From Galbibacter sp. BG1 (GTDB lineage: Bacteria; Bacteroidota; Bacteroidia; Flavobacteriales; Flavobacteriaceae): a DNA stretch of 64,000 nt. The DNA lies in NCBI RefSeq assembly GCF_013391805.1, contig NZ_CP058364.1, positions 2,857,501-2,921,500 on the forward strand, written 5' to 3'. The notes beneath the pieces are model-generated. The model searched no databases and was not told the DNA's origin. It saw nothing but the letters and a program-made list of their open reading frames with translations. The position numbers were made by a program, and so were the translations under genes. Shown here one piece after another: positions 1 through 64,000 of the stretch; position 1 is the first letter of the stretch, and the number at the start of each line of letters is the position of its first letter.

Positions 1-844
1 TGAAGGCATTGTCTACGGTTTCTGGAAAATGCCAAAGAATTTGCATGAAAAACTCTCTCCAAATGAGTTCGTTCCAAAAGGTTTCTTCTTTAGCTTCTAC
101 CGCTTTTTTAAGTATTTTTCTATATCCAACGGTACCAAAACGCAAGTGAACACTTATGTTTGAGGTACCATGCGCTGCAGGAAAATTTCTGGTGTCCTTA
201 TAGTTATCGAGCATGGAAGGGGTTACATCGTAATCTTTAACTTCGATCTTCGATTTTTTAAAGCCCATATCAGCTAAACTTAGCTGTGGCAAACGGGTGT
301 TTTCAACCAAATTATCTAAATATTGACTGGTATAATGAACGGTTAAATCGTTTTTACTGAAATTCTCTTTCCATTTCTTCATATAAGGGGTGTACACCAC
401 ATAAGGGTCGCCATCATCTTTCACCACTTCATCCTTTTCAAAAAATACTTGATCTTTAAAAGTTTTGAATTCAACATCTTCAGAAGCCAAAAAATCAGAA
501 ATTTCTCCATCTCTTTCCTTTGCGTATGGTTCATAATCCCTATTGGTATAAACGGTTTGTACCTCGTAATTCTTCACTAAATATTTATAAACATCTAGGG
601 GTTTTCCATGGTAAAGGGCAATAGAACTGCTATGTTCTTCTTGAAGCTCCTCTCGCATTTCTTGAAGCTTTTTATGGATAAAGGTTACGCGCGCGTCATC
701 TTCCGGAAGTTTGTCCAGTATTTCTTTGTCAAAAATAAATATGGGCAACACAGGAAAATCGCCTTTTAAAGCTTCCAAAAAGCCAACATTATCATCGAGT
801 CTTAGATCCCTACGGAACCAGAAAATGGAAATTTTATCTTTCAT
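1..844 (-). CDS. Deoxyribodipyrimidine photolyase / cryptochrome family (partial, 3' end outside window)
   Basis: Reading leftward from the ATG at 842-844, the protein starts MKDKISIFWFRRDLRLDDN, the typical opening of the photolyase N-terminal alpha/beta domain, which binds the antenna cofactor. About 281 residues are visible. They run into the FAD-binding helical domain (HLRFGT, then FWNELIWREFF and HFPETVDNAF), where the window edge cuts the gene. Family members repair UV-induced cyclobutane pyrimidine dimers using blue light and FADH-. The class (CPD photolyase, or a cryptochrome of another type) cannot be fixed without the C-terminus. The gene stands alone here and is divergent from the DUF2911 gene. 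Confidence 0.9.
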   Translation of the reverse strand, partial: MKDKISIFWFRRDLRLDDNVGFLEALKGDFPVLPIFIFDKEILDKLPEDDARVTFIHKKLQEMREELQEEHSSSIALYHGKPLDVYKYLVKNYEVQTVYTNRDYEPYAKERDGEISDFLASEDVEFKTFKDQVFFEKDEVVKDDGDPYVVYTPYMKKWKENFSKNDLTVHYTSQYLDNLVENTRLPQLSLADMGFKKSKIEVKDYDVTPSMLDNYKDTRNFPAAHGTSNISVHLRFGTVGYRKILKKAVEAKEETFWNELIWREFFMQILWHFPETVDNAF

Positions 845-1018
845 AACTAAGCAGAGTCTTTTAAAGCCATAAAAATAATAATATTTTGTTGACTTTTTCT
901 ATTAATAAAGTTAAACAAAATAGAATGTTCACTCCTTTCCTTTTAAGGTTTTGTTAACAATTCGATTTAACTTAATACGTAATTTAGTGGCTTAGATAAC
1001 TAATTTAAAAAATAAACC

Positions 1019-1864
1019 ATGAAAAAATTAATTGTATTGGCCTGCGCACTTTTGGGCGGTTTCGCTTTAAATGCACAGGTAGTGACACCACAACCAAGTC
1101 CGACTTCCAAATTGGAACAAAAAGTTGGATTAACCGATGTTACTGTTGCCTACTCAAGGCCTTCCATGCGTGGTAGGGCTGTTTTTGGAGATTTAGTGCC
1201 TTACGGTGCGCTATGGCGTACAGGTGCAAACCAAAATACGATTGTAACTTTTAGCGATGATGTTAAAATTGGAGGAAAGGAATTGAAAAAGGGAAGTTAT
1301 GCACTTTTTACAAAGCCAGGAAAGGATAATTGGGAGGTAATGTTTTACACAGACACTAATAATTGGGGAACTCCACAAGAGTGGGATGAAAGTAAAGTAG
1401 CACTTAAAACAACCGCAAAGACTTTTAAATTACCTTTTGAAGTAGAAACATTTACAATCGATGTGGATAACCTAACCAACAACGGTGCTTCTTTGGGAAT
1501 TGTTTGGGAGAATACCTATGTGGAAATTCCGTTTGAAGTTCCTACTCAAGAAAAAGCCATGGCCAGTATTGAGAAAGTTATGGGCGGACCTCAGGGAGGA
1601 GATTACTATGCTGCTGCTGTTTATTATTTACAGGAAGGAAAAAACTTGGATCAGGCGCAAGAGTGGATCGATAAAGCTATTGCTACACAAAAAGAAGCTC
1701 CGTTTTGGATGCTAAGACAAAAATCCCTTATTCTAGCTGCCAAGGGAGATAAAAAAGGAGCTATTGAAACGGCCAAACAGTCCTTGGCTGCAGCAGAAAA
1801 AGCTGGCAACAAAGATTACGTAAAACTTAATCAAGATTCCTTAGCCGAGTGGGGAGCTAAATAA
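1019..1864 (+). CDS. Secreted DUF2911 domain protein
   Basis: 281 residues. The N-terminus (MKKLIVLACALLGGFALNAQ) is a Sec signal peptide with a probable cleavage site after the Ala-Gln region, so the protein is periplasmic or exported. The body matches the DUF2911 pattern common in Bacteroidota: SRPSMRGRAVFGDLVPYG, WRTGANQNT, then GSYALFTKPGKDNWEVMF. The C-terminal third is helical with a TPR-like look (residues about 195-275, with alternating Ala/Leu helices around ALKTTAK and AAEKAGNKDY). Function is unknown. It is a single gene followed by a strong terminator hairpin. Confidence 0.9.
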   Translation: MKKLIVLACALLGGFALNAQVVTPQPSPTSKLEQKVGLTDVTVAYSRPSMRGRAVFGDLVPYGALWRTGANQNTIVTFSDDVKIGGKELKKGSYALFTKPGKDNWEVMFYTDTNNWGTPQEWDESKVALKTTAKTFKLPFEVETFTIDVDNLTNNGASLGIVWENTYVEIPFEVPTQEKAMASIEKVMGGPQGGDYYAAAVYYLQEGKNLDQAQEWIDKAIATQKEAPFWMLRQKSLILAAKGDKKGAIETAKQSLAAAEKAGNKDYVKLNQDSLAEWGAK

Positions 1865-1890
1865 ACTAATAAATTCTGTCATTTTTCAGA

Positions 1891-1928
1891 AGAGCTGGTA
1901 CATCTAATTGTACCAGCTCTTTTTATTT
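1891..1928 (+). terminator. Intrinsic terminator after the DUF2911 gene
   Basis: A 12-bp perfect stem (AGAGCTGGTACA at 1891-1902 with its complement at 1909-1920) has a 6-nt loop and is followed by a T-rich tract. It lies between two convergent genes and may act in both directions. Confidence 0.9.
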
Positions 1929-1964
1929 TAATATTCTTTCTAAATGTATAGTGTTTCACTTGTT

Positions 1965-3344
1965 TTATAAAAAGGATTTGAGTTTTTTCGCTAAGTTTAA
2001 TTTTCCATGATAGGGCGCATATTTTAAGGGGATATCCAACCACGTACCTCTTCTTACCACCGATTTTTTATGGGAAAACACATCAAAGGTTAAGCTCCCA
2101 TGGTAAGCACCAATCCCACTGTTTCCAACACCTCCAAATGGTAGCCTTTTGTTTACAAAATGCACAATAGTATCATTTATGGTACCCCCACCATAAGAAA
2201 ATTGTGCCATTAACCGATTGGCATAATGGCGGCGTTTGGAGAATACATAAAGTGATAAGGGTTTTTCAAATCGTTTTACGATATTCTCTATGTCCACATC
2301 TTCTCGATATGCTAATACAGGTAGAATTGGACCAAAAATCTCTTCGTTCATAATACTACTGTCCAAATGAGGTTCATCTACAAGGGTCGGTGCCAAATAG
2401 AGATCGTTTTTATCATTTTCGCCTCCATAAACGACGTTTTGTCCTTCGAGCAGTTGCTGCAATCGGTCAAAATGATCCATATTTACGATTCTAGGGTAAT
2501 CTGGAGATTGCTTTGGTCGGTTGGTGTAAGCGGCAATCACTTCTTGCTTTAAGGCTTCTATGAGTGTATGTTTTACCTTTTCTGCAACCAAGAGGTAATC
2601 TGGCGCAATACAAGTTTGTCCGCCATTAATAAATTTTCCCCAAACAATTCTTTTGGCAGCTTGTTCAATATTGGCTGTTTCGTCTACTATACATGGGTTT
2701 TTTCCACCCAGTTCCAAAGTTACGGGAGTGAGGTGTTTAGCCGCTGCTTGATAAACAATTTTTCCAACTTTCGGACTTCCGGTAAAGAAAATATAATCCC
2801 AACGTTCTTCCAATAGAGCTTGAGATACTTCTTTGTCGCCTTGTATTACAGTTACATATGCTTTGGGAAAGACGGTTTCTATTATTTCTGAAATTAGTTC
2901 TGAAGTATTGGGCGTTAGTTCCGAAGGTTTAAGTACTACTGTATTCCCTGCTGCCACAGCACCAATTAATGGTGACAACGCCAATTGAAAGGGATAATTC
3001 CACGGCGCAATTATTAAACTGTTCCCATACGGCTCTTTAATTATTTTGGCTGAAGATGGGAAATTTATCAAGGAAGCTCTTACGCTTCTCGTTCTCGCCC
3101 AAGAATTTAAATTGCTAAGGGTATCATTCAATTCGGCTAGAATGTATTGGGTTTCGGTAAGCAAAACTTCAAACTCACACTTTTTAAAATCGGCGTACAA
3201 GGCGTTGCAGATTTCTTTTTCCCTGTTTTCTATAACTTCTTTCAGGTTTTTCAGTAGTTTTTTTCTGTACTTTAGGTCCTTGGTTTTTCCACTGTTGAAA
3301 TAGTTTTTTTGTGAGGTTATAATTTCTGTTATATCGGTTTCCAT
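1965..3344 (-). CDS. Aldehyde dehydrogenase, NAD(P)-dependent, class 3-like
   Basis: 459 residues, the usual length of class-3-type ALDHs, which are about 40 residues shorter than the standard family. Visible motifs are APWNYPFQL (Rossmann region), FTGSPKVGK (NAD binding), LELGGKNP with the general-base Glu, and NGGQTCIAPDYLL with the catalytic Cys. A hydrophobic, basic C-terminus (HGKLNLAKKLKSFL) resembles the tail of membrane-associated fatty aldehyde dehydrogenases. The reaction is oxidation of an aldehyde to a carboxylate, and the substrate cannot be read from sequence. The gene is monocistronic, and its start lies about 60 bp from the oppositely oriented ilv leader region. Confidence 0.92.
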   Translation of the reverse strand: METDITEIITSQKNYFNSGKTKDLKYRKKLLKNLKEVIENREKEICNALYADFKKCEFEVLLTETQYILAELNDTLSNLNSWARTRSVRASLINFPSSAKIIKEPYGNSLIIAPWNYPFQLALSPLIGAVAAGNTVVLKPSELTPNTSELISEIIETVFPKAYVTVIQGDKEVSQALLEERWDYIFFTGSPKVGKIVYQAAAKHLTPVTLELGGKNPCIVDETANIEQAAKRIVWGKFINGGQTCIAPDYLLVAEKVKHTLIEALKQEVIAAYTNRPKQSPDYPRIVNMDHFDRLQQLLEGQNVVYGGENDKNDLYLAPTLVDEPHLDSSIMNEEIFGPILPVLAYREDVDIENIVKRFEKPLSLYVFSKRRHYANRLMAQFSYGGGTINDTIVHFVNKRLPFGGVGNSGIGAYHGSLTFDVFSHKKSVVRRGTWLDIPLKYAPYHGKLNLAKKLKSFL

Positions 3345-3401
3345 AGATTTTACATTTAAAAAAGCTTCTTCAATTTATAAATTATATCTAATATTGTAAC
3401 A

Positions 3402-3494
3402 ATGAAAAGAACAACAATTAAAATATTAGAAAAAGCAAACGCAATAGCAGTAATCATTTCTGTCATTTCTTTGGTAATTATTTTACTGAATTAA
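3402..3494 (+). CDS. Ile/Val/Leu-rich leader peptide 1 of the ilv operon (30 aa)
   Basis: ATG at 3402 to TAA at 3492-3494 encodes 30 residues. Fifteen of these are Ile, Val or Leu, crowded in the second half (AIAVIISVISLVIILLN). A hydrophobic short ORF rich in the end-product amino acids, 28 nt upstream of an intrinsic terminator and in front of ilvD, is the classical arrangement for ribosome-mediated transcription attenuation. A weak Bacteroidota -7-like element (TAATATTG, 3389-3396) lies just upstream. That the peptide is translated is inferred. Confidence 0.75.
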   Translation: MKRTTIKILEKANAIAVIISVISLVIILLN

Positions 3495-3502
3495 AAAAGG
3501 AA
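3493..3502 (+). promoter_or_regulatory. Candidate antiterminator arm of attenuator 1
   Basis: AAAAAAGGAA, overlapping the leader-1 stop codon, can pair with 3528-3537 (TTCCTATTTT) with one mismatch. This would sequester the 3' half of the left terminator arm and the loop. A ribosome reaching the leader stop codon would cover this arm and let the terminator fold. A ribosome stalled on upstream Ile/Val codons would leave it free. The pairing was found by eye and is A/T-rich. Confidence 0.4.
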
Positions 3503-3522
3503 TGTTGCTCAATTAATATAGT

Positions 3523-3553
3523 AAGCCTTCCTATTTTGGGAAGGCTTTTTTTT
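3523..3553 (+). terminator. Attenuator terminator 1 upstream of ilvD
   Basis: A 9-bp stem AAGCCTTCC (3523-3531) pairs with GGAAGGCTT (3539-3547), with a 7-nt loop and a run of eight T from 3546. It starts 28 nt after the leader-1 stop codon. Its position after a biosynthetic leader peptide and before the operon indicates conditional termination. Confidence 0.85.
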
Positions 3554-3559
3554 AACCGT

Positions 3560-3610
3560 ATGAACTTTAAAAAGAACGTCATTATTAAAATTATCATTAA
3601 CTCCTATTGA
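3560..3610 (+). CDS. Second Val/Ile-rich leader peptide of the ilv operon (16 aa)
   Basis: ATG at 3560 to TGA at 3608-3610 encodes MNFKKNVIIKIIINSY, with six Ile/Val in seven consecutive residues broken by one Lys. It begins only a few bases after the T-run of terminator 1 and ends 22 nt before a second terminator. It therefore repeats the leader-terminator arrangement and would only be transcribed after readthrough of terminator 1. Confidence 0.6.
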   Translation: MNFKKNVIIKIIINSY

Positions 3611-3632
3611 GTTGATGCACCGCCCTATTTGT

Positions 3633-3669
3633 AAAAGGTCTGTATCAATAAAAGGTACAGACCTTTTTT
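3633..3669 (+). terminator. Attenuator terminator 2 upstream of ilvD
   Basis: A 12-bp perfect stem AAAAGGTCTGTA (3633-3644) pairs with TACAGACCTTTT (3656-3667), with an 11-nt loop and a T-run. It sits 22 nt after the stop codon of leader 2 and about 190 bp before ilvD. I saw no convincing antiterminator here; TATTGA at 3605-3610 can only pair with the loop (3645-3650). Confidence 0.8.
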
Positions 3670-3739
3670 ATTTTCAGAAAATAAACAAATAAAAACGTTT
3701 GAATGTCCTAAAAAAACGAGTCTAACTTGTTGTAAATCA

Positions 3740-3747
3740 TAAGTTTG
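3740..3747 (+). promoter_or_regulatory. Possible -7 promoter element (TAnnTTTG type) before ilvD
   Basis: TAAGTTTG fits the Bacteroidota sigma-A -7 consensus TAnnTTTG and lies downstream of both attenuators. No well-spaced -33 TTG was found. If active, it would give attenuation-independent basal expression of ilvD. Confidence 0.25.
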
Positions 3748-3862
3748 AATATTTTTTAAGGGGATTGGATTTAAAGTAATAAAAGAATCAAACTGAAAAT
3801 TAGAAATTCAATAGCATAATTTTGAATAAAATTAAATAATACTCGAAAATTTAACATATAAA

Positions 3863-5545
3863 GTGAAATTAAACAAGTTTAGCCAACAAGTTACACAAGA
3901 CCCCACGCTACCGGCAGCACAAGCCATGTTGCATGCGCTGGGTTTAACAGATGAAGATTTAAAAAAGCCTTTTGTAGGAATTGCTAGTACGGGTTACGAA
4001 GGAAATCCTTGTAATATGCACCTCAACGATCTTGCTACCCATGTAAAGCAGGGTGCAACAAATGCTGATCTTGTCGGTTTGATATTCAATACCATTGGAG
4101 TGAGCGACGGGATATCCAACGGAACACCGGGAATGCGTTTCTCATTGCCGTCAAGGGATATTATTGCAGATTCCATGGAGACGGTGGTGGAAGCTATGAG
4201 TTATGACGGACTGGTAACAGTGGTGGGCTGCGATAAGAATATGCCTGGAGCCCTTATGGCCATGTTGCGTTTAAACAGGCCTTCGGTGTTGGTTTACGGC
4301 GGAACCATAGCCTCTGGATGCCATAACGGACAAAAACTGGATATTATTTCTGCTTTTGAAGCCTATGGACAAAAAGTGGCAGGTACTATTGATGAAGCGG
4401 AGTATAAAGAAGTAGTACATAAGGCGTGTCCGGGGGCGGGAGCTTGCGGCGGGATGTACACTGCCAATACCATGGCATCGGCCATTGAGGCTTTGGGTAT
4501 GTCTTTGCCATACAATTCTTCCAACCCTGCGGTAAGCGATGAAAAAATTAAGGAACAGGAGGCTGTAAAGGCTGGTGAAGCAGTTCGCTTACTGTTGGAG
4601 AAAGACATCAAACCATCGGATATTGTAACTAAAGAGTCCTTGGAGAATGCGATTCGTTTGGTAACGGTATTAGGGGGTTCCACCAATGCAGTACTGCATT
4701 TCTTGGCAATTGCTAAGGCTGCAAAAGTAGATTTTACGCTAGAAGATTTTAAAAGAATAAGCGACAGCACTCCTTTATTGGCAAATTTAAAGCCAAGTGG
4801 AAAATATTCAATGGAAGACTTACACCACATAGGTGGAATCCCAGGAGTTTTAAAATATATGTTGGAGGAAGGAATGCTTCATGGCGACTGTTTGACTGTT
4901 ACAGGAAAAACAATCGCTGAAAACCTAAAGGAGGTTCCAAATCTAAAAGAAGATCAGGATATCATCCGTACAGTGGATAAACCAATTAAAGATACCGGTC
5001 ATATCCGAATTTTATTTGGGAATCTGGCTACGGAAGGAGCCGTGGCAAAAATCACTGGTAAAGAAGGACTTTCTTTTAAAGGAACGGCCAATGTTTTTGA
5101 TAATGAAAAAGCAGTAAACGAAGGGATAAAAAGCGGAAAGGTTAAAAAGGGCGATGTGGTGATAATTCGTTACGAAGGTCCTAAAGGAGCACCAGGGATG
5201 CCAGAAATGCTAAAACCTACATCTTCCATTATGGGAGCTGGTTTGGGTAAAGATGTGGCCCTAATTACCGATGGAAGATTTTCCGGAGGGTCCCATGGGT
5301 TTGTGGTAGGCCATGTAGCACCAGAAGCTCAAGTGGGAGGAAATATTGCTTTAGTGGAAAATGGCGATGTAATTGCCATCGATGCAGTTAACAACACTAT
5401 CAACATAGAAATATCCGATGAAGTATTGGCCGAAAGACGAGCAAAGTGGAAAGCTCCAAAATTAAAAGCAGAAAAAGGAATCTTGTATAAATACGCTAAA
5501 ACGGTATCGTCGGCCTCCAAAGGTTGTGTAACCGATGAATTTTAG
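3863..5545 (+). CDS. ilvD: Dihydroxy-acid dehydratase
   Basis: 560 residues, full family length, with a GTG start. The opening [20 protein letters not shown] matches the known N-terminus of Bacteroidota IlvD, which supports GTG at 3863. It dehydrates 2,3-dihydroxy-isovalerate and 2,3-dihydroxy-3-methylvalerate to the 2-oxo acids of valine and isoleucine synthesis. The iron-sulfur ligands are visible: Cys50 in GNPCNMH, the Cys in VGCDKNMPG (about residue 123) and the Cys in [10 protein letters not shown] (about 188-195). It is the first structural gene of the operon, placed downstream of the tandem leader-peptide/terminator region. Confidence 0.97.
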
Positions 5546-5602
5546 TGGGAAATATCAATTTGATAATTATAGGGCGAGCCTGTAACTAATAGATTGTTAC
5601 TT

Positions 5603-7336
5603 ATGGAAGTAAAGACATTGAAAAAAGAAGAAAGTAAAACCGGAACTAAAATAAGGATTTCGGGAGCCGAAGCAGTAATTCACTGTTTATTGGCTGAAGG
5701 TATAGAAACAGTTTACGGGTACCCCGGAGGCGCTATTATGCCAATATACGATGAGTTGTACAAATTTAGGGATCGACTTCATCATGTATTGACAAGGCAC
5801 GAACAAGGAGCCACACATGCTGCCCAAGGCTATGCTAGGGTCTCTGGAAAAGTGGGGGTGGCCATGGCTACTTCTGGTCCAGGAGCTACAAACTTGGTTA
5901 CCGGGATCGCAGATGCCCAAATAGATTCTACTCCCATGGTATGCATCACGGGACAGGTTGCGCGACATTTATTGGGGTCTGATGCCTTTCAAGAAACCGA
6001 TATTGTTGGAATTTCCACTCCAGTCACTAAATGGAATTATCAAATAACCAATGCTTCGGAAATCCCAGAAGTAATGGCCAAGGCATTTTATATTGCTAGA
6101 TCGGGCAGGCCTGGTCCCGTACTTATAGATATTACAAAAAATGCACAGTTTGAAGAATTCGATTTCGAATATCAAAAATGCACTGCCATCAGAAGTTATA
6201 CGGCGAAGCCCACCATAAATCAAGATAAAATAGAAGAGGCTGCCGAGCTTATCAATAAAGCTAAAAAACCAATGATTGTTTGGGGTCAAGGAATTATTTT
6301 AGGAAAAGCCGAAGCGGCGCTCAAAGCTTTTGTGGAAAAAGCGGGAATTCCTGCGGCTTGGACTATCTTGGGTGCTTCAGCTTTGCCTTCTACACACCCT
6401 TTAAATGTGGGGATGGTTGGAATGCACGGTAATTACGGACCCAATATGCTTACCAATGAATGCGATGTACTTATTGCCTTGGGAATGAGATTCGACGACA
6501 GGGTAACAGGGGATTTATCTACCTATGCCAAACAAGCTAAAGTATTGCATTTTGAAATTGATCCTGCGGAAATCAATAAAAATGTGCATGCCGATGTTCC
6601 TGTTTTGGGAGATGTAAAAGAGTCTTTGGAAGCTATATTGCCATTGATTACTGAAAATAATCACGATGCATGGCACAACAAATTTAAAGAGCATTATAAA
6701 ATAGAATTCGATAAAGTAATAAAAAACGATTTACATCCTGAAAAAGAGGGATTAACCATGGGAGAGGTGATTGAGCGAATCAATAAAGAATCCAATCACG
6801 AAGCGGTTATCGTTTCCGATGTTGGCCAGCATCAAATGATTGCTTGCCGTTATGCCAAATTCAATACATCCAAAAGTAACATCACTTCAGGCGGATTGGG
6901 TACAATGGGATTTGCACTACCAGCAGCTATTGGTGCCAAAATGGGTGCTCCCAAAAGGGAAGTAGTTGCCGTTATAGGCGATGGTGGTTACCAAATGACC
7001 ATTCAAGAGCTTGGTACCATCTTTCAAACAAAAGTACCCGTTAAGATTGTTGTTTTAAACAACGATTTCTTGGGGATGGTAAGACAATGGCAACAATTGT
7101 TTTTCGACAGGCGCTATGCTTCTACCGAAATGACAAACCCCGATTTCATAAAAATTGCAGAAGGATATCATATTCAAGCGAAAAAAGTTACCAAAAGGGA
7201 AGATTTAGAAGGAGCGGTAAAAGAAATGATGGCATCTCCAAATGCTTATTTCTTGGAGGTTCAGGTGGAAAAAGAGGACAATGTATTCCCAATGATTCCA
7301 ACAGGAGCTTCGGTTTCAGATATTCGTTTGAGTTAA
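5603..7336 (+). CDS. ilvB: Acetolactate synthase, large (catalytic) subunit
   Basis: 577 residues from the ATG at 5603; a TTG nine bases upstream is in frame but less likely. This ThDP-dependent enzyme condenses pyruvate with pyruvate or 2-oxobutyrate, the first common step of Val/Ile/Leu synthesis. Seen in the sequence: GYPGGAIMP, the catalytic Glu in LTRHEQGA, the FAD-region GMRFDDRVTGD, and the ThDP/Mg motif that starts at GDGGYQMT and ends at VVLNND. It follows ilvD by 57 nt in the same direction and is followed by its regulatory subunit ilvN. Confidence 0.97.
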   Translation: MEVKTLKKEESKTGTKIRISGAEAVIHCLLAEGIETVYGYPGGAIMPIYDELYKFRDRLHHVLTRHEQGATHAAQGYARVSGKVGVAMATSGPGATNLVTGIADAQIDSTPMVCITGQVARHLLGSDAFQETDIVGISTPVTKWNYQITNASEIPEVMAKAFYIARSGRPGPVLIDITKNAQFEEFDFEYQKCTAIRSYTAKPTINQDKIEEAAELINKAKKPMIVWGQGIILGKAEAALKAFVEKAGIPAAWTILGASALPSTHPLNVGMVGMHGNYGPNMLTNECDVLIALGMRFDDRVTGDLSTYAKQAKVLHFEIDPAEINKNVHADVPVLGDVKESLEAILPLITENNHDAWHNKFKEHYKIEFDKVIKNDLHPEKEGLTMGEVIERINKESNHEAVIVSDVGQHQMIACRYAKFNTSKSNITSGGLGTMGFALPAAIGAKMGAPKREVVAVIGDGGYQMTIQELGTIFQTKVPVKIVVLNNDFLGMVRQWQQLFFDRRYASTEMTNPDFIKIAEGYHIQAKKVTKREDLEGAVKEMMASPNAYFLEVQVEKEDNVFPMIPTGASVSDIRLS

Positions 7337-7413
7337 AAAGAAGTTTATAAAGTTGTAAAGGGAGCTAAAAAATCATGCAAAGCTTGCCATTATTAACCAA
7401 CAACGAAATAAAA

Positions 7414-7944
7414 ATGGAAGAAAATAAAACATTTACGATATCGGTTTATTCTGAAAACAATGTAGGTTTATTAAACAGGATTTCAGGAATATTCTTGAAG
7501 AGACATATTAATATAGAAAGTTTAAATGTTTCAAAATCAGAAATAGACCACGTTTCTAAATTTACTATCGTAGTTCATACTACAGAAGACTGGACACGTA
7601 AAATTGTGGGACAGATTGAGAAACAAATTGAGGTGATCAAGGCGTATTATCACACCAACGAAGAAACTATTTTTCAAGAATCGGCGCTCTTTAAAATCGC
7701 TTCAAACTTATTGTTCGATGAACGGCAAATTCAGAATATCATAAAAGACAACCATTCTGAAATTGTAACCGTTTCCCCTGAATTTTTTGTGATCTCAAAA
7801 TCGGGAAGGCGTGAAGAAATTGAAGAAATGTACGAGCAGCTAAAACCGTATGGGATCATGCAATTCGTGCGTTCAGGTAGAATTTCCGTATCTAAGTCGG
7901 AAATGCAAATTTCCAATATTTTAAAGGAATTTCAGTATCAATAA
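7414..7944 (+). CDS. ilvN: Acetolactate synthase, small (regulatory) subunit
   Basis: About 176 residues from the ATG at 7414 (MEENKTFTISVYSENNVGLL). An in-frame ATG at 7375 would add 13 residues outside the conserved ACT domain. The N-terminal ACT domain (ISVYSENNVGLLNRISGIF, then HINIESLNVSKSE) binds the feedback inhibitor, usually valine. The C-terminal half (ISKSGRREEIEEMYEQLK) is the ALS_ss_C-type domain. It activates the catalytic subunit encoded just upstream. Confidence 0.95.
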   Translation: MEENKTFTISVYSENNVGLLNRISGIFLKRHINIESLNVSKSEIDHVSKFTIVVHTTEDWTRKIVGQIEKQIEVIKAYYHTNEETIFQESALFKIASNLLFDERQIQNIIKDNHSEIVTVSPEFFVISKSGRREEIEEMYEQLKPYGIMQFVRSGRISVSKSEMQISNILKEFQYQ

Positions 7945-8019
7945 AAAACAATAGAATTTTAAAAACTACGATCCCTAGTGGAGGGAGTAAAAACAACAAC
8001 TAAAATTAATAAACACAAA

Positions 8020-9489
8020 ATGGCAAATTATTTTAATACACTTTCGCTTAGACAACAATTAGAACAATTGGGAGTATGTGAATTTATGGATAGCTCAGAA
8101 TTTAACGATGGTGTAGAAAAACTTAAAGGAAAAAAGGTAGTAATTGTTGGATGCGGTGCACAAGGTCTTAACCAAGGACTTAATATGAGGGATTCTGGAT
8201 TGGATGTTTCGTATGCATTGCGGGAAGGAGCCATTAAAGAAAAAAGACAATCTTACTTAAACGCTACCGAAAATGGTTTTAAAGTAGGTTCTTACGAGGA
8301 ATTGATTCCAAGTGCAGATTTGGTGTGTAACCTTACCCCAGACAAGCAGCATACCAATGTGGTAAGCACTATTATGCCGTTAATGAAAAAAGGATCTACC
8401 TTATCTTACTCGCACGGTTTTAATATCGTGGAGGAAGGGATGAAAATACGTGAAGATATTACGGTTATTATGGTGGCGCCTAAGTGTCCTGGATCCGAAG
8501 TTCGTGAAGAATACAAAAGAGGTTTTGGGGTTCCTACCTTAATTGCTGTTCACCCAGAAAACGATCCAGAAGGAAAAGGATTGGAGCAGGCAAAAGCATA
8601 TGCTGTTGCAACGGGAGGCCATAAAGCGGGGGTTTTACGCTCTTCTTTTGTGGCTGAAGTTAAATCGGATTTAATGGGGGAACAAACCATTCTATGTGGA
8701 TTATTACAAACTGGTTCTATTTTGAGTTTTGATAAGATGGTAGAAAAAGGGATTGATCCTGGCTATGCTTCAAAACTTATTCAATACGGATGGGAAACCA
8801 TTACAGAGGCTTTAAAATATGGCGGTATTACCAATATGTTGGATCGTTTATCGAACCCTGCCAAGATTGAAGCCTTTAAAATTTCCGAAGAATTAAAAGA
8901 AATTATGCGTCCGCTTTTCCAAAAGCATATGGACGATATTATGAGCGGTCATTTTTCTAAAACGATGATGGAAGATTGGGCCAACGACGATAAAAACCTA
9001 CACACTTGGCGTGCCGCCACAGGGGAAACTGCTTTCGAAAAGACACCAGCAGGGGATGTAGCCATTTCAGAACAAGAATATTTTGACAATGCGGTGTTGA
9101 TGGTAGCATTTGTGAAATCTGGAGTTGAATTAGCTTTCGAAACGATGACAGAAGCAGGAATTATTGAAGAATCAGCCTATTATGAATCGCTGCATGAGAC
9201 ACCGCTTATTGCCAATACCATTGCCAGAAAAAAATTATTCGAGATGAACCGTGTAATTTCAGATACGGCGGAGTATGGATGTTATTTATTTGATCACGCC
9301 TGTAAGCCTTTGCTAACAGATTTTATGAAGAAAGTGGACACCAATATTATTGGGAAACCTTTTGCTGAATCGAATGGCGTAGATAACAAAGAACTCATTG
9401 AAATTAACGATCAAATCCGTAACCACCCGGTGGAAGAAGTAGGAGCGTGGTTGCGTACCTCGATGACCGCTATGAAAAAGATTGTATAA
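8020..9489 (+). CDS. ilvC: Ketol-acid reductoisomerase, long (class II) form
   Basis: 489 residues from the ATG at 8020. The start [18 protein letters not shown] matches the conserved N-terminus of long-form KARI such as E. coli IlvC (491 aa), so an in-frame GTG at 7978 is not used here. The Rossmann motif is [15 protein letters not shown]. The length and the duplicated C-terminal helical domain mark class II. It converts acetolactate and acetohydroxybutyrate to dihydroxy acids with Mg2+ and NADPH. It is the fourth gene of the operon, 75 nt after ilvN. Confidence 0.96.
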
Positions 9490-9501
9490 CGCCCTTCCCA
9501 G

Positions 9502-9585
9502 CCTCCCCAAATGGGAGGAGAGAATTTGGGCATAATTAAATACCACCGTTATAAATCCCCATCCCTTTGGGACGGGATAGTGGTA
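9502..9585. repeat. Two palindromic hairpins between ilvC and ilvA
   Basis: The 107-bp gap holds CCTCCC/GGGAGG (9502-9507 and 9513-9518, 5-nt loop). It also holds a nested hairpin with outer arms TACCAC (9541-9546) and GTGGTA (9580-9585) and inner arms ATCCC/GGGAT and CCC/GGG. No T-run follows, so these are not ordinary terminators. They look like an intergenic REP-like repeat or an RNA stability/processing element. Confidence 0.5.
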
Positions 9586-9596
9586 GGCCGATATTT

Positions 9597-10859
9597 ATGC
9601 AAACAAAAACCGTTTACATACCAACATTAGAAAATGTAAGGAAAGCTGCTGCTACTCTCAACGGAGTGGCAGCAGTTACGCCTTTAACGCATAGCTTGCG
9701 ATATTCCAAGAATTTCGAAGCCAATATCTTGCTTAAAAGGGAGGATTTACAGGTGGTGCGATCCTATAAAATTAGGGGAGCATACAATAAAATCAGTTCC
9801 TTGACAAAAGAAGAAAGGGAAAAAGGAATTGTTTGTGCATCTGCAGGAAATCATTCGCAAGGAGTTGCCTATTCATGCAAAGAGCTTAAAATTAAAGGGA
9901 CCATTTACATGCCTTCCCCAACTCCCAGACAGAAGATTGAGCAGGTGAAAATGTTTGGGGAGGATTATATTGATATTGTTTTGGAAGGCGATACTTTTGA
10001 TGATGCCAACAAAGCAGCCTTAACGGAATGTAACCGGTTGGGAAAAACTTTTGTGCATCCATTCGACGATGAAAAAGTTATTGAAGGTCAAGCTACGGTT
10101 GGTCTGGAAATTCTGGAACAAACCAAAAAGACCATAGATTATGTGTTTGTTGCCGTGGGGGGTGGTGGCTTGGCTTCTGGACTCTCCAGCGTTTTCGACG
10201 TGCTTTCCCCACAAACAAAAATTATTGGGATAGAACCGCAGGGGGCGCCCTCTATGAAAACGTCTTTAAAAAACCAAAAAAATACCGAACTCCAAGAAAT
10301 CGATAAGTTTGTAGACGGGGCAGCGGTGCAACGAGTGGGAGATAAAACCTTTGCTATCTGCAAACAGTTTTTAGATGAAATGATTACCGTTCCGGAAGGA
10401 AAGGTATGTCAGGAAATACTAGACCTGTATAACAAAGATGCCATTGTAGTGGAACCCGCTGGGGCTTTAACACTGGCGGCTTTAGATTTTTATAAGGACA
10501 AACTGAAAGGGAAAAATGTAGTTTGTGTGGTAAGCGGCAGTAACAACGATATTACACGAACCGCAGAAATTAAGGAGCGCGCATTGCTCTACGCCAATTT
10601 AAAGCATTACTTTATCATAAGGTTCCCGCAACGAGCGGGTGCGCTTAAGGAATTTGTTGCTGAAATTTTGGGCCCTACGGATGATATTACCCATTTTCAA
10701 TACACCAAAAAGAATGCAAAGGAAAATGCACCTGCCGTGGTTGGGATCGAATTGAAAGATGAAAAGGATTTAGAACCACTTATTGCCCGCATGAAAACCA
10801 GAAACTTTTTTGGGGAATATTTAAACAACAAACCAGACCTATTTCAGTATTTGGTTTAA
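9597..10859 (+). CDS. ilvA: Threonine dehydratase (threonine ammonia-lyase), biosynthetic
   Basis: 420 residues from the ATG at 9597; a TTG at 9567 is in frame but lies in a palindromic repeat. It is a PLP enzyme deaminating threonine to 2-oxobutyrate, the isoleucine-specific entry step. The PLP lysine is in RSYKIRGAYNK, and the phosphate-binding loop is VAVGGGGLASG. The C-terminal about 85 residues (YFIIRFPQRAGALKEFVAEI) form one ACT-like regulatory domain, giving the shorter one-ACT form. It is the last gene of the ilv operon and has no clear terminator. Confidence 0.94.
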   Translation: MQTKTVYIPTLENVRKAAATLNGVAAVTPLTHSLRYSKNFEANILLKREDLQVVRSYKIRGAYNKISSLTKEEREKGIVCASAGNHSQGVAYSCKELKIKGTIYMPSPTPRQKIEQVKMFGEDYIDIVLEGDTFDDANKAALTECNRLGKTFVHPFDDEKVIEGQATVGLEILEQTKKTIDYVFVAVGGGGLASGLSSVFDVLSPQTKIIGIEPQGAPSMKTSLKNQKNTELQEIDKFVDGAAVQRVGDKTFAICKQFLDEMITVPEGKVCQEILDLYNKDAIVVEPAGALTLAALDFYKDKLKGKNVVCVVSGSNNDITRTAEIKERALLYANLKHYFIIRFPQRAGALKEFVAEILGPTDDITHFQYTKKNAKENAPAVVGIELKDEKDLEPLIARMKTRNFFGEYLNNKPDLFQYLV

Positions 10860-10974
10860 TTGTGATGTTATTAAAAAATTAGCTTTCTAGAATTTATTGA
10901 ATTTCTCCTATCTAATTACGATATTTATAGGAATTACAAAAAATGAGCGCTTTATCGCATAAATAAAATACCAT

Positions 10975-12576
10975 ATGGAAACCAACACCACGACTTTTAA
11001 GGAAATACCAGAAAAATATCAAATAAAGGAACTAGTGCACCAGGACAAATTTCTGGTGGGTGGTCAACTAAAACCATGGACCGGTAAAACTACTGAAGTA
11101 TATTCCACTATTTCTTCTACGGAAGATTATAAGCCAACATTATTGGGCTCCATTCCTTATATGAGCGAACCGGAAGCCGATGAGGCTTTGGAAGCCGCCG
11201 CAAAAGCATTTGATAAAGGAAAGGGGCTATGGCCTACTATGAAAGTTGCCGATCGAGTAGCTTGTATGGAGAAGTTTGTAAAACAAATGGAAACCAAGCG
11301 CGACGAGGTGGTAAAGCTTATAATGTGGGAAATAGGTAAAAACCTTCCGGATTCTGAAAAGGAATTCGACAGGACCGTGGAATACATTTACGATACGATT
11401 GAAGATTACAAACAGCTGGATCGAGATTCAGCTAACTTTAAAAAACGCGATGGTATATATGCGCACATACGAAGGGGGCCGTTGGGGATTGTTTTATGCC
11501 TTGGCCCGTACAACTATCCATTAAACGAAACTTTTGCTTTATTGATACCGGCTTTAATAATGGGAAACACTGCCATTTTTAAACCAGCAAAGCACGGAGT
11601 TTTATTGATTACACCACTATTGGAAGCTTTTAGGAACAGTTTTCCGAAAGGAGTGGTTAATATTGTTTATGGTCGCGGTAGGGAAGTAGCTGCCCCAATT
11701 ATGAAATCTGGTAGGGTAGATGTCCTCGCACTTATTGGAAACAGTAAATCGGCTGTGGCTTTGCAAGATCAACACCCTTATAAAAATAGGCTGCGTTTGG
11801 TATTGGGACTGGAAGCCAAAAACCCGGCTATTGTATTGCCCGACGCCGATCTTGATTTGGCTATTAACGAATGTATTGCCGGTACATTATCTTTCAACGG
11901 TCAACGATGCACAGCTTTAAAATTAGTGTATGTGCACGAAGATATTCGGGAAGAGTTCAACAAGCGGTTCGCGCAAAGGGTAGACGAATTAAAGTTTGGA
12001 AATCCATGGGAGGAAGGTGTAAAATTAACACCACTACCAGAACCCGACAAGCCACAATATATTCAAGAATTAATAGCAGATGCAAAAGCGCATGGCGCTT
12101 CTGTTTTAAATAAAAAAGGTGGTCAAATTACCGAAAATTATATATTTCCGGCAGTTTTGTATCCTGTAAATAAAGACATGCGTGTTTATCATGAGGAGCA
12201 ATTTGGTCCCGTTATTCCAATTGTACCATTTCATGATATAGAAGAGCCATTGGACGATATTGCCAATTCCAATTACGGGCAACAGGTAAGCTTGTTTGGA
12301 GCAGATTTACGTACCCTCGCTCCACTTATCGACACGCTGGTTAATTTGGTCTGTAGGGTAAACCTTAACAGTTCTTGCCAACGTGGGCCAGATGTGTATC
12401 CATTTACAGGAAGAAAAGATTCTGCCGTAGGTACTTTAAGCGTTCACGATGCATTGAGATCTTTCTCCATAAGAACCTTTGTAGCTTCTAAAGACAATGA
12501 ATATAACAATAGAATCCTTAATGATCTTTTAGGCAGTAAAGCCTCTAATTTCGTAAGTACAGATTATATATTGTAG
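10975..12576 (+). CDS. gapN: NADP-dependent non-phosphorylating glyceraldehyde-3-phosphate dehydrogenase (GapN-type ALDH)
   Basis: 533 residues, ALDH superfamily. Motifs seen: [44 protein letters not shown] with the general-base Glu, and [10 protein letters not shown] with the catalytic Cys. The Arg beside that Cys and the N-terminal extension fit GapN-type enzymes, which oxidise glyceraldehyde-3-phosphate directly to 3-phosphoglycerate with NADP+. This bypasses one ATP-forming step of glycolysis to make NADPH. It stands alone between the ilv operon and a strong terminator. Substrate assignment rests on family resemblance. Confidence 0.85.
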
Positions 12577-12599
12577 AAGAGTATTTTTTAATAAAAACA

Positions 12600-12635
12600 A
12601 AACCCCAAAGATTTTTTAACCTTTGGGGTTTTGTT
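12600..12635 (+). terminator. Terminator after gapN
   Basis: A 10-bp perfect stem AACCCCAAAG (12601-12610) pairs with CTTTGGGGTT (12621-12630), followed by a T-rich stretch. It sits between convergent genes. Confidence 0.9.
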
Positions 12636-12650
12636 TGAATAATAATAATG

Positions 12651-12893
12651 TCATTTTAAATCGTTCAATCCTTTTTCAGCATCGGATAAAACTGCCAATG
12701 CTGCAGTATGTTCGTCTTTGTGTACAAACATTCGAACTTGATTTACAATGGACGGACCAAAACCAGCAAGGCGTCCAGATTCTGTTTCGTTTTTAATAAC
12801 TGGAACAATACCAACTTCTTCCAGTTTACTCTTTATAAAGGTTGCTTGAATGTCGCTTCCAGTAAATATTCTAATGTAATCTTCGTTTTCCAT
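12651..12893 (-). CDS. DUF2007-type small protein (putative signal-transducing)
   Basis: 80 residues. The pattern IFTGSDIQATFIKSKLEEVGI, where the protein spans two strands and a helix, then FGPSIVNQVRMFVHKDE matches the DUF2007 family. Members are small, PII-like cytoplasmic proteins with no proven function. It starts only 9 bp after the end of the upstream hypothetical membrane protein gene on the same strand, so the two are probably co-transcribed. Confidence 0.8.
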   Translation of the reverse strand: MENEDYIRIFTGSDIQATFIKSKLEEVGIVPVIKNETESGRLAGFGPSIVNQVRMFVHKDEHTAALAVLSDAEKGLNDLK

Positions 12894-12902
12894 AACCTAA
12901 AG

Positions 12903-13619
12903 CTACGCATTAAAATACTTACTTTTCCATATAGCTTTGTTAAAATTCTTTCCTAAAGCAAAGCCATAAAAGATGGTAATACTGCCTATCATTTTAAACA
13001 TAAAGAAATAAAGAAGCCAAAAGTTACTGCTGCTGTTATCCCGGGTAAAGAGCTCCATAGGAATAATTAAAGTGGCAACATAGCTAAGCAGCAAGACCAG
13101 AACAATAAGGTTGAATAAATTTTTAAAAGGAAGCACCATTAATTTACGAAGGGGATGAAGGTCGTTTCCCCATTTATGGATTAAATAATAATAATCGTTT
13201 CCAATGGGCGCAAATAACAAAGGGTCGTCGGCATTTTCGAGTTTAAAAAGTTTGGACGGTGCCATAATTTTGAGTCCGCTTAAAACGGTATCATGGGATT
13301 TTTCCAGGTTTTTTATTTCTGAAATTGCTTCCCGTGGAATCTGTCCCTTAAAATACTTGGAGTTTAAGAACCGCAAGCGATAATCGATACAGATTTTTTC
13401 AATTTGATCGATATGATAGATTCTGCTCGACTCCAATAAATCGAAATCAAAATTATTTTGATTGCTGTTATTGCCACTTTCCAAGGACTCCAAAATTCGA
13501 TTTTCGTGGTTGGTATCTTCCGTTAAAATCGCTTGAACTTGATCTAAAATGGCTTTTTCTGAAAGGGATTTATCTCGATACGACTTTAGTTTCTCTTCAA
13601 TATTCGTTCTTTTCAGCAT
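12903..13619 (-). CDS. Hypothetical protein with C-terminal membrane segments
   Basis: 238 residues, not recognised as a named family. The first about 150 residues are soluble, charged and helical (EEKLKSYRDKSLSEKAIL, then IDQIEKICIDYRLRFLNSKY). Two hydrophobic segments follow near the C-terminus, NLFNLIVLVLLLSYVATLII and a second around WLLYFFMFKMIGSITIFYG. The likely topology is a cytoplasmic N-terminal domain anchored in the inner membrane. It is probably transcribed with the DUF2007 gene downstream. Confidence 0.75.
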   Translation of the reverse strand: MLKRTNIEEKLKSYRDKSLSEKAILDQVQAILTEDTNHENRILESLESGNNSNQNNFDFDLLESSRIYHIDQIEKICIDYRLRFLNSKYFKGQIPREAISEIKNLEKSHDTVLSGLKIMAPSKLFKLENADDPLLFAPIGNDYYYLIHKWGNDLHPLRKLMVLPFKNLFNLIVLVLLLSYVATLIIPMELFTRDNSSSNFWLLYFFMFKMIGSITIFYGFALGKNFNKAIWKSKYFNA

Positions 13620-13810
13620 GATTCTTCTATTAAGTTTGATGAGATGGTATCAAATTTAGTGAAATAATATCGGCATTACAATACTCATTATTAGCTATTT
13701 AAAAGTTTTTTGTGTTAAAATTCAGAAATAAAAGCAAAATAAATAAAACTCCGTTATTAAATCTTGCGTAAGTGAGGGTGTAATAAACTTAAAACAAAAA
13801 AACAATTACT

Positions 13811-14365
13811 ATGAAAATTAAAAATTTAAAAAACGGAATTTTACTAGTGGCTTTATCTCTTATTGCTACCGTAACTATGGCTCAAGAAACTAAAATGGTT
13901 GGTGGTGCTGCAATGTATCCTACAAAAAACATTGTAGAAAATGCAGTAAACTCTAAAGACCATACCACTTTGGTGGCAGCGGTAAAAGCGGCTGGTTTGG
14001 TAGAAACTTTACAATCCGACGGTCCTTTTACAGTATTTGCCCCTACCAATGAGGCTTTCGCTGCTTTGCCCGAAGGAACTGTAGAAACCCTTTTAAAGCC
14101 TGAGAACAAAGAAAAATTGCAAGCTGTACTCACTTATCATGTTGTTGCAGGAAAGATGGATGCGATGGATTTAATGAATGCCATTAAAAAAGGAAAAGGA
14201 AAAGCAACCCTTAAAACTGTGAATGGTGAAAGCTTGACTTTTATGAAGAAAGGAAAAAAATTAATGGTGATGGATAGTAAAGGGAACAAAGCTAAAGTAA
14301 CTATTGCAGACGTTTATCAGTCTAACGGGGTTATTCACGTAATTGATACCGTTCTACTACCATAA
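13811..14365 (+). CDS. Secreted fasciclin (FAS1) domain protein
   Basis: 184 residues. A Sec signal peptide (ILLVALSLIATVTMAQ) is followed by one fasciclin/BIgH3 domain. It opens with NIVENAVNSKDHTTLVAAVK, then shows the H1 motif (GPFTVFAPTNEAFAALPEG), the YHVV motif (LTYHVVAGKMDA) and the H2-like end (GVIHVIDTVLLP). FAS1 proteins mediate adhesion or protein-protein contact at cell surfaces. In Bacteroidota, small single-domain versions are common and uncharacterised. It is a single gene followed by a terminator. Confidence 0.92.
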   Translation: MKIKNLKNGILLVALSLIATVTMAQETKMVGGAAMYPTKNIVENAVNSKDHTTLVAAVKAAGLVETLQSDGPFTVFAPTNEAFAALPEGTVETLLKPENKEKLQAVLTYHVVAGKMDAMDLMNAIKKGKGKATLKTVNGESLTFMKKGKKLMVMDSKGNKAKVTIADVYQSNGVIHVIDTVLLP

Positions 14366-14396
14366 GGTGGGAATTATTGCTAAAGAAAAAGAATTA

Positions 14397-14432
14397 AAAG
14401 CCTTCTCTTGCAAAAGAGGAGGCTTTTAATTT
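14397..14432 (+). terminator. Terminator after the fasciclin gene
   Basis: The stem AAAAGCCTTCTCTT (from 14397) pairs with AAGAGGAGGCTTTT with one mismatch and a short loop, followed by AATTTTT. Confidence 0.8.
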
Positions 14433-14630
14433 TTGGACAGTTTAATTTTGAAGCTTTTAAAAGTGGTTGTCTAAAAAGTAAATTAAAGGATGTTTTCGCC
14501 AAATTGAGCGGAGATGTAATATTTCATTGTACTTTGAAGAATTTCTCAATTACCGTTTTAGAAAACTATTGAATTTGCAGGTAAACAACGGCTTTTGCAT
14601 TATAATACTACCATTTTCAGGGAATATAAA

Positions 14631-14662
14631 AAAACCGATAGCAAAGCACTATCGGTTTTTGT
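14631..14662 (-). terminator. Terminator after the M28 peptidase gene
   Basis: An 11-bp stem AAAACCGATAG (14631-14641) pairs with CTATCGGTTTT (from 14649). The A-rich side reads as a T-run on the minus strand, placed about 20 bp after the peptidase stop codon. It is probably bidirectional. Confidence 0.85.
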
Positions 14663-14682
14663 TTGTTTTATGTTAAGAAAAA

Positions 14683-16251
14683 CTATTTCGTTGGTTGTGC
14701 TTTGTCTACTACCAATCTTTCTGGTCTGTTGGCAATTTCCCACGCAGTTTGAAACACCAATTTAGCACGATTGGTCAATAAATCGTAATTTATTTTATCG
14801 GGGGTGTCCGTTATCTTGTGATAGTCGGCATGCGTTCCGTTAAAATAAAAGATAATAGGCACGTTATGCTTAGCAAAATTGTAGTGGTCACTACGATAAT
14901 AAAAACGGTTAGGATCGTTTTCATCGTTGTAGGTATAATCCAATTCAATATTGGTATACTTTTCGTTTACTTCTTCCGATAATTCATGAAGGTCGGTACT
15001 CAATTTATCAGAACCTATTAAATAGATATAGTTTCTATCTCCATCCCGTTTCGGGTCAATTCTTCCGATCATATCAATATTTAAATCAGCTACAGTATTT
15101 GCCAATGGAAAAATCGGATTTTCGGAATAATATTCAGAACCTAGAAGTCCTTTTTCTTCTCCCGTAACATGAAGAAAAACAATCGATCTTTCAGGTCCAT
15201 TTCCTTCTTCTGCGGCTTTTTTAAACGCTTCCGCAATTTCCAAGATAGCTACTGTTCCGCTACCATCGTCGTCGGCTCCATTAAAAACATTTCCATCGGG
15301 GTCTACACCCACGTGATCGAGGTGAGCGGAAATTACCAAATATTCATCTGGCTTACTTTTTCCTTTAATAAGCGCCACCACGTTTTCTGAGTCTACTTCT
15401 TTAGAGGTATTCTTTAAATTTAAGGTAATTTTTTCGTTTAGTTCTTTGGCTTTATTTTCAGTATCAACATCAGCATAAATTTTAGTAGCCACTTCTTTGT
15501 TCACATAAATATTAGCTACTTTTTTGTCATCGCTCTTTAAAGACATTTGTCCGCCATTTCCACTTTCCAAATAATGTTGGTATCTTCCTTCAGCACGGTT
15601 ATAAAAAGCATCGTCGTAATAAATGATACCTTCTGCACCTTTTTCCGTAGCAATTTCAATTCTTTTGGTAAGTGTTTCACGCCAATTAGACCATACACTA
15701 GGCTCAGTGTTCCCGGTTAATAAATAGTTGCCACTTTCATCTTTGGGCTCTCCTATTTTTACTAGTACGTATTTACCTTTTATGTCGATATCATTATAGT
15801 CAGAATATTTTTCATCTTCGATGCCATATCCGGCATAAACGATGTCAAAGGTTTTATTGTCCACTGAAGAAAATGTGATGACACCTTCGCCCAATTTAAA
15901 TTCTTCGTTGTTAATGGTAATGCTTCCTGTAGGAACGCCACTCACTTCCAAAGGTACTTTTTGAAAATAGTCGTCGCCACCTTTAGCGGCTGGGATTCCT
16001 AATGCTTGGTATTCCGCTTTTAAATATTCTACGGCTTTCTTTTGCCCTGGATCACCGGTTTCCCTTCCTTCAAATTCATCGGAAGCGTAAGTGTACAAAT
16101 GTTCTTTTAATTCACCTTCGGTAATGGTGTTGGCATATTCCACTCGATCTTCATTAGAAGCAATGGTGCTTTCCGTAGAGGAGCTATTGTTTTGATGGGC
16201 ACTATTGCAGCCCACCGCTAGAATAAGCCCTGCGTATAGGATTTTCTTCAT
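14683..16251 (-). CDS. M28 family zinc aminopeptidase lipoprotein with PA domain
   Basis: 522 residues. It has a lipoprotein signal (MKKILYAGLILAVGCNSAHQ, lipobox Cys15). A PA insertion (about residues 150-270, VYAGYGIEDEKYSDYNDIDI) precedes the M28 catalytic domain. Zinc ligands and catalytic residues are visible: SAHLDHVG (His), NGADDDGSG (bridging Asp), HVTGEEKGLLGS (Glu-Glu), NIDMIGR (Asp) and NGTHADYHKITDTPDK (His). It probably removes N-terminal residues from peptides in the periplasm or on the cell surface. It is monocistronic with a terminator downstream. Confidence 0.93.
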   Translation of the reverse strand: MKKILYAGLILAVGCNSAHQNNSSSTESTIASNEDRVEYANTITEGELKEHLYTYASDEFEGRETGDPGQKKAVEYLKAEYQALGIPAAKGGDDYFQKVPLEVSGVPTGSITINNEEFKLGEGVITFSSVDNKTFDIVYAGYGIEDEKYSDYNDIDIKGKYVLVKIGEPKDESGNYLLTGNTEPSVWSNWRETLTKRIEIATEKGAEGIIYYDDAFYNRAEGRYQHYLESGNGGQMSLKSDDKKVANIYVNKEVATKIYADVDTENKAKELNEKITLNLKNTSKEVDSENVVALIKGKSKPDEYLVISAHLDHVGVDPDGNVFNGADDDGSGTVAILEIAEAFKKAAEEGNGPERSIVFLHVTGEEKGLLGSEYYSENPIFPLANTVADLNIDMIGRIDPKRDGDRNYIYLIGSDKLSTDLHELSEEVNEKYTNIELDYTYNDENDPNRFYYRSDHYNFAKHNVPIIFYFNGTHADYHKITDTPDKINYDLLTNRAKLVFQTAWEIANRPERLVVDKAQPTK

Positions 16252-16480
16252 GTATTAGAATGTTTTATAGTTCAGAATTTTTCAAAGATAATAAGGAAGA
16301 TCAATATATGGCAGCCGTAAAACTTAATAACTTGTTAAAGTAAGTTTAATTCTGATATTCAGCAACTTGCAAAAGAGTTTTACATCTAAAGTCGATTATA
16401 ATTTTTTTTTGTTAAATTTACTTAACATATTCCCCCGGCCATTAATATAGAAATTGACTAACGAATCAACTTAACTTTAC

Positions 16481-19400
16481 ATGGCTCAAAATTACTTTTC
16501 TTTGTTTTCATCATTTGAAACAAAAAAGTTCTCACTACGCGGTTCCCTGTGTAGAAACCGTTTTTTTTTAATAGTTTTCTTTTGTATCGGGATATACCAA
16601 TTACAAGCACAAGATTGTAGCGTAAATGCAGGGATCGATGAAACTATTTGTGGAGATATAACTTCCTACAATCTCTCTGGATCTTCAGCTGGTAACATTA
16701 GTACGCCACCCACTTGGAGCCAAATTTCAGGCCCTTCTGTAACCATTGCAGATGCTTCAGATTTAAATACTGAAATCACGGGTATAGTTGGTGGTAATAC
16801 GTATGGTTTCCGTTTATCGGCTGGATGTCAGGATGGAGTGGAGGTGTTTCAAGAAGTTGAAATTACCGTGCAGAATATTACCGTTGCCAACGCAGGTCAA
16901 GATATAGAAACCTGTCCAGATAGTTCTGGAGGAACATTAATTTCTGGTAATCAACCGAGTTTTCCCGGGGAGGTAGGCACTTGGAGTATTGTAGGAGGGA
17001 ACGGTGCTGGTGTTACTATAAACAACCCAAACTCTAATAGCACAACCATTGATCTATCGGAAAGTTCGGCAGGGAGCACCACTTTGAGATGGACCATTAC
17101 TGGCCCAGAATACGCTCCTGGTGAAAGCTGTCAAACCTTTGATGAAATAACCATAACTAATTACGGAGGAGAAGAACCGGTAGATGCTGGCCCTGATAAA
17201 ACCCTAAACAGTTGTTATACGGTTTCCCAATCCACACAGCTCAACGGGAGTTTCGCTGGGAATGGTAGTGGTGGACAGCAAGGAACCTGGGAGTTCGTTA
17301 GCGGTCCGCGCCAACCAAACATAGTAGATCCAAATGATAATACAACCCAGGTAAACGGACTCTACGAAGGAGTATATGTTTTTCGATGGAATGTCTCTGG
17401 CCCTTGTGTTACGGGTTCAGATACGGTTACGATCACTGTGGAAGAAGCCACTCAAGATGTTACAAAGGCCACAGTGGCAAATAACGATCAAGTGTTTTGT
17501 AACCCAAGCGTAACGCGCACAACGCTGGTTGGAAATGAACCAGAATTTGCAGGGGAAACGGTGGAATGGACTCAAACGAGTGGCCCTATGGCCAACATAA
17601 CCAACCCAAATAGTTCTACCACTGAGGTTACAGGACTTGCTTACGATAACACTTATAAATTTGATTATACTATTACCAATGAAGAAACAGGTTGCTCCAC
17701 GAGAACCAATGTTACGGTTCGATATAGTGACAATAATTTATCGATAGAAGCCAATAGTGGCATGGATATTATTGCTGATTGTGGGGTGTTAAATATTGAA
17801 ATTCCTTTTAGTACCACTGGTAACGGTATAAATGAATATAGTATTGTAAGTGGGCCGGCGGGAGCTTTTAACTATCCTACCGCTTACCAGAGTTTTGAAA
17901 ATACCTCACCACTGGTGATTATGTTTGAAAAGTCGGGAACATATAATGTTGCTCTGCGAAGACGGGTTACAGGTGACATTCTTTCGGAATGTGATGTGGC
18001 GACATCGTCTATTAACGTGACGGTTTCTGTGTCTCCAACGCCTGCTAATGGTGGTACCAATCAAGTTTTAGAGTGCGGGGTAGAGGTTACAGAACTTACC
18101 GGAAACGAAGTGGAGTCTGGTACTTCGTTATGGACCCAAGTGGTGGGCCCTAATATGGCAATAATAGACGATCCCTATGCGAGAGTGACGGGAGTTTCTG
18201 GATTGATACCCGGAAATTACGTATTTCGTTATCTAGTGACAGCTGCTGGGGGCTCCTGTACTTCTTCGGAAACCACACAATCTGATGTTTTAGTTGTGGT
18301 TTCCCGAAATATCATCGATGATGAATCTGATGCAGGCCCAGATCAAACAGGGGTTTGTACAGGGATAGAGGTACAATTGGCTGCCAATGAGCCAGAATCC
18401 GGACAAGTAGGAACGTGGTCTCAAGTAAACGATGGTGCGCCTTTAACAGTAGTTTTTGAAGATGTAAACGACCCAAATACCACCGCAACTGGATTCGATC
18501 AAAATAATCAAAATTATACTTTACAATGGCTTTTAACGAGTGAAAGTGCCAGTTGTACTACCTCAAGTGTAGATCAAGTAAATATAACTACATCCGATTT
18601 TGAAGGGCCTACTCCAGCAGAAGCGGGGGATGATAGGTGCTATCCTTCTGGAACTATTGATATTTCCCTGCAAGGTAATGAGCCAAGGTTAATTGAAACA
18701 GGAACATGGACAGTAATGCCATCGGGTCCAGTTATTGATGATATTAATGATCCGAGTACTACAGTAACTCTTCCTAGTGACGGGGAGTATACTTTTACTT
18801 GGACTATTGAATCCCCAAATGGATGTGATCCTACTTCAGACGATGTATTGATTGTTATTGAAGATGAAGCAGATGCCGATGCTGGGCCGGATCAAACCGA
18901 TTGTTCCAGTTCTTTTATAATGGCCGCTACTTCTTCTAACGGAAGAGGGGAATGGACGCAAGTTTTAGGTCCTGGAGGTTTTACCATTGTTGATCCTACC
19001 AGTCCGACTACCGAAATTACTTTTACCTTTTCTGGCTCGTATGTTTTCGAATGGACCGTAACTGCCGGGGAATGTTCTGTTGATTCAGATCAAGTTACTT
19101 TAAATGTTGGTTTACCTCCAACACAGGCAGATGCTGGGCCAGACCAAACTGTATGTAACGGTGGCAGCACCGTAACGCTTTCAGCAAATAATTTTAATTC
19201 TGATACAGAAACGGGAACTTGGAGCATCGCAGAAGGGGCTAGAACGACGCCTACCATTACAGATCCCAACGACCCAAATACAACGGTTACAGGACTCCTT
19301 ACGGGGGAGTATACTTTTATTTGGTCTATAAAAGGGGATCCTAACTGCCCAAGCAGTTCAGATGAAGTTTTGGTGACTATTGCCACTCCGGCGAATGCAG

Positions 19401-22400
19401 GTGCAGACCAAAACTTGTGTAATGCTACCAATGTGTTTTTGCAAGCTGAGGAAGGATCTACCGGAACATGGACTCAGGTTTCTACGACAGGTAGTAATGC
19501 TACAATAGATCAAAGTGGTAATTCGAATATAGCCAATGTTCAGATAGAACCAGGCACAGATTATGTTTTTAGGTTTACAACAGATACGCCTGGATGTATT
19601 TCTTCGGATGATGTTGCTATAAACAACAGCGGATTACCAGAATTCCCACCCAATGCGGGTAGCAACGACCAAGTTTGTCAAGCAGATTTAGATCCAGCAA
19701 ACACGTATACGCTCAGCGGAAATGATCCGCCAGACGGGGTTACAGCAGAATGGAGAATTGCCGACCAACCAGACGGAGGAGGGGCCACCATAACCGACCC
19801 GTCAAGCCCTACGACCACGATAACTAATTTAACCGTTCCCGGATTTTATATTTTAGAATGGAATTTTAGTGTAGGTAATTGTACAACAGAATCGGATGTA
19901 TTGCGATTAACGGTTTTTCAAGAACCTTCTGATCCAGATGCAGGTCCAGATCAAGATAATGCCTGTGTGCTTTCTGCACAAATGAATGCAGAGGCGCCAA
20001 CAGCTGGGGTGGGAACATGGACTTTTGCAACAGATCCCTCTAACGGAGATGCAATTATAGATAGTCCGAATTCCCCAACCACCACGATTTCCAATATTAC
20101 AACTTTAGGGACATACACGCTTACTTGGACGGTTTCTACCGGGCCTTTTCCAGAGCCTTCAACCTGTGCCCCAAAAGAAGATACGGTAAACATAACTTTT
20201 GTAGATGAGCCTCCTATTGAAGCCAACGCAGGGATGGATCAAGAGCTTTGTTTAATAGCCCCCGCCACAAGTACTACTAACACCCTAGATGCTGCAGATA
20301 TTCCAAGTGGAGACCAAACGGTAGGAACGTGGACTTTGGTTAGCGGGCCAAATACGCCAACTTTTGCCAATGCCAACAACGCAAATACCGCCGTTTTAAA
20401 TTTAGTTGCTGGAATATATGAGTTTATGTGGACCACAGAAAAAGGTGGTTGTACAGATGAAGACACAGTAAGCATTATTGTATATGCGTCACCAACGGAA
20501 GCTGAAGCAGGTCCAAACCAAACCATTGCAGAATTCACACCTCTAATACTGGATGGAAATACGCCGACGACCGGTACAGGAACGTGGTCGCAATTAGATG
20601 GGCCAACCAATGCTGTATTCACCAATGCGAACAATCCAAAAACCTCTGTAAACGATGTTACCAAAGGAACTTATTTCTTTGCGTGGACAATTGAAAACGG
20701 TGTTTGCGATAGTTCTTCCGATGTAGTTAAAATTGAAGTCATAGGAAACGCAGATTTGGAGTTAACCAAGGTTGCCACTGTAACAAGGTTTACCCCGAAC
20801 GTGGTCTCACCAGGGGACATAGTAACTTTTACCCTGGAAGTATTCAATAATAACCTTAGTGGAACTTCTGATGCAACTGGAGTGAGTGTCGCAGATATTT
20901 TGCCAAATGGTTATAGGTTGATAAATAATACAATTTCTAATAACGGAATCTATTATTCTGGGAATTCTACTGTGGTTTGGGAAGATCTGTCTATTGCACT
21001 CGGCGAAACGGTGAGTCTTTCATTCCAAGCGGAGATAGAGAAAGAAGGGGATTTCGAGAATAGAGCTTTAATAATCGCTTCCGATCAAGTTGACCCAGAC
21101 AGTGACCCCAATGCTGGATTTAATGAAGACGACCTCAACGATGGTATTGCCGATGACGATGAAGATATAGCTTTAGTTTTAGTGGAACCGGCAGATTTAC
21201 AGCTTACAAAATCGGCTAATAAATCTTCCGCGAATATCAACGAAGAAGTAATCTTCCGTTTAGACCTTGTTAACAACGGGCCTGGAGGAGCTGCAGATAT
21301 AGCAGTAAAAGATACCATCCCAAGTGGATACACTTTTGTAAATGGTTCAGCAAGTAATAATGGGGTTTACAATCCAGGTGATAAAAGTATAACATGGAGC
21401 AATATTACATTAAACGGTGGGTTTACCAGTACATTAACATATAGGGCTTTTCCAAATAGTACAGGCACCGATTATACCAATGTTGCCGAAATTACCGCTT
21501 CCAATAATCTTGACCCAGATAGCGATCCAACTACCAGTACCGACGTAGATGACTTAAACGATGGGGAACCCGATGACGATGAGACCAATTTAACTGTTCC
21601 GGTTGCTGAAACAGATTTATCTTTGGCGAAAACGGTAGATAACAATACGCCAGATGTGGGAGAAACCGTTACATTTACGTTAACACTCACCAATGAAAGC
21701 GATACCGATGCTACTGGTGTTACTGTTCAAGACGTTGTACCCTCTGGATACGATATTTTAACTATTAACAACAGTGGTATTAGAGCAGGAAATACTATTA
21801 CATGGACTGGTTTTAACATTCCTGCACAAACTTCACTAACTGCCGTGGTAACGGCAGAGGTTCTCGCACCCAAAGGAACAATCAACGAATATCTAAATGT
21901 GGCGCAAGTTACGGCCATGGATCAAGTGGATGTGGATAGCACTCCAGATAATGATGATGGCGACCAAAGTGAGGATGATGAAGCTAATATTCCTGTAACT
22001 CCCCAAGTGGCAGATCTAAGTTTGACGAAAACAGTGAATAATACCACTCCAAATCTTGGAGAAAGTGTCACTTTTACGGTTACCGTAACTAACGATGGTC
22101 CGAATGGTGCTAGTGGAGTTAGTATTGTAGATATATTGCCATCTGGATATAATTTGCAAACTGTCAACAACGGCGGATTTGCTTCTGGCAATATAGCCAC
22201 TTGGAACAATTTATCCATTGCTAATGGCAGTAATGTTGTACTCACTTATGAGGCTATCGTAACTCAAGGGGACGGCTCCTTGCTATCCCATACCAATACA
22301 GCGCAAATTACTGCTGTGGATCAATTTGATCCAGATTCTACTCCAAATAATAATAGGCCTAGTGAAGACGATCAAGCGATTGCGAATACGGTAATACAAA

Positions 22401-25400
22401 ATTTGGTGGATATAGAAGTGACAAAAGTATCCGATATTCAAACGGTAAACCCAGGGGATGAAGTTAATTTTACGATCCAAGTTACCAACAAAGGGCCAAG
22501 CGATGCCACGGGAGTACTTGTACAGGATCGTATGGGAGACAATTTAGATTATGCCTCCGATACCGCTCCAGCAGGAACTACATTTACCTTTGACACAAAT
22601 ACTAATGAGGGAGTTTGGAATATTGGAAACTTAGATGCAGGGGATAGCATTGAGATTGTTATAACAGCCAATGTTAATACAAATGCTTCTCCTGGCGAAT
22701 ATTTGAATGTTGCTGAATTGACGAACCTAAACGAAACAGATTCTGATTCCACACCAGGAAATAATGTTCTTTCTGAAGATGATCAAGATGAAGTTGATTT
22801 AGATGCTACTTTGGAATCGGATTTGAGTTTGACAAAAACGGTTGACCTTTCAGAACAAGTGGTTGGTGAAGACGTAGTTTTTTCCATTACCGTAACCAAC
22901 GACGGACAATCAACAGCTACTGGGGTAGAAATCACCGATGTCTTGCCAGATGGTTATTCTTTTGTAAGTGCAACTACTACCGATGGAACTTATATTAATT
23001 TAACGGGTGTTTGGACCCTCGCTACTAATTTGGGGGTAGGGGAATCCGAAAACCTTCAAATTACAGCCACTGTAAATCCAACGGGAGATTATTTAAATCA
23101 AGCTGAAGTTTCTGCTTCAGACAATCCAGATCCAGATTCCACCCCAAATAACGGAGCCAATGGCGAAGACGATTTTGCAGAGGTGGAAGTTATGCCAATA
23201 CCAATTATTGATTTGGCGCTTACTAAAGTGGTAGATAATGCCACTCCAGATATAGGCGATGAGATTGTTTTTACTTTGAATGTTACAAATAATGGGCCAA
23301 GCGATGCTACTGGAGTATCAGTTAAAGATTTACTTCCTGAAAAGTTAGAATATGTAGGAGATGATTCTGCAGGGGCTTACGATACGGCAACTGGGATTTG
23401 GACTATTGGGGATTTGGCAGTTTCTGCCTTTGAAACTTTAAATATTACCACAAAAGTTCTATTGTACGATGATGCCCAGCCGATTCCGTTACCAGATTAT
23501 TTGAATACTGCAGAAGTCTTTTCAGCAAATGAAGAAGATAGTAATTCCACACCCAATAATGGAAGTAATTCAGAAAATGATTATGCTGAAGTTCAAGTTA
23601 CCCCAAATCCTACACTCGTAGATTTATCGGTAACGAAAACAGTTGATAACCAGAGTCCAATAGTTGGGGATGAAGTGGTATTTACGATAACCATAACCAA
23701 CGATGGGCCACAAGATGCCAGTAGTGTTGTGGTAACCGACCGACTCAATGAACCTGGATTTGGGTATGTTGGCAATAGTACGTCCGTAGGAAACTATGTA
23801 CCCGCTTCTGGTGCCTGGGAAATAGGGGACTTAGCCGCTGGAACTTCAGAAACCTTAACAATTACAGTCACGGTTCAACAATTAGGATCGTATGTGAATA
23901 CGGCTCAAGTGACCGATCAAGATCAATTGGATTTAGATTCATCGCCAGCAAATAATGATCCTTCCGAGGATGATTATGATACCATAACATTAACCCCACA
24001 ATTTCCTGCCGATTTAGCTTTAACAAAAACGGTAAATACAACAACCCAAGATGTAGGAAAACTGGTAAGCTTTAACATCGAAATACTTAACAACGGTCCT
24101 GCTATTGCTACTGGAGTAGAAGTGACAGATCTATTGCCAGATGGTTATACTTTTGTTGGTGCCACAGGAACAGGAACCTATGATGAGACTACAGGTGTTT
24201 GGTCTTTGGGAACTCCTATAGCGGTTGGAGGCACGGAAAATGGAACCATTGTTGCACGGGTAAAAGCCACTGGGAATTATGTTAACGTCGCAGAAATAAC
24301 GGCTGCAGATCAAACAGATCCAGATCTTGGTAATAATACGGATGATGCTGAGGTAACTCCTAATTTATTGATTGATCTTTCTTTGAATAAATTAGTTAGC
24401 AAGCTCACCCCTAAAGTTGGAGAACGGATTTTCTTTACCTTGGCATTGACCAACGATGGTCCGAGTGATGCTACAGATATTGATGTGACTGATGTTTTAC
24501 CCGCTGGATATACATTTATAGACACTGATGGAAATTACGATGAAGCTTCAGGCATTTGGAGTGTACCAAGCTTAGCTGCAGGGGAAACGGAAATTCTTAA
24601 AATATTTGTAACCGTAAATGCATCTGGACCCTATTTAAATTCTGCCGAGGTTACTGCCGCAGATCAAGAAGACATTAATTCTACACCAAATAATAATGAT
24701 GTAAATGAAGACGATTTCGACCGCATTGCGGTTGTTCCGCTCCGTCCAGTGGATATCCAGGTGGATAAAATCGTTGATAATGAAAACCCCGGAATAGGAG
24801 ATGAGGTTACCTATACCATTACCGTTTTAAACGATTCAAATAGCGGACTTTATGTGAGTGATGCCAGTGGACTATCTGTAAGGGATATATTACCTACTGG
24901 GCTTAATTTTGTGAGTGCCAACGCTTCTTTAGGTTCGTACAATGAAGATGTAGGAACATGGGATATTGGCGATTTGGCAAATGGAGCTACTGTAACATTA
25001 GATATTACAGCTTCTGTAAGAGCCATAGGTAACTATACTAATACAGCAGAATTAATTGCATCAAACAATCCAGATCCAGATTCCACACCCGGCAATGGCG
25101 TGGAAACAGAAGACGATCAATCCACAATTATAGTTACACCAACTACGGCCGCTGATCTTTCGTTGGAAAAAACAGTAAATAATGCTACTCCGAATACAGG
25201 GGAGAATGTCCAATTTATTATTACTGTTAATAATGACGGACCTGGAATAGCGACTGGGATAGAGGTTACAGAATACTTACCTAATGGATTCACTTTTGTA
25301 GGTGCGGTTCCAACAGATGGTGTGTACAACCCCAGTAACGGGATTTGGGATTTAAGTGCTCCTTTGCTTTCTGGAGGAACCCAAAGCATAACTATTGTAG

Positions 25401-26569
25401 CAAGGGTAAACGCCGCTACGGGTACACCCAATGAGTTTTTAAATACAACAGAAATTACAGCGGCAAACAACAATGACCCCGATTCTACTCCGGGCAATGG
25501 CGATGCCACTGAAGATGATTATGCTGAGGTATTGGTAACACCAGCATCTTTAATCGATCTTTCTTTAACCAAAACAGTAAATGTGTTAAGGCCAGATACC
25601 GGGGATGAGGTTGTCTTTACCATTGTTATTAGTAACGATGGTCCGAGTATGGCAACTGGCGTTCAGGTAACAGATATGCTTCCTGCTGGATACACGTATG
25701 TATCAGATAATGTTTTTGGTCTATACAATGCCACCACAGGAATTTGGGAAGTGGGAGAATTGGCCGATAATGAATCTAAAACATTAGAAATTACCGCTAC
25801 GGTGAACCCCTCTGGAAGCTATGTTAATATTGCTGAAGTATCAGCAGCCAACGAAACAGATGCCGATTCTACACCTGCAAATGGCGATCCTAATGAAGAT
25901 GATCAAGATCAGGCTCAAATTCTTCCTAGGGTGGTATTGGATATTGGCCTTGAAAAAACAGTAGATAAACCAAGGCCTACCATAGGAGGGAACGTGGTCT
26001 TTACCATTACTGCTTCAAACCTAGTCATCGCGGAAGCTACGAATGTTGGGGTAGAAGATATACTTCCGGCAGGTTATCAATTTGTGAGTGCTACCGCAAC
26101 GAGCGGAAACTATGATGAAAGTGTAGGGGTTTGGTCCATTTCAACTTTCCCTGGGGAATCTTCAGAAACGTTGAGTATAACTGCCGAAGTGGTGGATGTA
26201 AACGATTATGTTAACGTGGTTACATTAGCTTTCCTAGATCAAATAGATACTAATCCAGATAACGATAGAGCAGAGGTTTCTGTAGAACCTAATTGTTTAA
26301 CTATCTATAATGAGTTCTCACCTAACCAAGATGGGGTAAATGAGTTTTTCTTTATCGATTGTATTTCGCAATATCCAAACAACCGATTGGAGGTTTACAA
26401 CCGTTGGGGAAGCCTAGTGTTTGCCGAAAATGGATATAATAACGATTGGGGAGGAACCACCAATGGCATTGCTACCGAAAAGGTATTGCCATTGGGTACT
26501 TATTATTACATTTTAGATCTAGGGGACGGTTCAGAACCTGTTTCAGGATGGTTATATATCAATAAATAA
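16481..26569 (+). CDS. Giant SprB-like repeat adhesin, T9SS-exported with type-B C-terminal domain
   Basis: 3362 residues. A long N-terminal signal peptide has its hydrophobic core at about residues 27-42 (FFLIVFFCIGIYQLQAQ). Next come about 15 PKD/Ig-like repeats of 80-100 residues (to about residue 1420), each opening with a variant of DAGPDQTVC and carrying GTWS/W and a TT.V turn. About 14 DUF11-type repeats of 120-135 residues follow (about 1423-3270). Each opens with ADLSLTKTVNN-P..G and closes with an acidic D.DSTPNN...EDD segment. The last about 90 residues are the gliding-motility-type C-terminal domain (YNEFSPNQDGVNEFF, then EVYNRWGSLVF and PLGTYYYILDLGDG). That domain is the sorting signal in SprB-like proteins and needs PorP/SprF for export and surface display. 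A PorP/SprF gene follows directly. The likely role is surface adhesion, possibly gliding. SprB itself is about twice this length. Confidence 0.9.
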   Translation: MAQNYFSLFSSFETKKFSLRGSLCRNRFFLIVFFCIGIYQLQAQDCSVNAGIDETICGDITSYNLSGSSAGNISTPPTWSQISGPSVTIADASDLNTEITGIVGGNTYGFRLSAGCQDGVEVFQEVEITVQNITVANAGQDIETCPDSSGGTLISGNQPSFPGEVGTWSIVGGNGAGVTINNPNSNSTTIDLSESSAGSTTLRWTITGPEYAPGESCQTFDEITITNYGGEEPVDAGPDKTLNSCYTVSQSTQLNGSFAGNGSGGQQGTWEFVSGPRQPNIVDPNDNTTQVNGLYEGVYVFRWNVSGPCVTGSDTVTITVEEATQDVTKATVANNDQVFCNPSVTRTTLVGNEPEFAGETVEWTQTSGPMANITNPNSSTTEVTGLAYDNTYKFDYTITNEETGCSTRTNVTVRYSDNNLSIEANSGMDIIADCGVLNIEIPFSTTGNGINEYSIVSGPAGAFNYPTAYQSFENTSPLVIMFEKSGTYNVALRRRVTGDILSECDVATSSINVTVSVSPTPANGGTNQVLECGVEVTELTGNEVESGTSLWTQVVGPNMAIIDDPYARVTGVSGLIPGNYVFRYLVTAAGGSCTSSETTQSDVLVVVSRNIIDDESDAGPDQTGVCTGIEVQLAANEPESGQVGTWSQVNDGAPLTVVFEDVNDPNTTATGFDQNNQNYTLQWLLTSESASCTTSSVDQVNITTSDFEGPTPAEAGDDRCYPSGTIDISLQGNEPRLIETGTWTVMPSGPVIDDINDPSTTVTLPSDGEYTFTWTIESPNGCDPTSDDVLIVIEDEADADAGPDQTDCSSSFIMAATSSNGRGEWTQVLGPGGFTIVDPTSPTTEITFTFSGSYVFEWTVTAGECSVDSDQVTLNVGLPPTQADAGPDQTVCNGGSTVTLSANNFNSDTETGTWSIAEGARTTPTITDPNDPNTTVTGLLTGEYTFIWSIKGDPNCPSSSDEVLVTIATPANAGADQNLCNATNVFLQAEEGSTGTWTQVSTTGSNATIDQSGNSNIANVQIEPGTDYVFRFTTDTPGCISSDDVAINNSGLPEFPPNAGSNDQVCQADLDPANTYTLSGNDPPDGVTAEWRIADQPDGGGATITDPSSPTTTITNLTVPGFYILEWNFSVGNCTTESDVLRLTVFQEPSDPDAGPDQDNACVLSAQMNAEAPTAGVGTWTFATDPSNGDAIIDSPNSPTTTISNITTLGTYTLTWTVSTGPFPEPSTCAPKEDTVNITFVDEPPIEANAGMDQELCLIAPATSTTNTLDAADIPSGDQTVGTWTLVSGPNTPTFANANNANTAVLNLVAGIYEFMWTTEKGGCTDEDTVSIIVYASPTEAEAGPNQTIAEFTPLILDGNTPTTGTGTWSQLDGPTNAVFTNANNPKTSVNDVTKGTYFFAWTIENGVCDSSSDVVKIEVIGNADLELTKVATVTRFTPNVVSPGDIVTFTLEVFNNNLSGTSDATGVSVADILPNGYRLINNTISNNGIYYSGNSTVVWEDLSIALGETVSLSFQAEIEKEGDFENRALIIASDQVDPDSDPNAGFNEDDLNDGIADDDEDIALVLVEPADLQLTKSANKSSANINEEVIFRLDLVNNGPGGAADIAVKDTIPSGYTFVNGSASNNGVYNPGDKSITWSNITLNGGFTSTLTYRAFPNSTGTDYTNVAEITASNNLDPDSDPTTSTDVDDLNDGEPDDDETNLTVPVAETDLSLAKTVDNNTPDVGETVTFTLTLTNESDTDATGVTVQDVVPSGYDILTINNSGIRAGNTITWTGFNIPAQTSLTAVVTAEVLAPKGTINEYLNVAQVTAMDQVDVDSTPDNDDGDQSEDDEANIPVTPQVADLSLTKTVNNTTPNLGESVTFTVTVTNDGPNGASGVSIVDILPSGYNLQTVNNGGFASGNIATWNNLSIANGSNVVLTYEAIVTQGDGSLLSHTNTAQITAVDQFDPDSTPNNNRPSEDDQAIANTVIQNLVDIEVTKVSDIQTVNPGDEVNFTIQVTNKGPSDATGVLVQDRMGDNLDYASDTAPAGTTFTFDTNTNEGVWNIGNLDAGDSIEIVITANVNTNASPGEYLNVAELTNLNETDSDSTPGNNVLSEDDQDEVDLDATLESDLSLTKTVDLSEQVVGEDVVFSITVTNDGQSTATGVEITDVLPDGYSFVSATTTDGTYINLTGVWTLATNLGVGESENLQITATVNPTGDYLNQAEVSASDNPDPDSTPNNGANGEDDFAEVEVMPIPIIDLALTKVVDNATPDIGDEIVFTLNVTNNGPSDATGVSVKDLLPEKLEYVGDDSAGAYDTATGIWTIGDLAVSAFETLNITTKVLLYDDAQPIPLPDYLNTAEVFSANEEDSNSTPNNGSNSENDYAEVQVTPNPTLVDLSVTKTVDNQSPIVGDEVVFTITITNDGPQDASSVVVTDRLNEPGFGYVGNSTSVGNYVPASGAWEIGDLAAGTSETLTITVTVQQLGSYVNTAQVTDQDQLDLDSSPANNDPSEDDYDTITLTPQFPADLALTKTVNTTTQDVGKLVSFNIEILNNGPAIATGVEVTDLLPDGYTFVGATGTGTYDETTGVWSLGTPIAVGGTENGTIVARVKATGNYVNVAEITAADQTDPDLGNNTDDAEVTPNLLIDLSLNKLVSKLTPKVGERIFFTLALTNDGPSDATDIDVTDVLPAGYTFIDTDGNYDEASGIWSVPSLAAGETEILKIFVTVNASGPYLNSAEVTAADQEDINSTPNNNDVNEDDFDRIAVVPLRPVDIQVDKIVDNENPGIGDEVTYTITVLNDSNSGLYVSDASGLSVRDILPTGLNFVSANASLGSYNEDVGTWDIGDLANGATVTLDITASVRAIGNYTNTAELIASNNPDPDSTPGNGVETEDDQSTIIVTPTTAADLSLEKTVNNATPNTGENVQFIITVNNDGPGIATGIEVTEYLPNGFTFVGAVPTDGVYNPSNGIWDLSAPLLSGGTQSITIVARVNAATGTPNEFLNTTEITAANNNDPDSTPGNGDATEDDYAEVLVTPASLIDLSLTKTVNVLRPDTGDEVVFTIVISNDGPSMATGVQVTDMLPAGYTYVSDNVFGLYNATTGIWEVGELADNESKTLEITATVNPSGSYVNIAEVSAANETDADSTPANGDPNEDDQDQAQILPRVVLDIGLEKTVDKPRPTIGGNVVFTITASNLVIAEATNVGVEDILPAGYQFVSATATSGNYDESVGVWSISTFPGESSETLSITAEVVDVNDYVNVVTLAFLDQIDTNPDNDRAEVSVEPNCLTIYNEFSPNQDGVNEFFFIDCISQYPNNRLEVYNRWGSLVFAENGYNNDWGGTTNGIATEKVLPLGTYYYILDLGDGSEPVSGWLYINK

Positions 26570-26648
26570 TGGTCTGTTTAATTACGGTTGGAGTATTTAA
26601 AATAAATAAAACCTTCGGGTTAAAATGCAAATAAAATAAAGCATTAGA

Positions 26649-27566
26649 ATGAAAGTAAATTGGAAATATATAGTAATTGTGGTCGCTTTTCTTTGCGGTA
26701 GCATTTCCTTTGCCCAGCAATATCCACAATACACACAGTATATGTACAACACTATGAGCATTAATCCGGGTTACACAGGCTCGAGGGGGCATTTATCCCT
26801 AGTTGGTCTCTATAGAACGCAATGGGTTGGTCTCGATGGGGCCCCAGAAACGCAGACCTTTGGGATTGATACACCGGTTGGAAAAAATGTAGGACTGGGA
26901 CTTAATGTGGTACATGACGCTTTGGGCCCTACCAACGAAACCTATTTAGATGGTAATTTCTCCTACACAGTTCGATTGGACGGGGAAGACCAATTGCTTT
27001 CGTTCGGTCTAAAAGCCGGAGGAAGGTTTTTTGATGCCGATTTTAGTAAAGGGATTTATAAAGATCCCGATGTTTCTTTTCAAGGGGATATCAATAAATT
27101 TTACCCAACCATTGGAGCGGGGGTTTATTACCATACCAATAAAGGATATTTAGGGGTTTCTGTTCCCAACTTTTTTGCTGAAGATCATTACGATGATGTG
27201 GAAGAAGAAATTGGAGTGGAGCGCGTTCATTTCTATTTCATCGGTGGAAAAGTGTTTGATTTAAGTTATGACGTTAAATTCAAACCGGCATTTATAGTGA
27301 AATATGTCCCAGCAGCGCCTGTTATAGCAGATTTATCCGCGAATTTTATGTTTTACGATCGGTTCACGCTTGGAGCTGCTTACCGTTGGGGAGATTCTTT
27401 TAGTGCGTTGGTTGGTTTACAGATTACAGATGGTATTGGGCTTGGTTATGCATACGATGCCACCACCACCAATTTAAAAAATTACAGTTCGGGAACACAT
27501 GAAATTTATGTGCGTTTCGAATTTAAATCGAACAAACAAAAATTAAAATCACCACGATTCTTTTAA
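26649..27566 (+). CDS. PorP/SprF family type IX secretion system outer membrane protein
   Basis: 305 residues with a signal peptide (IVVAFLCGSISFAQ). The start of the mature protein, QQYPQYTQYMYNTMSINPGY, is the hallmark of the PorP/SprF family, followed by TGSRG and LVGLYRTQWVGLDGAPETQT. It is a predicted outer membrane beta-barrel. In Flavobacterium, SprF is needed specifically for secretion or attachment of SprB. This paralogue, 79 bp after the giant adhesin gene, is most likely its dedicated partner. It is 2 bp from the following OmpA-family gene, so co-expression is expected. Confidence 0.93.
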   Translation: MKVNWKYIVIVVAFLCGSISFAQQYPQYTQYMYNTMSINPGYTGSRGHLSLVGLYRTQWVGLDGAPETQTFGIDTPVGKNVGLGLNVVHDALGPTNETYLDGNFSYTVRLDGEDQLLSFGLKAGGRFFDADFSKGIYKDPDVSFQGDINKFYPTIGAGVYYHTNKGYLGVSVPNFFAEDHYDDVEEEIGVERVHFYFIGGKVFDLSYDVKFKPAFIVKYVPAAPVIADLSANFMFYDRFTLGAAYRWGDSFSALVGLQITDGIGLGYAYDATTTNLKNYSSGTHEIYVRFEFKSNKQKLKSPRFF

Positions 27567-27568
27567 AT

Positions 27569-29509
27569 ATGCAGCATTTTAAAAACATAGTGTTAATGGT
27601 TATTCTATTGATGAGCGTTTTGGTGAGTGCACAAACCAAGGATAGAGCTTCTGATAAGAATTTTGATAGATATTGGTACAAAAAAGCAGCCGCTCAATAT
27701 GAAAGTGCTGTAAAAAGAGGGGACACCTCCAAAGAAACATTAATGAAATTGGGCGATGCCTATTATTTCAACTCCAATATGGAAAAGGCTGCCCATTGGT
27801 ATGGAGAACTTTTTTCTAAATACGAAAACGAACTGGAACCCAAATACGCTTTTCGCTATATCCAAACCTTAGAGGCCAACGGTGACTATGTTTTGGCAAA
27901 GGGACTTATGAAAATTTATACTGAAAAGTTAAAAGATTCCGGTTTTACTGTCGATCAATTGAAAAACAACGACAAGCTCATTGATGCTTTACAAAACATG
28001 CAGCCTAAGTTTTATGTAACCCATTTATCCATCAACACTCAATTTTCTGATTTTGGAGCCGTAAGGTTCGGAAATAGGGTCGTTTTTGCTTCAGCAAGGG
28101 ACTCCAGCGTGGTTACCACCAGAAAATATCGTTGGAACGATCAACCGTTTTTAAATTTGTTTATTGCAGATACTGTTCAAGCTGGAACCGACCTTAAAAA
28201 GGTACAGCCTTTTTCCAAAAATTTAAACAGTAAGTACCACGAGGCCAGTGTAGCCTTTACCAAAGGGTACGATACCATTTATTTTACACGGAATAATTAT
28301 TTACACGATTGCCTGAAAAGAGATGAAGATGGATCCAACAATTTAAAAATTTACCGCGCTACTCTGTCAAACAATAATAAATGGCAGGATGTTACAGAAC
28401 TTCCTTTTAGTAGCGACAATTACTCCATAGGCCACCCTTGTTTAAGTCCTGATGGTAAAAAACTCTATTTTACTTCAGATATGCCGGGTACTATTGGAGG
28501 TTCAGATATTTACGTGGTGAATATTTTGAACGACGGTACGTTTTCTGAACCTGTAAATCTGGGAACAAACATTAACACCAGCGGTAGGGAAATGTTTCCC
28601 TTTGTCACTAAGGATAAAATTTATTTTGCTTCAGATGGACATTTGGGTTATGGCGGACTCGATGTTTTTGAGGCTTTTAAAGAAGGGGAAGGCTATTCCA
28701 AACCTCAAAACTTAGGAAGGCCTTTAAATAGTGGAATGGATGATTTTGCCTACACCGTAAACGAAACAACACGGCAAGGCTATGTTTCTTCCAACAGGCC
28801 GGGAGGTGCCGGAGACGACGATATTTATTCTTTCCAGCGTATGGATATGCCTTGCATTCAAACAGTGGAAGGGGTAGTCACCAATTTGGATAGTAAGTTT
28901 CCAGAAGCCAACGTTTCAGTAAAGTTGTTAAGCAATGGGAAAGTTATAGACAGCACCTTTACAGATGCCAACGGTAAGTATGCATTCAACACAGCTGTTA
29001 ATTGTGAAGAGGCTTACAAGGTTGTGGCAGCCAAAGAGAGTTTCGATAGTGCTGAAAAAAGTATCAATACCAATGCAGAACCAAACTTTGTAAACGAAGT
29101 CCCACTCGAAATAAATCATAAACTAATAGTACAGGAAGGAGAGGATTTAAAAATTAAAATCGGACTTATTTATTTTGATTTTGATAAATCTAAAATTACA
29201 CGACGTGCAGAAGTGGTTTTGGATACGGTAGTTGGTTTAATGAAGGAATATCCGGGAATGGTGATAAAAATAGAATCGCATACCGATTCGCGCGGAAATG
29301 ATGAATACAATCTAAAATTATCGGATAGACGGGCGAAAGCTACCCGCGATTACATTGTTTCCCAAGGTATAGAAGCAGCCAGAATAGAGAGTGCCCTTGG
29401 ATATGGGGAATCTCAATTGCTAAATAATTGTTCTAACGGGGTTTCATGTACAGAGGAAGAGCATAATATTAATAGGCGCTCAGAATTTATTATCGTTAAG
29501 ATGAAATAA
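27569..29509 (+). CDS. OmpA-family outer membrane protein with TPR and PD40/WD40-like repeats
   Basis: 646 residues with signal peptide (IVLMVILLMSVLVSAQ). Order of domains: TPR-like region (about 20-130, AAAQYESAVKRG, MKLGDAYYFN), then beta-propeller PD40 repeats (about 150-420: HPCLSPDGKKLYFTSDMPG, MFPFVTKDKIYFASDG, GYVSSNRPGG). A carboxypeptidase-regulatory-like fold follows (about 430-500, ANVSVKLLSNGKVIDSTFTD). The C-terminus is an OmpA peptidoglycan-binding domain (IYFDFDKSKIT, SHTDSRGNDEYNLKLSDRRA). Such proteins occur with SprB/SprF cassettes and probably anchor the surface complex to peptidoglycan. Confidence 0.92.
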   Translation: MQHFKNIVLMVILLMSVLVSAQTKDRASDKNFDRYWYKKAAAQYESAVKRGDTSKETLMKLGDAYYFNSNMEKAAHWYGELFSKYENELEPKYAFRYIQTLEANGDYVLAKGLMKIYTEKLKDSGFTVDQLKNNDKLIDALQNMQPKFYVTHLSINTQFSDFGAVRFGNRVVFASARDSSVVTTRKYRWNDQPFLNLFIADTVQAGTDLKKVQPFSKNLNSKYHEASVAFTKGYDTIYFTRNNYLHDCLKRDEDGSNNLKIYRATLSNNNKWQDVTELPFSSDNYSIGHPCLSPDGKKLYFTSDMPGTIGGSDIYVVNILNDGTFSEPVNLGTNINTSGREMFPFVTKDKIYFASDGHLGYGGLDVFEAFKEGEGYSKPQNLGRPLNSGMDDFAYTVNETTRQGYVSSNRPGGAGDDDIYSFQRMDMPCIQTVEGVVTNLDSKFPEANVSVKLLSNGKVIDSTFTDANGKYAFNTAVNCEEAYKVVAAKESFDSAEKSINTNAEPNFVNEVPLEINHKLIVQEGEDLKIKIGLIYFDFDKSKITRRAEVVLDTVVGLMKEYPGMVIKIESHTDSRGNDEYNLKLSDRRAKATRDYIVSQGIEAARIESALGYGESQLLNNCSNGVSCTEEEHNINRRSEFIIVKMK

Positions 29510-29513
29510 AAAA

Positions 29514-29562
29514 ATGAGGTTTGGTGAAATCGTTTTAAGATTCGTCAAACCTCATATCTTTT
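29514..29562 (+). terminator. Hairpin after the adhesin/SprF/OmpA cassette
   Basis: ATGAGGTTTGGTGAA (29514-29528) pairs with TTCGTCAAACCTCAT (29541-29555) with two mismatches and a 12-nt loop. Only a short T-stretch follows, so the call is probable rather than certain. Confidence 0.6.
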
Positions 29563-29580
29563 ATCCGGTAAGATTGAATG

Positions 29581-29964
29581 CTAATTGATGGTATCTAGAT
29601 TTTCCTCAATTTCTGCATCTTCTTCTAATTCCAATTCCTCTAATTCCGACTCGATTTCTTCCAATTCCTCTATGGCTTCTTCTTGGGATTCTTCAATCCG
29701 TTCTTCATATTGGGTGTCTTCTACTACTTTTTCCTCAGCAAACAGACTTTTAGAAATAACTATTACCCCACATAAAATAGCAACACCTAGGAAAATATTT
29801 GGCATTAATTGTTTCTGGCCTTTAGAATATTTGTATTTCAGTATTAAAGCTAAAAGTAAAGCAATTAAAATTGGGATCAACGCTATGGTTCCCAAAGGTA
29901 AAATGGCAAATATAACAGCTATAACCAACGCAACAGCCGATAAAATAATTAAAGTGATTCTCAT
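29581..29964 (-). CDS. Small membrane protein with extremely acidic C-terminal tail
   Basis: 127 residues. Three hydrophobic segments lie in the first about 75 residues (LIILSAVALVIAVIFAIL, LIPILIALLLALILKY, IFLGVAILCGVIVIS). The last about 50 residues are nearly half Glu with regular Leu/Ile spacing (EAIEELEEIESELEELELEE), which predicts a charged coiled coil outside the membrane. No family was recognised. It begins 11 bp after the DUF3108 gene on the same strand, so the two are probably co-transcribed. Confidence 0.75.
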   Translation of the reverse strand: MRITLIILSAVALVIAVIFAILPLGTIALIPILIALLLALILKYKYSKGQKQLMPNIFLGVAILCGVIVISKSLFAEEKVVEDTQYEERIEESQEEAIEELEEIESELEELELEEDAEIEENLDTIN

Positions 29965-29975
29965 GGTTTTTAGAG

Positions 29976-30737
29976 TTAAAGTCCGCTTGCGGATGTTAAT
30001 TTTAGTTGTCCTGTGCCTACAGGAATATTGAATTTCATTTGTACAGGTATTTTTTTGTTATCGGCAGTCAACCAAATAAGATTTTCGTCTTTACCACGTA
30101 AGGCATCCGTCTTTGCAGAAACAGAAAGTTTGTAACAATTTTTTTTCCCCAAAGGGCCAGCGTCTACTGTTTCATTTCCCATATACTTTATTTTAACTGG
30201 AAATTCCTTATTGTCGAAAAGTATAGTAACATTGTTGTAATTACCGGTTTGCATATTTCCGAAATTTAAATTACGCAACTGGTAAATAGTGGAAACGATG
30301 TCGCTAGTATTGGCGCCTATTTTTAAAGTACGGGTCTGGTCTTTGATATTTTTCTTATTCAGTACGCTCTTTACGGTTCCTTTGGAATAACTAAAACTGT
30401 ATTTCAATTGTTTTTTATAACCACCTTCATCAATATCCCTTTTGTATAATATTGGCTTTAGGGTTTTTGGATTTACGTAAGATTCGTAAATATCACGTAT
30501 CTTAAAATAAGAATCCCATTTGGAAAAAGTAATGGCTTTGCACCTTAAATTGAGAAGTGTGGATTTGGACGTTTTAATTTCCGAAGTTTCCATGGTTACT
30601 TGCGCAAACGTTGTTAAAAGACCGCTCATATTGTAGGAAGCGGTGTAAACAAGTTTTTCGTTTGGCTTGCTGGTAGTGTTTTCTTGAGCCAAACACATCA
30701 TACCAGTTAGCATGATGGCATAAAGAATTTTTTTCAT
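29976..30737 (-). CDS. Exported DUF3108 domain protein
   Basis: 253 residues with a Sec signal (MKKILYAIMLTGMMCLAQ). The body resembles the DUF3108 family: KLVYTASYNMSGLLTTFAQV, then YFKIRDIYESYVNPKTLKP and PVKIKYMGNETVDAG, LIWLTADNKKIPVQM. It is predicted as a beta-rich periplasmic protein with a lipocalin/LolA-like look. The function is unproven. It is divergent from tamB, and the 240 bp between them holds the promoters of both. Confidence 0.85.
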   Translation of the reverse strand: MKKILYAIMLTGMMCLAQENTTSKPNEKLVYTASYNMSGLLTTFAQVTMETSEIKTSKSTLLNLRCKAITFSKWDSYFKIRDIYESYVNPKTLKPILYKRDIDEGGYKKQLKYSFSYSKGTVKSVLNKKNIKDQTRTLKIGANTSDIVSTIYQLRNLNFGNMQTGNYNNVTILFDNKEFPVKIKYMGNETVDAGPLGKKNCYKLSVSAKTDALRGKDENLIWLTADNKKIPVQMKFNIPVGTGQLKLTSASGL

Positions 30738-30977
30738 CAGGTTAGATTGTTTTAGGGCTATGGGTTGGTTTAAATTTTTTGATTAAATACATTTTATTCG
30801 GTGTTTTTTAATATTGTTAGGCGTTGCTAAATAACAAAAAAAGCAATTACAAAAATCATCCTTAATTTTATTTTTTATAAATTCAATAAGAAGGGAGATA
30901 TTTAATAGTATATGATTAGAAAGTTCTTTCTTGAACGTATATTTGTTATAGCTCTAATAGGAAATGAGTGCGAATAG

Positions 30978-33900
30978 ATGCCGAAAAAACAACATTTTAT
31001 AAAATCTAAATTTTTAAGAGTCTTTCTTAGAATTCTTACGGGTTTAATAGTACTTTTTTTCGTGCTGGTGCTTGTTATTAGAAGTCCATGGGGACAAAAT
31101 CTCATTGTTAATAAAGCCGTCAATTACTTATCAAGTAAGATAGGGACTGAAGTCGCTATCGATAAATTGTATCTCACCTTTTCTGGAAATTTAACTGCGG
31201 AAGGAATTTACATTGAAGATGAGAAAGGAGATACCCTCGTATATTCTAAAAAATTGGAGGCCTTTGTGGCTTTATTGCCATTAATTCGGGGTACAGAAAT
31301 AGATATTAACTATATCGATTGGTCTGGATTAAAAGCAACGGTGACGCGGGACACTTTAGGAAGATTTAATTTTGATTATATCGTAGAAGCTTTCGCAACA
31401 GCAGATACTACCAAGCTTGATACTACTGCTAGCGATACCAAATTCAATCTTGGGAAAATTAAATTACAGGATATTGATATTACCTACGATGATAAAATCA
31501 CCGGAATCGACCTGAAATCAAAACTTGGTAAGATTGATGCAAATATTGAGGTATTCGATTTGGATGCATTACGTTTTGAAGTAGATGGATTCGACTTCGA
31601 AGGGGGCACCATTGAGTACGTTCAGGGAATATCTTATAGGGAAGATCCCGATACCACTTCTGCCGCCACGTTGCCCATATTAAGTTTGGAGGATATAAAT
31701 TTTATGGATATTACTGCGCAATATACTGTAACCGAAGCGCAAACAAATCTATCGGTTTATGTGGACGAACTTACTTTAGACTTGCCAAATCTCGATCTAA
31801 ATACTCAAGAAATAGAACTCAATGAATTCATCTTGAATAATTCCAAGATAAGTTATGTAGATCAAAGTCAGCCGGAAAAGAAGGATGAAAAAGTTCAGGA
31901 AACCGGGCAGGGGCAATCATTTTCTTGGCCAGATTGGAATATAACCTCCAATGTTATTGCTTTAGAAAATAACGAAATTATTTATAAGGTAAACGATTCC
32001 ATTGTTCCTGAAAATGCATTCAATCCATCCAATATTCAATTAAAGCAGTTAAATCTATTTTTGGAAGATTTTGAATACGAACCAGAAATGGCAAAAGGTG
32101 ATTTAACGGAATTATCATTTATTGAAAACGGTAATTTCCAGTTAAAAGGGCTTAATTTTCAAATGGACTTAACCAATGAAGTCCTTTCCCTTGCCAATCT
32201 TAACGCTGAGACCGGAAGAAGCCGTTTATCTGGGGAAGTATCCATGAAATTCCCTTCCGTAGATGCTTTTATAAATTCCTTTGAACGTACTTTTATGGAT
32301 ATTTCCATTCCCGAAGTTCAATTCAACATAAAAGATGTCTATTATTTCCAGCCTGCCTTAAAAGACAATAAGTATTTGGACTCCCTTTCTCAACGGAATA
32401 TTTCTGGTGCCTTGGCATTGTCTGGAACTTTAGATAGTTTAAATATTAATGAAACCAACCTAAACTGGGGTGAAGATACGCAGATAAGGCTGAATGGTAG
32501 CGTTACATCTGTAACCGAAACAGATAGCCTTTATCTCACCCTATCACAAATGGAAGCGCGAACTTTACGTAAGGATGTATTGAAATTTCTGGATGAAGAT
32601 TCCTTGGGTATTTCCATTCCAGATACAATTCAGTTATCGGGGAATCTTACTGGAAATCTTCAGCAAATAAAGACTAAAACAACCTTACGGACTTCCGACG
32701 GAGTGGTACGGTTAAACGGAAGGTACACCGATTTGAATGAGATTTCATTTGATGCCAACCTCGGTGTAAGAAGATTGGATTTAGGAAAGATTTTAAAGAA
32801 CGATAAGTTGGGGACGCTTTCTTTCCGCATCAAAACCTCGGGAAAAGGAAATACTTTAAATACCTTAAATGCAGAGTTGTCTTCAGAATTTGATTCCTTG
32901 GTTTACAGTGGATATGATTTTTCTTCCTTAAAATTAGACGGAAAAGTAACCAATGGAGAGGGCGATGTGAATTTAGTTTTTAAAGACAATAATTTAGATG
33001 TTATTTTAGATACCCATATGGTATTGGATTCTGTAAAATCCAAGTTCGATATTTTTTTAAATGTAAAGGGTGCCGATCTTTACAAACTGGGTATCACAAA
33101 TAATGACGTCCGCACAGGATTTAAGTTGAGAGCCGATTATAAAGGGGATTTCTCCAATTTCCGATTAGATGGGGATATTTCCGAAGGAGTGGTGGTTTAT
33201 AAAAACCAATCGTACAATATAGGGGACTTCGATTTTTTTACGAGTATTCAAGAAGAAAATACAGAATTACAGATAAACAGCCTCGTGCTGGATGCCAATT
33301 TAAAATCGAATAGCAATCCCGCTGTGTTAACTGAAGCTTTGCAAGAGCAGTTTTATCACTATTGGAAAGACACTGCTTTTGTCGATAGCAGTAGGGTAGA
33401 AAAAATGATATATACCCAAATGGATATGAGGGTAAAAGTGCGAAAAACTCCAGCACTCAGTGAAGTGTATTTTCCTGGCATAGAAGAAATGGATTCGCTA
33501 ACGGTAGTATTAAAGTTCGATGAAGAGCAGCGTACCGTAAATGCAGATTTAAGTATTCCATTTTTGCAATATAATGGAAGTAAGATAGATAGTCTAAATT
33601 TAGATATTAACGGAACTGAAAATACGATTGATTTTAACCTTGGATGGCGCGGAATAAATGCCGATCCCATTGCTATTGGCACCACGAGTTTGAATGGGGT
33701 ATTGAAAAACAAAATCTTAAATCTTTCTTTTCAAAGTTTATCGGAAGATGAAATGGTGGCCAAAATAAATTCCGAAATGCAATTTAAGGGGGATACCATA
33801 CAATATTCCATAACCCCTGATCAATTAATTCTCAATAGAAAAAATTGGAGCATTCCAGCCAATAATAAAATAAGGTATGCCAAAAAATATATCGATGTGG

Positions 33901-36092
33901 AAAACTTCGATATTTCCAATGGAAATCAAAAAGTGAGTATTTTGAAGACTACCAACGAAGATGGAAAGGAAAAAATTGGTGCTTCTTTCGATAATTTTAC
34001 GCTAAGCACACTTCTCAGTATTTTAAATCCCGAAGAGCCAATTGCCAAAGGAATTGTAAAAGGAAATTTAAACATAGAAGATCCTTTTGGAAATGCGGGT
34101 TTACAAGCAGATTTAAGAATAAACAACCTTCAGGTGGTGCAAGTGCCTTTGGGAACACTTTCCTTGGAAGCTTCTTCAGAAAATTACAGTGATTACACTT
34201 TCGATTTAGCCCTAAAAGAAGGCAATATCGATCTGGATTTAACGGGTAACTACGTTGCGCAAAGTGAAAATGCCTTATTGGATCTCGATTTGAAGCTGAA
34301 CGATTTTAAAATGAAAGCGATAGAAGGTTTCGTGCCCGATGAAATTGCGAATGCTAAAGGAAGCATTACAGGATCTGCCAAACTTACTGGAACCACCACC
34401 GAACCTATTTACAATGGAAAACTTAATTTTGAAGGCGTGGAGATGTTAGTTCAACAACTTAATTCCATGTTTTATATCGACAAGGAGTCACTTACTTTTA
34501 ATAATGATCGATTCGATCTGGAAAACTTCAGTATTAAAGATAAAGATGGAAATAACTTTAACCTAAGCGGGGCCATACTTACCGAAAACCTTACCAATCC
34601 AAGTTTCGATTTAAAACTCAAGGCAGATAATTTTCAAATCCTCAATTCAACAAAAGAAGATAACGAACTTTTTTATGGGAAGGTTGGATTAACTACAGAT
34701 ATTAGCATTCAAGGAGATCTTGAAGTACCAAAAATAAGTGGCGATCTTAAGATAAATGAAGGTTCTACATTTACGGTGGTGGTACCAGAATCGCAATTGG
34801 ATATTAACGAGAGGGAAGGAGTTGTACTTTTTGTAAACAGGAGTAATGAAAACGATATTTTAACCCGTAGGGAAGCACAGCAACCCACTACCAATGTTCT
34901 TGAAAATTTCGATATAGATACCAAAGTAGCCATTGGGAAAGAGTCTACTTTCAAAATTATTATAAACGAACGAACAGGTGATAATTTACAAGTCTCTGGA
35001 ACGGGCAAATTTAATTTTAAGATGGAGCCCAATGGTAGAACCACCCTTTCTGGACAATACGAAGTGAATAACGGGCATTATGAAGCGAGTTTGTACAATA
35101 TTGTAAAACGTAAGTTCGACATTGCTGAAGGCAGCAGGATTTCTTGGAATGGAGATCCACTGGAGGCTTCTTTAGACATTAAGGCCGTATACAATGTAAA
35201 AACCACTGCAGATGCTTTAATGGCAACCCAGACAACAGATCTCAAACCAAGTGATATGACTGCTTACCGCAGAAAACTACCATTTATGGTGTATTTAAAT
35301 GTCGATGGGGAATTATTAGATCCAGAGCTTTCTTTTCAATTGGATATGCCAGAAGACGATCAAGGAGCAGCTGGAGGCGCTATTTATGGTTATCTAGAAC
35401 AGTTGAACAGTCAAGAGGAAGAACTCAATAAACAGGTGTTTTCCTTATTGGTAATGGGTAGCTTTTTCCCTTCCAGCGGTAGTAGTGGAAGTACTGGAGG
35501 CCCGGCTTCCATTGCCCGGGATAATATAAACGATGTTTTGTCGGGCCAACTTAATTCCATTTCAGACAAGATTATGGGAGATACTGGGATACAATTGGAT
35601 TTTGGATTGGATAGTTATACCGACTATCAAACAAATTCCGGAAGAACAGAATTGGATATTAATGCTAGCAAGAGCTTGTTTAACGACCGTTTGGTTGTGC
35701 AAGTGGGTAGCGAAGTAGATGTACAGGGCAGTAGCCAAAACTCAAATGGAAATGCGCCGGTAATTGGAAATGTTGGTTTGGAATATTTAATTACCGAGGA
35801 TGGAAGGTACCGATTACGTGGTTACCGAAAAAATAAATTTGAAGGGATTGTAGACGGAGAAATTATTGTTACGGGTTTATCTATTATTTTTAATAAAGAG
35901 TTTAATAAATTTAAAAATCTTTGGAAAAAACAAGTACAAGAAGAAATTGAAAAAAACAGTAAGAATAGCGAAGGGAATAAAGATGAAAATTCGCCAGAAA
36001 GTAAACCTCAGTCAACTTCAAAAGTAGATGAAAAAGACAAAAACACTGAGGCCGAAAAAGAAAAGAATGAACCGAATAAAGAGCAGAAGTAA
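30978..36092 (+). CDS. tamB: TamB family translocation/assembly protein (DUF490)
   Basis: 1704 residues. One N-terminal transmembrane anchor (ILTGLIVLFFVLVLVIR, about residues 19-36) is followed by a very long beta-rich AsmA-like periplasmic region. The C-terminal about 450 residues carry the conserved TamB (DUF490) domain: DLEVPKISGDLKINEGS, GKESTFKIIINERTGDNL, LSGQYEVNNGHYEASLYN, LDIKAVYNVKTTA. The C-terminus ends in a Lys/Glu/Asn-rich tail of about 50 residues. TamB bridges the inner membrane to a BamA-family partner and has been linked to phospholipid transport or outer membrane protein insertion. The partner gene follows with no gap. Confidence 0.93.
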   Translation: MPKKQHFIKSKFLRVFLRILTGLIVLFFVLVLVIRSPWGQNLIVNKAVNYLSSKIGTEVAIDKLYLTFSGNLTAEGIYIEDEKGDTLVYSKKLEAFVALLPLIRGTEIDINYIDWSGLKATVTRDTLGRFNFDYIVEAFATADTTKLDTTASDTKFNLGKIKLQDIDITYDDKITGIDLKSKLGKIDANIEVFDLDALRFEVDGFDFEGGTIEYVQGISYREDPDTTSAATLPILSLEDINFMDITAQYTVTEAQTNLSVYVDELTLDLPNLDLNTQEIELNEFILNNSKISYVDQSQPEKKDEKVQETGQGQSFSWPDWNITSNVIALENNEIIYKVNDSIVPENAFNPSNIQLKQLNLFLEDFEYEPEMAKGDLTELSFIENGNFQLKGLNFQMDLTNEVLSLANLNAETGRSRLSGEVSMKFPSVDAFINSFERTFMDISIPEVQFNIKDVYYFQPALKDNKYLDSLSQRNISGALALSGTLDSLNINETNLNWGEDTQIRLNGSVTSVTETDSLYLTLSQMEARTLRKDVLKFLDEDSLGISIPDTIQLSGNLTGNLQQIKTKTTLRTSDGVVRLNGRYTDLNEISFDANLGVRRLDLGKILKNDKLGTLSFRIKTSGKGNTLNTLNAELSSEFDSLVYSGYDFSSLKLDGKVTNGEGDVNLVFKDNNLDVILDTHMVLDSVKSKFDIFLNVKGADLYKLGITNNDVRTGFKLRADYKGDFSNFRLDGDISEGVVVYKNQSYNIGDFDFFTSIQEENTELQINSLVLDANLKSNSNPAVLTEALQEQFYHYWKDTAFVDSSRVEKMIYTQMDMRVKVRKTPALSEVYFPGIEEMDSLTVVLKFDEEQRTVNADLSIPFLQYNGSKIDSLNLDINGTENTIDFNLGWRGINADPIAIGTTSLNGVLKNKILNLSFQSLSEDEMVAKINSEMQFKGDTIQYSITPDQLILNRKNWSIPANNKIRYAKKYIDVENFDISNGNQKVSILKTTNEDGKEKIGASFDNFTLSTLLSILNPEEPIAKGIVKGNLNIEDPFGNAGLQADLRINNLQVVQVPLGTLSLEASSENYSDYTFDLALKEGNIDLDLTGNYVAQSENALLDLDLKLNDFKMKAIEGFVPDEIANAKGSITGSAKLTGTTTEPIYNGKLNFEGVEMLVQQLNSMFYIDKESLTFNNDRFDLENFSIKDKDGNNFNLSGAILTENLTNPSFDLKLKADNFQILNSTKEDNELFYGKVGLTTDISIQGDLEVPKISGDLKINEGSTFTVVVPESQLDINEREGVVLFVNRSNENDILTRREAQQPTTNVLENFDIDTKVAIGKESTFKIIINERTGDNLQVSGTGKFNFKMEPNGRTTLSGQYEVNNGHYEASLYNIVKRKFDIAEGSRISWNGDPLEASLDIKAVYNVKTTADALMATQTTDLKPSDMTAYRRKLPFMVYLNVDGELLDPELSFQLDMPEDDQGAAGGAIYGYLEQLNSQEEELNKQVFSLLVMGSFFPSSGSSGSTGGPASIARDNINDVLSGQLNSISDKIMGDTGIQLDFGLDSYTDYQTNSGRTELDINASKSLFNDRLVVQVGSEVDVQGSSQNSNGNAPVIGNVGLEYLITEDGRYRLRGYRKNKFEGIVDGEIIVTGLSIIFNKEFNKFKNLWKKQVQEEIEKNSKNSEGNKDENSPESKPQSTSKVDEKDKNTEAEKEKNEPNKEQK

Positions 36093-38369
36093 TTGAAAAA
36101 TACCATACCATCATACTATTTTTTTGGATTGTTGATTTCCATTTTGTTGCTGCATGCGTGTAGTGTAAAGAAGTACATCCCCGAAGATGAAGCGCTTTAC
36201 ACTGGCGCAGAAATCAATTTCAAAACTGAAACCAAAATAGAAGACAAAGATGATATAGAAGCGGAGCTCAATGGCCTTTTAAGGCCTGAGCCAAATTCTA
36301 AATTTCTAGGAGTTCGGTGGGGACTGCTAACACATTATAAGAACCAGAAAGAGAAACCGGGATTTATTAATAAATATTTAAACAAGAAAATAGGGGAGGA
36401 ACCTGTTTACCTTTCCAATGTAGATGTTACCAAAACAGAAGACCTCATTCAAAACCGACTTGAGAATCGTGGTTTTTTCAATAATATCATTTCCGCTACT
36501 GTAGATAAAAAGAAAAAAACGGCCTCTACGGTTTATCAAGTGGAGGTTTCCAAACCTTATGTATTGGAGACCCTGAGTTTAGATGCTGACAGCTTGGCGG
36601 TATCCGATTCTATTCAGAAATCCTTGGATGAAACCTTGTTAAAAAAGGGTTCAAGGTTCGATTTGGCGTTATTTAAAAAGGAAAGACAACGTATTGATAC
36701 CTATTTAAAGGCCAAAGGATATTATAATTTTAATGATGATTTTTTAATTTTTGAAGCCGATACCAATCAATATGACACTAAGAAGTTCGATTTATACCTG
36801 AGATTTAAACAGGAAACCCCGGGAAAATCTAAAATTCCCTATAAATTGAATTCGGTTAAGGTATATGCCAATTATTCGGTGGAAACCGAAAATGTTTCCC
36901 AAGACACCGTAACTATTGATGGTGTGGATTACATACAGCACGACGATTTTTTTAAGCCGGAAAGATTAGACCCTTTTGTGCTGTTGGATTCCGGTCAATA
37001 TTACAATCCACAAACTTCTAAATTTACCAGTAACCGACTTTCAAAAATCGGTATCTATAAATATACTACCATTCGCTACGACAAAGTAAAACCTTTTGAA
37101 GAGGGCGATAGTATAGGCCTCTTGGACGCTAAAATATTATTATCCCCAAGAAGTAAACATTCGTTAAGGGCGGAAATACAGGCAAATTCAAAATCGAATA
37201 ACTATGTTGGGCCTGCCTTGGCGCTTACCTATACCAATAGAAACATTTTTGACGGAGGGGAAATATTTAGTGTTTCTCCACGTTTCGGGTACGAAAAGCA
37301 AATAGCCGGAGGAAGCAATGCGGGGTTAACCAGTTTACAGCTCGGATTAAAGACCGATCTTATCTTTCCGAGGATCTTGTTTCCATATAAATTTGATTAT
37401 GGATTTCAATATGAAGTCCCGAAAACAAAAATTAGTTTGGGACTGGAGTATTTGGATCGGGAAGAATTTTACACAACTACGTCCATTCTGGCAACATTTG
37501 GATATACATGGAATGCCAATCGCTTTGTGTATCACGAATTGACTCCGCTTAGTTTTAACTACAGTAGCTTATCGAATGTTTCTGATGAATTTAACGATAT
37601 TCTTACTGCAAATCCGTTTTTGGCACGAAGTTTCGATCAGAAATTTATAGCCGGACTTACTTATGGATTTGTATACAATGAGATTTCTGATATTAAAAAA
37701 CGAAACCCAATATATTTTGCTGCTAATTTTGAAATTGCTGGGAATGTTTTGGATTTACTCAGTAGGGATCCAAATGAAGAAGGAGTAAAAGAAGTATTGG
37801 GGTTGGAGTATGCCCAATTTGTAAGAACTGATGTTGATTTTAGGTATCAGTACCGAATAAGCAAAGAACAGGCTTTGGTGGCCCGTTTGTTTGGAGGGAT
37901 AGGAATTGCCTATGGAAATTCGGAAACCATGCCCTACGCAAGACAGTATTATTCTGGAGGACCTTTTAGTGTACGTGCCTTTAGAATTAGGTCTCTGGGG
38001 CCTGGTACGTACACAGTACCAGAAGATGAAGAAACTGATCAGACCTTTTTAGATCAAACCGGTGATATTCGTTTGGAAGCGAATTTAGAATACAGATTTC
38101 CACTGGTTTCATTCGTAAAGGGAGCGTTGTTTGCAGATGCTGGGAATGTTTGGTTGCGAAAGGAGAATACGGAAATTTCTGGAGGGGAGATTTCTTCCGG
38201 ATTTTTAAAAGAGCTCGGGGTTGGTGTAGGTGCGGGCGTACGCGTGGATATTCAAGGGTTTGTAATTCGTTTCGATCTGGCGGCCCCGATTCATAAACCC
38301 TTTGAGAGACGTTATAATTTTGATCTAAACAATCCCATTTTAAACTTTGCTTTTGGATATCCTTTTTAA
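36093..38369 (+). CDS. tamL: TamL: BamA/TamA-family outer membrane lipoprotein
   Basis: 758 residues, TTG start placed directly after the tamB stop codon (TAA then TTG), so translation is probably coupled. The start is supported by the signal peptide and lipobox that follow it (ILLLHACSVKKYIPEDEALY, Cys23). POTRA-like domains (about 30-370) precede a 16-strand-type barrel with the Omp85 motif region (YYSGGPFSVRAFRIRSLGPG, LEYRFPLVSFVKGALFADAG). TamL is the lipidated TamA counterpart known in Bacteroidota and acts with TamB at the outer membrane. Confidence 0.9.
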   Translation: MKNTIPSYYFFGLLISILLLHACSVKKYIPEDEALYTGAEINFKTETKIEDKDDIEAELNGLLRPEPNSKFLGVRWGLLTHYKNQKEKPGFINKYLNKKIGEEPVYLSNVDVTKTEDLIQNRLENRGFFNNIISATVDKKKKTASTVYQVEVSKPYVLETLSLDADSLAVSDSIQKSLDETLLKKGSRFDLALFKKERQRIDTYLKAKGYYNFNDDFLIFEADTNQYDTKKFDLYLRFKQETPGKSKIPYKLNSVKVYANYSVETENVSQDTVTIDGVDYIQHDDFFKPERLDPFVLLDSGQYYNPQTSKFTSNRLSKIGIYKYTTIRYDKVKPFEEGDSIGLLDAKILLSPRSKHSLRAEIQANSKSNNYVGPALALTYTNRNIFDGGEIFSVSPRFGYEKQIAGGSNAGLTSLQLGLKTDLIFPRILFPYKFDYGFQYEVPKTKISLGLEYLDREEFYTTTSILATFGYTWNANRFVYHELTPLSFNYSSLSNVSDEFNDILTANPFLARSFDQKFIAGLTYGFVYNEISDIKKRNPIYFAANFEIAGNVLDLLSRDPNEEGVKEVLGLEYAQFVRTDVDFRYQYRISKEQALVARLFGGIGIAYGNSETMPYARQYYSGGPFSVRAFRIRSLGPGTYTVPEDEETDQTFLDQTGDIRLEANLEYRFPLVSFVKGALFADAGNVWLRKENTEISGGEISSGFLKELGVGVGAGVRVDIQGFVIRFDLAAPIHKPFERRYNFDLNNPILNFAFGYPF

Positions 38370-38376
38370 AAACGAA

Positions 38377-38877
38377 TCAATATTTATTATCTAATATCGA
38401 GTTGAACTCAGAAAATTTCTCATCTTCTGCCATTCGTTTTATTTTATCTGCATCAAAATTTCCTTTTAAATAGAGCAATGAATTGTTGTTGCCCTTACTG
38501 TTGTGCAATATAATTTGTTTTATGGTATTGCCCTGTTCTTTAACAGTTAGTAAACTCCTGTTTTCTTCGTTGTTTTTTCGAAAAATATCAGAGTATCCAC
38601 TTTTGGTGATTTTATCTATTTCGGTGTTGATTTGTTGATTTCTAAGGGAGGAACTAGAGGGGAGGTTCATAAAGCGAATATCCGACACATTTTTCATTAC
38701 GTCATTCATTTCTGGGGATAAATTTCCAAGAATGGAATACATAAACTTCGGCACCTGAACAGCCGTTACATTGGTATCGTTTTTATGTTTATCGTAGAAG
38801 CTTTCTACAGAACTTCCGCAGGAAACAGCTAAAAAAGTAATTAGGAGGAGGCTTACGAATAGGTGTTTTTTAAACAT
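38377..38877 (-). CDS. DUF4252 family lipoprotein
   Basis: 166 residues. The lipoprotein signal has its lipobox at Cys20 (LLITFLAVSCGSSVESFYDK). The remainder resembles DUF4252 proteins (VPKFMYSILGNLSPEMNDVM, ENRSLLTVKEQGNTIKQIIL). The function is unknown. It is convergent with tamL with only 7 bp between stop codons and 33 bp downstream of the pseudouridine synthase gene on the same strand. Confidence 0.85.
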   Translation of the reverse strand: MFKKHLFVSLLLITFLAVSCGSSVESFYDKHKNDTNVTAVQVPKFMYSILGNLSPEMNDVMKNVSDIRFMNLPSSSSLRNQQINTEIDKITKSGYSDIFRKNNEENRSLLTVKEQGNTIKQIILHNSKGNNNSLLYLKGNFDADKIKRMAEDEKFSEFNSILDNKY

Positions 38878-38910
38878 AACGCTTTCATTTCCTTAAAGAT
38901 AGTAAAAAAA

Positions 38911-39603
38911 TCAAGAGCATGCGTTCCAAAGGGAATCATTGGGTAAGGGGGCTGTAATACTAATTTCTTCCTTTTTAACAGGGTGGGTAAAGGTAAGTTG
39001 TCGTGCATGTAAATGAATGCTTGCATCTTTATTGCTTCTATCAAAACCGTATTTTAAATCCCCTTTTACGGGGCAGCCAATGGAAGAGAGCTGGGAACGG
39101 ATTTGATGATGGCGCCCGGTTTCCAAATCGATCTCCAATAAATAAAAATTATCCAGTGTTTTTATGGTTCTATAATGAAGAATGGCATTTTTACTATCGG
39201 GGACTTCATTTTTATGCGCGTAAGATTTATTTTGTTTCGCATTTCTCTTCATCCAATGGATTAAGGTATCTGCAGCATTTGTAGGTTTATTTTTTACCAA
39301 GGCCCAATAGGTTTTTTTTGCATCTTTTTGCTGAAAAAGTTTGTTAAGCCTGGGCAATGCTTTTGAAGTCTTTGCGAATAAAACAATGCCCGTTGTTGGT
39401 CTATCCAAGCGGTGGACCACTCCCAAATATACGTTGCCAGGTTTGTTGTATTTATCTTTTAAATAGCTTTTAACCACTTCAGAGAGCGGTTTATCTCCCG
39501 TTTTATCACCCTGTACAATATCCCCGGCACGTTTATTGACCACGATGATATGATTGTCTTCAAATAAAACTTGGAGATTATTTTTGTCGGAATGTTCAGC
39601 CAT
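38911..39603 (-). CDS. RluA-family RNA pseudouridine synthase
   Basis: 230 residues. The catalytic motif HRLDRPTTGIVLFAKT contains the essential Asp. Family blocks II and III follow, including ETGRHHQIRSQLSSIGCPV. It lacks an N-terminal S4 domain, as is usual for the short RluA/TruC-like members. It isomerises specific uridines in rRNA or tRNA; the target site cannot be read from sequence. It lies 84 bp downstream of panB on the same strand. Confidence 0.93.
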   Translation of the reverse strand: MAEHSDKNNLQVLFEDNHIIVVNKRAGDIVQGDKTGDKPLSEVVKSYLKDKYNKPGNVYLGVVHRLDRPTTGIVLFAKTSKALPRLNKLFQQKDAKKTYWALVKNKPTNAADTLIHWMKRNAKQNKSYAHKNEVPDSKNAILHYRTIKTLDNFYLLEIDLETGRHHQIRSQLSSIGCPVKGDLKYGFDRSNKDASIHLHARQLTFTHPVKKEEISITAPLPNDSLWNACS

Positions 39604-39687
39604 TTCAGATACCGTGAATAGTTAAATTGTAATGAGATCGATGGTGTTGGAGGTTAATCACAATGTTTACAATTGCTAGAAGTTCGT

Positions 39688-40506
39688 TTAATACTGTTCC
39701 TCTTCATTAGGGAAATCGCTACTTTTTACATCGTTTACATATTGGGAAATCGCATGGGTCATTTCGTCATAGAGGTTCATATAGCGACGCAGAAACCGAG
39801 GATGAAATTCATGGGTCATCCCCAATAAATCGTGTAGCACCAACACTTGGCCGTCAACACCATTTCCTGCACCAATGCCAATTACGGGAATGGAAACCGA
39901 TGCGGCTACTTCTTCAGCCAGTTTTGCTGGGATTTTCTCTAAAACGATAGCAAAACATCCCGCTTTTTCCAGTAATTTGGCATCTTCTTTCAATTTAATA
40001 GCCTCTTCTTCCTCTTTAGCCCGAACAGTGTAGGTACCAAATTTATAAATAGACTGCGGGGTAAGTCCTAAATGTCCCATAACTGGAATTCCGGCGTGAA
40101 GAATACGTTTTATGGATTCTTTTATTTCTTTTCCACCTTCGAGTTTTACGGCATGTGCACCGCTTTCCTTCATTATTCGAATGGCAGAACGCAAAGCTTC
40201 TTTGGGATCTGATTGATAGCTACCAAAAGGTAAATCCACTACCACCAAAGCTCTATTGATAGCCCTTATCACCGAAGAGGCATGATAAATCATTTGGTCT
40301 AAGGTAATGGGAAGCGTAGTTTCGTGCCCGGCCATGACATTGCTGGCAGAATCCCCTACTAGAATTACATCAATACCCGCACCGTCAACAATTTTAGCCA
40401 TAGAAAAATCGTAAGCCGTTAGCATGGAAATTTTTTCACCATGTTGTTTCATTTCAATGAGCGATTTAACGGTAACTCTTTTATATTCTTTCTTTGCAAC
40501 TGACAT
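39688..40506 (-). CDS. panB: 3-methyl-2-oxobutanoate hydroxymethyltransferase (ketopantoate hydroxymethyltransferase)
   Basis: 272 residues from the ATG at 40504-40506 ([19 protein letters not shown]). A longer in-frame start at 40542 would add 12 unconserved residues. Visible motifs: [38 protein letters not shown] (Mg2+ and substrate binding), GHLGLTPQS and [15 protein letters not shown]. It transfers a hydroxymethyl group from 5,10-methylene-THF to 2-oxoisovalerate, the first step of pantothenate and CoA synthesis, and draws on the valine precursor made by the ilv operon in this window. Confidence 0.95.
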
Positions 40507-40761
40507 ACGAAATAATTTAGAGTGTAAAATTACAGTTTTCAAAAGAAATTTTACAGCGATTAGGGTTTTTATTCCTCCAACGACCGTTTCTTGCTCTTTT
40601 TCTCCTTGTTTTAAGAGTTGGTAGTTAGATCAAATTCTACTGAGGAGCAAGTTTCTGTGATTTCTCTTCTGAGGCTTCGGGATGGAAATGACTGGCACCG
40701 TACTTTATACTTAATACATTGTACTTTGTACTTCTTGCTTCAAATCAAATCATTCCTAATC

Positions 40762-40802
40762 GGGAGATCGCCACAGGACTTCGTCCTTCGCGAAGACGAT
40801 TA
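40762..40802. repeat. GAGATCGCCACAG / CTTCGCGAAG hairpin repeat, copy 1
   Basis: GAGATCGCCACAG followed by CGTCCTTCGCGAAGACGAT, where GTCTTCGCGAAGGACG-type inverted arms form a hairpin. The same pair of blocks recurs at about 48298-48350 with an inserted spacer. Confidence 0.6.
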
Positions 40803-40855
40803 GATTGAATTGGAGAAAACGGAGAAGTGATAAAAGAAACACCAAACTCAATTTA

Positions 40856-40998
40856 CGTCATTACGAGCGGAACGAAGTGAAGCGTGGTCCCGCCTGCTAG
40901 GTGGTCAGGAATCTCCTGATTGAATACTGCATGTTGGAAATAAGTTTGCAGTCATGTCGATATCGACCTTTAGCGTCGGTAGAGACATCCCATCCTAC
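40856..40998. repeat. Dispersed ACGAGCG...CGTGG / CATTTCGA repeat, copy A1
   Basis: Starts CGTCATTACGAGCGGAACG, then GTGAAGCGTGGTCCCGCC and AGGAATCTCCTGATTG. The second half resembles GTCAT-TCGA...GAGACATCCCATCCT. Full or partial relatives lie at 46817, 48212 and 51010. Confidence 0.75.
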
Positions 40999-41214
40999 TA
41001 AGGGCAAGTTTATGAGATTACTCTCCCAAGGTTTCGGGATTGAAATGACTGGCTACCTACTTTGTACTTTAAATCAAATTACCCAAATAACAGCATCTAC
41101 CAACCATCAACTAAAAGCTCAAAACCCAGAAACCATTCCATTTCACAAACTAACATCAACCTTTTAGAAATATAACTTGCGGTAGACAGCATTTATAGTA
41201 TTTTTGGAGTTCAT

Positions 41215-42036
41215 ATGTTGCCGAAAAAATCCATGATACCTATTGATGACTTATTAAATACAGCTGTAAAAGCTTCCCTAGAAGCCGGTGCTGAGATTTT
41301 GAAGGTTTACGAAAGGGACGATGTTGAAGTCTCCTCTAAACAGGATAATTCTCCGATTACGTTGGCCGACAAAAATGCAAATCGGATTATTGTAAGTCAT
41401 TTACAAGAAACGGGCATTCCGATTATCAGTGAAGAAAGTAAGGCTTTGGATTACGAAGAGCGGAAAAAATGGAAGCGTTGTTGGATTGTAGATCCGTTGG
41501 ACGGTACCAAGGAATTCATCAAAAGAAACGGAGAGTTTACGGTCAATATTGCTTTAGTGGAAGACGGAGCCCCAATTTTAGGGGTAATTTATGTGCCAGT
41601 GACTAAAATGCTATATTTTTCAGATGTGAAAAAGAAAAAAGCCTTCCGTTTGCGATTGGAACATTTTTCAGAAGGTTATAAAACGTTAGCAAAAGAGTTG
41701 CCTCAAAAAAGGGAATTGACTTCCGAAGTAAAAATAGTGGGAAGCCGTTCTCATTTTTCTTCGGAAACAAAGAAATATATTGAGAAATTAAATGATGATG
41801 GAAAGAATATCACCTTCGTTTCGGTGGGCAGTTCGCTGAAATTTTGTTTATTGGCGGAAGGAAAAGCAAATGTATACCCAAGATTTTCGCCTACCATGGA
41901 ATGGGACACCGCTGCGGGGCATGCAATTTGTAAGGCGGTAGGTTTTGAAGTATTGCATAGCGAGACCAAAAAACCATTAACCTATAATAAAAAAGAGCTG
42001 GTAAACCCATCTTTTGTTTGTGAAACTCGATTTTGA
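41215..42036 (+). CDS. cysQ: 3'(2'),5'-bisphosphate nucleotidase
   Basis: 273 residues from the ATG at 41215; an in-frame ATG at 41233 (MIPIDDLLNTAV) is equally plausible. Inositol monophosphatase-fold metal site residues are visible: ITLADKNAN, ISEESK, WIVDPLDGTKEFIKRNGEF and EWDTAAGHAICKAVGFEV. It hydrolyses 3'-phosphoadenosine 5'-phosphate (PAP), the by-product of PAPS use, to AMP. It heads the sulfate-activation group DUF2061-cysC-cysD-cysN on the same strand. Confidence 0.93.
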   Translation: MLPKKSMIPIDDLLNTAVKASLEAGAEILKVYERDDVEVSSKQDNSPITLADKNANRIIVSHLQETGIPIISEESKALDYEERKKWKRCWIVDPLDGTKEFIKRNGEFTVNIALVEDGAPILGVIYVPVTKMLYFSDVKKKKAFRLRLEHFSEGYKTLAKELPQKRELTSEVKIVGSRSHFSSETKKYIEKLNDDGKNITFVSVGSSLKFCLLAEGKANVYPRFSPTMEWDTAAGHAICKAVGFEVLHSETKKPLTYNKKELVNPSFVCETRF

Positions 42037-42078
42037 GAACCAGCCTTGTGCTGGAAACTCAAAATTGAAAGTTGAACA

Positions 42079-42118
42079 AATCCCGCTATTTTCAGCGGGA
42101 TCTAAAATTTAATCTTTT
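42079..42118 (+). terminator. Hairpin after cysQ
   Basis: ATCCCGCT (42080-42087) pairs with AGCGGGAT (42094-42101), and a T-run appears about 12 nt further on. It may separate cysQ from the genes that follow, or be a partial terminator. Confidence 0.5.
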
Positions 42119-42133
42119 TTTGTTGAAGTGAAA

Positions 42134-42274
42134 ATGAGTTATTTTTATGTTCTTTTGAAATGTTTTTTCCTGTCTGCATTCGGAGTGGTGAACTGGTTGG
42201 GTTTGTTTTTTCATCAATTGAAATCGACGGAGGAGATTCATGAATCCCTTGTGGGAAAAATAAAAAAGGAGTGA
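42134..42274 (+). CDS. Small putative membrane protein (46 aa)
   Basis: ATG at 42134 to TGA at 42272-42274. The sequence has one hydrophobic segment (CFFLSAFGVVNWLGLFF, about residues 10-26) followed by a charged tail (HQLKSTEEIHESLVGKIKKE). No family was recognised. The placement between cysQ and the DUF2061 gene, in the same direction, and the clean amphipathic layout make it more likely to be real than random. There is no recognisable ribosome-binding site. Confidence 0.45.
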   Translation: MSYFYVLLKCFFLSAFGVVNWLGLFFHQLKSTEEIHESLVGKIKKE

Positions 42275-42327
42275 ACTAAAAAATGAACAGACTGTTTTAA
42301 ATTATATTGATTTGAGTTCTTGAATGA

Positions 42328-42741
42328 ATGCAAGATAAAAGTAGAAAAAGACACATAGCCAAAGCCATTACCTGGCGGATAGTAGGTACTATAGATACAA
42401 TTTTATTGTCGTGGATAATTTCGGGTAATCCCTTTACAGGATTAAAAATTGGCTTCGCAGAAGTGATTACAAAAATGATTTTGTATTATTTTCACGAGCG
42501 TATTTGGTTTAAAGCCAATGTTCCCGAAAGTAAAAAGCGTCATTTATATAAAACGCTTACTTGGCGGGTCCTGGGAACGATTGATACCATGCTGCTGGCT
42601 TGGATAATTTCGGGTAATCCGCTTACAGGGTTAAAGATTGGCTTTGCGGAAGTGGTTACAAAAATGATATTATATTATCTGCACGAACGGACATGGTATA
42701 AAATTAATTTCGGATTGGATAAACGTAAAAGCAACGCATAA
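42328..42741 (+). CDS. Tandem DUF2061 membrane protein in the sulfate-activation operon
   Basis: 137 residues made of two near-identical about 57-residue copies: KRHIAKAITWRIVGTIDT...FHERIWFK and KRHLYKTLTWRVLGTIDT...LHERTWYK. Each copy carries two short hydrophobic helices (ILLSWIISGNPFTGLKIGFA, then EVITKMILYYFHE), giving four membrane-seeking segments. DUF2061 has no proven function but is often found next to cysC/cysD/cysN, as here. It ends 2 bp before cysC. Confidence 0.85.
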   Translation: MQDKSRKRHIAKAITWRIVGTIDTILLSWIISGNPFTGLKIGFAEVITKMILYYFHERIWFKANVPESKKRHLYKTLTWRVLGTIDTMLLAWIISGNPLTGLKIGFAEVVTKMILYYLHERTWYKINFGLDKRKSNA

Positions 42742-42743
42742 AA

Positions 42744-43334
42744 GTGGGAGAGGATTTATATCCATATCAATTTAAAACAACGCAAGAGGACCGCAATTTG
42801 TTAAGCGGACACCGTTCGTTGCTTATTTGGTTTACCGGATTATCGGGTTCGGGCAAATCCACTATTGCCGATGCGTTGGAGCAAAAATTAATTTCAGAAA
42901 AAGTACGCACTATGGTTTTGGATGGTGATAATGTGAGAGGAAGTTTGTGCAAAGGGTTGGATTTCAGTGCGGAAGATCGTTCTGAAAATCTACGCAGGGT
43001 TGCCGAAATAGCTGATTTATTATTGAAATCTGGAGCGGTTGTTTTGGCAAGTTTCGTATCACCCTACAAAAAAGATAGAGAATATGTAGAAAAGACAATA
43101 AAACCTAATATATTTGTCGAAGTATTTGTAAATACAAGCTTGGAAACCTGCAAAAATAGAGACCCAAAAGGCTTGTACAAAAGGGCAGAAGAAGGTGTTT
43201 TAAAAAACTTAACTGGGTTTAATGCTCCTTATGAAATCCCAGAAGCGGCGGATGTGGTTGTGGAAGAAAATGATAGTGTGGCGGAAGCCGTTGAAAAAAT
43301 ATATAACAAAGTAAAAGATAAATTATACCTCTAA
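42744..43334 (+). CDS. cysC: Adenylyl-sulfate (APS) kinase
   Basis: 196 residues, GTG start 2 bp after the DUF2061 stop codon. Walker A is FTGLSGSGKST. Family motifs LDGDNVRGSLCKGLDFS, DRSENLRRVAEIA, and LASFVSPYKKDREYV follow. It phosphorylates APS to PAPS, the activated sulfate used for sulfotransfer or reduction. It abuts cysD with no spacer (TAA then ATG), so tight co-expression is expected. Confidence 0.95.
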   Translation: MGEDLYPYQFKTTQEDRNLLSGHRSLLIWFTGLSGSGKSTIADALEQKLISEKVRTMVLDGDNVRGSLCKGLDFSAEDRSENLRRVAEIADLLLKSGAVVLASFVSPYKKDREYVEKTIKPNIFVEVFVNTSLETCKNRDPKGLYKRAEEGVLKNLTGFNAPYEIPEAADVVVEENDSVAEAVEKIYNKVKDKLYL

Positions 43335-44240
43335 ATGAGTAAGTATTATTTAAATTATTTAGACGAATTAGAATCGGAAGCAATTTATGTTCTTAGGGAA
43401 GTATGGGCACAGTTTGACAATCCGGTTATTTTATTTTCCGGAGGAAAGGATTCTATTGTAGTGACCCATTTGGCTAAAAAAGCATTCTACCCTGCAAAGA
43501 TTCCGTTTGCCTTGATGCACGTGGATACGGGACATAATTTTCCAGAGACCATTAAATTCCGCGACGATTTAATAGAAAGTCTCGGCGTCCGACTTATAGT
43601 TGGTTCGGTTCAAGAATCTATTGACCAAGGACGTGTGGCAGAAGAGAAAGGGAAAAACGCCACGCGTAATGCGTTGCAGATTACCACTTTGTTGGATGCT
43701 ATTGAAGATAATAAAGTTGACTGTGCTATTGGTGGTGGTCGCCGTGATGAAGAAAAAGCACGTGCCAAGGAGCGTTTCTTCTCTCATCGGGATGATTTCG
43801 GTCAGTGGGATCCTAAAAACCAGCGTCCGGAATTGTGGAATATATTTAACGGAAAGCAATTCGAAGGAGAGCATTTCAGGGCTTTTCCTATCAGTAATTG
43901 GACAGAGATGGATGTTTGGAACTACATCAACAGGGAAAACATTCAAATTCCGTCCTTGTATTTCGCTCACGAGCGCAAAGTAGTTTGGAGAAGCAATTCG
44001 TGGATTCCGTATTCTGAATTCCTTCAGTTAGAAGAAAATGAAGAAGTGGTAAGTAAGAAAATCCGTTTTCGAACTTTAGGTGATATTACCATTACCGGAG
44101 GAATAGAAAGTGATGCCGATACTGTTGAAAAAATAGCGCAGGAAGTATCTGCCATGCGACAAACCGAGCGCGGTAACCGTTCCGACGACAAGCGTTCTGA
44201 AACCGCCATGGAAGACCGGAAAAGACAGGGGTATTTTTAA
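43335..44240 (+). CDS. cysD: Sulfate adenylyltransferase subunit 2
   Basis: 301 residues. The PP-loop ATP pyrophosphatase motif is LFSGGKDSIVVTHLA. The family block GGGRRDEEKARAKERFFSHRD and the C-terminal RQTERGNRSDDKRSETAMED are typical of CysD. With the GTPase CysN it makes APS from ATP and sulfate. In most genomes cysN follows immediately. Here 934 bp containing repeats and a GIY-YIG gene lie between the two. Confidence 0.96.
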   Translation: MSKYYLNYLDELESEAIYVLREVWAQFDNPVILFSGGKDSIVVTHLAKKAFYPAKIPFALMHVDTGHNFPETIKFRDDLIESLGVRLIVGSVQESIDQGRVAEEKGKNATRNALQITTLLDAIEDNKVDCAIGGGRRDEEKARAKERFFSHRDDFGQWDPKNQRPELWNIFNGKQFEGEHFRAFPISNWTEMDVWNYINRENIQIPSLYFAHERKVVWRSNSWIPYSEFLQLEENEEVVSKKIRFRTLGDITITGGIESDADTVEKIAQEVSAMRQTERGNRSDDKRSETAMEDRKRQGYF

Positions 44241-44294
44241 AGGCCCCCTATATCCCCCGAAGGACTATGTTGATAGAGCAGGTTAAACACTGTT

Positions 44295-44310
44295 GTCATG
44301 CTGAGCCTGT
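44295..44310. repeat. Partial copy of the GTCATGCTGAG-type repeat
   Basis: GTCATGCTGAGCCTGT, a truncated or diverged copy lying just before the tandem array. Confidence 0.6.
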
Positions 44311-44345
44311 TTAAAGGTGTGTTAAAAAGAGCAAGTAATAAGTCT

Positions 44346-44699
44346 TGTCATGCTGAGCTTGTCGAAGCACATTCGCAGTAACAAGCTTCATTATGTCGAA
44401 AGGATATTTAAATGAACAGAACAGAAATGTCATCCTGAGCTTGTCGAAGCATATTTGTAGCAACGCACTTATGTGTATAGTGAAGAAAATTGAAATAAAA
44501 AGATTTGAAATGTCATGCTGAGCTTGTCGAAGCACATTTGCAGTAACAAGCTTCAGTATGTCGAAAGGATATTTAAATGAACAGAACAGAAATGTCATCC
44601 TGAGCTTGTCGAAGCATATTTGTAGCAACGCACTTATGTGTATAGTTAAGAAAATTGAAATAAAAAGATTTGAAATGTCATGCTGAGCATGTCGAAGCA
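44346..44699. repeat. Tandem 165-bp repeat array built on the CTTCGACAAGCTCAG-type repeat
   Basis: Five 24-bp repeat copies at 44346, 44428, 44511, 44593 and 44676, all in the same orientation (TGTCATSCTGAGC then WTGTCGAAGCA). They are spaced alternately 82 and 83 bp. The two kinds of spacer alternate, so the true unit is 165 bp (two full copies plus the start of a third). Spacers of the same kind are nearly identical. Confidence 0.9.
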
Positions 44700-44711
44700 T
44701 AATTTATTAAA

Positions 44712-45071
44712 ATGAAAATTTATTATGTCTATATATTGCAATGTAAAGACGATTCTTACTATATAGGAATAACTTCAAATCTTTTAGGTAGAATTGTGAG
44801 TCATAATGAAGGGAAGAAAAAGGATGCTTATACATATACCAGAAGACCTGTAGAATTAAAATGGTTTGCCGAATTCACTGATGTAAATTTAGCAATAAAA
44901 AAAGAAAAACAATTGAAAGGCTGGAGTAGAAGGAAGAAAAAAGCTTTGATTGAAGAGGATTGGGATAGGTTGATAGAGTTTTCAAGGAATTATAAGGAAT
45001 TTGGGAATGGAAGCCCTTCGACTCCCGAAGCTTCGGGACAAGGTGACATAGAGATTTCAAATGAAAAATAA
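44712..45071 (+). CDS. GIY-YIG superfamily nuclease (UPF0213/YhbQ-like), repeat-bracketed
   Basis: 119 residues. The GIY-YIG core is visible: YYVYILQC (first strand) and YYIGITSNLLGRIVSHNEG (YIG motif, catalytic Arg and His region). Next are RRPVELKWFAEF and AIKKEKQLKGWSRRKKKALI with the metal-binding Glu. The core ends near residue 95. The last about 20 residues (GSPSTPEASGQGDIEIS) are the translation of a genomic repeat containing TCCCGAAGCTTCGGGA, so the repeat has invaded the 3' end of the gene. A 24-bp repeat lies 12 bp before the start codon, and an inverted copy lies 8 bp after the stop codon. Nuclease activity and any role in moving the repeat are inferred. Confidence 0.85.
   Translation: MKIYYVYILQCKDDSYYIGITSNLLGRIVSHNEGKKKDAYTYTRRPVELKWFAEFTDVNLAIKKEKQLKGWSRRKKKALIEEDWDRLIEFSRNYKEFGNGSPSTPEASGQGDIEISNEK
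45023..45038. repeat. TCCCGAAGCTTCGGGA palindrome inside the GIY-YIG gene
   Basis: A perfect 16-bp palindrome flanked by CCTTCGAC and CAAGGTGACAT. It is related to copies near 46436, 46558 and 48171 outside genes. Confidence 0.8.
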
Positions 45072-45079
45072 GGGTGAGA

Positions 45080-45102
45080 TGCTTCGACAAGCTCAGCATG
45101 AC
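45080..45102. repeat. Inverted copy of the CTTCGACAAGCTCAG-type repeat downstream of the GIY-YIG gene
   Basis: GCTTCGACAAGCTCAG followed by CATGAC, the reverse complement of the repeats at 44346-44699. Together with the copy at 44676-44699 it brackets the nuclease gene as inverted ends. Confidence 0.9.
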
Positions 45103-45174
45103 CTCTTAAAAAACAAAATAGACAAAAAAAAGAAAGCGAAATAAAATTCGAATTAATTCGCATTAATTAGTGAC

Positions 45175-46431
45175 ATGCAGATAGACAACAACCAATTACT
45201 AAGATTTACCACAGCGGGAAGTGTGGACGATGGAAAAAGTACGTTAATAGGAAGGCTTTTATTTGATTCCAAATCGATTTTCGAGGATCAGTTGGAAGCG
45301 ATTGAAAGTACCAGTAAGAAAAAAGGTCATAATGGAGTAGATTTAGCTTTGTTTACCGACGGATTAAGGGACGAGCGCGAACAAGGAATCACCATTGATG
45401 TGGCATACCGCTACTTTACCACGCCTAAGCGTAAGTTTATCATTGCTGATACGCCCGGTCATATTCAATATACCAGAAATATGATTACGGGAGCCTCAAC
45501 GGCCAACGCCGCCATTATTTTGGTGGATGCGCGCCATGGGGTTATCGAACAAACTAAGCGACATGCTTTTATTGCATCTTTGTTACAGATTCCGCATATT
45601 ATTGTGTGTATCAACAAAATGGATTTGGTGGAGTTTAAAGAAGAAGCATACGATAAAATTATCGCTCAGTTCGAAGAGTTTTCTTCAAAATTATTGGTAA
45701 AAGACGTACGTTTTATTCCAATTAGTGCCTTATTGGGCGACAATGTGGTAAAGCGCTCTGAAAATATGGGTTGGTACCAAGGCGCACCTTTGTTACATAC
45801 CTTGGAAACCATGCATATAAGCAGCGATATTAATAAAGTGGATGCTCGTTTTCCTGTGCAAACTGTGTTGAGACCACAAAGCGACGAACATAGGGATTAT
45901 CGCGGATACGCAGGTAGAATTGCCAGCGGAATCTTTAGAAAAGGTGATGAAATTACCGTGATGCCATCAGGTTTTACCTCAAAGATAAAATCGATAGATA
46001 CTTTTGAAAATGAATTGGAAGAAGCTTATGCACCAATGTCAGTTTCTATTACTTTGGAAGATGATATAGACATTAGCCGTGGGGATATGATTGTGCGAAC
46101 AAAAAACAAACCCGAGTCGTCTCAAGATTTGGAAGTGATGTTATGTTGGTTGAACAATGAAGCCGCCAAACCGAGGACCAAATATGTAGTAAGGCATACA
46201 TCCAATGAGCAGATGGCGATGGTAAAAGAGGTTATTTATAAGATTGATATCAATACTTTAGCCAGAAGCAGTGAAGATAAAGAAATGGGGATGAACGATA
46301 TCTGCAAGGTAAAATTACGAACCACCAAGCCATTATTGTTCGATTCATACAGAGAAAACCGAAACACCGGAAGCTTAATCCTAGTCGACCCCGCGACAAA
46401 CCAAACCGTTGCTGCAGGTATGATTGTGTAA
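45175..46431 (+). CDS. cysN: Sulfate adenylyltransferase subunit 1 (GTPase)
   Basis: 418 residues, EF-Tu-like translational GTPase fold. G1 is GSVDDGKSTLIGRLL, the switch region LRDEREQGITIDVAY, G3 DTPGHIQYTRNM and G4 NKMD. Beta-barrel domains follow (about 230-418). GTP hydrolysis drives APS formation by CysD. It is the non-fused form, since the APS kinase is the separate cysC gene upstream. It should be co-transcribed with cysD unless the inserted repeat block terminates or processes the message. Confidence 0.96.
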   Translation: MQIDNNQLLRFTTAGSVDDGKSTLIGRLLFDSKSIFEDQLEAIESTSKKKGHNGVDLALFTDGLRDEREQGITIDVAYRYFTTPKRKFIIADTPGHIQYTRNMITGASTANAAIILVDARHGVIEQTKRHAFIASLLQIPHIIVCINKMDLVEFKEEAYDKIIAQFEEFSSKLLVKDVRFIPISALLGDNVVKRSENMGWYQGAPLLHTLETMHISSDINKVDARFPVQTVLRPQSDEHRDYRGYAGRIASGIFRKGDEITVMPSGFTSKIKSIDTFENELEEAYAPMSVSITLEDDIDISRGDMIVRTKNKPESSQDLEVMLCWLNNEAAKPRTKYVVRHTSNEQMAMVKEVIYKIDINTLARSSEDKEMGMNDICKVKLRTTKPLLFDSYRENRNTGSLILVDPATNQTVAAGMIV

Positions 46432-46432
46432 T

Positions 46433-46620
46433 CCTGTCCCGATGCTTCGGGAGTTTCAGGATCTTCAAATGTCACCCTGAAACTTGTGCTGAACGCAGCT
46501 TCAGTATGTCGAAGGGTAATTAATGAATCCAGCTTCAGCACTTTACCTGTCATGCTGTCCCGAAGCTTCGGGAGTCGAAGTATGAGCGCCTGTGCTGAAC
46601 GTAGCTTCAGTATTTCAAAG
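46433..46620. repeat. Palindromic CCCGAAGCTTCGGG repeat cluster after cysN
   Basis: Two hairpin copies (CCCGATGCTTCGGG at about 46438 and CCCGAAGCTTCGGG at about 46559) are joined by GTCACCCTGAAACTTGTGCTGAACGC-like segments (given here only as related to GTCATGCTGAG) and CAGCTTCAGTATGTCGAAG blocks. A related cluster lies at 48073-48192. Confidence 0.75.
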
Positions 46621-46816
46621 CATTGTGTACATTAAGTGTTATGCAGATACCAGAATTCAGCAGCCACTAGTGGTGAGTGTTCAGTAGGTAATAAATTACT
46701 GCCGACTGCGACTGTCAACTGTTTACTATAAAACTTAGGCACTTTGTACCTGCGCAACCGCATCATCAACCTAATTAACAGGCAACTCAATCAAGCAATT
46801 TACGAATTCCGATTTC

Positions 46817-46964
46817 CGTCATTACGAGCGGAACGAAGTGAAGCGTGGTTCCGCCCCCCGGCAGGCAGGAATCTCCTAATTGGCAACTGGGGGGTCGGAA
46901 GATGGAAAGGATTGTTAAGTCATTTCGATGACGACCGGAAGGATAGGCAGAGAAATCCCATCCT
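46817..46964. repeat. Dispersed ACGAGCG...CGTGG / CATTTCGA repeat, copy A2
   Basis: Starts CGTCATTACGAGCGGAACG, continues GGAATCTCCTAATTGG, then GTCATTTCGATGACGACCGG and GCAGAGAAATCCCATCCT. The first part is near-identical to A1 and the second part near-identical to A4. Confidence 0.8.
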
Positions 46965-47133
46965 GTTCTGGAAGTACAAGGTTAGAAATACAAAGTACGA
47001 AGTTGCATGTTTGAAGTGTCTAGTTCAACCTTACTGAACACTGATTACTGGCCACTGCCCACTTCAACCTCTTTGTACCTCGTACTTCCTACTTCGTACT
47101 TTTTAAAGACTTCTCCTCATTAGAATTCATGTT

Positions 47134-47475
47134 TTAAATTTTTTCCTGGTCTATTGTCAAATATCGTATGGAATCCAAAATCTCCATTTCATCATGGGGT
47201 ATAAGGTCAAGGATATAGCCAAGAACTTCTTTTATATTATGTTCTGGCTCTGGGATTAAACGGGTAGAGTAGGTATCTGCCTCCAATGCCAATAAACATA
47301 CCTTTAACAGATTCGCTATTATATAAGAAGTATCCAGATATCCTTTGGTTATCAGTCCTATAGTATAATTTCCCTGTGGAAAATGATAAGGTTTCAGGGA
47401 AGGAAAATCCTTATCATTCAAAGAGTTGATAAGCTTAATAAGCTCTTTGCGTTTACTTTGGTCTTCTTTTTTCAT
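47134..47475 (-). CDS. Hypothetical protein, 113 aa
   Basis: No family recognised. The protein is soluble and predicted helical, with a charged N-terminus (MKKEDQSKRKELIKLINSL) and a leucine-rich middle (YIIANLLKVCLLALEADTYS). The C-terminus is acidic (LIPHDEMEILDSIRYL). Even composition and codon use like its neighbours suggest a real gene rather than a shadow. It is divergent from the XRE regulator gene, and the 167 bp between them carries a palindromic operator candidate, so the regulator may control it. Confidence 0.6.
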   Translation of the reverse strand: MKKEDQSKRKELIKLINSLNDKDFPSLKPYHFPQGNYTIGLITKGYLDTSYIIANLLKVCLLALEADTYSTRLIPEPEHNIKEVLGYILDLIPHDEMEILDSIRYLTIDQEKI

Positions 47476-47532
47476 GATTTCTAGTGTTTAGTGTTAGGTA
47501 GGAAAGAAAGTTTAAAATTTAGATGTATCGAA

Positions 47533-47578
47533 CCAATTGGGATAGTAGAATACCAAACATGATTGGTATTTTACCAAT
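47533..47578. promoter_or_regulatory. Palindromic operator candidate before the XRE regulator gene
   Basis: A perfect inverted repeat ATTGGTA-TTT-TACCAAT lies at 47562-47578. It is preceded by half-site-like TACCAA (about 47551) and the palindrome CCAATTGG (47533-47540). The sites lie 65-110 bp before the regulator start in a divergent intergenic region, as expected for autoregulation by a dimeric HTH protein. Confidence 0.5.
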
Positions 47579-47642
47579 AGCGGTAGCGAATTTTCCAATA
47601 TATTTATATACCATTTTTTACAAATTGTATTATATTTACACT

Positions 47643-48053
47643 ATGAGTGTAGCAACAAAACCAAACCACATAGGAAGAAAAATAAGCCGTATCCGTGAAT
47701 TAAGGGGGATGAAGCAGGAAGCCCTTGCTATGGAACTGGGCATTAGCCAACAAAGTGTTTCCTTAATGGAGCAAAGCGAAACTATTGAAGATGAAAAATT
47801 GGAACAGGTTGCCAAGGTTTTAGGGGTAACAAAAGATGCTATTGAAAACTTCTCTGATGAATCTGTACTCAATATAATATCTAATACATTTCATGATAAT
47901 TCAGCTTTAAACGGTGTTTTGTATAACCCAACATTTAATCCTATCGACAAAATCATGGAATTAGTTGATGAAAACAAAAAATTATATGAACGTTTATTAG
48001 CTGCCGAAAAAGAAAAAGCAGCTTTTTTGCAAAAATTATTGGATAAGAAGTAA
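47643..48053 (+). CDS. XRE-family helix-turn-helix transcriptional regulator
   Basis: 136 residues from the ATG at 47643 (MSVATKPNHIGRKISRIREL). The longer in-frame start at 47523 would encode the operator region and is unlikely. The HTH_3 domain spans about residues 10-66 (GMKQEALAMELGISQQSVSL, with recognition helix around SQQSVSLMEQ). The C-terminal half ends in a helix suitable for a coiled coil (ENKKLYERLLAAEKEKAAF). This type is common in Flavobacteriaceae. Targets are unknown; the palindrome upstream suggests autoregulation. Confidence 0.85.
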   Translation: MSVATKPNHIGRKISRIRELRGMKQEALAMELGISQQSVSLMEQSETIEDEKLEQVAKVLGVTKDAIENFSDESVLNIISNTFHDNSALNGVLYNPTFNPIDKIMELVDENKKLYERLLAAEKEKAAFLQKLLDKK

Positions 48054-48072
48054 TTATTTTTCATAATTTCTG

Positions 48073-48192
48073 CTGTCAGGCTAAGCGCCTGTGTGGAACG
48101 TAGTTTCAGTGTGTCGAAGACTAGTAATGAATTCATCTTCAGTGTTTTACCTATCATACTGTCCCGAAGCTTCGGGAGTTTCAGCATCTCAC
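48073..48192. repeat. Second CCCGAAGCTTCGGG repeat cluster
   Basis: Same order of blocks as the cluster after cysN (GCGCCTGTG...GAACGTAG, TTCAGTGTGTCGAAG, then CTGTCCCGAAGCTTCGGGAG), so the two regions share a duplicated ancestor. Confidence 0.7.
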
Positions 48193-48211
48193 TCAAATCA
48201 ATTCCGACTTA

Positions 48212-48279
48212 CGTCTCCACGAGCGACCTTTGCGAGCGTGGTCCTGCCTGCCAATCCGGGTAGGGGTCTACTGAATGGA
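48212..48279. repeat. Dispersed repeat, truncated copy A3
   Basis: CGTCTCCACGAGCGACC, TTTGCGAGCGTGGTCC and GCCAATCCGGGTAGGG match the first half of A4 (51010), but the CATTTCGA half is absent. Confidence 0.7.
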
Positions 48280-48297
48280 AATATCGCTCCAAATCGT

Positions 48298-48352
48298 GAG
48301 ATCGCCACAGTCCGTTCGCCTTGCAGACGTCCGTCCTTCGCGAAGACGATAG
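48298..48352. repeat. GAGATCGCCACAG / CTTCGCGAAG hairpin repeat, copy 2
   Basis: GAGATCGCCACAG, an inserted spacer (CCGTTCGCCTTGCAGACG), then CGTCCTTCGCGAAGACGAT as at 40762-40802. Confidence 0.6.
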
Positions 48353-48817
48353 TGCCCATTGACACTGGCCACTTCAAACCTCTTCGTACCTTGTACTTCG
48401 TACTTTTTAAAGACTTTGTACCCCTGAACCTTTACCAACTTCTTTGAATCAATCAACACTATCAACCATTGAACCAATTAACAATTAACGAAAGCCCTGC
48501 CTACTTTAAAATAATCGTTCATTATCTCACCCAGCAGCCAGCACAAAGCCTTAACAATTAAACAAATTAAGCCAAGGCGAGTTTGCAGTCATCAGTAGCC
48601 AGTATTAAGTATACAACCTCGGTCCAAGCACACGAGGCATTATAGAATGAAAAAAACAAGAATCTTTCGATGCAAGCGACGGAGCATTATAAATCTCACT
48701 TAGTGAGTAAAAAACTTGTCCACGGGAACTGAGTGCAGCTTTGTACTTCGTACTCTAACAAATGAAATGTAGTGCTGGAATGTCTAATTTAGTTGGTACG
48801 GATTTATGTGATAAACT

Positions 48818-48825
48818 TAGATTTG
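48818..48825 (+). promoter_or_regulatory. Transposase promoter -7 element
   Basis: TAGATTTG fits the Bacteroidota -7 consensus TAnnTTTG. A TTGG at 48793-48796 could serve as the -33 element. The predicted start of transcription falls at or next to the orfA ATG (48830), so the message may be leaderless. The same site occurs at 52316-52323 in copy 2. Confidence 0.45.
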
Positions 48826-48829
48826 TATT

Positions 48830-49108
48830 ATGAACAGTAAGAATTACGACCAAGAATTTAAAGCTACCATTCTAGAGCTGTTGGGTACCGGCAGAACGGT
48901 CAAGTCCCTATCGGATGAGTATGGTGTCAGTCAAGCCTCCATTAACAGATGGAAAAGTATGTCAAAAACATCGGGCAGTATAAATACTTCTTTGGGAGGT
49001 GAAGAAAACCAGAGGATCAAAGCCTTGGAAAAAGAGCTGAAAGATGTGAAGTTGGAACGCGATATCCTAAAAAAGGCGGTAAGCATCTTTTCCAAGAGCG
49101 ACAGGTGA
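48830..49108 (+). CDS. IS3-family transposase OrfA (copy 1)
   Basis: 92 residues. An N-terminal HTH domain (KSLSDEYGVSQASINRWK) is followed by a leucine-zipper-like helix (RIKALEKELKDVKLERDILK). Codons CTA AAA AAG at 49067-49075 give the slippery heptamer A AAA AAG in the correct phase for a -1 frameshift into the orfB frame. That frame is open from there onward, so a fused OrfAB transposase is expected as in other IS3 elements. Confidence 0.95.
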   Translation: MNSKNYDQEFKATILELLGTGRTVKSLSDEYGVSQASINRWKSMSKTSGSINTSLGGEENQRIKALEKELKDVKLERDILKKAVSIFSKSDR

Positions 49109-49995
49109 TATACGGTTTCATTAAAGACCATAGAGGCAGATTCCCTGTTGGAAAGATGTGCAAATGCATGCGGGTGAGCAAGAATGCCTACTACACTTGG
49201 CTAAGGGCAGGCCAGGGCTGCAGGCCCAATAGTGGCCTGGATGGCTTAAAAGAAAGGATCCGGGAAGTATACCATGGCAGTAACCGGATATATGGCAGTT
49301 CAAGAATCCAGAAAGTACTGGAAAGGCAGGGTGTGTTTTATAGCAAGTCCTACATTGCCCTTTTGATGAAAAAAATGGGGCTTAAAAGTATTTTAAGCAG
49401 GAAGTTCAGGGTGACCACGACCGATTCGGGGCATTCGTTCCCGATTGCAGAAAACCTACTGGGAAGGGACTTTACCAGCGATAGCCTCGGCGAGAAATGG
49501 GTATCGGACATCACATACATCAAAATAGGGAATGGCTGGAATTACCTGACAACAATATTGGATTTGGCGGACAGAAAAGTGCTTTCATGGGTCTTAAGCG
49601 AAGATATGACCGTAGAGAACACCGTTTACAAAGCATGGAGCCTGGCCAGAAAAAGAAGGGAAATAACGGACAACCATCTTTTCCATTCGGACCAAGGGAG
49701 CCAGTACGCCTGCCACAGAATGGTGTCCCTTTTTTACATGAGCCCTAAAATAACCCAGAGCATGAGCAGGAAGGGAAACTGCTGGGACAATGCCGTGGCG
49801 GAAAGCTTCTTTAAGACCATAAAATACGAATGCATCTATAGGCATAGCTTCAAATCGTACCTGCAGGCTTACCAAATTATTGAGAATTACATCCAATGGT
49901 ACAACAACGTCAGGATACATTCAGCCTTGGACTTTAAAACACCAGCTGAAAAGGAGTTGGAACTAAAAATTAAAAAGATGTATAACGTAGCATAA
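49105..49995 (+). CDS. IS3-family transposase OrfB, DDE catalytic subunit (copy 1)
   Basis: 296 residues as drawn from a GTG overlapping the orfA stop, but probably made mainly as the C-terminal part of OrfAB by frameshift. The rve integrase core shows the DDE triad: Asp in WVSDITYIK, Asp in LFHSDQGSQYA, and Glu in AVAESFFKTIKYE, with the usual C-terminal YNNVRIHSALDFKTPAE. It is full length and apparently intact. Confidence 0.95.
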   Translation: MIYGFIKDHRGRFPVGKMCKCMRVSKNAYYTWLRAGQGCRPNSGLDGLKERIREVYHGSNRIYGSSRIQKVLERQGVFYSKSYIALLMKKMGLKSILSRKFRVTTTDSGHSFPIAENLLGRDFTSDSLGEKWVSDITYIKIGNGWNYLTTILDLADRKVLSWVLSEDMTVENTVYKAWSLARKRREITDNHLFHSDQGSQYACHRMVSLFYMSPKITQSMSRKGNCWDNAVAESFFKTIKYECIYRHSFKSYLQAYQIIENYIQWYNNVRIHSALDFKTPAEKELELKIKKMYNVA

Positions 49996-50181
49996 AAATA
50001 GTACCAAATTTATTAGGTAGTCCATGCGGAGCTGGTTTTCCTTGTACACTGGGCATTAACTACAGTACTCCGCTCATGCTTTCCATTTTTTATGTAACTT
50101 TAAACAAACAACAATTGGCAACATAATGAGAAGGAATAAATAAATTTATTAAATTTACATTGCAATAAAACACAAAAAATT

Positions 50182-50355
50182 ATGGTGCTTACTATAAAAC
50201 AAGGTGCAACAAAAAAAAACATTAAAAGTACCTTAGAAAATATGGCGAAAGAATTGAAGCCAAAAGGAATAAATATTTATAAGTATGTTGGAAAAATTCA
50301 TTTAAATAAAGATGCGCTAAACATACAGAGAGAGCTTCGTGATGAATGGGAATAA
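50182..50355 (+). CDS. DUF2683-like antitoxin (57 aa)
   Basis: ATG at 50182 to TAA at 50353-50355. The sequence (MVLTIKQGATKKNIKSTL, then YKYVGKIHLNKDALNIQREL, ending RDEWE) resembles small DUF2683 proteins seen upstream of PIN-domain toxins. Its last 14 bases overlap the toxin start, the usual antitoxin-first overlapping arrangement. The antitoxin role is inferred from the arrangement. Confidence 0.75.
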   Translation: MVLTIKQGATKKNIKSTLENMAKELKPKGINIYKYVGKIHLNKDALNIQRELRDEWE

Positions 50356-50713
50356 GTTATTTTTAGACACCAATATCATTCTGTATTTATTGAATGGAGA
50401 CACTACATTGGCCGAATTGTTAAACAATAAACAGCTTTATATTTCTGTAATCACAGAGCTGGAGCTATTAGGGTATAGAGGGATAACGGAAAAAGAAGAG
50501 AAGGTTATAAAGAGTTTCGTATCTCAATGCAAAACGGTCACCATGAACGATGATATTAAGCTAGATACCATAAGAGTACGCAAAATATACAATACCAAAC
50601 TTCCCGACAGTATTATTATAGCTACAGCATTATATTTAGATTTACCGATTATTACGGCAGATGCTGAGTTTAAAAAAGTAGATGAACTTGCTTTGATATA
50701 TTATGAAAACTAA
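50342..50713 (+). CDS. PIN-domain (VapC-like) toxin
   Basis: 123 residues from the ATG at 50342. The four acidic PIN residues are in place: LFLDTNIILYLL (Asp), VITELELLG (Glu), TKLPDSIIIATAL (Asp) and ITADAEFKKV (Asp). Family members are Mg2+-dependent RNases that cleave tRNA or rRNA, neutralised by the upstream-encoded antitoxin. The pair sits between the two IS copies in repeat-rich accessory DNA. Confidence 0.88.
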   Translation: MNGNKLFLDTNIILYLLNGDTTLAELLNNKQLYISVITELELLGYRGITEKEEKVIKSFVSQCKTVTMNDDIKLDTIRVRKIYNTKLPDSIIIATALYLDLPIITADAEFKKVDELALIYYEN

Positions 50714-51009
50714 GGAATGAACCAATTAACTGTCAACTGCGACTGACCCCTGGACTACTTTCTTAATCTAATTAACCAAATCAACCAATTAACGAATTAC
50801 GATTTTGGATTTACGAGTTTGATGGATGTTGAATGCTTAAGGCTGGAAGTCTTCAGTCCTTTCTACGCCGACCATAGGAAGGCAGAGAAAACACAGACAT
50901 TTATTGCATAGCCTGATGAGATATCTTTACCGACGCAAAAGGTCAGTATCGGCATGACACTGTACTGGCAATTAAACAATGCCCATTTCATTAACCAATT
51001 AACACATTA

Positions 51010-51155
51010 GTCTCCACGAGCGACCTTTGCGAGCGTGGTTCTGTCTGCCAATCCGGATAGGGATCTCCTAATTGGAAACTGGGGTGCGGAAGATAGAAAG
51101 GATTGTTAAGTCATTTCGATGACGACCGGAAGGGTAGGCAGAGAAATCCCATCCT
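51010..51155. repeat. Dispersed ACGAGCG...CGTGG / CATTTCGA repeat, copy A4
   Basis: TCTCCACGAGCGACC, GCGAGCGTGGTTCTG, then GGATCTCCTAATTGG and GTCATTTCGATGACGACCGG, GAGAAATCCCATCCTG. From the GGAATCTCC region onward it is nearly identical to A2. Confidence 0.8.
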
Positions 51156-51185
51156 GCTTTGTACGGAATACTTTGTACTTTATCT

Positions 51186-51605
51186 AAACGGTTACTTAAT
51201 TAACCCAATTAAAAATTTAAACCATAGATGATATACAATTTTAGATCAACCAATGAATCCAATTAACATTGGACAGCTAACAAAAACTCTTGCCGACTGT
51301 GACTGCCAACTGCTTACTTTTCACCCACTCCGCAACTCAACGAACCCAATTGATAAAATCAGTTCGCCTAACCTAAGGGACATATAACAGACTGCCCACT
51401 GATCATTGAACACTGCCTACTTAAAGGAAACCTACTTCGTACCTTGTACTTAATACTTTGTACTTTATTCAAACGGTTACTTAATTAACCCAATTAAAAA
51501 TTTAAACCATAGAGAATATACAATTTTAGATCAACGAATGAATCCAATTAACATTGGACAGCTAACAAAAACTCTTGCCGACTTTGACTGCCAGCTGCTT
51601 AGTTT
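51186..51605. repeat. Direct duplication with 285-bp period
   Basis: A block of about 135 bp beginning AAACGGTTACTTAATTAACC at 51186 recurs at 51471 with a few changes. It includes ATACAATTTTAGATCAAC and AACATTGGACAGCTAAC. Confidence 0.8.
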
Positions 51606-51898
51606 TCATTGCTAGTAATCAAAGTTTGTACCTCGTACTTAATACTTTGTACTTCGTATCCTGTACTTGATACTTTAGAACAAATTACCAATCAACAAAA
51701 AAACTGCCTACTGGTCATTGAGCACTGCCTAATTAAAGTAAGCCTACTTTGTACCTCGTACTTCGTACTTCGTACTTTGTACTTTGTACTTTGCACCCAC
51801 TCCGCAACTCAACGAACCCACTTGATAAAATCAGTTCACCTAACCTAAGGGACATATAACAGACTGGCCACTGATCATTGAACACTGCCTACTTAAAA
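51322..51898. repeat. Direct duplication with 472-bp period
   Basis: A block of about 105 bp beginning CACCCACTCCGCAACTC at 51322 recurs at 51794, including CCTAACCTAAGGGACATATA and ending in the run CACTGATCATTGAACACTG. Confidence 0.8.
51744..51796. repeat. Degenerate 7-bp tandem repeat, clearest array
   Basis: Seven consecutive units of TAC[T/C]T[T/C]G (TACTTTG, TACCTCG, TACTTCG, TACTTCG, then TACTTTG three times). Shorter runs of the same unit occur at about 40695-40740, 47075-47101, 48385-48415, 51160-51182, 51430-51465 and 51625-51680. Confidence 0.85.
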
Positions 51899-52021
51899 AA
51901 ACAATCAACGAATAACTACTAACAAAATAACCAAAAGAGTAAAAATTCTAAAAAACCTTTGTGGAGAAATGGAATATTGTATTTTTGCAGGAATTTGATA
52001 CCTGACTTTAAAAACAACTTA

Positions 52022-52285
52022 ATGAAGACTAAAAACTTAGTCATTTTTGGAACCCGACCTGAAGCCATTAAAATGGCGCCTTTAGTGAAAGAATTCCAAA
52101 AAAGTACTTCTCAATTTGAAACCAAAGTTTGCATAACAGCACAGCATAGAGAAATGTTGGATCAAGTGTTGGATTTTTTTGAAATCAAACCAGATTATGA
52201 TCTCAATTTGATGAAGCCTAATCAAAATTTATATTCCTTAACAGCTGATATCATTACAAATCTTAAAGAAGTATGGAATGTCTAA
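52022..52285 (+). pseudogene. wecB: UDP-N-acetylglucosamine 2-epimerase, 5' fragment (interrupted by IS copy 2)
   Basis: From the ATG at 52022, 84 codons of authentic WecB are read ([19 protein letters not shown], then [17 protein letters not shown]). At 52274 the reading frame enters the IS end and stops after a few codons. Only the first part of the N-terminal Rossmann domain is present, so this fragment cannot be active. It starts the polysaccharide locus. Confidence 0.93.
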
Positions 52286-52327
52286 TTTAGTTGGTACGGA
52301 TTTATGTGATAAACTTAGATTTGTATT

Positions 52328-52606
52328 ATGAACAGTAACAATTACGACCAAGAATTTAAAGCTACCATTCTAGAGCTGTTGGGTACCGGCAGAACGGTCA
52401 AGTCCCTATCGGATGAGTATGGTGTCAGTCAAGCCTCCATTAACAGATGGAAAAGGATGTCAAAAACATCGGGCAGTATAAATACTTCTTTGGGAGGTGA
52501 AGAAAACCAGAGGATCAAAGCCTTGGAAAAAGAGCTGAAAGATGTGAAGTTGGAACGCGATATCCTAAAAAAGGCGGTAAGCATCTTTTCCAAGAGCGAC
52601 AGGTGA
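52328..52606 (+). CDS. IS3-family transposase OrfA (copy 2)
   Basis: 92 residues, identical in layout to copy 1 apart from Lys4 to Asn and one Ser to Arg change near residue 44. The slippery heptamer A AAA AAG lies at 52567-52573 for the -1 frameshift to orfB. Confidence 0.95.
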   Translation: MNSNNYDQEFKATILELLGTGRTVKSLSDEYGVSQASINRWKRMSKTSGSINTSLGGEENQRIKALEKELKDVKLERDILKKAVSIFSKSDR

Positions 52607-53493
52607 TATACGGTTTCATTAAAGACCATAGAGGCAGATTCCCTGTTGGAAAGATGTGCAAATGCATGCGGGTGAGCAAGAATGCCTACTACACTTGGCT
52701 AAGGACAGGCCAGGGCTGCAGGCCCAATAGTGGCCTGGATGGCTTAAAAGAAAGGATCCGGGAAGTATACCATGGCAGTAACCGGATATATGGCAGTTCA
52801 AGAATCCAGAAAGTACTGGAAAGGCAGGGTGTGTTTTATAGCAGGTCCTACATTGCCCTTTTGATGAAAAAAATGGGGCTTAAAAGTATTTTAAGCAGGA
52901 AGTTCAGGGTGACCACGACCGATTCGGGGCATTCGTTCCCGATTGCAGAAAACCTACTGGGGAGGGACTTTACCAGCGATAGCCTCGGCGAGAAATGGGT
53001 ATCGGACATCACATACATCAAAATAGGGAATGGCTGGAATTACCTGACAACAATATTGGATTTGGCGGACAGAAAAGTGCTTTCATGGGTCTTAAGCGAA
53101 GATATGACCGTAGAGAACACCGTTTACAAAGCATGGAGCCTGGCCAGAAAAAGAAGGGAAATAACGGACAACCATCTTTTCCATTCGGACCAAGGGAGCC
53201 AGTACGCCTGCCACAGAATGGTGTCCCTTTTTTACATGAGCCCTAAAATAACCCAGAGCATGAGCAGGAAGGGAAACTGCTGGGACAATGCCGTGGCGGA
53301 AAGCTTCTTTAAGACCATAAAATACGAATGCATCTATAGGCATAGCTTCAAATCGTACCTGCAGGCTTACCAAATTATTGAGAATTACATCCAATGGTAC
53401 AACAACGTCAGGATACATTCAGCCTTGGACTTTAAAACACCAGCTGAAAAGGAGTTGGAACTAAAAATTAAAAAGATGTATAACGTAGCATAA
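52603..53493 (+). CDS. IS3-family transposase OrfB, DDE catalytic subunit (copy 2)
   Basis: 296 residues with an intact DDE triad (WVSDITYIK, FHSDQGSQYA, VAESFFKTIKYE). It differs from copy 1 by two residues (Ala to Thr in LRTGQG and Lys to Arg in YSRSY). Probably active. Confidence 0.95.
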   Translation: MIYGFIKDHRGRFPVGKMCKCMRVSKNAYYTWLRTGQGCRPNSGLDGLKERIREVYHGSNRIYGSSRIQKVLERQGVFYSRSYIALLMKKMGLKSILSRKFRVTTTDSGHSFPIAENLLGRDFTSDSLGEKWVSDITYIKIGNGWNYLTTILDLADRKVLSWVLSEDMTVENTVYKAWSLARKRREITDNHLFHSDQGSQYACHRMVSLFYMSPKITQSMSRKGNCWDNAVAESFFKTIKYECIYRHSFKSYLQAYQIIENYIQWYNNVRIHSALDFKTPAEKELELKIKKMYNVA

Positions 53494-53525
53494 AAATAGT
53501 ACCAAATTTATTAGGTAGTCCAGTA

Positions 53526-54410
53526 TTAGAAGATTTTCAGCCTGATTTTGTTTATGTTCATGGTGATACTACCACTACAATGGCATCCAGTCTAGCATCG
53601 TTTTATGCTGGAGCAAAAGTATGTCACGTAGAGGCTGGTCTTCGAACTTTTGATTTACAGTCTCCATTTCCTGAGGAGATGAATAGATGCGTTACTGGAG
53701 TAGTATCCAACTATCATTTTTCACCAACAGAAACTTCAAAAAATAATCTTTTAAAGGAATCCAAGTGTGAAGAAAGTATTGTGGTAACTGGAAACACTGT
53801 AATAGATGCTTTGTTATTTAGTGTAAATAAAATAAAATCTTCAAATTTTATAGACAAGGAGGTTGCTCAACTGCAACAATTACTGGATAATAAGAAAAAA
53901 GTAGTACTTGTAACTGGTCATAGGAGAGAAAATCATGGACAAGGATTTTTAAATATTTGTGCTGCATTAAAGGAAGTAGCAAAAAATCATCCAGATGCTC
54001 AAATTATATATCCAGTTCATCTAAATCCTAATGTACAGAAACCTGTATATGATCTTTTAGAAGGGATTAAAAATATCAAACTAATAGCACCTCTTTCATA
54101 TCCTGCATTTGTATGGTTAATGGAAAAATCATACTTAATAATAACAGATAGTGGCGGAGTACAGGAAGAGGCTCCTAGTTTAGGAAAGCCAGTGTTAGTT
54201 ATGCGTAATACCACAGAGCGACCTGAAGCTGTAGAGGCAGGAACTGTTTTGTTAGTTGGGACAGACTCGAAGAGAATAATAGATGAAGCAACATTATTGT
54301 TGAATAATAGTGATGCTTATAAAAAAATGAGTGCTTTACACAATCCTTACGGAGATGGGAAAGCATGTGAAAGAATAGTTGATTTTATAAAACAAATATC
54401 TAATGAATAA
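53526..54410 (+). pseudogene. wecB: UDP-N-acetylglucosamine 2-epimerase, 3' fragment
   Basis: The remaining 294 codons of wecB (LEDFQPDFVYVHGDTTTTMA, HVEAGLRTFDLQSPFPEEMN, SPTETSKNNLL, GHRRENHGQG, ITDSGGVQEEAPSLGKP) continue in frame to the natural stop. Both fragments together give 378 codons, the normal WecB length. An internal ATG at 53580 could restart translation, but the product would lack the N-terminal substrate-binding half. It overlaps the wecC start by 8 bp. Confidence 0.93.
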
Positions 54411-55614
54411 TCCGGGAGTAGTAATGGTAGGATTGGGCTATATTGGTCTGCCTACAGCGGCTTTAATTGCTCAAAACAAAACATATGTACATGGTGTTGA
54501 TATAAATCCAAGCGTAGTAGAAACTATTAATGCAGGAAAAATACATATTGTAGAACCTGAGTTGGATAAGGCTGTTGCCGATGCTGTAAAAGAAGGTTAT
54601 TTAAGAGCAGATGTTAAACCAGTAGAAGCGAATACTTTTTTAATAGTAGTACCAACTCCTTTTAAAGGAAAGAATGAGCCAGATATTTCATTTGTAGAAG
54701 CAGCGACAAAAGCTGTTCTCCCTTTATTAAAAGAAGGAGATTTATATATTATTGAGTCAACCTCTCCTATAGGAACTACGGAGAAAATGATGCAGTTGAT
54801 TTTTTCTGAACGACCAGAATTAGAAGATAAAATATATATTGCATATTGCCCAGAGCGTGTGCTTCCCGGAAATGTAATGTACGAGTTAGTGCATAATGAT
54901 AGAGTTATAGGGGGAGTAGATGAAAAATCTACTGAGAAAGCATTGGCGTTTTACCGTCAGTTTATAAAAGGAGAGTTGCATAAAACAAATGCACGTACGG
55001 CTGAGATGTGTAAATTAGTTGAAAACTCTTCGAGAGATGTCCAAATAGCATTTGCTAATGAACTTTCTTTAATCTGTGATAAAGCAGATATTAATGTGTG
55101 GGAGTTAATAAATTTGGCTAACAAACACCCTCGAGTTAATATATTACAACCAGGTTGCGGTGTAGGAGGACACTGTATAGCTGTAGACCCTTATTTTATA
55201 GTAGCAGATTATCCAATGGAATCTCAAATTATTGGAAAAGCAAGAGAGATTAATAATTATAAATCTTTTTGGTGTGCCGAAAAAGTACAAACTACTAAGC
55301 TTGAATTTGAATTGAAAAATGGAAGAAAACCTAATATCGCTTTAATGGGATTGGCTTTCAAGCCTAATATAGATGATTTAAGAGAGTCTCCTGCAAAATA
55401 TATAGCGCAAAAAGTACTACAGAATGCAAATAATGAGGAGTATTATATAGTAGAACCAAATATAACTGAACACAAAGTATTTAAACTTACAGATTACAAA
55501 AAAGCAGTTGATAATGCTGATATAATTGTTTTTTTAGTAGCTCATGAAGAGTTTAAAGATTTAAACCTGTCGAAAGAAAAGGTTATTCTAGATTTTTGTG
55601 GAGTTATTAAATAA
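54403..55614 (+). CDS. wecC: UDP-N-acetyl-D-mannosamine dehydrogenase
   Basis: 403 residues. The NAD-binding start is VVMVGLGYIGLPTAALIAQ; the family signature blocks are VVPTPFKGKNEPDISFVEAA, YCPERVLPGN, the KLVENSSRDVQIAFANE helix and GCGVGGHCIAVDPYF with the catalytic Cys region. It oxidises UDP-ManNAc to UDP-ManNAcA. Its substrate would come from WecB, which is disrupted here, so the enzyme may be idle unless another epimerase exists. It is translationally overlapped with wecB. Confidence 0.92.
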   Translation: MNNPGVVMVGLGYIGLPTAALIAQNKTYVHGVDINPSVVETINAGKIHIVEPELDKAVADAVKEGYLRADVKPVEANTFLIVVPTPFKGKNEPDISFVEAATKAVLPLLKEGDLYIIESTSPIGTTEKMMQLIFSERPELEDKIYIAYCPERVLPGNVMYELVHNDRVIGGVDEKSTEKALAFYRQFIKGELHKTNARTAEMCKLVENSSRDVQIAFANELSLICDKADINVWELINLANKHPRVNILQPGCGVGGHCIAVDPYFIVADYPMESQIIGKAREINNYKSFWCAEKVQTTKLEFELKNGRKPNIALMGLAFKPNIDDLRESPAKYIAQKVLQNANNEEYYIVEPNITEHKVFKLTDYKKAVDNADIIVFLVAHEEFKDLNLSKEKVILDFCGVIK

Positions 55615-55627
55615 ATAAATAATAAAA

Positions 55628-56893
55628 ATGAATAATTCTAGAATTGCTGTTATAGGTTTAGGATATGTAGGTTTGCCTTTAGCTACAGAATTTGCTAAAA
55701 AAGGTTTTAATGTATTAGGTTTTGATATAAATTCTACTAGGGTTAATCAACTTAAAAATAATGAAGATGTAACTGATGAGGTTTCTTCTGAAGATTTGAT
55801 TAAAGTTTCTGAGAAAATTAATTACAGTTCTCAAGAATCAGATTTGTCTTCCTGTAATGTTTATATAGTCACAGTGCCTACTCCAATTGATAAGTTTAAG
55901 CAGCCAGATTTAACTCCGATAATTTCTGCAAGTAAGATAGTAGGGAAATATCTGCTCCAAGATGATATTGTTATATATGAATCCACTGTTTACCCTGGTT
56001 GTACAGAAGAAGAGTGTGTTCCTGTTTTAGAAGAGGTGAGTGGACTTAGGTATAACGAAGGATTTTATTGTGGGTATTCTCCTGAAAGAATTAATCCAGG
56101 AGATAAAGAACGTAGAGTTCATAATATTGTTAAAGTTACTTCGGGGAGTACTCCAGAAATAGCTCAGGTTATTGATGATCTGTACAATGTAATTATAGAA
56201 GTAGGAACTCATAAGGCTTCTAGTATTAAAGTAGCAGAAGCGTCTAAAATTATAGAGAACACACAAAGAGATTTGAATATATCATTGATTAATGAATTGG
56301 CCTTAATCTTTGATAGAATTGGTATTGATACATTAGAAGTGTTAGAGGCGGCTGGGAGTAAATGGAATTTCTTACCATTCAGGCCTGGTTTAGTAGGAGG
56401 ACATTGTATAGGAGTGGATCCTTATTATTTAACCCATAAGGCAGAAAGTTTAGGGTATTATCCAGAAGTTATATTGTCGGGAAGAAGGATTAATGATAAT
56501 ATGGGAGTTTTTATTGCTAATAATGTAGTGAAGCTTATGGTTAAGCATGAGCTGCGAGTTAAGAACGCTAAAGTCTTAATTTTAGGAGTTACTTTTAAAG
56601 AAAACTGTCCGGATGTTAGGAATTCTAGAGTTGTTGATGTAATAGATGAATTGAAAGGTTTCGGAGTGAGAGTAGATACATATGATCCTTATGCAGATAA
56701 AGATGAGGTTAAGAAATATTATGGAGTTGATTTAGTGAATAAATTGAAATCCAAATATGAGGCAATTATATTAGCTGTAGGTCATAATGAGTTTAAGAAG
56801 TTAGATTATAAAGCTTTAAAATCTAATGATAATACTGTGATTTATGATGTTAAAAGTTTCTTGCCAAAAGAATTAGTAACGGATCGTTTATAA
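55628..56893 (+). CDS. Nucleotide-sugar 6-dehydrogenase (WbpA/TviB-like)
   Basis: 421 residues of the UDP-glucose/GDP-mannose dehydrogenase family: [73 protein letters not shown], and [20 protein letters not shown] (the catalytic Cys motif). It resembles the WbpA/TviB branch acting on UDP-GlcNAc or UDP-GalNAc more than UDP-glucose dehydrogenase. The three following genes fit a WbpA/WbpD/WbpE/WbpB pathway to a UDP-2,3-diacetamido uronic acid. Substrate assignment is inferred from context. Confidence 0.85.
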
Positions 56894-56907
56894 TAGGAAA
56901 TCATATT

Positions 56908-57489
56908 ATGGATAAGGTTAATTATTATGCACATGAAACAGCGGTGATAGATGAAGGATGCACAATAGGTGCAGCTTCTAAAATATGGCATTTCTCTCAT
57001 ATTATGCCTAATTGTGTTATAGGAAATAAATGTAATATAGGGCAAAATGTTGTTATTTCTCCAGAAGTTGTTTTGGGAGATAATGTTAAGGTTCAGAATA
57101 ATGTATCGATTTATACAGGAGTTATCTGTGAAGATGATGTGTTTTTAGGGCCTTCAATGGTTTTTACAAATATTATTAATCCTAGGAGTGCTATTGTTAG
57201 AAGAGATAGTTATACGGAGACATTAGTTAAAAAAGGTGCGTCTATTGGGGCTAATGCTACTATAGTTTGTGGGAACTCTATAGGTAGATATGCTCTAATT
57301 GGAGCAGGGGCTGTTGTAACTAAAGAAGTTCCAGATTATGCTTTGTTAGTGGGTAATCCAGCAAAGCAGATTGGATGGGTTAGTGAGTATGGTCATCGTT
57401 TGGATTTTGAAGAAAGTAATAAGGCTGTATGTATAGAGAGTAATCAAGAGTATATCTTGGAAAATGATTCGGTTAAACGTATAAAGTAA
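56908..57489 (+). CDS. WbpD/WlbB-like sugar N-acetyltransferase (left-handed beta helix)
   Basis: 193 residues. Hexapeptide repeats run through nearly the whole protein ([74 protein letters not shown]). The pattern [15 protein letters not shown] is typical of acetyltransferases that acetylate the 3-amino group of UDP-GlcNAc3NA. It lies in tight order between the dehydrogenase and the aminotransferase genes. Confidence 0.87.
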
Positions 57490-57495
57490 TTATTG

Positions 57496-59542
<2,047 letters not shown>

Positions 59543-59545
59543 AGA

Positions 59546-60841
59546 ATGTTATCACAGTTTTATATTTATAACTACATAAAAAATTTATTTAATAAGTTAA
59601 AGGCATCTGAGTTTTTTAAAAATATATCTTTACAGGTTTTTACAACAGCTATTGCTCAGGTTATTCCTGTCGCAGCAATGCCGTTATTGACAAGATTGTA
59701 TAGTGAACAAGAATTTGGTATATATGCAACCTTTTTAGCAGTAGCTATGGTATTGCAAGTTGCCGTTGGTGGACGGTATCAATTTGCAATTGTTGTTCCT
59801 AAGAGAGATAAGGATGCTCTAGATCTATTTACTCTGAGTGTTTTATTGACAATTGCATATTTTGTAATAAGTTTTGTCGTAGTTTTATTTTTAGTCTCAA
59901 ATCAAGTAACAATATTTAATATTTCTAAAGTTTATTTACTAGTTCCTTTTTATGTATTATTTTTTGGTATTTGGAGCTCTGTTTCAAATTATTCTATAAG
60001 AAGAAAAAAGTTTAGGTATAATGCATTTTCAAAAATTTATCAATCATTAACTTATGTTATTTCTGGCTTAATATTTGGCGCGCTTAGTGTAAAATATTAT
60101 GGCTTAATATCTGCGAGGGTAGGCGGACTAATGATGTCCTCTTTTTATTTATGGAAAAAAGTGATAATTAATTTTAGGAGCATAAAGGTGAAAGACCTTC
60201 TAGAAGTTGGAGTTAAATATTTAGATTATCCTAAATATGGTATTTTACCAGCTTTGATGAATACTATAGCGATGCAATCAATAATTTTTGTTTTTACTCA
60301 TTTTTATTCTAAATCTGATCTCGGGTACTTTGGTCTAACGAATCTTGTTTTAAATGCTCCGTTGGCATTGATAGGGCAATCTTTTAGAGATATCTTTTAT
60401 CAAAGAATAGCTTATTTGATTAATAATAAATTTTACAAAAAGGGTTATGCCTTTTTTAAAAGGAGTGCTTTAGGACTTTTTTTAATTGGATTGCCAATTA
60501 GCTTATTAATTATATTTTTAGGTGAGGAGATATTTTCAATTATTTTTGGTGATAATTGGAGTCGTTCAGGTTACTTTGGTTCAATAATGGCGTTTAGTTT
60601 TCTGATAAGATTAATAGCTAGTCCTCTATCTTCTGTTTTTAATGCTATTGGAAGAGTTAAGCTTGTTGCAGTATGGCAATCTGTATATTTTTTCAGTACT
60701 TTATGCTTAATGTATTTATGTATTTATATGTTTAATGTAAAAGTGGAATCACTTTTAATTATATATGTTATACACGAAGTGATTATATACTCTATTTATT
60801 TTATAATGCAATTAACTACTTTAAAAAAATTATGTATTTAA
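59546..60841 (+). CDS. Wzx-type polysaccharide flippase (MOP superfamily)
   Basis: 431 residues with about 12 predicted membrane segments. The N-terminus shows the family pattern VIPVAAMPLLTRLYSEQEFG and YATFLAVAMVLQVAVGGRY. Flippases of this type move undecaprenyl-linked repeat units across the inner membrane. It overlaps the next gene by 10 bp. Sequence composition is noticeably A/T-rich, as for the following genes. Confidence 0.88.
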   Translation: MLSQFYIYNYIKNLFNKLKASEFFKNISLQVFTTAIAQVIPVAAMPLLTRLYSEQEFGIYATFLAVAMVLQVAVGGRYQFAIVVPKRDKDALDLFTLSVLLTIAYFVISFVVVLFLVSNQVTIFNISKVYLLVPFYVLFFGIWSSVSNYSIRRKKFRYNAFSKIYQSLTYVISGLIFGALSVKYYGLISARVGGLMMSSFYLWKKVIINFRSIKVKDLLEVGVKYLDYPKYGILPALMNTIAMQSIIFVFTHFYSKSDLGYFGLTNLVLNAPLALIGQSFRDIFYQRIAYLINNKFYKKGYAFFKRSALGLFLIGLPISLLIIFLGEEIFSIIFGDNWSRSGYFGSIMAFSFLIRLIASPLSSVFNAIGRVKLVAVWQSVYFFSTLCLMYLCIYMFNVKVESLLIIYVIHEVIIYSIYFIMQLTTLKKLCI

Positions 60842-62085
60842 AATTATTATATAAAGCATTCTTACATAATAATGTTAGTCAGGTTTTATTAAGTTCGTTT
60901 GTTGTTTTTATACCTATCTCACAGAGAATATCAACAATAATATTAGTGCTATTATTTTTAACGACCATTTTTAAGTTCTTTAAGAGTGAAAGAGGAAGAA
61001 TGAATATTAATTTTTTGATATTAATCCCTGTTTGTTTTTTTGCCCTTTGTTTTTTTTCTTTGTTTTATTCGGATCAAGTTGAATTTAAGTTTATAGAGCA
61101 AAAAGCTTCATTTTTAGCTTTCCCCATAATATTTTATTTTTTAAAAATTAATGACAGAAATGTAAGAAAGTTATTGATGTTTTTTGTGTTAGGCTGTTTG
61201 ATTGCTAGTCTATTACTTATTATTAATGCAATTTATAATTCAATTTTATTTGATAATAATGGAATTGGTTTTCAAGCTTCTGTCAATCCTAGTTTTTCAT
61301 TTTGGTATGCTATTGTAAGAGATGGTAATTATTTTTTTTCAACTCATTTTTCAATTTTTCATGACCCTCTATATTTTAGTTTCTACTTAAATGTTTCAAT
61401 ATCTATTGTTTTATGTTTTTCTTTGTGGAAAGAAAATAGAATTTATTTAGTTCTATTATTATTATTTCCAATAGTAATATTTTTAAACTCTAGTAGGCTA
61501 GGAATAGGATGTTGTATTTTAATTTACATATATTATTTAGTTAGTAGACTAAAAGGATATACTTTAAAAGCATTAATATTTTTAAGTTTAATTTCTATAG
61601 GTTTATATGTTATGAATTTTAATCCAAGAGGAGAGATAATGATAAGGGATTTAAAGAATAACGGACTTAGAATTTCCCCTGAAGAAAGATATGGTTATCC
61701 TTTGAGACTTATGTCATGGGAAAGTGCTGTTGATATTATAAAGAAGAATCCAATATTTGGTGTTGGTATAGGTGATGCTCAATCAGAATTAAATAAAGTT
61801 TATAATTTTAAAGGATATATTTACCCTTTAAAGTATAAGTTAAATGTTCATAATCAGTTTTTACAAACTTATATAGAGGTAGGTTATTTTGGGTTTATTC
61901 TTTTACTTATAATGATTTCATTATTAATAATAAGAATGCCTGTTAATTTGAATAATTTTGGATATTATTTTTTCTTTTTAACATTCATATTATTTTTTTT
62001 TGAAAGTGCACTTAATCGTTATTCAGGTATTTCTGTATTTGTTCTTTTTTATTGCTTTATTGTTTATAAACCAGTTGAAGAGTAG
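60832..62085 (+). CDS. O-antigen ligase/polymerase family membrane protein
   Basis: 417 residues, about 10-11 membrane segments. It has a periplasmic loop with MSWESAVDIIKKNPIFGVGI and then NVHNQFLQTYIEVGYFGFI. The H-N-x-F/Y motif in that loop is characteristic of the PF04932-type O-antigen ligase (WaaL) and related Wzy polymerases. It overlaps wzx and precedes a second, different polymerase-like protein, so which protein is ligase and which polymerase is inferred only. Confidence 0.8.
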   Translation: MYLKLLYKAFLHNNVSQVLLSSFVVFIPISQRISTIILVLLFLTTIFKFFKSERGRMNINFLILIPVCFFALCFFSLFYSDQVEFKFIEQKASFLAFPIIFYFLKINDRNVRKLLMFFVLGCLIASLLLIINAIYNSILFDNNGIGFQASVNPSFSFWYAIVRDGNYFFSTHFSIFHDPLYFSFYLNVSISIVLCFSLWKENRIYLVLLLLFPIVIFLNSSRLGIGCCILIYIYYLVSRLKGYTLKALIFLSLISIGLYVMNFNPRGEIMIRDLKNNGLRISPEERYGYPLRLMSWESAVDIIKKNPIFGVGIGDAQSELNKVYNFKGYIYPLKYKLNVHNQFLQTYIEVGYFGFILLLIMISLLIIRMPVNLNNFGYYFFFLTFILFFFESALNRYSGISVFVLFYCFIVYKPVEE

Positions 62086-62093
62086 ATAAAGAA

Positions 62094-63380
62094 ATGATGA
62101 AATTAATAGTGCATAATATAAAATATAAAAACTTCTGTCTTTTAGTATTGTTATATGTATTACTTAATGTGCTCTTTTTTTTTACTGTTAGGGAGTTACA
62201 TGTGTTTAAAAAAGCCTCAATAGGAGCAAGTATAAACTATGAATTTGATATTTTAAAGTTTTTTTTGATTAGTTTAATAATTTTTGGATTTATTTTAAGT
62301 ACGGTTTTTATTAAAGTAAAGGATTTTTTATATTCTATTATACTTCTTATTCTAATATTTTTTGTTATACCTAGCGCTATATTGTATTCTAATATAAAAG
62401 ATTTGTCTATAGGTATTTTTACCTCACATAGTATATTGTTTATATCCGTTATTGTTGTTGGTAAAGTCAAAATCAGATTTAACTCAAAGACTGTTGGAAT
62501 TAGACTAGCCAAAAAAGTCCTTATGTTGACTATACTAATAGGCTTGCTTCCATTTCTAATACTTTATTCGCCTTATTTAAATTTTAAAAATCTTATTTTA
62601 ATAGATATATATGAAACTAGGGCTATAATGAGTAATGCCGTTAATAATATCTATGTTAATTATACATATTCATGGTTTAATAAAATTTTAATTCCTTTGT
62701 TAATTGTTTTTGGAGTTTATCACAGAAATAAATTAACTGTTTTAATTTCAGTATTCTCACTTATTTTTTTATTTCTTTGCGGAGCGCATAAGGCAGTTTT
62801 TGTAGGAATGATAATGGTTCTTGTTTTATATAAGCATGAATATTTAAAGAAAATGTATTACTTCATAAAATTTATTCTTTTTATAACTATATCTTCTTTG
62901 TTTTTTTCTATAATATTTGATTTTGATTACATAACTGTAATGACTATTAGAAGGACATTATTTTTGCCTTCACTGTTGGATGTTTTATATTTTGATTTTT
63001 TCAAGAATAATTATATTTATTGGTCTGAAACATTTAATGGATTATTTTATGACTATCCATATGAATATGCGCATTCATATATTATAGGAGACAATTATTT
63101 TAATTCAATCGTATGGGCAGCTAATAACGGTATAATATCTGATGGATATATGAATTGGGGGTATATTGGAGTTATTATTAATTGTATAATTCTTGGTTTT
63201 TATTTTTCGTTTTTAAATCAATTAAATATTAGTAGTAAATTTTTTGGAATTTATTTTCTTTTCTTCTTTGTTCTAATTAGTTCAGCATTGCCAAGTGCTT
63301 TATTAACTCATGGGGGATTATTATTATTATTTGTTTCCTTTTACTTATTAAAAAACACTGCTAATACAATGGATGCGTAA
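62094..63380 (+). CDS. Putative oligosaccharide repeat-unit polymerase (Wzy-like)
   Basis: 428 residues with about 11-12 membrane segments and a large Tyr-rich loop (residues about 300-345, around FNGLFYDYPYEYAHSYIIG). The segment ISDGYMNWGYIGVIINCIIL resembles the end region of Wzy-type proteins with D-(A/G)-Y-x-N-x-G. There is no strong family match by eye, as is usual for these fast-evolving proteins. The position between the ligase-type gene and a glycosyltransferase supports the role. Very A/T-rich. Confidence 0.65.
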   Translation: MMKLIVHNIKYKNFCLLVLLYVLLNVLFFFTVRELHVFKKASIGASINYEFDILKFFLISLIIFGFILSTVFIKVKDFLYSIILLILIFFVIPSAILYSNIKDLSIGIFTSHSILFISVIVVGKVKIRFNSKTVGIRLAKKVLMLTILIGLLPFLILYSPYLNFKNLILIDIYETRAIMSNAVNNIYVNYTYSWFNKILIPLLIVFGVYHRNKLTVLISVFSLIFLFLCGAHKAVFVGMIMVLVLYKHEYLKKMYYFIKFILFITISSLFFSIIFDFDYITVMTIRRTLFLPSLLDVLYFDFFKNNYIYWSETFNGLFYDYPYEYAHSYIIGDNYFNSIVWAANNGIISDGYMNWGYIGVIINCIILGFYFSFLNQLNISSKFFGIYFLFFFVLISSALPSALLTHGGLLLLFVSFYLLKNTANTMDA

Positions 63381-63417
63381 AACTGTTAAATATGATAATT
63401 ATATAAAAGTATTATAG

Positions 63418-64000
63418 ATGAAAAGTGTATTAATATTAACAAAAACTGATTGGAATGAACCACCTAGAATTAGGCACCAAATTTCAAGATTATTAAAGGA
63501 GAAAGGATATAATGTCCATTATGTTGAAAAAAGCTCTTATAATAGTATAATTCCAAAAAAGAGAATTGAAGAGGGAATCAAATTTTATAGACATTCTGAA
63601 TTAATACATCATCAATTAAGATATACTAAACTTATTCAAAATTTGAATAATTTAGTAGTCAAATTTTACTTAAAAAAAATATTAAAGAATCGTGATTTTG
63701 ACTGTATCTTAAATTTTTGTTATGATTATTCATTTTTGAAAGAGATTGTAAAAGACACTAAAATTGTAACCTTTATTAATGATGATTTTGAAGAGCAGGC
63801 AAAACTAGGCATGCGTAAACAAATAAAAAATCAATTAAGGGATACATGCTATATATCTAATCATATAATTACTGTTTCGTATCCTCTTCGAAGTAAACTT
63901 AAATGTTATAATAATAATGTCACTTTACTTTTCCCCTGGAGTCAATACCATTATAAAGTGCCTAATAAAGAAAGTTCACGAAATACAGTTTTATATTTTG
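63418..64000 (+). CDS. Glycosyltransferase, N-terminal part (cut by window end)
   Basis: 194 codons visible from the ATG at 63418. The start KSVLILTKTDWNEPPRIRHQ and the following helix RLLKEKGYNVHYVEKSS are typical of the N-terminal domain of GT-B glycosyltransferases. FDCILNFCYDYSFLK and KIVTFINDDFEEQAK fit the later strands of that domain. The nucleotide-binding C-terminal domain lies outside the window, so the sugar donor cannot be proposed. It continues the polysaccharide operon. Confidence 0.7.
   Translation, partial: MKSVLILTKTDWNEPPRIRHQISRLLKEKGYNVHYVEKSSYNSIIPKKRIEEGIKFYRHSELIHHQLRYTKLIQNLNNLVVKFYLKKILKNRDFDCILNFCYDYSFLKEIVKDTKIVTFINDDFEEQAKLGMRKQIKNQLRDTCYISNHIITVSYPLRSKLKCYNNNVTLLFPWSQYHYKVPNKESSRNTVLYF

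Follow-up and report, generated by a model that had tools for sequence, protein, structure and literature searches.

Two predicted leader-peptide attenuators in series precede the ilvDBNCA operon of Galbibacter sp. BG1 and recur in Flavobacteriaceae

The window, that is, the whole 64,000-nt stretch of Galbibacter sp. BG1 DNA that was analysed, contains an ilvDBNCA operon preceded by two short ORFs rich in Ile and Val codons, each followed by an intrinsic terminator (Table 1). This arrangement had been described in the earlier note, and the exact positions were confirmed, with stop codons 28 and 22 nt before T1 and T2, respectively. The stem of T1 (3523-3547) is followed by six T, and that of T2 (3633-3667) by a T-rich tail. 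The second leader had been said to begin only a few bases past the T-run of T1; indeed, it starts 6 nt after this run. Among its 30 codons leader 1 has 8 Ile, 3 Val and 4 Leu; leader 2 has 5 Ile and 1 Val. Four terminator-like sites were found, against 1.0 +/- 1.2 expected. Since the upstream aldehyde dehydrogenase gene lies on the opposite strand, T1 and T2 are not terminators of that gene. A scan of the window against Rfam 15 gave no match and thus no known leader or riboswitch family (T-box and amino acid leaders included), and BLASTN against plasmids gave no match.

Table 1. Genes and predicted regulatory features at the locus (window positions).
Feature	Position	Strand	Sequence, support or remark
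Aldehyde dehydrogenase gene, upstream of leaders	1965-3344	minus	divergent
Candidate promoter P1, -7 box	3389..3396	+	TAATATTG (consensus TAnnTTTG); predicted start ~3401
Leader peptide ORF 1, type A, 30 codons	3402-3494	+	MKRTTIKILEKANAIAVIISVISLVIILLN, then stop
Antiterminator strand 2 of attenuator 1	3495..3504	+	AAAAGGAATG; pairs with the CCTTCC arm of T1
Intrinsic terminator T1	3523..3553	+	AAGCCTTCC..GGAAGGCTT and T-run
Leader peptide ORF 2, type B, 16 codons	3560-3610	+	MNFKKNVIIKIIINSY, then stop
Strand 1 of attenuator 2	3595..3603	+	CATTAACTC; overlaps last Ile codon; 1:2 helix and MFE fold
Strand 2 of attenuator 2	3609..3619	+	GAGTTGATGCA; starts within stop codon; alternative partners strand 1 and strand 3
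Intrinsic terminator T2	3633..3672	+	strand 3 TGTATCAA at 3641-3648
Conserved three-part spacer element	3699..3775	+	TTGAATGTCCTA from 3699, TTGTAAATCA from 3729, TTGGATTTAAA from 3765; alignment of 65 spacers
Candidate promoter P2, promoter-like -7 box	3817..3824	+	TAATTTTG; predicted start ~3829, 34 nt before ilvD
ilvD, dihydroxy-acid dehydratase	3863..5545	+	GTG start; TIGR00110, 752 bits
ilvB, acetolactate synthase large subunit	5603..7336	+	TIGR00118
ilvN, acetolactate synthase small subunit	7411..7944	+	TIGR00119
ilvC, ketol-acid reductoisomerase	8020..9489	+	NF003557
ilvA, threonine ammonia-lyase	9597..10859	+	NF006390

The comparison set comprised about 135 ilvD loci; the sequences upstream of ilvD were taken from genomes related to that of the window and from 80 named genomes. 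These were scanned for terminators preceded by a short Ile/Leu/Val-rich ORF. Two conserved modules recur across Flavobacteriaceae, type A, represented by unit 1 of the window, and type B, represented by unit 2. Type A consists of a leader like MKKQILNIISIIVVVIISQG followed by the stop codon, past which come a G-rich strand (GGAAGG or GGAATGGTAT) and the terminator GCCTTCC..GGAAGGC. In type B the leader resembles MN..IIIISIIIINSS (..VIVEVIIIPEMG in Muricauda), again up to the stop codon, the strand TTGATACAG begins in or adjoins the stop codon, and the terminator is CCTGTATCAA..GATACAGG. Wherever both modules are present at a locus, the order is A then B. The earlier note had proposed aligning the ilvD upstream regions of the family in search of conserved leaders and covarying stems; both leader ORFs and their Ile/Val enrichment proved to be conserved, and covarying stems are present. 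The detector used found no such leader in about one third of the relatives with ilvD.

Covariance models were built from 20 type A and 22 type B sequences. In the fetched loci they match upstream of ilvD or of an ilvE-ilvD pair; the remaining matches in the 0.83 Mb searched either score weakly, arise from one model recognising the other type, or mirror the same elements on the reverse strand. Matches with E of about 1e-3, frequent in genomes this AT-rich, were disregarded. Among 300 genomes of the family, strong type A matches occur in roughly 75 and strong type B matches in roughly 57, downstream genes having been checked only for the fetched loci. A second group, consisting of R1 matches about 84 nt long, was dropped: these lie about 350 nt ahead of a gatA-like gene, and no Ile/Val leader was found with them. 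Type A model matches of this length and location were seen in several Flavobacteriaceae (L164, L165, L166, L174), with no Ile/Val leader visible.

The codon content was assessed by a fixed rule, which required an ATG ORF with 12-32 codons, a distance of 10-46 nt from its end to the terminator, and Ile and Val together at least 35%. This rule holds for 66 of the 89 terminators upstream of ilvD and for 1 of the 238 other terminators in the same loci. Comparison of similar leaders revealed a coding signature. For type A the ratio of synonymous to non-synonymous differences is 169:257 in the true frame vs 106:378 and 57:437 in the other frames; for type B it is 47:49 vs 25:73 and 13:88. The Ile/Val enrichment and the coding signature support short ORFs with a run of end-product codons, whose translation is predicted from the sequence.

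We then considered the RNA strands, numbered 1 to 4, that could pair in alternative ways. An intrinsic terminator (3:4) lies between the leader ORF and the structural gene, and an antiterminator helix (2:3) over its 5' arm excludes it; this helix is weaker in unit 1 of the window (p=0.12). In type B the 1:2 helix, which joins Ile codons with the stop-codon region, has 91.9% of cells paired (at most 53% when slid) and 26 cells with both sides changed, at 5 of the 9 pairs. The 2:3 helix of type B has 93.9% of cells paired (at most 40% when slid); it varies little, and covariation within the type is weak. The type B terminator is paired in 99% of cells. Thus, all three helices are conserved, and they are in part mutually exclusive. 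In type A a local hairpin and the terminator covary; a 1:2 helix was sought in this type, and its pairing was not significant. The mean energy of the 2:3 duplex is -10.4 kcal/mol for type A and -12.7 kcal/mol for type B, vs -6.4 kcal/mol for shuffled sequences in both cases. Further, in lineages with another terminator sequence (L101, L133) strand 2 has changed to match, so that the 2:3 complementarity is kept; in L101 strand 2, GGTAAAGG, complements CCTTTACC. In the Aquimarina loci L094 and L101 the terminator after the Ile leader differs in sequence (TCCCTTTACC or TCCCTTCAGC), strand 2 of L101 being a perfect match.

For the RNA left uncovered when the choice between the helices is made, folds were computed in three states: ribosome stalled on the last suitable Ile/Val codon, ribosome on the stop codon, and no ribosome. 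In the stalled state the 2:3 helix folds in 56 of 59 type A and in all 45 type B units; in the stop-codon state it does so in 2/59 and 4/45, respectively. With no ribosome, type B folds the 1:2 helix in 40 of 45 cases. A 2:3 helix of at least eight pairs is formed by 42/59 type A units (5% of shuffles) and by 44/45 type B units (34% of shuffles). The placement of the control codons fits these states: the last Ile/Val codon is followed by three codons before the stop in 32 of the 59 type A leaders and by three to five in 37 type B leaders, so that in the folding model strand 2 stays accessible during a stall at these codons and is covered once the ribosome is at the stop. As modelled, the behaviour of both types is the logic of the trp, his and ilv attenuators. 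In the window the switch is clear for unit 2. For unit 1 the 2:3 duplex is only moderately better than in shuffles (p=0.12); it is strong in L002 and L003, which belong to the same genus.

We conclude that the ilv transcript very probably carries two complete ribosome-mediated transcription attenuators in series. The features of the sequence on which this rests are the ORFs, the terminators, the alternative helices, and the conservation and order of the units; from them we infer stalling, antitermination and the multiplication of the two decisions. RNA polymerase would start at P1, almost at the leader 1 AUG, and a ribosome would follow at once. When Ile-tRNA (and Val-tRNA) is charged, the ribosome would reach the stop codon of leader 1 and cover strand 2; T1 would then form and transcription would end. 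A ribosome stalled at Ile/Val codons, some 3-5 codons before the stop, would instead let strand 2 pair with the terminator's 5' arm, and transcription would continue. Leader 2 would then be made, and the same decision would be repeated with a different RNA sequence. The additional 1:2 hairpin of type B, built partly of Ile codons, would hold the switch off when the ribosome is absent. Expression along the P1 path would be the product of two read-through probabilities, from which a multiplied, tighter and steeper repression by Ile and Val may fairly be inferred, and P2 would probably supply the basal level.

In 58 of 86 loci the ATG of the first leader has a Bacteroidota -7-like box 4-16 nt ahead of it, as do 3.9% of all ATGs. 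According to the promoter description for Flavobacterium psychrophilum in PMC9723704, the -7 box spans positions -12 to -5. On that description, the 5'UTR of the first leader would be 0-6 nt long in most such loci and about 1 nt in the window, where leader 1 is thus predicted to be almost leaderless (3389-3401). A spacing of 4-5 nt between the box and the AUG recurs in 24 loci. The same source gives only 5.5% leaderless mRNAs in F. psychrophilum (PMC9723704).

The spacer between T2 and ilvD is about 190 nt long and contains a three-part element, found in about 60 related spacers, with the consensus TTGAAyATsrTA, a CTGAWWWTCAG dyad and TTGGATTTAA, the parts being about 33 nt apart. It is possibly a regulator site or an RNA element. 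It lies upstream of the promoter-like box of P2, situated 34-46 nt upstream of ilvD; a box of the form TAnnTT(T/C)G near the gene start, behind the element, is present in 40 of the 65 aligned spacers. The element and the box together make a second, bypass promoter likely, and much transcription may avoid the attenuators. Hence the operon might be driven mainly from P2, the upstream units yielding short RNAs or a minor, starvation-specific share of transcripts. We regard this as possible but rather unlikely, since seven loci (L035, L082, L099, L167, L169, L159, L160) have just 15-50 nt between the end of the last terminator and the first gene, ilvE. This leaves no room for a further promoter, and the genes can hardly escape the terminator, yet leaders and helices are kept. 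Moreover, codons and alternative helices would not be conserved over long times unless their output were under selection. A transcription start downstream of 3669 had been named in the earlier note as evidence against attenuation; the conserved box at 3817-3824 makes such a start likely, whereas the relatives lacking the spacer argue that the attenuators control the operon.

The tree of ilvD from 73 loci shows how the units are distributed: 30 loci have A then B, 23 have A only, and 20 have B only. At least 14 changes of state are required, fewer than in any shuffle; the tree was built by FastTree only, and ilvD may have moved between genomes. The frequent changes and common single-unit states speak for the possibility that only one unit is functional in the window's genome and the other is a decaying duplicate. 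The weaker 2:3 helix of attenuator 1 and the loss of unit B in L005, from the same genus, point the same way. On the other hand, both ORFs, both terminators and the antiterminator strands are intact in the window, and the 30 loci that keep both units, A then B, belong to distant clades; both deep clades of the tree contain them. We therefore consider decay of one unit improbable.

Serial attenuators extend to three units in L159 and L160, where they precede ilvE-ilvD; two of the three L159 units are identical at 110 of 114 positions, which indicates a recent tandem duplication. Serial duplication of a complete leader-peptide attenuator, with units gained by duplication and lost, and with multiplying read-through probabilities, may well be a general route to steeper amino acid control in Bacteroidota, and we lean slightly towards this view. 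Within one family, this operon is naturally preceded by one, two or three units, which offers a clean test of whether serial attenuators multiply and sharpen the response, and types A and B provide two RNA models for annotating ilv control in Bacteroidota. In other Bacteroidota families, ilvE of L183 directly follows a series of two Ile-rich leaders with their terminators, and in L186 a prephenate dehydratase (pheA-like) gene follows two Phe-rich leaders (MQKQLNNYFFFFNAMR and MKRQTSTVFFYFFFIQP), likewise arranged serially and each provided with a terminator.

As to the signal, the Leu and Val codons of leader 1, mostly absent from leader 2 in the window, had suggested that the leaders sense different amino acids, so that Leu/Val would be gated by leader 1 and Ile by leader 2. 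Across the loci the two types are nearly equal in make-up (Ile 32%, Val 12%, Leu 7% in type A; Ile 30%, Val 14%, Leu 5% in type B), Leu being enriched in neither, and only the window's lineage has the Leu codons of leader 1. Two of these four codons adjoin the stop, and judging by the geometry a ribosome stalled there would already cover strand 2 instead of freeing it. This division of signals is thus very improbable, and that part of the earlier proposal is not supported, while its core, the series of two attenuators, has good support: the units are conserved, their codon content and coding signature fit, covarying alternative helices are present, and the geometry agrees. That T1 and T2 are ordinary terminators of the upstream gene with ORFs arising by chance, as AT-rich DNA yields many Ile-rich frames, is hardly conceivable given the divergent orientation of that gene and the control rate of 1/238, and is refuted by the conservation.

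Attenuation has been little studied in Bacteroidota, where translation is initiated without Shine-Dalgarno sequences. In the enterobacterial attenuators of ilvGMEDA, ilvBN, leu, trp and his, a leader with end-product codons is followed by four alternating RNA strands and an intrinsic terminator, and stalling produces the antiterminator. The units described here share this design, the 1:2 pairing being conserved in type B and not significant in type A; they differ in being arranged in series of two or three, whereas the enterobacterial operons have a single unit each, and leader 1 of the window differs in being predicted as almost leaderless and lacking a Shine-Dalgarno sequence. To our knowledge, the described cases of leader-peptide attenuation have one unit per operon. 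The series of ilv leader units is real and conserved and most likely represents two ribosome-mediated attenuators for Ile/Val, the type of switch itself being already familiar.

The Listeria Rli60 and Staphylococcus aureus ilvD attenuators have leader peptides rich in branched-chain amino acids and a terminator/antiterminator, the S. aureus leader being rich in Leu and Ile and presumed to sense Leu (PMC5864092, PMC5794164). The ilvD operon is the target in all these cases; in those Firmicutes there is one leader each. In Salmonella mgtCBR, a single leader mRNA contains two short ORFs, mgtM and mgtP, that act as tandem attenuators, which its authors called a singular example in 2012; they respond additively to two different signals, ATP and proline, and have no intrinsic-terminator-like structures (PMC3641672). 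Here too, two attenuators lie in one leader. However, mgtCBR is not a biosynthetic operon, and in our case each unit has its own intrinsic terminator and the equal codon make-up of A and B points to one signal rather than two. Tandem riboswitches upstream of Bacillus clausii metE, as cited in PMC3641672, combine SAM and B12 sensors with two terminators in series; these are ligand-binding RNAs with no leader peptides. In the same family as Galbibacter, leader-peptide attenuators upstream of amino acid operons are mentioned for F. psychrophilum, the operon and any tandem arrangement being unnamed in the part of that source available to us (PMC9723704). No earlier description of serial ilv leaders was found in the open-access literature searched, most subscription papers being outside its scope.

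Elsewhere in the window's genome, a leader was sought before leuACDB and none was found. Upstream of hisG there is a single His attenuator, MTIYTSHHHHFHFFAQAR with its stop codon and then an intrinsic terminator (L182), and upstream of the prephenate dehydratase gene (pheA) a single Phe leader (..NFYFFFFYFFNKRTGRL; ..NFYFFFFYFF..) with a terminator (L188). These single leaders indicate that leader-peptide attenuation is ordinary in the group and that it is the series that stands out. Phe/Tyr-rich leaders like that of L188 are present in about half of the related loci scanned.
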